Positions 1-32,460 of a stretch of DNA of 32,460 bases are shown here, in pieces. The translations under genes were made by a program, and so were the position numbers. This stretch comes from a virus. Position 1 is the stretch's first letter; each line of letters begins with the position of its first letter. Under the pieces are notes generated by a model. It saw only the letters and a program-made list of their open reading frames with translations. It was not told where the DNA came from and did not search any database. Location of the stretch: positions 1 to 32,460 of the IMG/VR virus record IMGVR_UViG_3300030451_002185; one strand, written 5' to 3'.

Positions 1-1376
1 AGGTGTGCACGAACTTCTGTTGCACTAGGTCCTACGTAGGTAAATCTACCTGTAGCAGAGTCATATGTAAGAGATCCGTCTCCGCTATCATCAAGAAGAC
101 TGATTGCATTTCTTACACGTTGCTCTGTGAAATATCTGTTTGAACTATCCTCTGCAACATCTGCAGTCGTTTTAGTTGCAAGTGCACTATCGAACCTTGC
201 GTCTGTGTAATATAAGTTCAGACCTTCTGCAAGAGAGTCGGTTGTCTTTGTTAGGAACCTGACATCAAATGCTGAATCCACACGTGCTGTTGTGTAGTAA
301 AAATTAGTTGCCGAGTCTTCTGGTAAACCTGCAGTCGTTGTTTGAAGCAAGTCTGAATCGAACCCTGCATAAGAACCATCAATAGTACCGCGTGATCCAT
401 CAGGACCTTGAAGGGTAATATTCGGTGCAAGAACATTTCGGTTGAAGTTCCAAGTGTCTGCAGTTGCTTTATAGAAAAGTTGTGCGTTTGCACCACCAAC
501 CGTAATACCTGCAGAGTCTGCCGCATTTGCATCTGCCGCACTATCAGCAAGAACAATGTTCTTATCGTTTATTGTTAGTTCTGTTGAGTTGATTGTAGTG
601 GTTGTACCATCTACTTGCAAGTCACCTTGGATAATTACTCTACCGCCAGAACCTTGAGGATGAGCATCAATAACGATAGGTGAGTTTGCAGAACTAATAA
701 TCTGGTTGTTGCCGATAGTCATATCGCCAACTTGCATAGAACTTAGATTGATTGGTGCAGACTCAAGTGTTATCTGTATTTCTACACCATCTGGAATATC
801 TCTTCGTTTGGTAAGAATATTGTCATCACCAATGATATTGAGTTTATCACCTGCAATGATAACACCATCGCCAGATGTATTCTCATCGGCATTTCCTACT
901 ACGAGATCTAAATTATCTACGTAATGTTTTGTGGCGGCATCTTGGTTTTGAGTTGGGTTTGCAACATTGATAAGTCTGTCGCTATCCATGTCTATGGTGT
1001 TGTTGAACCCTGACAGTTTCAAAGCACCAGAAGTAGAACTGATTGTATTCTCGTTGAGTTCTAGATCGTCTACCTTGAATGCTAAGTCTTGAGTTTGTAG
1101 TTTAGCATTAGCATCAACGATAAGAGCACGTTCAGGTTGTATCTTACCTTTAGGTGCACTAAGAAGACCTGTATGATATTCACCACCAATAGTAACGTAT
1201 TGACTAGCATAACCATTTGCATTAGTAGGACCTACACCAATGAAAAGTCTATCACCACCATCTGAATCACCAGTGACATAGGTATAACCCATTTCACCGA
1301 TTTTGAGAATGTTGGCACCTTCTAAACCTTCAAGTGTTGGCGTGGTTGAGGAGGTTTTTATTCGGATGATTGCCAT
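1..1376 (-). CDS. Tail fibre/whisker-type structural protein (C-terminus cut by window edge)
   Basis: I translated this from the ATG at 1374-1376; the frame stays open to base 1, so 458 residues are visible and the C-terminus is missing. The N-terminus reads MAIIRIKTSS, followed by a beta-rich region with many Gly, Asp and Asn residues. From about residue 345 there are at least three copies of a 25-30 residue unit of the kind LxEGxNLYYTxARxDSA, a repeat well known in fibre proteins of marine myoviruses. The gene abuts the preceding one (its stop ends at 1377), so the two are probably co-translated from the late promoter at 1994-2001. The likely role is a virion surface or adsorption protein; the exact subunit is not recognised. 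The receptor-binding tip, if any, lies outside the window. Confidence 0.7.
   Translation of the reverse strand, partial: MAIIRIKTSSTTPTLEGLEGANILKIGEMGYTYVTGDSDGGDRLFIGVGPTNANGYASQYVTIGGEYHTGLLSAPKGKIQPERALIVDANAKLQTQDLAFKVDDLELNENTISSTSGALKLSGFNNTIDMDSDRLINVANPTQNQDAATKHYVDNLDLVVGNADENTSGDGVIIAGDKLNIIGDDNILTKRRDIPDGVEIQITLESAPINLSSMQVGDMTIGNNQIISSANSPIVIDAHPQGSGGRVIIQGDLQVDGTTTTINSTELTINDKNIVLADSAADANAADSAGITVGGANAQLFYKATADTWNFNRNVLAPNITLQGPDGSRGTIDGSYAGFDSDLLQTTTAGLPEDSATNFYYTTARVDSAFDVRFLTKTTDSLAEGLNLYYTDARFDSALATKTTADVAEDSSNRYFTEQRVRNAISLLDDSGDGSLTYDSATGRFTYVGPSATEVRAH
100..340 (-). repeat. Protein-level YYTxAR repeats in the fibre gene
   Basis: Three imperfect in-frame repeats of about 25-28 codons encode FYYTTARVDSAF, LYYTDARFDSAL and RYFTEQRVRNAI. 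Each is preceded by a Lys-Thr-Thr or Leu-Pro/Ala-Glu element. They are diverged at the DNA level, so this is a structural protein repeat and not a recent DNA duplication. The array may continue beyond the window edge. Confidence 0.7.
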
Positions 1377-1598
1377 CTAGAACGTTCCCCCTTTGAGTTC
1401 TATTCCCTCGATTTCACCAACTGCTTCCCATCTACCTGTAGATGAATTATACTGAATAATATTTCCATGTTGCAGTGCTGATACGTCTACGTCTGCAAGA
1501 TCGCCAAGTCTTTGAATACCTGCACCCACCACTCTCTTGACTGGTGTGCCTATTCTGATCTTGCGTATATGTGTTTGTACTGGGGGTTGTTCTGCCAT
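1377..1598 (-). CDS. Small fibre-like structural protein, 73 aa
   Basis: The protein begins MAEQPPVQTHIRKIRIG. Its middle part has the LADVDVSALQHGNIIQYNSS / GRWEAV pattern, which recurs in phage tail-fibre proteins as a short beta-strand module (LSDV...G..L.Y......W). The stop and start codons abut the neighbours at 1376 and 1599 with no spacer, so the protein belongs to one translationally linked group of three structural genes. At 73 residues it may be a linker or adaptor on the baseplate periphery or fibre. The function is inferred from composition and context only. Confidence 0.6.
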   Translation of the reverse strand: MAEQPPVQTHIRKIRIGTPVKRVVGAGIQRLGDLADVDVSALQHGNIIQYNSSTGRWEAVGEIEGIELKGGTF

Positions 1599-1949
1599 TT
1601 ATGTCACCGATGGACTCACTCGTATCTTGCCTTCAAGTATTCTTTCAATGATAGTATTTCCATTAGAGTCTTGATAAGATAACTCTATATCGTAAACATA
1701 ATTACCAACACGGAGAGCGTCTGTTTGAATGTTATTTAAAGAGCAAGTTATTATTCCATCGGAAGGTGGTGCATTGACTGCAGATAGAAACTCTGTAGTA
1801 TCGGAAGAATCGGAGTTGTAGTTCCTCTTCATCTTTGCCGCTACGCCATAGTTAGTTAAATTTTTGGGATTTCCACTGGTATCGACAAGTTCCAATTGAA
1901 TTGCAATATCTGAACCCTTGTCAAAGGTGAATTTTTCGTACTCTGCCAT
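1599..1949 (-). CDS. Ig-like baseplate/fibre accessory protein, 116 aa
   Basis: The protein begins MAEYEKFTFDKGSDIAIQLELVD and ends with GNYVYDIELSYQD followed by EGKIRVSPSVT. This strand pattern matches the small beta-sandwich (BppU N-terminal-like) domains common at phage baseplates and fibre bases. It is the first gene downstream of a perfect late promoter at 1994-2001, with a leader of about 40 nt, and heads a three-gene run into the fibre gene at the left edge. The start at 1949 is the only ATG that fits the N-terminal pattern; a GGGA lies just upstream. The precise partner is unknown. Confidence 0.6.
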   Translation of the reverse strand: MAEYEKFTFDKGSDIAIQLELVDTSGNPKNLTNYGVAAKMKRNYNSDSSDTTEFLSAVNAPPSDGIITCSLNNIQTDALRVGNYVYDIELSYQDSNGNTIIERILEGKIRVSPSVT

Positions 1950-1993
1950 TTCCCAATCCGATACTAAGTAACTCGTTCATGATTTGTTACGTT

Positions 1994-2001
1994 TATTTAT
2001 A
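1994..2001 (-). promoter_or_regulatory. T4-type late promoter (TATAAATA)
   Basis: The minus strand reads a perfect TATAAATA here, in the 56-base gap between the kinase-like gene and the 116-aa gene. Transcription would start near 1988, about 40 nt before the ATG at 1949. T4-like late promoters use this octamer, read by the phage sigma factor gp55 with the sliding clamp, so the three leftmost structural genes have their own late transcript. Confidence 0.8.
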
Positions 2002-2005
2002 ATAA

Positions 2006-2500
2006 TTAAGAAGACCAGAACCCATTCTTTAAATCTATTGCATCATTTATTTCAATACTAATGTTGTTAATATACTTCTTCCATTGGGATTGTCTCTCTT
2101 CTTCAGACATTAGATAGTAACATTCGAAGTCAACATAGTATAGTGTATCGGATTTTTTCTCTATAATAAAGTTTTCAGGTTTCAGATCGGCAAACCCCCA
2201 GTCGCCCTTGATATCCACCATGTCTTCCTTTATTGCCTGTTGCCAGTTTCTAAATGTGGTTGCCCCCAGTTGTCTACCCTTTATAAATTCTATTTCAAAT
2301 AAAATTCTATTGTCAACCATTTCATAGTTGAACCTAGGGATCTTTATCCTGTTGAAGTCTTCTCTCTGGAGTCTATCTAATCTAATTCTCCAGTGTTCCT
2401 TGTCATAGGTCTCTTCGTTGAAGATCATTTCTTTTCTTAAACTGAACGAGGATGCTAGAACAAACTTGCCACTTCTTTTGTACCATCTAGTTAAATCCAT
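2006..2500 (-). CDS. Miniature protein kinase-like fold protein, 164 aa
   Basis: The central motif FADLKPENFII (residues 103-113) matches the kinase catalytic loop HRDLKPEN, keeping Asp105, Lys107 and Asn110. About 14 residues later comes YYVDFE (121-126), in the place of the metal-binding DFG, keeping Asp124. Before it, LFEIEFIKGRQLG (67-79) resembles the hinge 'EYIEG.SL' of kinases, and Lys23 with Glu35 could be the beta-3 Lys and alpha-C Glu. All core ATP-site residues therefore have candidates in only 164 residues. The C-lobe beyond DFx is very short, so a protein substrate groove is missing; a sugar, lipid or small-molecule kinase (LPS-kinase or APH-like) is as likely. It is divergent from the glycosyltransferase block with 16 bases between start codons, and no good Shine-Dalgarno is seen. 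Confidence 0.6.
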   Translation of the reverse strand: MDLTRWYKRSGKFVLASSFSLRKEMIFNEETYDKEHWRIRLDRLQREDFNRIKIPRFNYEMVDNRILFEIEFIKGRQLGATTFRNWQQAIKEDMVDIKGDWGFADLKPENFIIEKKSDTLYYVDFECYYLMSEEERQSQWKKYINNISIEINDAIDLKNGFWSS

Positions 2501-2528
2501 AGTAATATATAGTTGTATGAAGATTATA
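2501..2528. promoter_or_regulatory. Divergent start region of accessory block (possible host-type -10)
   Basis: Only 16 bases separate the two divergent start codons (2500 minus, 2517 plus). A perfect TATAAT lies on the minus strand at 2523-2528, about 23 bases upstream of the kinase-like ATG, but its -35 is poor. TAATAT at 2503-2508 could serve the plus strand. No late-promoter octamer serves either gene, so host-sigma (early) expression is possible. This is weak evidence. Confidence 0.2.
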
Positions 2529-3056
2529 TTATTAAAGCATGGCGATAAATATAATGCAGAGGACGTAAATCGTCAAGCAGAAAAAATAAGAGAATACTGC
2601 GACCATGAAATTTTGTGCTTGACAGAAGATCCAACTGGTGTTATAATAGGTATAACCCCTATACCTGAGAGACCGAGGTTAACTAAATGGTGGAACAAGT
2701 TACATGCCTTTAGATCTGATTTTCCAATCATGGATAGATGTGTTCTTTTTGATTTGGATATTGACATTATTGGTAATCCTTTTCCTACCATAGAAAAGAT
2801 AAACTGGGACAAACCTCACTTCATCCACGATTACTGGAAGAAGGATCTCGACCATCGCCCCCACGCATACGAGACAGAGATCAATAGTTCCATCTTCGCA
2901 TGGACTCCCCACAAGAACCCAGAGTTCTGGCAGATCTTTGCCTGTAATATAGATTACAATACTCGTAAGTACAAAGGAATAGATCGATACATCTGGGATC
3001 AAAAATTAAACTACGGAACATTTGATGACGAAATACATACAAACATCGTTCTTTGA
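2517..3056 (+). CDS. GT-A fold glycosyltransferase, 179 aa
   Basis: The translation from ATG 2517 begins MKIILLKHGDKYNAEDVNR. It has the order expected of a small nucleotide-sugar transferase: a Rossmann-like first strand, ILCLTEDPTG (32-41), TKWWNKLHAFR (56-66) and the metal-binding FDLDIDIIG (78-86), which is a DxD motif. The upstream in-frame ATG at 2418 would add 33 residues with no family resemblance and run into the divergent gene, so 2517 is preferred. At 179 residues it is short for the fold, and the acceptor-binding part is probably reduced. The next gene starts inside its 3' end. Substrate and acceptor are unknown; context suggests glycan building or decoration with the next three genes. 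Confidence 0.75.
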   Translation: MKIILLKHGDKYNAEDVNRQAEKIREYCDHEILCLTEDPTGVIIGITPIPERPRLTKWWNKLHAFRSDFPIMDRCVLFDLDIDIIGNPFPTIEKINWDKPHFIHDYWKKDLDHRPHAYETEINSSIFAWTPHKNPEFWQIFACNIDYNTRKYKGIDRYIWDQKLNYGTFDDEIHTNIVL

Positions 3057-3663
3057 TAACAAGGTTCTACCTCTACTAAGTTTTCTCTATACTGATACGA
3101 TGTATGGAAAGAACTTTGATTACTATAGAATAAAAGATATCTTAGATCAATACGACCCCAAACAAATAGAATGTAAGCAATGGGTTGTAGACGAACTCTT
3201 GCAGTTTGTAAACAAAGAAGATGAGATTGCAGTCATAGGTGGTTGGTATGGATTGATGTCTCACATGCTTGCAGAATGTCTAGACAATACTATAATGGAT
3301 TATGAACTAGATGCAATCTGTATTGAACTGCATTACAGATTAAAAGTGCACGACAATATCATGATAGAGTTAAAAGATGGGTTTGATATTTTTGAAAGCA
3401 CAGAACTTAATGGGGAAGACAAAATAATAATTTGTACTGCCTGTGAGCACATTGATAGAGAAGATCTCTATGGTGCGATATCCATGAAGAATCCAAAATC
3501 TCTTATAGTCCTACAATCTAATAATATGTCTCACATTGATAGTCACGTCAACTGTCATAAGTCTCTCGATCACTTTATAGAATCTTTGCCAAAGATGAAT
3601 ATTCTATACAAGGGCACAAAGAAGTTCGATGACTACGAAAGATACATGGTAATTGCACAATGA
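3025..3663 (+). CDS. Class I SAM-dependent methyltransferase, 212 aa
   Basis: DEIAVIGGWYGLMSHMLAE (66-84) is the SAM-binding motif I with a Gly-rich loop. YELDAICIEL (93-102) supplies the acidic end of strand 2, and IIICTACEHID (134-144) the strand 4 region. The C-terminal half (SLIVLQSNN through HVNCHKSLDHF) is typical of a phage-encoded methyltransferase group often found beside virion or sugar genes. A TTG at 3022 is in frame, but the ATG at 3025 is the simpler start. The gene overlaps the upstream glycosyltransferase by 32 bases and the next one by an ATGA, so the four plus-strand genes are translationally coupled. The methyl acceptor is unknown: a sugar, as for O-methylated glycans, or a small molecule. 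Confidence 0.7.
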   Translation: MTKYIQTSFFDNKVLPLLSFLYTDTMYGKNFDYYRIKDILDQYDPKQIECKQWVVDELLQFVNKEDEIAVIGGWYGLMSHMLAECLDNTIMDYELDAICIELHYRLKVHDNIMIELKDGFDIFESTELNGEDKIIICTACEHIDREDLYGAISMKNPKSLIVLQSNNMSHIDSHVNCHKSLDHFIESLPKMNILYKGTKKFDDYERYMVIAQ

Positions 3664-4514
3664 GAAAACTAATTTACAGTATGTACATCCATATTCCTGA
3701 TCATATGATAGAGAGAGAACATTCTGATTGCGAGATAACGAAAGATAAAACTCGTGAGACAACCAATAAGATGTTGCAAAATTATCACTATCTCAAGAAA
3801 AAACAACAAGAATATGCAGAAAAATGTGGTGCAGACTACATCTTGTATGAGTGGGATGATGACTATGAGTGGTTCAGGAAAGAGTTTTTTATAAGTAAAG
3901 AATACATAACTATGTACAATATAATAAACTTCTACAAAATCTTTCTCCTGTACCAACACTGGGATTATGATAAGATACTGTACCTAGACTTTGATGTCCT
4001 TCCCACCACCAATAAAAATGTCTTCGATGAATTAGACTTCGACTCTGGAATATTGTGCAGGGTAAACCACGAGGGACTATATTCCGTAAAGGATATGGAA
4101 ACTCACACTATCAGATCACCGAGGGCAAAATGGTGGAACACCAGAGAGTTACTTCTGGACGAAGGATTCGATGGAGAGAACGATGTCTACAATACTGGGA
4201 TTGTTGGCGCGACCCGAAAACACTTAGAGAAACTATCTTACTTCAAAGACTTTGAGGCATCTCTTGAGATGATGCACGAAAAGGCAACAGACGAAATGTA
4301 TCCCAATAAGATACGATCCATGTTTGGATATGACAACGAGACTTTGTTCAGTTACCTTATGCAGGTCAACGATGTAAAACTTAATGATATACCAGAAAAC
4401 TGGCACTTTATCATGAATCATAGATTTAGTTTTATTCCTGAGAGAGCAAACCTTGTTCATGTAATTAATAAAGATTTTGAGTATGCGAAAGATTATATTC
4501 AGCGTATGGTCTGA
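3660..4514 (+). CDS. GT-A fold glycosyltransferase, 284 aa
   Basis: The protein has KILYLDFDVLPTT (105-117), a DxD metal and nucleotide-sugar site after a CGADYILYEW segment, and DVYNTGIVGATR (175-186), the conserved second half of many small galactosyl/mannosyl-type transferases. The start overlaps the methyltransferase stop as ATGA, indicating coupled translation. It is clearly paralogous to the gene that follows it (same N-terminal MRK.I.S, same CGADY, same YLD.DV.P and NTG.. motifs), so the pair arose by duplication. It is likely cytoplasmic, since no signal peptide or membrane segment is seen. Donor and acceptor are unknown. Confidence 0.75.
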   Translation: MRKLIYSMYIHIPDHMIEREHSDCEITKDKTRETTNKMLQNYHYLKKKQQEYAEKCGADYILYEWDDDYEWFRKEFFISKEYITMYNIINFYKIFLLYQHWDYDKILYLDFDVLPTTNKNVFDELDFDSGILCRVNHEGLYSVKDMETHTIRSPRAKWWNTRELLLDEGFDGENDVYNTGIVGATRKHLEKLSYFKDFEASLEMMHEKATDEMYPNKIRSMFGYDNETLFSYLMQVNDVKLNDIPENWHFIMNHRFSFIPERANLVHVINKDFEYAKDYIQRMV

Positions 4515-5121
4515 TCTAGGAAGATCATGGTCAACGCATAAAGACGAACTGATAAGAAACCACAAAGACTATGCTAGGTTCTGTGGTGCAGACTATCATG
4601 TGTTTGAGGAAGATCTTGACTATACAGAGTTGATGTTTTTTAAGATCAAGAAAGCAGAAGAACTAACAGAGGTTTATGATGCTGTATTATATTTGGACGT
4701 AGATGTAATACCCAAGACTGTACTCTCTTTCTTCGATGCTCACGATCTGAACAATGTTTGTCTACACCAAACTCTCAAACCTGATTGGAAGATCAATCTA
4801 AAACAAATGATGTTGATAGATGATAATATTACTGGAAATGATTATATCTGTAACACTGGAGTTTTTGGTTTAAATAAAAAATCATCAGATCTGTTAAAGT
4901 TCTCGGATAGACTAGAAGAGGCAATGGAACTTCATAGTGAAATAGACAGTAATGATCTCTATCTACCGAACAATGAAGTTTATGTATCCTACATGATAGA
5001 AAAGTATAAAGTTCCTCTGAAGGATATTGGAATGCAATGGAATTTTATTTTAGATAAAAATTTCACAACCCCAACGGATGCCTGTTACTTCTTACATCAA
5101 TCTAATAAATTATTCAGATGA
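4483..5121 (+). CDS. GT-A fold glycosyltransferase, 212 aa (paralogue of preceding gene)
   Basis: From ATG 4483 the protein begins MRKIIFSVWSDLGRSW. It has RFCGADYHVFEED (32-44), AVLYLDVDVIPK (67-78) as the DxD region, and YICNTGVFGLNKK (121-133). A TTG at 4477 is also in frame, but ATG 4483 matches the start of its paralogue (MRKLIYS). The start lies 32 bases inside the preceding gene. The 3' end overlaps the convergent radical SAM gene by 25 bases (5097-5121). It is shorter than its paralogue by about 70 residues, mostly missing an insertion between the DxD and NTG motifs. It may act on a different step of the same glycan. Confidence 0.75.
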   Translation: MRKIIFSVWSDLGRSWSTHKDELIRNHKDYARFCGADYHVFEEDLDYTELMFFKIKKAEELTEVYDAVLYLDVDVIPKTVLSFFDAHDLNNVCLHQTLKPDWKINLKQMMLIDDNITGNDYICNTGVFGLNKKSSDLLKFSDRLEEAMELHSEIDSNDLYLPNNEVYVSYMIEKYKVPLKDIGMQWNFILDKNFTTPTDACYFLHQSNKLFR

Positions 5122-6293
5122 GGTGCTAGTTCGAATATATCCTCATCATTCATCCTAGCAATCAAACAGAAGTCAATCCATCTCAACATTCTCTCTCGCA
5201 TCTCTCTTACCTTGGGATCTGTTGTTGGTTCTATGCTTCTCATATTACCAATCCCACTTACCACTAATTTATCTGACCAGTAGACATCATGCTCATTTAC
5301 GTATTTGTATTCTTCAAGATAGTCAAAGAAGTTCTTCTTTCCTTCTTCTATCTGGTGGACAGGAAGATACAAAGGAGAACAATACATTGGAAAGGTCACG
5401 ATGTTTGCCATACTAATTCTTGCAACACCTTCTATATCTTTCCAGTAGTCTATTAGTTCTGGTAGATGCATCCAGTTATAGATCGATACTGTAGAGACAA
5501 TCACTATCTTACGTTTAGCATATTCATAGTAACGATTTATATTATTTACAGTCTTCTCAAAGTTGCCACCTCTAATCCAATTGTAAAGAGAACCGACACC
5601 GTCTATGCTTGCTTGGATATGCACCTCATCAATCTTGTGTAATAACTCAATGACTGACTTGGTTACTAATTGAAAGTTTGTACAGATCTCTACCCGACAC
5701 TTAGGGTTTGTGTCTGCGAGTTTCTGTAGTATCTTTATGTTGTTTGGATCTGCGAATGGTTCTCCACCCTTGATTGTCAGATGCTGTAGATGTGGAACGA
5801 TGTCTAAAACTTTATTGACATCTTCATCTGTCATCTTGTATTGTTGGGTGTGGAACTTATGGTTTTCATTTCTCCAGTGGAGTCCGATATCCACTGCTTC
5901 TTGCTCGTATGGTGCCCACTTTGAAGAGTATTTTCCACTACAAGTAACGCACATCTGATTACAAATATTACTAGTAGTAATTTCAAGAAAACGGATAGGT
6001 ATTGTTTCACTGGCAATATCCTCTTTGTACGTGGGAAAGTTGAACCTGTTATAGGAATCAAACCTAGCAATTCTACCTGCTTCCCAGTGGACTTTACAAA
6101 CATCACATTGTTCTGGAAAATCTTTTAATTTAAATCTTTTTCTGAGATCATCGTAAATATCTGAGTTGAAGAACTCAGTGATGTTGTCTATATTCTTTAT
6201 GTGTTCTACTGCTACATGATCCCCTGCACAACAGAGTACAATCTCACCTATAGGATTTATGGTGAGTCCTGTTTCGGGAACCATGCATTTCAT
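5097..6293 (-). CDS. Radical SAM protein with N-terminal twitch/SPASM-like domain, 398 aa
   Basis: CNQMCVTC (111-118) is a canonical CX3CX2C site for the SAM-binding 4Fe-4S cluster, followed by TIKGGEPF (173-180), the GGEP SAM-contact motif. The first 70 residues (LTINPIGEIVLCCAGD, then EQCDVCKVHW) form a small auxiliary-cluster domain with Cys3, Cys21, Cys22, Cys63 and Cys66, the twitch/SPASM pattern, here placed N-terminal. Such proteins modify peptides, carbohydrates or small molecules by 5'-deoxyadenosyl radical chemistry; the substrate here is unknown. The start overlaps the upstream 176-aa gene as ATGA at 6290-6293. No short precursor peptide was seen nearby, so sugar chemistry with the neighbouring glycosyltransferases or modification of a virion protein is the more natural guess. 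Confidence 0.8.
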   Translation of the reverse strand: MKCMVPETGLTINPIGEIVLCCAGDHVAVEHIKNIDNITEFFNSDIYDDLRKRFKLKDFPEQCDVCKVHWEAGRIARFDSYNRFNFPTYKEDIASETIPIRFLEITTSNICNQMCVTCSGKYSSKWAPYEQEAVDIGLHWRNENHKFHTQQYKMTDEDVNKVLDIVPHLQHLTIKGGEPFADPNNIKILQKLADTNPKCRVEICTNFQLVTKSVIELLHKIDEVHIQASIDGVGSLYNWIRGGNFEKTVNNINRYYEYAKRKIVIVSTVSIYNWMHLPELIDYWKDIEGVARISMANIVTFPMYCSPLYLPVHQIEEGKKNFFDYLEEYKYVNEHDVYWSDKLVVSGIGNMRSIEPTTDPKVREMRERMLRWIDFCLIARMNDEDIFELAPHLNNLLD

Positions 6294-6820
6294 TTTTTTA
6301 AATGATTTGAAATTACACTAAGAACTTCGTGAACATCTTTTGCCTTACGAATATTCTTTTTAAAATCTTTATCAGTGTCTTTAAGTTTATCCCATTCAAA
6401 CGTTGCCAACTTGAGAAGGAACAATCTCTCTCTGTTCTCTTCTTCTGTAGAGTCTTCCCTACTATCTAAAGTAAAGATTATTTCTAATATCTTTGTCATG
6501 TTTTGTTTGTTGAGATCATCTTTAGTGTCTGACAAGAATTTGTCATCTTTTGCAACACTATCGATAATTATTCTTTTGTGTGCTTCTTCCATCTCTTTCA
6601 ACCTGATATAGGTTCTTTCATAGAGATCTTCTAATGTAGCACATCTCCCAGTATTGTCAATAGGAGTTTTCAAAAACTTTTCCCACTCAGCATCGCCCTC
6701 TTCAGCAATGATGGTGTGACTATTATACTCTTTATTGTCGGGGTTAAACCAAACGGTTTCTAAAATTGTTCTTGCTTCATCAACGAAATAAGCATCAACA
6801 AATATATGATCATCATGCAT
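6290..6820 (-). CDS. Unknown acidic, helical protein, 176 aa
   Basis: This is not recognised. It begins MHDDHIFVDAYFVDEARTILETVWFN and turns strongly charged (runs of Asp, Glu and Lys) and probably helical from residue 70 onward. It has no Cys pairs, signal peptide or membrane segment. It starts 3 bases after the stop of the 326-aa structural protein and is coupled by ATGA to the radical SAM gene. It might be a chaperone or partner of that enzyme, or simply the last gene of the structural operon; the sequence does not decide. Confidence 0.55.
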   Translation of the reverse strand: MHDDHIFVDAYFVDEARTILETVWFNPDNKEYNSHTIIAEEGDAEWEKFLKTPIDNTGRCATLEDLYERTYIRLKEMEEAHKRIIIDSVAKDDKFLSDTKDDLNKQNMTKILEIIFTLDSREDSTEEENRERLFLLKLATFEWDKLKDTDKDFKKNIRKAKDVHEVLSVISNHLKK

Positions 6821-6823
6821 TTT

Positions 6824-7804
6824 TTACGCTTTCACTACTTTTAGTCTCCATGTATTTAGAGTTGCTAAAGTACCAGTCGGAAATTCCTGTGCTCGATAAT
6901 CATTTGCACTTGCCGCGTAAATATATCTCGTACTTGTCACACCAATAAGACCACTATTCGTCATAGCAGTACCCTTGGTAGTTCCACTACCATCAACATT
7001 ATATCTCAAAGTATATCCGCTTTGATCATAAATGTATTTTTTGATTAGTGGTGCAAATAAATTCTCGAACTCTGTGTCATTCATTTCACGAAGACCTGCA
7101 GGGTTGTTCACACCATTGCTAGTATAATCAATTATCAGAGGACGTGTAGGTGCAGAAGAATCTCCATTGTTTCTATACAATCGGAAGTTCGTTGTCGATC
7201 CTACAGGATCTTGATATGTTCCTGCAGTACCAATAGATGATGCCGCGTATCCACTTTGGTTTGTACTAGTATCAGTGAACACAACTCCCAGATCTGTACA
7301 GAGTCCAATACTTGTTGCTGTACTAATAAAGTATGCACCACCTGATAAACTTGATGATGTCCCTGTCCTTATATTCTCTATAGTTGGATTGATAAAAGTA
7401 TCAATAATATCTTGGAAAGACATCTCTCTAATATGCATTGCTCCATCTGCATACACTGGTTTTGCTTGATAGTTATCATAATCAACAATGCTTCCTGTAT
7501 CGTTTAGATTCTGAGAAATTTTATCATAAGTGTTTACTGTATAAGATGCCGCATCAGATGTTGAAGGATATGTTGTAACTGCTGGCCAATTTCCTGTAAC
7601 GTTTCTTGCGGCAGGACCTGATCTATATCGAGTATCCGACATTGATGGTGAAATATTACCATTGCTACTAACAACACTAAGAGACACAGAAGGATCTTGC
7701 ACATAAAGTGCGGCAATTTTTCTATGCATTGTACTGACATCTGAGTACGGTGATTCCTTTACCACCGTCCTACTGTCTGTAATCATTGGTCTACGTATTG
7801 TCAT
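6824..7804 (-). CDS. Probable virion structural protein, 326 aa
   Basis: No named family is recognised. The protein is rich in Ser, Thr, Asn, Gly and Tyr, has few charged stretches, and reads like an extended beta-structure: repeated Tyr-Thr/Ser-Gly segments, FISTATSIGLCTDLG at about 156-170 and RPLIIDYTSNG in the second half. The N-terminus begins MTIRRPMITDSRTVV. It shares one base (TAATG) with the 190-aa DSA-rich protein before it, so it belongs to the late structural operon. A baseplate-peripheral or short fibre subunit is the best guess. Confidence 0.55.
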   Translation of the reverse strand: MTIRRPMITDSRTVVKESPYSDVSTMHRKIAALYVQDPSVSLSVVSSNGNISPSMSDTRYRSGPAARNVTGNWPAVTTYPSTSDAASYTVNTYDKISQNLNDTGSIVDYDNYQAKPVYADGAMHIREMSFQDIIDTFINPTIENIRTGTSSSLSGGAYFISTATSIGLCTDLGVVFTDTSTNQSGYAASSIGTAGTYQDPVGSTTNFRLYRNNGDSSAPTRPLIIDYTSNGVNNPAGLREMNDTEFENLFAPLIKKYIYDQSGYTLRYNVDGSGTTKGTAMTNSGLIGVTSTRYIYAASANDYRAQEFPTGTLATLNTWRLKVVKA

Positions 7805-8376
7805 TATGGAATATCAACCTGATTGTCTGTTGATAGGAAATAACCAGACATCACTATTGTCCCTTGGTGTGTTTTAACTGTGAACAATTTTAGATTATCT
7901 AATTCTACATTGTTACCTGCAGAATCATTCATATTGAAATTGGTTATGTACGCATGTGTAATAGTTGCTGAGTCGATTGTTGCGGAGTCAATGATTGCTT
8001 CTCCAACAGTCAAACGATTTATGATAGCACTATCAACCGTAAGTTGATCAACGTCTAAGTTGCGGATTGTTGCTGAGTCGATAACAGCACTATCGACTTC
8101 CATTGTACCAACCCTAATTCTTTTAAATGATGCGGAGTCTCCAACAAGACCTGCAACTCTAAGAACACCAGGCGAGTCGCCAAACAAATGTTCATTCAAA
8201 GAGTCAATCAAAGTTCCTACGTGATTCAGTGCACTTACAAGGTTTGAGTCCGAATGAGCAACAGCAAAGGAAGAGTCTAGGTCATCCAAGTTCCCCATGT
8301 AATCAGAGAACTGATTTACCTTGTTCATGAATGTCCCGATTGAATGTGTTAAGTCTACATTTATCTTACGTGTCAT
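7804..8376 (-). CDS. DSA-repeat structural protein, 190 aa (paralogue of next upstream gene)
   Basis: The N-terminal third (MTRKINVDLTHSIGTFMNKV, then FSDYMGNLDDLDSSF) is homologous to the 235-aa protein encoded just upstream. The middle has tandem strands of about 8-10 residues built on Val/Ile-Asp-Ser-Ala (EVDSAVIDSATI, TVDSAIINRL, AIIDSATIDSATIT at about 93-139), suggesting a small beta-helix or repeated beta-roll. The C-terminal part (FTVKTHQGTIVMSGYFL) aligns with the C-terminus of the paralogue (FFITDSAGMSGQIFFAAY). No enzymatic motif is seen. It is probably part of a peripheral baseplate or fibre complex. Confidence 0.6.
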   Translation of the reverse strand: MTRKINVDLTHSIGTFMNKVNQFSDYMGNLDDLDSSFAVAHSDSNLVSALNHVGTLIDSLNEHLFGDSPGVLRVAGLVGDSASFKRIRVGTMEVDSAVIDSATIRNLDVDQLTVDSAIINRLTVGEAIIDSATIDSATITHAYITNFNMNDSAGNNVELDNLKLFTVKTHQGTIVMSGYFLSTDNQVDIP

Positions 8377-8388
8377 ATCTTACCTCTA

Positions 8389-9096
8389 TTACGTAGTCCA
8401 CTCGGCAGAATCCAACTGGTATGCCGCAAAGAATATTTGTCCACTCATACCTGCAGAGTCTGTTATAAAAAACGGTCTTACTTTACTCACAGATCTTCCA
8501 TCCATGTGTAGGGTATTTATAAAGGCATGAGTAACAGTTGCTGAATCTATTACGACACCTAAGTCATCCCCACTGTCAGACATAAGAGAACCAACTGTAA
8601 CTTTTTCGTAGATCTGAGCACTGTCTCCAACGTTTAGAAAGTGATCGACCTTTAATCTTTTTATGTTTGCACTATCACAATCAAAGTCAAAACCTGCGGT
8701 GCCCTGACTATCTCCATGCCAGAGATAGGCAGAGTCACCATCAGGATCTGGGGGGTTTACGCCAATTCTGGGACCTGCCATAAACTCATCTGCCGCATAA
8801 AGAGTATTGGTGACAAGTTTATCTAATATCCCAGAATCTGATTGAATGTTTGCTGTTATAATAGTTGCAGGTGGGGTATCTTGAAAAAGTACTTCTAGTA
8901 TATTGTCCCCTGCAACCCCTGCATAGTTGATTGCTTCTACGAAAGAACCATCATGAGTCAGACCATTGATAGGATCTGGAGAATCGAATGTCTTACTGAG
9001 ACCATCCAAGTTCTCTGCATAGTCTGCCATTTGACCAACCTTCTGCATCATTTCTTGCATTGTGTTGGTTCTGTATACGGTGATCTGTCTTGACAT
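8389..9096 (-). CDS. DSA-repeat structural protein, 235 aa
   Basis: The protein begins MSRQITVYRTNTMQEMMQKV and DYAENLDGLSKTF, parallel to its 190-aa downstream paralogue. It has fewer repeats but keeps GDSAYLW, CDSANIKRL, GDSAQIYEKV and the hallmark VIDSATVTHAFINTL (about 187-201), which matches TIDSATITHAYITNF in the paralogue. It starts one base inside the stop of the 66-aa gene (TAATG). A TATAAATA on the minus strand at 8514-8521 inside it may give the paralogue extra late transcription. A structural role is inferred from composition and operon. Confidence 0.6.
   Translation of the reverse strand: MSRQITVYRTNTMQEMMQKVGQMADYAENLDGLSKTFDSPDPINGLTHDGSFVEAINYAGVAGDNILEVLFQDTPPATIITANIQSDSGILDKLVTNTLYAADEFMAGPRIGVNPPDPDGDSAYLWHGDSQGTAGFDFDCDSANIKRLKVDHFLNVGDSAQIYEKVTVGSLMSDSGDDLGVVIDSATVTHAFINTLHMDGRSVSKVRPFFITDSAGMSGQIFFAAYQLDSAEWTT
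8514..8521 (-). promoter_or_regulatory. Possible internal late promoter
   Basis: A perfect TATAAATA on the minus strand lies within the codons for Phe-Ile-Asn-Thr of the 235-aa gene, about 140 bases before the next start at 8376. It could fire as a late promoter, but the same octamer is also explained by coding constraint, so confidence is low. Confidence 0.3.
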
Positions 9097-9296
9097 TACA
9101 ACTTCTCTAAAATCTGTTTCATCATATCTTTGAGATCAGAAACATCGTTCTTTAGATCTTCAAGTTCTTGTTCTTTATTTTTACGTGCCGCCTTACGTGC
9201 CCTTGCCGCGTTTACCTCTTGTTCGTTAATGTTGAGAACAACACCATTTTCATCTCTAACTAGTCCTTCATGACCTTCAACTTTTAAATATGACAT
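9096..9296 (-). CDS. Small coiled-coil virion-operon protein, 66 aa
   Basis: The protein reads MSYLKVEGHEGLVRDENGVVL at the start, then a charged Arg/Ala/Lys stretch, and a C-terminal heptad helix (LEDLKNDVSDLKDMMKQIL). I recall small proteins with the same MSYLKVEGH...LVRD opening in the structural regions of T4-like cyanophages. It shares a single base with both neighbours (TAATG junctions at 9096 and 9296), so it is translated as part of the cluster. It may be a trimerising adaptor; function is not established. Confidence 0.65.
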   Translation of the reverse strand: MSYLKVEGHEGLVRDENGVVLNINEQEVNAARARKAARKNKEQELEDLKNDVSDLKDMMKQILEKL

Positions 9297-10888
9297 TATA
9301 CACTCAGTGCTATTACTCTCAAATCTCTAAAACTAGGAACCTGTGCAGAGTTGGTAGAACTCATCACAATCTTCAACTGAAACTGTGTGAATGCCGCTAT
9401 ATTACCATTGATACCACCTATTAGATATTCATAATCTCTAAATGTTGTTCCTACAGGATCGTGTGGGTTGTTTGTATCAGAAGCAATCTCTGTCCAATCA
9501 ACAACTTCTAGGTTATCACCTTCGTTTCCAACTCTGAAGTATACATCGAAACTTGCAGGTTTAGGTTTATTAGCAGATAGAATAACCTTCAGACCAACAG
9601 CACTTTGTGCCAGTTTTACAATTGAGGTTATGTGTCTAGCAGGTGTAGAACCATTCTGTGCATTCAATTCACTAACAAATGATAGTGGGACATTGAATCC
9701 GCTTGTGGCGGCAGAGTCCTGATTATCAATGATGTTATCAATTAATGTCAAAGAAGTTCTTTGAAGATCGATCACTGGTGATACAAAATTGTTTGTTGTT
9801 GACATAGCAAGTTCCATCTGGGCAGTCTTTGCTCCTATGGATATTTCTACGTCTGCTATAGAATCTGCCGCTACGACATAACATTTTTCTAATGATATGT
9901 TGTTTTTGTTTAGATCAACACCTGTAAAAGCGGCATCTAATTGATAAGGAGTTTCTGCACCTGCGAGTGATTTACCTGCAGTTCCTTTGAATGATCCAGT
10001 TATCTCCGTTCCATATGGTTTTATATTTGTTATGTTTGGCCATAATAGTGAATAAGGCATATTCTTTGTTGAAAGTATATTCTCTCCCCCACCGACTACA
10101 TCAGAGTCTGCAAGACTTCCCATCTTGAATTCATAACCTTCCATATCTACTTTAGTTATAATATGATTTCCGTTTATGGAATCCGCACTATAACCACTAA
10201 AAGCAGTCGCACCTTCAATTGCAATTGTATCTCCGACTTGTAAACCATGATTTGTTAAACTAACTCTAACATCACTATCACCTGCAAAAGTTTGTATTGC
10301 ATTCTCATCTAGTAATTCACGAGGAACACTTGCGTTATTGAGAACGACTTTACCTAAAGTACTACTTGATGTTGTGAAGTTTGCCCTTATTAAGTTAAAC
10401 TTCAAGTCTTGCTTTTGGTTTGCCGAGAATGTTTTACCATTCTGAGAATAGAACAAACTCCCTAGATTTGGATTCTTGTTTACTCGTGCCGAAGCAGATC
10501 CAACAACAGTTGCATCTATTTCAGAGATCCATATTTCATACTCTGGCGTCTCTGCGTAAACTACCATCGCGTAGTCTGTAAGTCCATTTAGGTATACTGG
10601 TTCTTCAAGAACAAAGTCAGTTGCGACAGATGCATCATTTGATGTCGCAACTGCATTGTGTGCAACATAAGCAACAGAACCTGGCAAGATCTCTACATCA
10701 GAGGGCATACCATTTCTCATCGGTCTTATGTGAACAGATACTGGCAACTGTAAGTTTGCAGTGGCAGGAAAAGTTTCTTTAAAATATAATTGTATTTTTG
10801 TTAAGAATATCCCACTTGGTTCGTCAATAAAGAATGACTGAGCAATCGGGTTCTTTGTTGTTTCGTAACCATACGAGTTTAGCGACAT
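9296..10888 (-). CDS. Virion structural protein, AQSFF-type domain, 530 aa
   Basis: The N-terminal half has the series NPIAQSFFIDEPSGIFLTKI (13-32), VSVHIRPMRNGMPS (46-59), PVYLNGLTDYAMVVYAE, WISEI and GSLFYSQNGKTFSANQKQDL (143-162). As I recall, in marine T4-like phages this series usually forms the later portion of the large DUF4815 structural protein. Here it is a separate gene starting 9 bases after the stop of the DUF4815-Hint protein. The remainder is a chain of beta domains. The likely location is the periphery of the baseplate wedge, bound to the DUF4815 protein. Confidence 0.7.
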   Translation of the reverse strand: MSLNSYGYETTKNPIAQSFFIDEPSGIFLTKIQLYFKETFPATANLQLPVSVHIRPMRNGMPSDVEILPGSVAYVAHNAVATSNDASVATDFVLEEPVYLNGLTDYAMVVYAETPEYEIWISEIDATVVGSASARVNKNPNLGSLFYSQNGKTFSANQKQDLKFNLIRANFTTSSSTLGKVVLNNASVPRELLDENAIQTFAGDSDVRVSLTNHGLQVGDTIAIEGATAFSGYSADSINGNHIITKVDMEGYEFKMGSLADSDVVGGGENILSTKNMPYSLLWPNITNIKPYGTEITGSFKGTAGKSLAGAETPYQLDAAFTGVDLNKNNISLEKCYVVAADSIADVEISIGAKTAQMELAMSTTNNFVSPVIDLQRTSLTLIDNIIDNQDSAATSGFNVPLSFVSELNAQNGSTPARHITSIVKLAQSAVGLKVILSANKPKPASFDVYFRVGNEGDNLEVVDWTEIASDTNNPHDPVGTTFRDYEYLIGGINGNIAAFTQFQLKIVMSSTNSAQVPSFRDLRVIALSV

Positions 10889-10897
10889 ATTATTTTC

Positions 10898-11311
10898 CTA
10901 TCCAGTTTTTTTAACATCTCTAGATTGGTTATTTAACTTATCTAGTACATATTGTTCGTTCTCAGGATTATTACACCATTCTATTTCATCATAGTCGGTG
11001 AACCAAGTATTATTGTGCGAGACCATTAGATGATTTGTATTCAACAAGGTATATGTTTTATCATACCCTTGGATTCTTTTTAACTTTTCATTACGCACAT
11101 CTTTAACTCTTTTCCAAGTTCCTTCATCAAAGACTGGGTGATCTCCAGTAACGTGTATTCCATTATAATCATACCAATCGTTAAGAGTACCATCACCCTG
11201 TATCACCGCATATACATGTCCACCCTCAAACATTATATCACCAATTTCTATATTAGAGATTTTCTTGGTAGATCCATCACCCATTCTAAAGAGTGTATCA
11301 TGTGCAAAACA
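10898..11311 (-). other. Hint (intein/Hedgehog-type) autoprocessing domain
   Basis: This is a 137-codon segment starting at the TGT codon at 11309-11311. Visible blocks are the nucleophile Cys with CFxxxTLF, the IEIGD strand, the TGDHPVF block with a conserved His, a WxRV strand, and the LxTxxHxxV / FxDYxE ending shared by non-splicing Hint domains. The C-terminal splice junction is absent, and about 25 further residues follow the FTDYDE motif. Predicted activity is N-S acyl shift and N-terminal cleavage, giving a mature protein of about 1228 residues. Confidence 0.75.
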
Positions 11312-14300
11312 AGTTGGTTTTCTTTCTAACTTTTTGGTTTTATTATTGTAGGTGTACGCACCTTTACTAAACCTTGCTTGGTTTCCTCTTTGCGGTCTAG
11401 CAGTAATCATACCTATATTGCTATTCCATTGTGATTTTTGTTGAACACCTGGTAAGTTTTTAACTGCTTGCCAGTGATTCCACATTGCTCCCTTACCATC
11501 ATCATTACTTCTGCTTTTTGCAGGTGCAGGTGCAGTAACGGAGGATTTAGATCCTTCAATCTCTAGCATACGTGTAGATCTTACATCTTGATGAACATTA
11601 TTTAGTACACCTTGTGCAGTGTAAGAAGCACGAGCAATAGAACCTGCGTTCTTCTCTTTGTTATTCTCAACGTCCATTATTTTGATTTCGTGTGTACCAG
11701 ATCTAAATCTAATAGTATTATTATTTGGTATCATGAAAGAGACATCAACCTTACCAGTAATATCTGTAGTCAATAACCCTGCACCATCTATGTGTGCAGT
11801 CTTACCTCTCAAGTTATTACCATGATCTTTTGTACTCGAAGAGTATCTAGCAAATGGTGCTTCACGAACATAAGGTGCCATGTTCTTACCATCCATAAAC
11901 AAGAATACGTTTGTATTCGGTCTTAGACCTTGTGCTCGGATACTAACAATACGAGATCTTATGAACGGTAACAATGAAACCTGAAGCACTCGTGTTCCAA
12001 TTATTTCTTCTAGTGTACTCTCTGATACAACTTTGTTCACTGTCTTAGTAGTTGTTCTTCCAGAAGTTTTACTTATCGTATTCGTCTGATCGCCTACTCG
12101 TAATTCTTCAAGTTCTTTACCACCCCAGTTCCATTCCCAGTTATTCCAGTTGGTTGCTTGGTTGAGACTTAACTGAGAACCACCATCAATAACAGATCTA
12201 CTTGTAACGTTAGTGTCTTTCCACTCATCAGAAGCAGGAGACAGTTGTAAGTTGCCAGTAAAGTTAGAACTTGTGTATGGGTTTATCTTAGTTGCTTGTG
12301 TCGCAAAAGGTTGTTCCATAAATGTTTCTTCGGTGTATTCTAGATACACGTTATCACCTCTACGTACAACACCAGTAGAGGTTGCGGAGTCGAACAACAT
12401 TCTTAAATTGTTCTCTGTAAACATAGGACGCATGATACCTTCGGATGGATCTATTGATGCCATATAAGCATCATTTTCAGCATCTGAGAACATGTGCGTT
12501 GTAAAGTTATCTACGAAGAACCCAGACTTGGTTCTGTTTAACCCTGCAGAGTCCAACACTTCAAAATTGCTAGTTGCTAGTTCTAGCATATTGAGTGATG
12601 TAACCTCTTCTAGGTTTGCAATCCTTGCTTCGAGTTTATTGATATCATCCATAGTATATCTACGGTGATCAATCTTTTCAACTGTAACATCGTGTTCATC
12701 CAATGTGTTTGGAAAGAATGCAAAGTTATAAAGAGGTAAAGTTCCTGCAGGAGCATCAGGCGCAGTTGGATCGAAAGCATCAACATTCTGAATGATGTCC
12801 AGTTCACCTTCTGTGTCTATTATTAACTTGTGTGCACGTGCCAGATAATACGTATTATCAGATGTCACAAAGTCTGTGGGTGTAGGAAGATACGATATGT
12901 TTGCTTCTACAAAGTTTCCTGACGAATTCATAACAGGACGAAAATCATATGCGTCTCTTAAATTTATGATATCTCCATTTGACCTAGTGAAACTTGGTAT
13001 CTTGTTATAATCTACAACACCAGTGTATGAGTTAACAGCAAAGAAGTTACCTGCACCATGACTGAAGTGATCGAACTTAACATAAACGTTTCCGACAGGT
13101 GCTGTTTCTCCATCCTTCAGAACCAGTCTTCCAAGTCCATAGAAGTTATCTCTTTGACCATCATCAAGATCAAACTTATAGTCTAGTAAGGCACCATCAG
13201 AATCTCCCACCGCAACTCTTTTAACTTCAAAGATATCTGGTTGTCCCAAGTCAAGGAACATTTCACCAGTTACTGGATCGAATGAAATAGTAGTTGTGAC
13301 TGTAGCATTTGAGGTAAGTGTTTTAGCACGAACAACTGGTGTGGATGATACACCATAGACATAGACACTTACTGCAGTATTGTTTGGTAAACCTGTAATG
13401 GTTGTTGTGTTAGATCCACCAGTAATACCACCAAGACCACCAGTAGCAATCTTGCCAGTAGGACCAAAGACTAACCAGTCTCCAGTATTGGTCAATGTGT
13501 ATGCAGATGGAATACTTACTGTGAAGTTACCAGAACCATCAGATGTTCCTGATCTAAGGATCTGAACTTCTATCTGTTGTGGATCGATTATCTTAGGTCT
13601 GTCTTTTAGGGTATCGTAAACCAATGTATTATTGAGAGGATCTTCTAAGACAATATTATTAGTAACAGGATTAGGGTTGAAGTAACTTGTAGCAGATGTA
13701 CCAATAGATCTAGCATCCCTAAAAGATTTACCTGCGTTCATCTTGATATCGAATAAGTGATATCTTAGGTCAGCACCATTCTCATGAACCGCACGAACAC
13801 GTGCAGTACCGATTGTTGAACCGCCATAATTACGTGCATCCCTCAGATTTTGCTCTGCGAATGTTGTGATGTCAGGACCCCCTACTGCAGAGTCGCCAAG
13901 AACATCTACAAAGTTACCATAGTCAACTGGCATAAACTCACCGTCAATCTTATGATCGTTTTGTGCACGTTCTACTTGTATATCAGTAGGAAGAAATCTT
14001 GCCGCACGATATCCATCAACAACCACAATACCATCACTTACTTTTAGCAATAGGTGGTTAGCAGATGAGTCTTCTTCGAAAGAGATCCGATATGGTTTTA
14101 CAATGTAGTCACCAGAGTTTTCTTTTATTCTGGTTGCAATCATATCTCTTGGAATATTGTACATCTCATCTTGTTGTGATGTAACCGCATTAAAGATAGC
14201 ACCGTTTTTTACAGTGTTAATATGAATAAAGTTATCGTCTGATTGTAAATCACTCTTTGCTGTAAGTAATAGTTTTATACAATATCTGTCAGCACCTGGT

Positions 14301-14995
14301 GCGGTAGTATTGATTGTTGCACCTTGGTTATCGTACAATTGGATATTATCATCAACACCTTGTACTTCCTGAGTAATCTTGAAACCCACATCCACACTTG
14401 GTGCGTCTGAGTATTTGCTAATGATTGCCGCTTGTGCTTCTGTGTAAACAAAGAACCCTTGAGTAAAGTATATACTCTGTCCAATAAGAGCACGAGTACC
14501 TCTACCGACTGCAGGGTTTACGTCTGTGTTTATGACTTGAACAACTCGACCAGATCCTAAACTTTCACCTGGTGTAAATCTAGGTGTAGATGTGGCACCA
14601 GAAGTAGCAGTCGTATCCACATACCGAACATAAATGGTAACAGGATCGCTGTTTACTGCCGCAACTATTTCTAGAACTTCTGCTTTGATACCAGAGGTTG
14701 CACCTGTAAGAATATCACCAACGGCAACTGTTGTCGATGTAGAAGAAGGATCAAACTTAACAAACTCGTAAGTCGTGTCTATTTGAAGACCGCCTGGTTT
14801 TACTGCCGAACCTTCTTTGAATATGTTATTACCAAATCGTTCAATCTGTTTATTGATGATTGTTTGCATCTGCGTAAGTTCACGACCCTGCAGTGCTCGA
14901 CCACTGTTGAACAATATACGATAGTAACCATCACTATCGTTGAAATCATCCTTATATTTTGTTTCAAATAAAGTATCTGTATATACTGTTGCCAT
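10898..14995 (-). CDS. Giant DUF4815 baseplate-associated protein with C-terminal Hint domain, 1365 aa
   Basis: The N-terminus has the DUF4815 signature YRILFNSGRALQGRELTQMQ and RFGNNIFKEGSAVKPGGLQI (about 25-72), typical of large wedge-associated structural proteins of marine T4-like phages. Long beta-rich domains follow, with a short coiled coil near residues 785-800 (INKLEARIANLEEV). Residues 1229-1365 form a Hint (Hedgehog/intein) module: Cys1229 in CFAHDTLFRMGDG, KKISNIEIGD, HVTGDHPVF with block B His, TWKRVKDV, and LLNTNHLMV...WFTDYDE. There is no terminal Asn followed by Cys/Ser/Thr, so cleavage before Cys1229 is plausible but full splicing is not. The gene starts 10 bases after gp8. 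Confidence 0.8.
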   Translation of the reverse strand: MATVYTDTLFETKYKDDFNDSDGYYRILFNSGRALQGRELTQMQTIINKQIERFGNNIFKEGSAVKPGGLQIDTTYEFVKFDPSSTSTTVAVGDILTGATSGIKAEVLEIVAAVNSDPVTIYVRYVDTTATSGATSTPRFTPGESLGSGRVVQVINTDVNPAVGRGTRALIGQSIYFTQGFFVYTEAQAAIISKYSDAPSVDVGFKITQEVQGVDDNIQLYDNQGATINTTAPGADRYCIKLLLTAKSDLQSDDNFIHINTVKNGAIFNAVTSQQDEMYNIPRDMIATRIKENSGDYIVKPYRISFEEDSSANHLLLKVSDGIVVVDGYRAARFLPTDIQVERAQNDHKIDGEFMPVDYGNFVDVLGDSAVGGPDITTFAEQNLRDARNYGGSTIGTARVRAVHENGADLRYHLFDIKMNAGKSFRDARSIGTSATSYFNPNPVTNNIVLEDPLNNTLVYDTLKDRPKIIDPQQIEVQILRSGTSDGSGNFTVSIPSAYTLTNTGDWLVFGPTGKIATGGLGGITGGSNTTTITGLPNNTAVSVYVYGVSSTPVVRAKTLTSNATVTTTISFDPVTGEMFLDLGQPDIFEVKRVAVGDSDGALLDYKFDLDDGQRDNFYGLGRLVLKDGETAPVGNVYVKFDHFSHGAGNFFAVNSYTGVVDYNKIPSFTRSNGDIINLRDAYDFRPVMNSSGNFVEANISYLPTPTDFVTSDNTYYLARAHKLIIDTEGELDIIQNVDAFDPTAPDAPAGTLPLYNFAFFPNTLDEHDVTVEKIDHRRYTMDDINKLEARIANLEEVTSLNMLELATSNFEVLDSAGLNRTKSGFFVDNFTTHMFSDAENDAYMASIDPSEGIMRPMFTENNLRMLFDSATSTGVVRRGDNVYLEYTEETFMEQPFATQATKINPYTSSNFTGNLQLSPASDEWKDTNVTSRSVIDGGSQLSLNQATNWNNWEWNWGGKELEELRVGDQTNTISKTSGRTTTKTVNKVVSESTLEEIIGTRVLQVSLLPFIRSRIVSIRAQGLRPNTNVFLFMDGKNMAPYVREAPFARYSSSTKDHGNNLRGKTAHIDGAGLLTTDITGKVDVSFMIPNNNTIRFRSGTHEIKIMDVENNKEKNAGSIARASYTAQGVLNNVHQDVRSTRMLEIEGSKSSVTAPAPAKSRSNDDGKGAMWNHWQAVKNLPGVQQKSQWNSNIGMITARPQRGNQARFSKGAYTYNNKTKKLERKPTCFAHDTLFRMGDGSTKKISNIEIGDIMFEGGHVYAVIQGDGTLNDWYDYNGIHVTGDHPVFDEGTWKRVKDVRNEKLKRIQGYDKTYTLLNTNHLMVSHNNTWFTDYDEIEWCNNPENEQYVLDKLNNQSRDVKKTG

Positions 14996-15005
14996 TGTTC
15001 AACCC

Positions 15006-16352
15006 TTAGAATTGTAGAATAATTTTTATATCTTCTGCTTGGTTTGCTGTTCTTTGTACAGGACCTCGGTTATCGATGTAGAGAATATCTCCAGATGCCG
15101 CGTCAACTGTTGGATTAATTAATGCTGAGTCAATAATACCTTGACCTGCACCTGTTGTCTCTTCGATGATCTCACCATCTAGGAATGGTTTGAAACCAGT
15201 TTCTTCAGTCTGGTGATAGTAAATTTTATCTGAGTCTATATCATCGATGTATGCTTTTGCAAGTGTTGTCTGACCTTCAATGATTTTGTCTGGAGTAAAC
15301 GCATTCACTGTGTTTGACAATCTCATAAATGGTAATGCCCCTGCAGTGTTTGCTGAAACTTTATTACCAGAAAAGTCAAGAGGGTTCTTGATAAGAGCAA
15401 CCTGCCTGAAGTCTTGATCTAACAAGAAGTTACTGTCATTACCTTCGATCATTGTGTGGAACATGATAGATGCTGTCTTGAGATCTACCCTTGCATCAGC
15501 ACCCACACCAGAATCGCTAAATGGTAATACTGCACGTGCCTTTGCACCAGTACCACCGCCACCGTCAATAGAAATAAGTGCTGTAGTGTAGTCCTGTCCG
15601 TGAACTAAGAACTGTCCACTGTCAGCAATTCGTACTCTTGATAATGTACCTGCCGCACTATCAATATCTGCTATTGCTCTTGCTTTAGTTCCATTACCTG
15701 TAATTGTTACGGTTGGAATACTTGTGTATCCTGTCCCACCTTCAGTGATTATGATTGATAGAACTTGACCTTTTACTGTAGCATCCTGAACTTCTTTTTG
15801 CTTTAACTCAATGCCAGTAGAGTTAGAGTCTGTGTTATGCTGTTTTTGTACAGGCATAAAGTTCGAGGATTGGAATTGTTCTTGACGTGCCGCACTGATT
15901 GTATACAAGAACTTCCAGACATATCCATCTGTAGTTCTAAATGAGTCATTGTTAGATCCTGTCGGTTCAACAACTGAAGGTTGTGCAACACCTAATCTAT
16001 TTCGACCTGCTTCTAGGCAAACATATACCTGACCATTTTCGTTCTTTACATAATAAGGTTGTGTTGGATATCCCTGTGCTCTATCGTCATACTGAGAGTA
16101 AACTGTACCATTCGACCAATTGTTTCTTGGAACAACTAGTGAAGTTGATTTTACTTTCTTGATTGACTGAAGACCATCCCTCAACTGTGATATTGTTTCT
16201 GGGTTGTTTATAGGGGTAGGAACAGTTTCATTTGAATCCCAAGGTTCTGATTTTGCAATCCCACAATAATAGTTGTGAGTTTGTTGCTCGAACTGATCAA
16301 AGAAGTCTCTCGCAATCTGTTGTCTTAGGGTGTCGGTAATGGTTGCTGGCAT
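15006..16352 (-). CDS. 8: Baseplate wedge subunit gp8-like, 448 aa
   Basis: The gp8 signature positions are present in order: GIAKSEPWDSNE (31-42; T4 gp8 has FGRSEPWSSNE), VPRNNW (74-79), VYVCLE, TTDGYVWKFLYTI, FRQVALIKNPLDF and a C-terminal YIDNRGPVQR / QAEDIKIILQF that mirrors the ENRPPI...QTEEINILFTF end of T4. It is about 115 residues longer than T4 gp8 because of an inserted Gly-rich beta domain at roughly 205-285 with GGTGYTSIPTVTITGNGTKA and DGGGGTGAKARA units. gp8 dimers bind the gp6-gp7 wedge core. The Shine-Dalgarno AGGATA precedes the start. Confidence 0.85.
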   Translation of the reverse strand: MPATITDTLRQQIARDFFDQFEQQTHNYYCGIAKSEPWDSNETVPTPINNPETISQLRDGLQSIKKVKSTSLVVPRNNWSNGTVYSQYDDRAQGYPTQPYYVKNENGQVYVCLEAGRNRLGVAQPSVVEPTGSNNDSFRTTDGYVWKFLYTISAARQEQFQSSNFMPVQKQHNTDSNSTGIELKQKEVQDATVKGQVLSIIITEGGTGYTSIPTVTITGNGTKARAIADIDSAAGTLSRVRIADSGQFLVHGQDYTTALISIDGGGGTGAKARAVLPFSDSGVGADARVDLKTASIMFHTMIEGNDSNFLLDQDFRQVALIKNPLDFSGNKVSANTAGALPFMRLSNTVNAFTPDKIIEGQTTLAKAYIDDIDSDKIYYHQTEETGFKPFLDGEIIEETTGAGQGIIDSALINPTVDAASGDILYIDNRGPVQRTANQAEDIKIILQF

Positions 16353-16362
16353 TTTCTATATC

Positions 16363-16920
16363 CTATGTATTAATGTATGAACCTAGTTCAATTCTGCGAA
16401 AATTTCCTAAGTCACTGTCGAATACTCCAAGACAAGGCAAACCTGTATTTCCATCTTTTACAAATATAAGAGTACCGTGTGTTACTTCTGAACTATCTGG
16501 TGCGGTTGCCACAGTAAAGTTTTTCAACGTAATACGATCTATGTTTGCTTCTCTTGTTCTCTCTTGCACATAATCGGAATCAATGGTGTTTATAGTATTA
16601 TTGACTGCACTATCAATATTCTTTGTTAATGCTATTGTACCGCTACTATCAGGTAAGTTGATAGCACGATCTTTTGTAGGATCAATAACACCTAATACAG
16701 TTTCAAAAGAGTCTGCAGTTGCACCTTCGAAAGTAATACCTCCTGTTGACAACTGGATCTGTTTAATAGATGCTGAGTCTGTCCCGACTATAGTTTGTAT
16801 TTGTGCAACGTTACCGTATAACTCTTCAAAGTTATCGTTTATCTTTCCTGCACCTGTGTACAGATCATCGCCTGTACCATCGTTGCCAGTCGTGCCTCTA
16901 TCTATAATTTGTCTAACCAT
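16363..16920 (-). CDS. Fibre/whisker-like structural protein, 185 aa
   Basis: The protein begins MVRQIIDRGTTGNDGTGDDL then YTGAGKINDNFEELYGNV, an opening shared by many fibre-associated proteins of marine phages, with a helix ending in INDNFEELY. It continues with DSA-type segments (VGTDSASIKQI, NIDSAVNNTINTIDSDYV) and a C-terminal beta part (HGTLIFVKDGNTG, GVFDSDLGNFRRIEL). It is the first gene after the late promoter at 16947-16954, with a good AGGAAAA ribosome site. It is placed between gp7-like and gp8, consistent with a wedge-attached element. Confidence 0.6.
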   Translation of the reverse strand: MVRQIIDRGTTGNDGTGDDLYTGAGKINDNFEELYGNVAQIQTIVGTDSASIKQIQLSTGGITFEGATADSFETVLGVIDPTKDRAINLPDSSGTIALTKNIDSAVNNTINTIDSDYVQERTREANIDRITLKNFTVATAPDSSEVTHGTLIFVKDGNTGLPCLGVFDSDLGNFRRIELGSYINT

Positions 16921-16946
16921 TTTGTTTTCCTAAAAACTAATACCTA

Positions 16947-16954
16947 TATTTATA
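16947..16954 (-). promoter_or_regulatory. T4-type late promoter (TATAAATA)
   Basis: A perfect octamer on the minus strand in the 48-base gap after the gp7/gpI-like gene. Predicted transcription start near 16941 gives a leader of about 20 nt for the 185-aa gene and the gp8/DUF4815 group behind it. Confidence 0.8.
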
Positions 16955-16968
16955 AGGTTTTCTCATCA

Positions 16969-18021
16969 TTATCTAAAATATCTTCTAATATCAAACGTAT
17001 CTCTTGTAGATGATAGTCTGATTGCGGATGCTGTTGCAGAGTCTGCATAGTCTGAGAAATCTGCATAGAACCCTGCGAATTCGTACATACTGCTATAGTA
17101 TCTCTCTGCACTATCTATAGTCATAGTATTGAAGTCAGTAATTCTACGATATAAACTATATCTATCTCTTAGCACAAACTCCTCCTGATTTGGTTGTACT
17201 TTAGAAACATAACCAACTTGAGCATATCCCCTTTGTGTGTATAGAATTGCATCTGGGTTAACTCTATCGGAGTCAAGTCCATCGTAAGGTGCCGCAAGTG
17301 AAGAGTAAGTAATCGCACCAACTGCTTCTCCCTCTGCCGCATATGACATTGCTGCTTGATCGACAATTCTTATTGGAGGGTTTGTATCTGGAATAGAAGT
17401 CAGTGTTCCGATATTCATTTCGGGTTCTGCTTCTAGAACAACTGCCGCACCCAAATAGAAACCAGATGGATGTACAAACCTTCGATACATTTCTTGCCAG
17501 ATAACGAGAGGAATCGGACCTTTGATCAACACAGAGAATACTTGATATAGTCTACCGTCTTGTATTTTCTTTGCTTCCTCAGTACCAACCAGAGATTTAC
17601 CAACATAGAACAAACTGTCCTTGGGGTGAAAGATCTCTACAGTCTCGTTGAAGAATGCACGAAAGAAACCATCAATAGAATACTCTGAACCCTTTACCCT
17701 AAAGAAGTTACCAAAGTTTCTTATAACTTCTCTTGGTGTTGTAAACTGCCCTTGAGATATCCCAAGTCCTAACTCATCAAAAAGATAATCTAATTGTTCT
17801 AGTTTTGCATCCTCGATATCCCGAAGCGTCATAAGTTCATCGATGATTCCACCGAAGTTATCTGCCGAATCTAAATGCTCATAGTAAGCATCAAGAAATG
17901 TTATGAGATTGGGATAATCATTACGAAACGGTTCTGGTAAAACTTCATCAACAATAGTCTTTTTTAGATTGACATCGTGTCTTCCAAAATCTCTTTGAGT
18001 CTGTGCAAAAGGAAGGGTCAT
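16969..18021 (-). CDS. Baseplate wedge protein, gp7 / P2 gpI-like, 350 aa
   Basis: The N-terminal part has an acidic helical segment (DELMTLRDIEDAKLEQLDYL, 61-80) and then TPREVIRNFGNFFRVKGSEY SIDGFFRAFF (95-124), which resembles the P2 gpI / Mu gp48 wedge family pattern (RVxxxKGTxxAIxxxL). Its place immediately after gp6 is where the gp7 or gpI partner of gp6/gpJ is expected. It is much shorter than T4 gp7 (over 1000 residues), closer to the minimal wedge partner. The C-terminus is Tyr-rich with a YADSATASAIRLSS segment. It starts one base after the gp6 stop. Confidence 0.6.
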   Translation of the reverse strand: MTLPFAQTQRDFGRHDVNLKKTIVDEVLPEPFRNDYPNLITFLDAYYEHLDSADNFGGIIDELMTLRDIEDAKLEQLDYLFDELGLGISQGQFTTPREVIRNFGNFFRVKGSEYSIDGFFRAFFNETVEIFHPKDSLFYVGKSLVGTEEAKKIQDGRLYQVFSVLIKGPIPLVIWQEMYRRFVHPSGFYLGAAVVLEAEPEMNIGTLTSIPDTNPPIRIVDQAAMSYAAEGEAVGAITYSSLAAPYDGLDSDRVNPDAILYTQRGYAQVGYVSKVQPNQEEFVLRDRYSLYRRITDFNTMTIDSAERYYSSMYEFAGFYADFSDYADSATASAIRLSSTRDTFDIRRYFR

Positions 18022-18022
18022 G

Positions 18023-19864
18023 TTAAGATACCGTTAGTCCTGTTTCTTGTCTGTCTAATGTTGCCGTAGCAAATGTCTCTGTGTTATCCAGTTTTATGAC
18101 ATAGTTACGTAAAGGTCTAATCACACTTTCATTCAACGGTATTGCTGATATCTTGATGTAATCATTACCACCAATAAGTGCTTGTGGTGTAAACCCTGTT
18201 ATTGTAACAGTACCCTTGCTTGGATTGTATTCACCAACGTTGTCTAATAAAACGTTACCATCAATGTCTTGAATCTGTAATCTGGTAGAAGACAACTTAT
18301 TTCTGATAAGAGCAACAACACCTTCGTACTCAAATATAGTTGATGACACGATATGCGTTATGTCATCTGCACCTTTGAGTGCCATTGGGAACTGTAACTC
18401 AAATAAACGTTTAGTACCAACTGTAGGGACAATTCTTAGTTGCACTTTAACATCACATTTACTTGAAAGGATAGCAGGATCAAGAGCATCTAGTTCTGTG
18501 AGCATATTACTTCGTCTAAAGATCTTGTCAAATTTATTTAAATTCTTTGAAAAGTAATTAGTCATAAAGTTGTAGACTGTACTTTCAGTAGCAGGAAGTG
18601 AGAACCCTGTCAAGGAAGGATCGAAGTTGAACCCAACAACAAGTTCTAAGAACATGTCTGTAGGATCTGCGTACTTAGTTTCCATGGAAACCACTGCCAA
18701 GTTATTTGTAAAGTTAGTGATGATGTTTGCTTTGACTCTATCTTTTACGGTATCATCTGTACCGTTAGCAAAGTTTAGAGAAATGTAAACAGCACCATAA
18801 TCACGAGGAACGTTTTGATCTCCTGACCAAACGTTACAGTCTGTTACTTCTGGGAAGTTACTGAGAACCATTCCCTTATAGTCCAGAGATGTAACTAACC
18901 TTGCCTGAGATGCATATGCGATAGGAGCAAGTTGTCGTATGCTTTCAATTGTCTGTTTGTTTGCCCCACCTGTAGATTCTGTCTTAACAGTTGTTATGAT
19001 AGGATACTGAACATTGTTTACAGTTAGGTCACTATTAGATGTAAAGGATGTTCCATTATCTGCAACTTCACCTTTGGTTGAAAGGTATGTAACAACAATC
19101 TTATTGCCAGGATCTGGTTTCTTACCAAAAGATACACCATCGCCAAAGTTTAATTCATAGTTACCATTGGGTGCTTCTCGAATAGAATAGACTCTACTGT
19201 CCTTACTAATCTGAACTGCTTCTTTCAATGGGGTGTATGTAACAAACCTAGTAGACGTTGCAGTATCAAAAACTTGAACTGTTGCGGTAGAAGTATCGAT
19301 TGTATTATCTGGGATAACAAAGATCTGTCTTTCATCATTCTCTCCAGATAAGAAAGTCTTTACCTTTTCTGTACCTTCGAATATAGGAATGTCTTCCGAA
19401 CCTTCATTTGTTTTGAAAGGATAGTTACCAGTACCATCGTCTCTAGCAAAGTATGACTCAAGAGTTCTAAAAGTATAAGACACACCGTCAATAGAAGATG
19501 TGAATGTATGTCCTTTTAGTAATTGTATTTGAGGTGGTCTATTAGCAACACCTGCTAAGTTTACACTTAGATTCACAACTGCCTTAGATGTGGTCATGGA
19601 TCTGACTTCATATCCTAATGACTCAGCATGAGATACAATAGAGGATCTTAACTGTGCAGTATTGAGAAATGACTCGTTGATCGCAAAGTTTGCGGTCAAA
19701 GCATTGATGTGTGTATTGTATGCCAATACATCTAAGAAGTTATTAAGACCTGCCGCTTCGAAGTCATAGTCAGCAAACTCTGGTTTTTGTTTAAAATAAG
19801 TTTTCAGTGATGATTTTATATTCTCAAAATCTAACTGCGTTGATTGTATAACGGTTGCGGTCAT
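18023..19864 (-). CDS. 6: Baseplate wedge subunit gp6, 613 aa
   Basis: The N-terminus carries the gp6 hallmark: QLDFENIKSSLKTYFKQKPE, DYDFEAAGLNNFLDVLAYNTH and FAINESFLNTAQLRSSIVSHAESLGYEVRS (about 10-93), directly comparable to T4 gp6 (DYDFEGSRLN...LLAYNT...ESFMRTANLRSSVVQAA...GYLP). The length is near that of T4 gp6 (660). gp6 dimers form the inner baseplate ring that holds the wedges together. It overlaps neither neighbour but has no spacing from gp25 (stop 19865). Confidence 0.9.
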   Translation of the reverse strand: MTATVIQSTQLDFENIKSSLKTYFKQKPEFADYDFEAAGLNNFLDVLAYNTHINALTANFAINESFLNTAQLRSSIVSHAESLGYEVRSMTTSKAVVNLSVNLAGVANRPPQIQLLKGHTFTSSIDGVSYTFRTLESYFARDDGTGNYPFKTNEGSEDIPIFEGTEKVKTFLSGENDERQIFVIPDNTIDTSTATVQVFDTATSTRFVTYTPLKEAVQISKDSRVYSIREAPNGNYELNFGDGVSFGKKPDPGNKIVVTYLSTKGEVADNGTSFTSNSDLTVNNVQYPIITTVKTESTGGANKQTIESIRQLAPIAYASQARLVTSLDYKGMVLSNFPEVTDCNVWSGDQNVPRDYGAVYISLNFANGTDDTVKDRVKANIITNFTNNLAVVSMETKYADPTDMFLELVVGFNFDPSLTGFSLPATESTVYNFMTNYFSKNLNKFDKIFRRSNMLTELDALDPAILSSKCDVKVQLRIVPTVGTKRLFELQFPMALKGADDITHIVSSTIFEYEGVVALIRNKLSSTRLQIQDIDGNVLLDNVGEYNPSKGTVTITGFTPQALIGGNDYIKISAIPLNESVIRPLRNYVIKLDNTETFATATLDRQETGLTVS

Positions 19865-20302
19865 CTATCTTAACCTCGCTAGTGACACTTCAGTGGTCAC
19901 GATTTCTTCTGTATTGACTACCTGAAACTCTACTGTTGCATCTAGTCTGTTGTTATCTCCATCTGTAGATACGCTAACAGATAATACAAGAGCACGAGGT
20001 TCAAAGTTTTTTATTGCCTCTGCTATAAGGTCTTGCACAAAGTCTGGATCAAATTCAGTATCCAGATTAAATAGCACTTCGTTTAGATTGGCACCAAAGT
20101 CTGGTTGAAATGGTTTTTCACCTCTATTGGTTAATAGTAAATTCCTAACTGCCTGTTTTACTGCCGCCGCATCCGTCTTCTTGAATACGTCTCCTGCAGG
20201 TTTTGCCGCAAATGCCAGATCTATATCTTTGTAGTCTGTTCCTCGACTAGCGATTAAAGACTTACTAAGATTAGTGTCCTCTACTGAAAATGCTCGTGCC
20301 AT
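19865..20302 (-). CDS. 25: Baseplate wedge subunit gp25, 145 aa
   Basis: This is a small protein with the gp25 family motif NLLLTNRGEKPFQPDFGANL (54-73) and EFDPDFVQDLIAEAIKNFEPR, the usual fold of the T4 gp25/P2 gpW wedge-sheath initiator. Length matches the family (T4 gp25 is 132). It lies directly before gp6, as in other marine T4-like phages, and after its own late promoter at 20324-20331 with an AGAGG ribosome site 5 bases from the ATG. The family was once called lysozyme-like, but the protein is structural. Confidence 0.9.
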   Translation of the reverse strand: MARAFSVEDTNLSKSLIASRGTDYKDIDLAFAAKPAGDVFKKTDAAAVKQAVRNLLLTNRGEKPFQPDFGANLNEVLFNLDTEFDPDFVQDLIAEAIKNFEPRALVLSVSVSTDGDNNRLDATVEFQVVNTEEIVTTEVSLARLR

Positions 20303-20323
20303 AAAAACCTCTAATATTTACAC

Positions 20324-20331
20324 TATTTATA
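20324..20331 (-). promoter_or_regulatory. T4-type late promoter (TATAAATA)
   Basis: A perfect octamer on the minus strand that overlaps the stop codon of the spike gene (20327-20329). Predicted start near 20318 gives a leader of about 16 nt to gp25. Confidence 0.8.
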
Positions 20332-22381
20332 TGTATCCTAGGTCAGCAATTGCACTACGAGGCAAAATTTCTACAAGTTCACCGTTAGTTTGGGTGTAAT
20401 TGTTAAATCTTGTTTCAATTAAATTTCTATACCTCATCTTCCAATCTGCCGATACTGGTGGCATTTGGATAATGATCTGTGCGTTGAGTGACTGATCTGG
20501 ATTATATGAATCATAATCTAATATCATTTTATCATAGTTTAAATAATCTTTACAGTAAATTGCCAGATCGAATGTTTTGTTACAATCTATCTGACCTGTT
20601 CTATCTCTTACTTCATAAACTACCACCTGACCACGACTTGCCAAAAGATTCAAACCTTCGACATCTAGTGTCTCACCATCCTCTTTCCTATACAGTCCTT
20701 CTACAACTTGAAGAGAGTGTCGGTTTCTCTTATCAAGATATTCTTGTGCTGAGTTCATGAACTCTGCCTGTGCATATAGATTTCTTGCTATCTTGAGTCT
20801 TTCTGTCTTCTCTGTAATATGCTCTAGTGTCACTGGATCTCCAGATCCCCCCAAGAACTTTGCAAGAGAAATGTTTTGTGCTAGTTTAGTTTTTCCGTTT
20901 ATGTTTCCATAACGAACTAATTGTTGTTCTGGGTTATATGTTTGATTAGGAATCAATGTTCGTACTGTAATCGTATTCCCCTCAACAGATATTCTCTCTG
21001 GTTGAGATTCTTCGTTACCTAACAACTTACCCTGTGGGAACTTACTAGTTCCTGTTTGATTTAAAATTCTACCAATCTCATACTTCTGGGGTTTCTGTTG
21101 AACACAAGAAGCATCAACCAATCCCTCTGAGATGCAACGTCCAATAAACTTCTGATTACGAGATGTATTCGGGTCTCTCAACTTACTACGAACCATTTCA
21201 GTTGTCAAGGGTTTTTTCGAGACTCCGTTATAATTGTTCGACTTATTGATAGTATTATAGAGAACATCGCCAGGATCTATTCTGACATCACGAACTCCCA
21301 TGTCTGAGTTTTTCAGTAAGTCTTCTATCTGGGTTGCTCCTAGATCACTTGGTGTGTTGACTCTCTTATCAGTATTAGTATCGGTCTTGTGTGTTCCATC
21401 ACTCCAGTTTGGAGTTCCAACATCACCACCTGGATCTGTATCCGCATAAGTTTGAGAATAAGTTCTTGATGCTTCGAAAGCAAGACCCTTTAGATTACCA
21501 TGAAATGTTGGTGCGGTGACACCTTCGGTGAAAGTTCCAGATGTTCCAAAGTAGTTGTGACCATAGTGATACACACTTGCTCCACCAAGAACACCAGTGT
21601 TTCCGACTGCCGTGAGGTCTGTTGCAATCATGCTCATGTTCTCGGATGACATTGTCATCTTGTTCTTTGCTGTAGTTGTAGAAACATCGCCAACAAAAAG
21701 ATTATGGTTTCCACCAATACGTGTTGTGTTTGTTGCGGATACGATTAGATTTCTGTCAGACAAATATGTGTCCGTGTTTGTTCCTGCAACAAATGTAGAT
21801 GCATCGCCAGTGACTGTTTCCATTTTATTCTCGGCAATGGTAGTAGATGAACCACCACGGATCTCTTCGTTCTTATCGCCATGGACTCTCAGATTGTAAT
21901 CTCCACCGACTTCTATATCCATATTGCCAGTCACGTGCATCTTTAGATTACCTTGATATTCAATATTACCTTCACCTTTGATCAACATCTTATGATCTCC
22001 AGTTGTAATATGAATAGCATTTCCACGTGATGACACGATGACAGTTCCATCAGGACGTATCTCTATTCCTGATTTTGTTTTATGCATCCACAGAAGTCTT
22101 TCATTCTCTGGGGTATCATCTACCTCAGTGATATGTCCTGACTCTGTTTCTCTAACTTGGTTTAACGGATATTGAGAAACGCCATTGTCTTTTAGATCTA
22201 GTGAGAAGTTTTCGTACCCACCACCAATATGCAATTCATTCGTCTTCAGTCCACGTGCCGCTAGGTTGGCAGATGAAGTATCGTTGTACTCCCTTTTGGG
22301 ATACTGGTTCTTGGGATCGACATAACCATCATCTTGGGATGCTGATTTTGTATCAATGATTGGATCTAAATCGTCTGCCAT
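20327..22381 (-). CDS. Baseplate central spike: gp5C-like beta-helix with degenerate M15-like end, 684 aa
   Basis: Residues about 95-260 are a gp5C/VgrG-type beta-helix: RLLWMHKTKSGIEIRPDGTV, then regular short strands (GEGNIEYQGNLKMHVTGNMD, GGDYNLRVHGDKNEEIRGG, GGNHNLFVGD). Residues about 495-640 resemble an M15A D-Ala-D-Ala peptidase: LAQNISLAKFL, QVVEGLYRKEDGETL in place of the SGYRS segment, ASRGQVVVYE where SxHxxGxAxDI is expected, and YLNYDKMILDY like the LxFDQLIxEy motif. The zinc-binding His, Asp and His are not seen, so this domain is probably structural. It lacks the OB fold, which is encoded two genes upstream. The start shares one base with the preceding stop. Confidence 0.75.
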   Translation of the reverse strand: MADDLDPIIDTKSASQDDGYVDPKNQYPKREYNDTSSANLAARGLKTNELHIGGGYENFSLDLKDNGVSQYPLNQVRETESGHITEVDDTPENERLLWMHKTKSGIEIRPDGTVIVSSRGNAIHITTGDHKMLIKGEGNIEYQGNLKMHVTGNMDIEVGGDYNLRVHGDKNEEIRGGSSTTIAENKMETVTGDASTFVAGTNTDTYLSDRNLIVSATNTTRIGGNHNLFVGDVSTTTAKNKMTMSSENMSMIATDLTAVGNTGVLGGASVYHYGHNYFGTSGTFTEGVTAPTFHGNLKGLAFEASRTYSQTYADTDPGGDVGTPNWSDGTHKTDTNTDKRVNTPSDLGATQIEDLLKNSDMGVRDVRIDPGDVLYNTINKSNNYNGVSKKPLTTEMVRSKLRDPNTSRNQKFIGRCISEGLVDASCVQQKPQKYEIGRILNQTGTSKFPQGKLLGNEESQPERISVEGNTITVRTLIPNQTYNPEQQLVRYGNINGKTKLAQNISLAKFLGGSGDPVTLEHITEKTERLKIARNLYAQAEFMNSAQEYLDKRNRHSLQVVEGLYRKEDGETLDVEGLNLLASRGQVVVYEVRDRTGQIDCNKTFDLAIYCKDYLNYDKMILDYDSYNPDQSLNAQIIIQMPPVSADWKMRYRNLIETRFNNYTQTNGELVEILPRSAIADLGYI

Positions 22382-24189
22382 TATGTTTGCCTTGTAAATT
22401 TATTAGATAGAGGATCGTACACTTGCCCATCCTTTAATGCTTCTATCTTATTATTTAAATTGGTAGTCAACTGTTTCTCTAAGTTTGCATCGATTATTTC
22501 TGTTGCTTCTCCAGATACTCCAGAACCAGTCTGTTCTAGATTTGCTTGATGAGACTGACCTTTCTGTCTCAACTGATCAACTATGAATTGATTATCTGCT
22601 TCGTAGGTTTTAGCAACCTCATCAAAGTTAACAGGTGTCTTTGTTGCTTCTGTCACAACATCGTTGATGTCTGGTATTTTATTATGTTCTGCTTGAACAG
22701 GTGCAACGTTATTTGGTTTTCTATCTGCCAGTTCAGTGCCAGTAGGAATATCTGTAATTGTTTCTTCAGCATAGGTTGTATTCTTACCGAACTTTCTTAG
22801 AACATAATCACGAACATCGAAACCAGGTGCTTGTGTTTTTCCAACAGGTGGCAGATCTCTCATACCTAATATTTCTCCGCCAGGAAATACTTTCATAAAT
22901 GCTCTAATGATTTCGTCAAGAGATTCTCTCTGCCTTGTTGATGTTGTTACATCTGTAGAACAGTTCATCATGATAGTAATACTTTTGTCAATGATGTTTT
23001 GTCTATCTGGGAATTGTAATGCGGTTGTACTTTTTGAAATCGGAACAACCTTTTTTACCAAACCACTTTGATGTAGATATATGTTTGTTTGTAGTCCATA
23101 TCTAAGGGGACTTGCATTTACTGTTGTTGCACCATATTTTTCGTTGTGTCTCTTAACAACTAATTGATGGATCTTATCAACACTATATTGATCGTAACCA
23201 TTTTCTAATCCAGTCCAGTCTATAACAAGACTCGTAATCTCTCTTAGATTATTAGCATGTCTAAACTCTGCTTCTATGTGATCGTATGTAGATAATGTTT
23301 TGAATACAAAAGATCCTCCAACTGCAGTTCCTATAGTGCTTGAACCACTCCACTTGGAATCATTTTCTCCAACTTTATAAACATCATAGGCAAGATTAGT
23401 TTTCCAATCAGGGTTACCTTGAGTAGACTTTGTAAAGATATTAGCAAGATTAGATGTACCCCCTGCATTTGTAACAGGTGGTGGTGTTACTTTATTACCT
23501 TTTTGATCTACTAACTGTTGACCTTCTTTTACAAATTCAGTTGCTTCTGTTATTTGTGTTATGGAAGTATTGCCAAATGTTTGTGCCAATAACTGAGACA
23601 GAATATTCCCAACACCAGAGGATATGCTTCCAAATGCATTACCAGATCCAAACCCATTTCCCAACTCCGCGCTAATCTTTTTGGATGCGCTTGCCGCTTT
23701 CTTACCTGCTTCTTCTTCTATTCCACCAGTCTGAACCAGTGGGACACTTTTCTCCACCTTATCTTTTATCGGTGATGCATCAGTAACTATGGAAGCAACT
23801 TCGGTATTACTCACTCCTGCCTTTTCTCTCAAGGCAACATCCATTCCTTTTACATTTGCTTGTGCAACCACTTCAGTTAGGTTTGCACCAGTATTATTTG
23901 TCCCAGTGATTGCAGATAATTTACTTGCATCAGAGGGTTCTTTTCTTAATCCATCGACAGGTTCGTTCATCACTGCCGCCACAGGTCCATCAAAGACAGG
24001 TTTGCTACCTACGCTACTAGACATAGCAGTAAACCCTGAAGATGTCTGACCAACCTTAGTCATCGTAGATCCTTCTACGGATGCTCGTTGTTCCACAAGT
24101 TCTTTTGTCTCTGTAGAGAATTCATCCTCTGCCTGAGATTTTTCTTTTAATTTATTTTTTAGTATCTGTTTTGAAACTGAACCAGTCAT
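22381..24189 (-). CDS. Baseplate hub protein with inactive amidase_2-like domain, 602 aa
   Basis: The first 250 residues are low-complexity, Ser/Thr/Ala/Val/Lys-rich and likely flexible. Residues about 315-465 follow the T7 lysozyme/amidase_2 order: REITSLVIDWTG (316-327; family VxHxT), a helix VDKIHQLVVKRHNEKYG, LQTNIYLHQSGLVKKVVPI (366-384), SITIMMNCS (403-411), TRQRESLDEIIRAFMKVFP (418-436), EILGMRDL (439-446; family GHxD) and KTQAPGFDVRDYV (451-463; family CPGFD). The three zinc ligands of the family are Asp324, Met443 and Ala454 here, so catalysis is unlikely. It is ATGA-coupled to the lysozyme gene before it and overlaps the spike gene by one base. It is probably a hub scaffold between gp27-like and spike. 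Confidence 0.7.
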   Translation of the reverse strand: MTGSVSKQILKNKLKEKSQAEDEFSTETKELVEQRASVEGSTMTKVGQTSSGFTAMSSSVGSKPVFDGPVAAVMNEPVDGLRKEPSDASKLSAITGTNNTGANLTEVVAQANVKGMDVALREKAGVSNTEVASIVTDASPIKDKVEKSVPLVQTGGIEEEAGKKAASASKKISAELGNGFGSGNAFGSISSGVGNILSQLLAQTFGNTSITQITEATEFVKEGQQLVDQKGNKVTPPPVTNAGGTSNLANIFTKSTQGNPDWKTNLAYDVYKVGENDSKWSGSSTIGTAVGGSFVFKTLSTYDHIEAEFRHANNLREITSLVIDWTGLENGYDQYSVDKIHQLVVKRHNEKYGATTVNASPLRYGLQTNIYLHQSGLVKKVVPISKSTTALQFPDRQNIIDKSITIMMNCSTDVTTSTRQRESLDEIIRAFMKVFPGGEILGMRDLPPVGKTQAPGFDVRDYVLRKFGKNTTYAEETITDIPTGTELADRKPNNVAPVQAEHNKIPDINDVVTEATKTPVNFDEVAKTYEADNQFIVDQLRQKGQSHQANLEQTGSGVSGEATEIIDANLEKQLTTNLNNKIEALKDGQVYDPLSNKFTRQT

Positions 24190-25124
24190 GACACGATCTC
24201 TTCAAAAATTGTTCTACCCCAGAATATTCTTTCGTCAGATGAACCAGGTTGAGGACGTTCATATTTTTTCTCGAACACAATTGCCGCACCCTCAATACTA
24301 TCTTTCTCTCTGAGTTTGGCAAGACCTAGGTGTGGATATCTGTACAGTTCATATCGAATAAACTGAAGTTGTGCTGTCATTGTTCTATAGTCTAACCCCT
24401 GATCTGCAGAATATGCTTTTAATTCATTGAGTCTAGAAGGTCCACCTTTTACATTTGCCGCACGTTTTGCATCATTCCATTGAGCAAGACCTACTGCAGG
24501 TGCACCATCTGCCTCTTTTACTCCAACTGTGGGATCTAAATCGTTAGGACTTCTGAGCATGATACCATTCTCGACTGCAAGATTCCCAAGTATTCCACAA
24601 GTTTGCTCTGGAGTAAACTCACCACCCTTTGTAGATATAAAGAAGTTAAATGCTCTCTCAACATTAGAGTCACCTTTGAGATTTATTTTGTCTGCCTCTG
24701 GTGTTGTGATAGGCACATCTGGCGTAAGAGAAACTGCAGTAGAAGCACTCCCCCTTGCTCTCTCGTTCTTTTCTCTGGATGATCTATGTCTCTTACTCAC
24801 CAAGTGTTCATTCTTAGGAATAGATCCTAGAACCAAAGGCAACTGAGAATTCTTACCATCTAAAAATACACCAAAGACTTGTGCTCTTTCCTTCAACCCA
24901 ACATTCGCACCAATACCTGAACTACCACCTTCGGTTGATGGTAGGACAACAGATGCCCAAGGTAAATCATCTATAGTTGCTTGTACTGGATCGTCTGGGT
25001 GAACTCCATAGATTCTAACTTTGACTCTACCCAGTTGATAGGGATCGCCATCAACCTGAACAACAGTTCCAACAAACCATCGAGTCTCATCACCGTAATA
25101 TTCTTTGAATGTTGTTGGGATCAT
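24186..25124 (-). CDS. 5: Baseplate hub lysozyme: gp5 OB fold plus tail lysozyme domain, 312 aa
   Basis: Residues 15-102 match the T4 gp5 OB-fold domain: RWFVGTVVQVDGDPYQLGRV KVRIYGVHP, LPWASVVLPSTEGGSSGIG and VFGVFLDG...PLVLGSI. After a Ser/Arg-rich linker, residues about 155-311 match the phage tail lysozyme family (Phage_lysozyme2): TPEQTCGILGNLAVENGI with candidate catalytic Glu185, PAVGLAQWNDAKR (209-221) and AIVFEKKYERPQPGS. T4 gp5 uses a different (T4-lysozyme) domain and continues into the beta-helix; here the helix is a separate gene. It is ATGA-coupled to genes on both sides. It is expected to act in the periplasm during tail penetration. Confidence 0.85.
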   Translation of the reverse strand: MIPTTFKEYYGDETRWFVGTVVQVDGDPYQLGRVKVRIYGVHPDDPVQATIDDLPWASVVLPSTEGGSSGIGANVGLKERAQVFGVFLDGKNSQLPLVLGSIPKNEHLVSKRHRSSREKNERARGSASTAVSLTPDVPITTPEADKINLKGDSNVERAFNFFISTKGGEFTPEQTCGILGNLAVENGIMLRSPNDLDPTVGVKEADGAPAVGLAQWNDAKRAANVKGGPSRLNELKAYSADQGLDYRTMTAQLQFIRYELYRYPHLGLAKLREKDSIEGAAIVFEKKYERPQPGSSDERIFWGRTIFEEIVS

Positions 25125-26458
25125 CTAGCACCTCCGACAGGAACGTATCTGTCAGTTATGTAACTGGCAACTTTTGTACATGCCACGTTAGCAGTAATTT
25201 TATTTGCTTCAGATATTTTTATGACATAGTTTACTGCAGTTATTAAATAGTCTCCAGAATTTTTAATATCTATTCTAGGTTCTGGATCATCAGTCTTACC
25301 TTTTGTCAGCACTTTTATATTATTACCAACACCTAAGTTTTCACTTCCGTTAGCAAAGTTCTCACCATCAACAACCATTGTGAATGGGTTTTTGTTTAGC
25401 AAATGTTTAGATGCAAATGACTTAATCTTATTTCTGTTACCACCAACTCCAGTTGCTTCATCGTAAGAGTTTGCAAAATTAAATGCATGGGCACTACTGA
25501 GATATGAATTAGTTTTTGCACTATACCTTGAGATAGGTTTATCATCATATCCCAACTCACCATCTATGCTAGGTCTCTTTTGTCTTTTATTCATTTCTAC
25601 TAAGTCAACCATAAGATCATTGTTCACATTGAATTCTACAACATCGAAGTCACCCTCGGCAACATCATAATATTTATTTGTAGATCCGATGACACCACTC
25701 CTAATCAAGTTGTGCAAGTCATCTTGGGCAGGTATAGTTCTCTGGTGAATAATAAATTCTTTTGCTGTACCATCTGAGGAACCTGCAGACTGGTTATCAC
25801 TAAAAGGATTATTTTCGTTTATGACAGGAGATGACAGTAATGTTTCCAAGTCAGTAAAAACATATTCATCTGTCATCGCAGTCTTAAAGAAAAAATACGG
25901 AAACCCATTCGGTGTGATTGATCGTCTTGCTATCCATTGCATACTTGCTAGAGGTGTCAAGTTTGGAACTATGACCTGCATCTTAGAACTAACGTTGTCT
26001 AAGGCAGTGGTCAACAAATCATCCCTGTCCAGATACTCTAGCATAAGTTTATTAATTATCTCGTAAGGTTCTCCCTTGTAGGCAGAGTTTACGTTATGCA
26101 ATGAAGATCTAAATGCTTCTGTATCAACACACTTTAGAACAACAACCTGAGACATATCATTTGTTTTGAATTGCTTCTCCACACTTTGAACTATAAAGTT
26201 ATGTCTTATCTCTCTAATGCCTGATACCGAATGGTTTCTTTTATATCTTAGTGTTACAAGTTCTGCACCCTGTATATCCATTCTTTCTATCAATCTGTCA
26301 TTATCAACCATAGTAATGTACCCAGTGATAAATGGGTTCTCTATATTTTCGAATACAGAGATCTCAACTAAGATAGAAGATATGTCTACAGTAATAGATG
26401 TTCTAGTTGATGCCAATACTGCAGAAAGTATTTGAATTTGGGATTTTTCTTCGCTCAT
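25121..26458 (-). CDS. Baseplate hub subunit gp27-like, 445 aa
   Basis: The start shows alternating strands (TSITVDISSILVEISVFENI, FITGYITMVDNDRLIERMDI) and GAELVTLRY, followed by HNFIVQSVEKQFKTN and a mixed domain with SKMQVIVPNLTPLASMQWIA. This fits the tube-like domains of the T4 gp27/gpD hub family, which form a trimeric ring beneath the tail tube and bind gp5. It lies between gp53 and the gp5 OB-lysozyme gene, the position expected of gp27. Both ends are ATGA overlaps (26455-26458 and 25121-25124). Sequence identity with T4 gp27 is low, so the call rests on pattern and position. Confidence 0.65.
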   Translation of the reverse strand: MSEEKSQIQILSAVLASTRTSITVDISSILVEISVFENIENPFITGYITMVDNDRLIERMDIQGAELVTLRYKRNHSVSGIREIRHNFIVQSVEKQFKTNDMSQVVVLKCVDTEAFRSSLHNVNSAYKGEPYEIINKLMLEYLDRDDLLTTALDNVSSKMQVIVPNLTPLASMQWIARRSITPNGFPYFFFKTAMTDEYVFTDLETLLSSPVINENNPFSDNQSAGSSDGTAKEFIIHQRTIPAQDDLHNLIRSGVIGSTNKYYDVAEGDFDVVEFNVNNDLMVDLVEMNKRQKRPSIDGELGYDDKPISRYSAKTNSYLSSAHAFNFANSYDEATGVGGNRNKIKSFASKHLLNKNPFTMVVDGENFANGSENLGVGNNIKVLTKGKTDDPEPRIDIKNSGDYLITAVNYVIKISEANKITANVACTKVASYITDRYVPVGGAR

Positions 26459-27207
26459 GATTTCAGTGCTTCTAGATATGATCCTACTACTTCTTGTATC
26501 GCATCAGGGCGAATAACTTTGATTTGTTTCAATGCATCGTTTTGTCTTACGTAATGATCATAATAAGTTACTACTCTTGCTTCGCCATCAGGTCCTAATG
26601 ATGGATCTATGTCTAGATAATTGCCATCTACGTCTTCGTAATGATGAGGTGCATTGTACTCAAACCCTGCGTCAATAGTTGTTACGGTTTTGGTTACACC
26701 TTCATAAGAAGTGTTGGTGACGTTTTCTAACTTTTGAAACTGATCTTTAGAATCTACAATCACTAATCCTATGTCTAGGTTACGTCTCAATATTGTACCA
26801 CCACCTGAAGATATAGATGCAAAGCACCGTTGTCCCACCTTCATGATTCCAGTCAAATCATCAAGTGTGGTAAAATACTTGTGAGGAAAGTCTCTCTTCA
26901 CTTTCTTTTCTAACTCTTTCAATGAAAGTGGCCACCCTTGATTTCTTATGTGATCATTCATTATAAAGAATGTCCAGTGATAATCAGGAGTTCCATAGAT
27001 TGCCTGAGACACTTGGTCTGGTCTATCGTTTTCTAAAACATAATATTCTGAATAGAAAGGAGCATTCAGTTTCACTTCATCAATCAAATCGATGTATGCC
27101 GATATATCTTGAAACTTACTCAGAGTCAAGTTGGCACCACCTTTTACATTGAATTCGTCACCAAAGGCATAATTGACATTGGGAAAGTGTGTAAAAAAAT
27201 TAGACAT
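26455..27207 (-). CDS. 53: Baseplate wedge subunit gp53, 250 aa
   Basis: The gp53 signature is clear: YYVLENDRPDQVSQAIYGTP DYHWTFFIMNDHIRNQGWPL (55-94), matching T4 gp53 (GERPDQISEKLYGTPEFYWVLLLFNN). This is a LysM-like fold that binds the wedge near gp6/gp25. It is somewhat longer than T4 gp53 (196), with an added C-terminal beta region (YEDVDGNYLDIDPSLGPDGE). It is coupled to gp27-like by ATGA and starts on the last base of the gp48-like stop. Confidence 0.9.
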   Translation of the reverse strand: MSNFFTHFPNVNYAFGDEFNVKGGANLTLSKFQDISAYIDLIDEVKLNAPFYSEYYVLENDRPDQVSQAIYGTPDYHWTFFIMNDHIRNQGWPLSLKELEKKVKRDFPHKYFTTLDDLTGIMKVGQRCFASISSGGGTILRRNLDIGLVIVDSKDQFQKLENVTNTSYEGVTKTVTTIDAGFEYNAPHHYEDVDGNYLDIDPSLGPDGEARVVTYYDHYVRQNDALKQIKVIRPDAIQEVVGSYLEALKS

Positions 27208-28277
27208 TAGTTACCTGCCATGACATCTTGCTTATTCATTGCTCTGAACTCTTGGAAGTTAAGAGACATCTGAATAGCATTTGGTTGACCATCTCTATGA
27301 AATGATGCAGAGGTTGGATTGTATGTAACGTTCACACCTCTTAGATAAGAAAGCAAAGGTTGAGGGATAGGAAGATCTTTCGAACCATGCATAAATTTTA
27401 TTTCAAATAAATTTGGAAACTCATAACCAAGAGGAAACCCTGCTTCAAATGCATCTTGAGGTATTGCCGTAGGATAGAGTTCTTCTCTAAAACGTCTGAT
27501 AATCTTTTGTACAGTTTCTGCTTCTTGTTGGGATGTTGGTATGAATTCATATGTAAAAGAAAAGTTTCGAACACCCACACCAGTAAACGTTGATCTGGTA
27601 TTCGGATTTACTTTTACCTGTAGAGCAATGTTGGCGGCACTTCTCAAATCTGCAGGTAATTTTGATGCGGCACGTGCAGTTGCAACTCTTGCCATTTCTG
27701 CAGTTGCGTTTATACCCATTGCAGAACCTAAACCAAACAATTGACCAAATGATTTTGCCTGTTCTCCTAAAGCAGAACCGATTGCTCCCAGAAGACTACT
27801 ACCATTGTTTAATGCTGTTAATCCTGCACCACCTGCTAATCCAAGATCTACTGCGTCATAGTTAACAGTATCTGCTATTTGAAGTGCTTGAGGCATGTAC
27901 AGTTTTATTGCACTAGTATCCGCATACTTAGTTCTGAATCCTAAAAGACCTTTAGACACTGAGGGATCTGCATCCTCATCATTTTTAGGGTCTCCTTCCA
28001 CAGTTCCTTCATACAAACTTTGTGGTACTTCATCATAGGTTGATCGCCTACTCGCATTTACTTTAGATAGTCTTTCATCTGCAGTTGCTTTGAATGCAGT
28101 TATGAGAGACATACCTGCACTAGTTGCGGCAGGAACTACCTCTTTAATTCTATATTGCATATAAACTGTATAGTCTTCTTCTAATGGATATCGTAAACTA
28201 ATACCACTAGAGAACTTTTTTCGTGCGAATAGACTTGCTGATTTTGGTTTATTAAATGTCTTCGTAGATGTTGCCAT
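27207..28277 (-). CDS. 48: Baseplate tail-tube cap gp48-like, 356 aa
   Basis: The N-terminal part (ISLRYPLEEDYTVYMQYRIKE) and the C-terminal tube-like domain (FTGVGVRNFSFTYEFIPTSQ, then EAETVQKIIRRFREELYPT and LFEIKFMHGSKDLPIPQPLL) correspond to T4 gp48 (KVFTWDLTPRSTEDLMAI..., with the FxxxMREI-like end seen here as QMSLNFQEFRAM). The size is nearly identical to T4 gp48 (364). A hydrophobic Gly/Ala-rich stretch at about 145-190 separates the halves. It is the first gene of the minus-strand baseplate operon, with late promoter 28312-28319 and an AAGGAAG ribosome site. Confidence 0.7.
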   Translation of the reverse strand: MATSTKTFNKPKSASLFARKKFSSGISLRYPLEEDYTVYMQYRIKEVVPAATSAGMSLITAFKATADERLSKVNASRRSTYDEVPQSLYEGTVEGDPKNDEDADPSVSKGLLGFRTKYADTSAIKLYMPQALQIADTVNYDAVDLGLAGGAGLTALNNGSSLLGAIGSALGEQAKSFGQLFGLGSAMGINATAEMARVATARAASKLPADLRSAANIALQVKVNPNTRSTFTGVGVRNFSFTYEFIPTSQQEAETVQKIIRRFREELYPTAIPQDAFEAGFPLGYEFPNLFEIKFMHGSKDLPIPQPLLSYLRGVNVTYNPTSASFHRDGQPNAIQMSLNFQEFRAMNKQDVMAGN

Positions 28278-28289
28278 GCCAACTTCCTT

Positions 28290-28297
28290 GATAAATA
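28290..28297 (+). promoter_or_regulatory. Possible plus-strand late promoter (GATAAATA)
   Basis: Seven of eight bases match the late octamer. It would start transcription near 28303, about 25 nt before the gp4 ATG. It lies inside the leader of the divergent gp48-like gene. The only mismatch is the first T. Confidence 0.35.
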
Positions 28298-28311
28298 AAA
28301 ATACTTAATCC

Positions 28312-28319
28312 TATTTATA
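28312..28319 (-). promoter_or_regulatory. T4-type late promoter of the baseplate operon (TATAAATA)
   Basis: A perfect octamer on the minus strand in the 50-base gap between gp48-like and gp4. Predicted start near 28306 with a 29-nt leader containing AAGGAAG. It probably drives the whole minus-strand hub operon. Confidence 0.8.
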
Positions 28320-28327
28320 ACAAAACT

Positions 28328-28822
28328 ATGGCATATTCTGGAAAATACAAAGTAAAGAACCCAAAGAAATACAAAGGCGATTTCACTAAGGTTACTTATA
28401 GATCTCACTGGGAAAAGCAATGCTTTCTCTGGTGTGAGAACAATCCAAAAGTAAAGTATTGGTCTTCTGAAGAAGTTGTTGTCCCATACAAATGGGATGT
28501 GGATAAACGTATGCATCGATACTTTGTAGATCTGAAGATCATGTTTGAGAATGGGAAGACTTTACTTGTTGAGATAAAACCAGAAAAGGAAACAGAACTT
28601 CCTAAGAACCCAAATAAATCTAAAAGATATATTAGTGAAGCAACCACATATGTCAAGAACATGAATAAGTGGGAAGCGGCAAACGAGTTTGCGTTAGACC
28701 GTGGATGGGAATTTCAAATCTGGACTGAGAAGACATTGAAGTCCATGGGAATACTCAAAGAGTTTAAGAAGACAAAGAAACTAAAACCTTTGAAACCTTT
28801 TCGTAGAAAACCTAAAAAATAG
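28328..28822 (+). CDS. 4: Head completion protein gp4, 164 aa
   Basis: The protein begins MAYSGKYKVKNPKKYKGD and has TYRSHWEKQCFLWCENNPKV, YWSSEEVVVPY, HRYFVDLKIMF and TLLVEIKPEKE, the pattern of T4 gp4 (YSGKY...YRSNWE...W.SEE..IPY...HRYFPDF...LIEIKP). The Glu, Asp and Glu-x-Lys positions resemble a TnsA/PD-(D/E)XK nuclease core. Length matches T4 gp4 (150). gp4 joins gp50 and others to complete the filled head before tail attachment. It has no Shine-Dalgarno. It starts the plus-strand late group. Confidence 0.85.
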   Translation: MAYSGKYKVKNPKKYKGDFTKVTYRSHWEKQCFLWCENNPKVKYWSSEEVVVPYKWDVDKRMHRYFVDLKIMFENGKTLLVEIKPEKETELPKNPNKSKRYISEATTYVKNMNKWEAANEFALDRGWEFQIWTEKTLKSMGILKEFKKTKKLKPLKPFRRKPKK

Positions 28823-28830
28823 TATAAATA
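28823..28830 (+). promoter_or_regulatory. Late promoter (TATAAATA) giving a probably leaderless transcript
   Basis: A perfect octamer starting at the base after the gp4 stop. With the normal T4 late spacing (octamer at about -13 to -6) transcription starts at about 28836, which is the A of the next ATG. No Shine-Dalgarno is seen before that ATG. Confidence 0.7.
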
Positions 28831-28835
28831 GTGTT

Positions 28836-29423
28836 ATGTCTAATTTATTTGCCAAAGTAGAACAAGAAGCATTTCGTGCAGGGATTACCCCACGAACTCG
28901 ACAATCGCGTGACTGGTTTCGAAAGAAACTAGCGGCAATGGGTAAAGTTAATAGAAATACATTAATGCGTGATGAACAGGTGAAACTAGTCAACAAATCA
29001 CAACCATTAATTGGTTCTATGAATATGTTCTTTTATGATCCAAAGCATAAAGATACGCTACCTTACTATGACAGGTTTCCTCTGTCAGTCATAGTAGGAC
29101 CTGCGACAGGTGGATTTTATGGATTGAATCTACATTACTTACCCCCAACACTGAGAGCAAAGATGTTGGACGCACTAATGGATGTAACTAATAATAACAA
29201 GTATGATGATAGTACAAGGTTTGAGTTATCTTATAAATTATTAAATGCAACTGCTAAGTTAAGATTTTTTAGACCATGTTATAAACACTACCTATTTGCA
29301 CACGTAAAAAGTAGACTTGCAAGAGTATCAGCACCTGAATGGGAAATTGCCACGTTCTTACCAACTGCAGATTTTGAGGGAAGTAGAAGTAAAGTTTATT
29401 CAGATTCTAGGAGTATGATTTAA
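28836..29423 (+). CDS. Conserved virion-cluster protein of marine T4-like phages, 195 aa
   Basis: Function is not recognised, though the central part GSMNMFFYDPKHKDTLPYYD RFPLSVIVG...GFYGLNLHYL PP (60-103) is a pattern I recall from conserved hypothetical proteins of marine T4-like phages, always among tail or head-completion genes. It has an alpha-beta make-up, a basic N-terminus (TPRTRQSRDWFRKKLAAM), no membrane segment and no signal peptide. It is expressed from the late promoter 28823-28830, probably without a leader. Its stop overlaps the tube-like gene start as TAATG, so the two are coupled. Confidence 0.7.
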   Translation: MSNLFAKVEQEAFRAGITPRTRQSRDWFRKKLAAMGKVNRNTLMRDEQVKLVNKSQPLIGSMNMFFYDPKHKDTLPYYDRFPLSVIVGPATGGFYGLNLHYLPPTLRAKMLDALMDVTNNNKYDDSTRFELSYKLLNATAKLRFFRPCYKHYLFAHVKSRLARVSAPEWEIATFLPTADFEGSRSKVYSDSRSMI

Positions 29424-30067
29424 TGTCAAGTGTTGATACACTCAAAAGTTTAGCATCAGCAAAACTAGGGTTCGCAAGACAGAATAGTTTTCTTGTCCAA
29501 CTACCCACGCTATTCGGTGCTAACAGTTTACTAAGCAGGATAGCAACTCTGGGTGGTAATGAATTGAATATACTTTGCGCGACTGCACAATTACCAGGTA
29601 AACAAATTCTAACGTCAGAGAGACGAATAGGAACAGAGTTTCAGAAGGTTGCGTATGGTTATGCAGTTGATGACGTATCGATGACCTTCTATGCTCTGAA
29701 CGACTACGGAGTCAGAAAGTATTTTGACAACTGGATGGAAACGATTGTACAACAAGACGAACATACAGTTGCTTATAAGAGTGACTATCAGAAAGATGTT
29801 AGGATACATCAATTAAGAAAACCAATAATAAATAAGAACATTGACGTAGGTCCTGTGGACATCAATATAGGGTTAGGACAAGGCACCGTCTATTCTGTAT
29901 TGCTAGAGAATGCATTCCCTACAACAATGGGTGCTATTGAATTGAACAATGAATTAGATGGACTGGTACAAATCCAAGTACAGTTATCTTACACGAAGTG
30001 GAAAGCGATTAATGATCCTCAAGGATTCATCAAAGTAAGTGGTGGATTTGGATCTATATTATCTTAG
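29423..30067 (+). CDS. Tail-tube-fold protein (gp19/gp54-like), 214 aa
   Basis: The protein has NSFLVQLPTLFG and ILCATAQLPGKQILTSERRI (50-69), then EFQKVAYGYAVDDVSMTFYALNDYGVRKYF in two pieces and QIQVQLSYTKWKAIN near the end, the strand-loop pattern of contractile tail-tube proteins. It is larger than T4 gp19 (163) and smaller than gp54 (320). Its place next to gp26 and a tape-measure-like gene favours a tube initiator (gp54-like) or a variant tube subunit. The main tube gene gp19 may lie elsewhere. It is translated from a TAATG junction. Confidence 0.55.
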   Translation: MSSVDTLKSLASAKLGFARQNSFLVQLPTLFGANSLLSRIATLGGNELNILCATAQLPGKQILTSERRIGTEFQKVAYGYAVDDVSMTFYALNDYGVRKYFDNWMETIVQQDEHTVAYKSDYQKDVRIHQLRKPIINKNIDVGPVDINIGLGQGTVYSVLLENAFPTTMGAIELNNELDGLVQIQVQLSYTKWKAINDPQGFIKVSGGFGSILS

Positions 30068-30076
30068 GAGTAGATT

Positions 30077-30790
30077 ATGGCATTGCCAAAACTGAATGAT
30101 ATGCCGAAGTTTTCGGTAACTATACCATCGTTAAATGAAGAAATTAGAATACGACCCTTTGTGGTAAAAGAAGAAAAAGTTTTATTGATTGCTATGGAAT
30201 CAAACGATCCTAAACAGATCGCCATGGCAATAATCGATACGATTGTTTCTTGTACTGAGGGAAAGATAGATCCGAATAAACTTACATCATATGATGTTGA
30301 GTATATTTTTATGCAGATCAGATGTAAGTCTGTAGGTGAGACAACTGATATAAGATTAAAATGTAAAGAGTGTGAATCAGAAAACGATGTTACAGTAAAT
30401 ATAAATGAAATAAAAATTAATACGAAAGTACCAGATAAAAGAATACAATTAACAGATAAGATCACTATAGAAATGAAACTGCCCACATACTTAGAGATAG
30501 CAGGTAATGATAAGATCGTAAGCAACTCTACATCTACTATGGATCAGATATTTGGTATCATTTGTCAATCCATAGATTGTGTTATGACTGAAGAAGAAAG
30601 AATTAGTTTTAAAGAAATAAAGCATGAAGAACAGATAGAGTTTATAGAATCTATGAGTCGTGAACAATTTGATAAAGTTCGCGTATACATGGAGAGTCAA
30701 CCAATGCTGAGACACAAGATCGAATTCGAGTGTCAAAGTTGTAGTAAACATAATGAATACACCTTGGAGGGTTTACAAGATTTTTTTTAA
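30077..30790 (+). CDS. 26: Baseplate hub protein gp26-like (T4_baseplate family), frameshift upstream partner, 237 aa
   Basis: The family motif RPFVVKEEKVLLIAMESND (26-44) and DVEYIFMQIRCKSVGE (73-88) identify the T4 gp26 base plate family. Two CxxC pairs, CKEC (96-99) and CQSC (219-222), form a probable zinc ribbon. The zero-frame product ends in Asp-Phe-Phe followed by TAA within a T8 run (30781-30788). A -1 shift there fuses it to 61 more codons (30787-30969), giving about 298 residues. It is preceded by a strong AGGAG. It lies two genes before the tape-measure-like gene, where tail assembly chaperones of other phages lie. Confidence 0.8.
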   Translation: MALPKLNDMPKFSVTIPSLNEEIRIRPFVVKEEKVLLIAMESNDPKQIAMAIIDTIVSCTEGKIDPNKLTSYDVEYIFMQIRCKSVGETTDIRLKCKECESENDVTVNINEIKINTKVPDKRIQLTDKITIEMKLPTYLEIAGNDKIVSNSTSTMDQIFGIICQSIDCVMTEEERISFKEIKHEEQIEFIESMSREQFDKVRVYMESQPMLRHKIEFECQSCSKHNEYTLEGLQDFF

Positions 30791-30879
30791 TTAGTCTATC
30801 TCATACCAGTTTGATGGTGCATTATAAAACAAACTTTGACCTAATGCAACATCACAAATACTCACTAAATGAGATAGAC
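30766..30879 (+). promoter_or_regulatory. -1 programmed ribosomal frameshift signal
   Basis: Three elements lie in register. GGAGGG at 30766-30771 is a Shine-Dalgarno-like stimulator 9 nt before the slip site. T TTT TTT at 30781-30787 is a slippery heptamer in the zero frame (GAT TTT TTT TAA). GTCTATCTCAT (30794-30804) pairs perfectly over 11 bp with ATGAGATAGAC (30869-30879), beginning 6 nt after the heptamer, with a 64-nt loop. This is the E. coli dnaX architecture. The zero-frame stop is at 30788-30790. Confidence 0.8.
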
Positions 30880-30972
30880 AGTATGATGCCGTGGGAAAAA
30901 GAAGTGTATGTAAATATGCTAGTGGACTTTATCAAGGAAGAAAAATTGAGGATGGAAACACAAGGAAAATAA
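30787..30972 (+). CDS. gp26 -1 frameshift extension (tail assembly chaperone-like), 61 codons
   Basis: The -1 frame is open from the slip site and reads LISLSHTSLMVHYKTNFDLM, then QHHKYSLNEIDSMMPWEKEV and YVNMLVDFIKEEKLRMETQG with a final Lys. The helical content and the YSLxEIDxMxPWExxxY pattern look like a real, conserved coding sequence and resemble the short C-terminal T-type extensions of tail chaperones. The ATG at 30814 is in frame but has no ribosome site and lies in the loop of the stem, so expression by frameshift is preferred. The stop is TAA at 30970-30972. Confidence 0.75.
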   Translation, partial: LISLSHTSLMVHYKTNFDLMQHHKYSLNEIDSMMPWEKEVYVNMLVDFIKEEKLRMETQGK

Positions 30973-30973
30973 C

Positions 30974-31126
30974 ATAGTATATCTTTTCTTAATACTAGTT
31001 CATCTGGGTAACGGAGAAACTATATTAGAAATGGATGAAGGTTTCTGGGATTATAAAATGTGTATTGAGTATGCAAATAAAATAAATGGTGAAGCATATT
31101 GCGTCCCAGTAGAAGTAGGAAGATAA
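30974..31126 (+). CDS. Small hydrophobic-N-terminus phage protein, 50 aa, probable AUA start
   Basis: The frame reads IVYLFLILVHLGNGETILEM, then DEGFWDYKMCIEYANKINGE and AYCVPVEVGR, ending in TAA at 31124-31126. The hydrophobic start followed by LGNGE, and a C...YC.PVE ending, is a pattern I recall from tiny membrane-anchored or exported proteins in marine phages. No ATG, GTG or TTG precedes the hydrophobic part; AAGGA at 30962-30966 lies exactly 7 nt before the ATA at 30974. The only in-frame ATG near the start (at residue 20, in LEMDEG) would delete the hydrophobic segment. It may be a sequencing variant or a rare start codon. Confidence 0.5.
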   Translation: MVYLFLILVHLGNGETILEMDEGFWDYKMCIEYANKINGEAYCVPVEVGR

Positions 31127-31127
31127 A

Positions 31128-32460
31128 ATGGATTTCAAGGAAGTCATAAAGGAACTAAAAATTGGTCGGCAACACGATCAGTACCTTGCTGAAAATAAAA
31201 GAAACCAAGACGAGGCAATTCAAAAAGAACTTGCCACTTTAAATAAAATGTTTGGTGCATTCTTTGCCTCACAGAAACCTACTGGTGATGATCTTGAAGA
31301 GAAGCGTGAGAAGAGAGAAAAGAAAGCAACTGAGCAAAAAGCAAAGAATAAACCTAAGAGTTTTAAAGATGGATTCTTTGCAGGAACTGGACTAGATGGA
31401 ATACTGGGTGGTGTTAAAGATTTAGCATCTGCCGCATTTGCTCCCTTTGCAGGTGCATTAGGTGGTATGTCTATTGGTGCTCTTATGGGTAAAGCACTTG
31501 GTATGACTTTCATGGGTGTTGTAGGTGCACTTCTTGGTGCCGCGTTTTTGGATAAATGGGTTGATCCTTTAGTAGATAAGATTACTGGTGATGATGCAAC
31601 TGCTTCTACTATGTTTGGCGAAATTGATATATCCAAAATAGTTTCTGGTATTGGTGGTGCGTTAGGTCTTCTCTTCGGTCCTAAATTAATATCGGCAGTT
31701 GTAGGATCTTACTTTGCAGACATAGGCGGTAAAGAAGGTGGTGGAAAATTTAGATTGATGTTCCTAAGAAGACTTGGTCTTGCAGGACTGTTACTTACTA
31801 TAGGTACTCTTGCAGGTAATTGGATAGATTCGTATGGAGGACCTGACGGAATGGGAAGTGCTGTATCGACTGCATTAACTGCGGCAGGTATTGGAGTCAT
31901 GCTTCTAGGTGGTAAGGGACTGATTATAGGTGCTCTTGTGGGGTTTGCCGTTGCAGGGGTGAGAGGATTGTTTCGATATCTTAATGATAGAGGCGCAGAA
32001 GCAGAAGAGATAGTTGTAAACAGGGTAAAAGAAAATACAGATCAAGTATTTGATGATTTGGCAAATAATCGAATAGAAGAGGCAAATCAAAAAGCAAGAC
32101 AAATCATGGGCGATATTCGCACGATGGATTATAACATAAGGGCAGGAACTACTTACATTGATCAGTTAGAACAAATGTATGCCATAGAACAAGGTGCTAA
32201 AGCGGCAAGAGAGTCGCATAGGGCAAGTGGTCACCTAGGTGGAGTAGATGAAGCAAATGCTATGATAATGAATCAATTGGGACAAAGGGCAGAGACTGTT
32301 AGTGATGCAGATTTACTTGCAGAAATACAAGCGGCAACACAGGGGATGGATTATCAACAAGTACAGAGTTTTTTAACCAATGCTCTAGACGAACTCCCTT
32401 CAGGGTTTGTTGCGAATCAAGACCAAGATAGATTGATGAAAGTTATTACTGAAAATTATG
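31128..32460 (+). CDS. Tape-measure-like / large membrane-interacting tail protein (partial)
   Basis: This begins with an ATG at 31128 behind GTAGGAAG and stays open to the window end, giving 444 residues. The first 80 residues are charged and helical (EEKREKREKKATEQKAKNKP). Residues about 85-260 are Gly/Ala-rich with several hydrophobic segments (FAGALGGMSIGALMGKALGM, MGVVGALLGAAFL, LAGLLLTIGTLAG, IGVMLLGGKGLIIGALVGF). A long helical region with Gln and Glu follows (NRIEEANQKARQIMGDIRTM). This make-up, and its place after the gp26 frameshift unit, match a tape measure protein, which sets tail length and enters the inner membrane. T4 gp29 similarity was not evident to me. Confidence 0.6.
   Translation, partial: MDFKEVIKELKIGRQHDQYLAENKRNQDEAIQKELATLNKMFGAFFASQKPTGDDLEEKREKREKKATEQKAKNKPKSFKDGFFAGTGLDGILGGVKDLASAAFAPFAGALGGMSIGALMGKALGMTFMGVVGALLGAAFLDKWVDPLVDKITGDDATASTMFGEIDISKIVSGIGGALGLLFGPKLISAVVGSYFADIGGKEGGGKFRLMFLRRLGLAGLLLTIGTLAGNWIDSYGGPDGMGSAVSTALTAAGIGVMLLGGKGLIIGALVGFAVAGVRGLFRYLNDRGAEAEEIVVNRVKENTDQVFDDLANNRIEEANQKARQIMGDIRTMDYNIRAGTTYIDQLEQMYAIEQGAKAARESHRASGHLGGVDEANAMIMNQLGQRAETVSDADLLAEIQAATQGMDYQQVQSFLTNALDELPSGFVANQDQDRLMKVITENY

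Follow-up and report, generated by a model that had tools for sequence, protein, structure and literature searches.

A conserved -1 frameshift signal at the end of gene 26 predicts a short and a long tail assembly chaperone in an uncultured T4-like phage

Does gene 26 of this marine T4-like phage end at its own stop codon, or does part of its translation continue in another reading frame? The question arises from the window, i.e. the whole stretch of 32,460 nucleotides of viral DNA analysed here, in which an earlier note had described a complete -1 frameshift cassette at the end of gp26, followed by an open -1 frame of 61 codons. Direct reading confirms this frame to the base, and the GGAGGG, the 9 nt after it, the T_TTT_TTT, the 6-nt spacer and the 11-bp stem are all present where they had been reported. 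The features of the locus are as follows.

30077..30790, plus strand: gene 26, short form (TAC-N), an ORF of 237 aa (27.5 kDa) with the C-terminus LEGLQDFF before the stop
30766..30771, plus strand: GGAGGG, Shine-Dalgarno-like (SD-like) stimulator, by sequence, 9 nt before the slip site
30781..30787, plus strand: slippery heptamer T_TTT_TTT, in phase in 261/261 relatives
30787..30972, plus strand: -1 frame extension (TAC-C, 'gp51' domain), 61 codons plus stop
30788..30793, plus strand: 6-nt spacer, by sequence, which holds the gene 26 stop TAA (30788-30790)
30794..30804, plus strand: 5' arm of the 11-bp stem, GTCTATCTCAT, from sequence, family enrichment and folding
30869..30879, plus strand: 3' arm of the 11-bp stem, ATGAGATAGAC, with codons GAG ATA GAC

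The -1 frame is open from 30787 to 30969 and closes with a stop codon at 30970-30972, and the conceptual fusion of gene 26 with the extension is a protein of 298 aa (34.9 kDa). At the level of sequence, both a short and a C-terminally extended form of the chaperone are encoded here. The short form belongs to the T4_baseplate family PF12322 (E 1.7e-57, 195 bits against a curated cut-off of 24.5), and the zero frame matches phrog_150 (E 1.9e-60). The 61-residue extension matches phrog_634, 'baseplate hub assembly catalyst' or gp51 (E 6.9e-26), as well as the C-terminal part of phrog_150, and is encoded in 503 phage records.

At the junction the zero frame reads GAT TTT TTT TAA, the T run being in fact eight T long (30781-30788). 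The two arms GTCTATCTCAT and ATGAGATAGAC are fully complementary and enclose a loop of 64 nt. The 98 nt that follow the slip site fold at -25.2 kcal/mol, compared with -11.5 +/- 2.6 for shuffled sequences (z -5.4, none of 200 shuffles equal), and a stem this good appears in 0.25% of synonymous randomisations of the window's extension. The arrangement is that of a bacterial-type -1 cassette, with a heptamer near the gene end, an SD-like stretch about 10 nt upstream, a stem 5-9 nt downstream and a conserved -1 ORF that continues the protein. The signal is a real one, and its conservation is strong.

Its conservation was followed in relatives of the extension gathered from IMG/VR and from annotated phage genomes, which gave 261 loci representing 205 distinct junctions. 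Wherever an extension can be recognised (all 261 loci), it follows T_TTT_TTN in the -1 frame, and the zero frame of gene 26 stops no more than 3 further codons past the heptamer; this placement holds as well in phages of Pelagibacter, Methylophilales, Sinorhizobium, Delftia and Pseudomonas and in KVP40. The heptamer is TTTTTTC in 130 of the distinct junctions, TTTTTTT in 45, TTTTTTA in 29 and TTTTTTG in 1. The T run, whose loss in homologues would by the earlier note have counted against a frameshift, is kept everywhere. The two Phe codons are preceded by AGT, GAT, AAT, TCT or GCT, a codon that always ends in T although it encodes S, D, N or A, and the joint use of this wobble T and of TTT for the first Phe has a log10 P of about -15 by codon usage in 48 representatives, a figure that ignores shared ancestry.

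The main alternative takes the extension for a gene 51 of its own, reached by termination-reinitiation or by initiation at an internal codon, and the T run for no more than the code of Phe-Phe. Public records do list 'gp51' as a separate gene, in many cases with an internal ATG as its start, and the first ATG in the window is codon 10 of the extension, nine codons past the slip. However, the annotated start varies from record to record, and a comparison across homologues reveals no conserved start codon, so that this refuting condition of the note also came out in favour of the frameshift. In about half of the 205 distinct junctions the first 17 codons of the extension are free of ATG, and residues 2-9 are conserved nonetheless; H6 and L9, which in most loci precede the first ATG, are invariant in an alignment of 20 sequences. 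A gp51 with a start of its own leaves this conservation upstream of any ATG unexplained, and the pattern is the one expected if the extension continues gene 26. No coding reason accounts for the retention of the wobble T ahead of the run and of the T_TTT, and the T4 counterpart is a fusion. We consider a separate gene improbable. In KVP40 (L014), phiM7 (L105), PhiW-14 (L107) and RHph_I9 (L106), an overlapping TAATG or TGATG in the -1 frame would also allow reinitiation, and both a fusion and a separate gp51 are possible there; RHph_I9 carries the rare slip site T_TTT_TTG. Among the cyanophage and pelagiphage records (L017, L018, L019, L281 and others), the extension is either called 'gp51' from differing internal starts or left unannotated, and several cyanophage records that we examined contain no joined feature for gene 26 and the extension.

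A second alternative, transcriptional slippage, in which RNA polymerase inserts an extra U at the T run so that the long form comes from edited transcripts, is more improbable still. The eight consecutive T of the window are in principle long enough for this, but the commonest junction, TTTTTTC (130/205), has only six, and the SD-like stretch and the stem, which are stimulators of ribosomal slippage, are also conserved. That gene 26 and gene 51 are one ORF split by a sequencing error or a pseudogene indel, as a homopolymer at the break and the in-frame fusion in T4 gp51 might suggest, is refuted by the identical break and heptamer in all 261 loci, contigs and isolate genomes alike.

The Ackermannviridae of the Det7 group (L104, L114-L128) also have a conserved -1 frame (..HLIFEIDLLSYFVMCDEL..) after gene 26. 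Their gene 26 ends in GAR ATT TTC ATT TAA, which lacks the T6 heptamer, and the junction may use another slip site or another mechanism.

The two stimulators are likewise under selection at the nucleotide level. Across the family, the 21 nt before the slip site pair with the tail of 16S rRNA more strongly than synonymous controls do (z -6.9). Among 67 representatives sharing less than 80% identity, stems of at least 11 bp whose 5' arm starts 4-14 nt past the heptamer are found in 28%, against 1.5% of synonymous randomisations (z 16). The excess is small at +20-30 (z 4.3), and in the same 67 representatives there is no enrichment over synonymous controls further downstream, nor any in a control region upstream, within gene 26. 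In about half of the non-redundant relatives, the longest stem does not exceed the chance level. In the window's own class (class A, 47 members), the arms of the stem are nearly invariant while neighbouring codons vary freely, and the GAG ATA GAC codons of the 3' arm are invariant in 47/47 loci, with ATT and GAA dominating in other lineages. Covariation in the stem, which the earlier note had proposed to look for, adds no support in the 37 distinct sequences of this class (1 of 11 pairs; 9 of 11 never vary), since the arms are too constant; synonymous codon choice was tested in its place. The wobble T, the SD-like stretch and a stem that starts 4-11 nt past the heptamer are maintained beyond the needs of coding.

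Other lineages keep the 5' arm in this position and pair it with a different segment. Some have short hairpins such as AGTATGGCTCA/TGAGTCATACT, with a 9-nt loop; in others TTGCATAAGTT/AACTTATGCAA encloses 36 nt and CCTCTCTCACG/CGTGGGAGAGG encloses 84 nt. Besides the short hairpins, partners are located near +52-70, +79-88, +82-92 (the window's class) and +103-115. On the protein tree the window's class forms nearly one clade (2 changes), and all classes together require 20 changes, a number of partner switches that is uncertain since 9 bp is attained in about 11% of the controls and some of the weaker class assignments are therefore due to chance. We lean, by a narrow preference, towards a scenario in which the slip site, the spacer and the 5' arm stay in place and the partner is re-invented between lineages, i.e. 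a turnover of RNA structure under a conserved protein sequence. We found no description of a fixed 5' arm with a moving partner in the literature, the text of Vladimirov et al. 2022 itself aside.

The same organisation can be compared with T4, where gp26 and gp51 both belong to PF12322 (E 8.8e-64 and 3.9e-52), and gp51 runs on in frame into the extension (phrog_634, E 1.2e-23). A profile of the conceptual fusion products follows T4 gp51 across the junction as far as position 280, but T4 gp26, which carries no extension, only up to the junction. By these alignments, T4 gp26 corresponds to the short form and gp51 to the short domain plus the extension. The difference is that T4 has two separate paralogous genes on opposite strands, whereas the phage of the window has one frameshifted gene.

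Frameshifting in several T4-like groups, with genes 26/51 taking this part in T4, was reportedly described by Vladimirov, Gautam and Davidson (Virology 2022, 566:9-15). Atkins et al. 2016 still treated T4 as the exception to the G-T frameshift (PMC5009743). Papers that cite the 2022 study state that a short gene and a separate long fusion gene replace frameshifting in some T4-like phages (PMC10885494), treat poly-T slip sequences as an established feature of T4-like TAC-N genes (PMC12846349, 2025), and call loci of this kind chaperone genes (PMC10885494, PMC12846349). The novelty suggested in the earlier note does not stand, in that frameshifting of T4-like chaperones had, according to these citing papers, been reported in 2022. 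As they present it, a frameshifted T4-like tail assembly chaperone gene is of a kind already described, and the window adds another, uncultured member of the same gene family (26/51) with short and long forms.

More distant parallels exist in lambda gpG/gpGT and P2 E/E', where a chaperone gene of the tail operon likewise ends in a -1 shift that yields short and extended forms. Lambda slips on G_GGA_AAG, the window on a site of the type T_TTT_TTN, and the gene 26 protein is larger, with an added C-terminal part that contains CxxC. The fold of the HK97 chaperone matches the N-domain of gene 26, with no sequence homology shown to the lambda system. With Escherichia coli dnaX the window shares the trio of upstream SD-like element, heptamer and downstream stem; in dnaX the internal SD-like element lies about 10 nt upstream of the heptamer and the stem 5-6 nt downstream. 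However, dnaX uses A_AAA_AAG and a short-loop hairpin rather than a 64-nt loop, and its frameshift gives the shorter protein, whereas that of the window would give the longer one.

The note had also held that members of the gp26 family are tail assembly chaperones, a claim that both the homology to T4 gp26/gp51 and the predicted fold favour. In an AlphaFold model of gene 26 (pLDDT 91), residues 1-95 resemble the solved structures 3fgx (Z 7.9), HK97 2ob9 (Z 7.7) and YqbN 3klu (Z 7.1), with the next-best chain at Z 3.5. The leaders 3fgx and YqbN (3klu), which we take to belong to the same tail assembly chaperone family as 2ob9, matter here: a Z below 8 is weak by itself, yet the three are of one kind and well apart from the rest, which points to the chaperone fold. 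Foldseek alone gave no significant match of the model to a solved structure (best 2ob9, E 0.46), and a profile search of solved structures found nothing. The model thus supports a tail assembly chaperone fold in the N-domain. T4 gp26 and gp51 are themselves listed as hub assembly chaperones (PMC3004832).

The best-supported reading is -1 frameshifting at T_TTT_TTT that produces a short and a long chaperone; the in-phase heptamer, the selected stimulators and the conserved -1 frame all favour this interpretation, which the note had advanced. Gene 26 very probably encodes two predicted tail assembly chaperones that share one start. Most ribosomes would terminate at the TAA (30788-30790) and release the short form of 237 residues. 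A minority, slowed by the internal GGAGGG and by the 11-bp stem 6 nt downstream, would move back by a single base on T_TTT_TTT and continue for another 61 codons, to yield the long form of 298 residues. By analogy to lambda gpG/gpGT, the short form may coat the tape-measure protein and the extension may recruit tail-tube subunits. The signal, its nucleotide-level selection, the conserved -1 frame, the chaperone fold and the T4 gp26/gp51 homology are established here; slippage in cells, its efficiency and a chaperone role are inferred.

Upstream of gene 26 lie genes for a tail-tube protein (phrog_45, E 2.7e-33), a DNA end protector (gp2) and a head-closure protein, arranged in the order seen in marine T4-like genomes, HTVC008M and C48C1 among them. 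Downstream are two further features.

30974-31126, plus strand: conserved 50-codon ORF between the extension and the gene at 31128
31128..32460, plus strand: candidate tape-measure gene, by position only, running off the window

The -1 frame had been said to end just before the tape-measure candidate; its length of 61 codons holds, but the 50-codon ORF intervenes. A search of 50,697 phage records found no match to the gene at 31128, no PHROG hit fell below E 0.003, and there is no meaningful similarity to the HTVC008M tape measure; the gene is a candidate tape measure from its position only. The 50-codon ORF starts in the window with ATA, without ATG, GTG or TTG, 7 nt after AAGGA, and ATA or ATT occupies the same start position in 8 further distinct loci. 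Its internal ATG is not conserved (ATA in L030), and where the ORF is missing, the ATG of the next gene sits in the same AAGGA context. It looks like a small gene that would start at AUA or AUU.

These results indicate that the 'gp51' genes annotated in, or omitted from, cyanophage and pelagiphage genomes are mostly the frameshifted ends of gene 26 and not separate genes. The approximately 200 distinct natural signals, with their differing stems, offer a test set for the relation between stem position and frameshift efficiency. The role of T4 gp26 and gp51 is a long-standing puzzle of baseplate hub assembly, and fold and sequence together provide an independent argument that the two proteins represent a tail assembly chaperone in its short and its long form.
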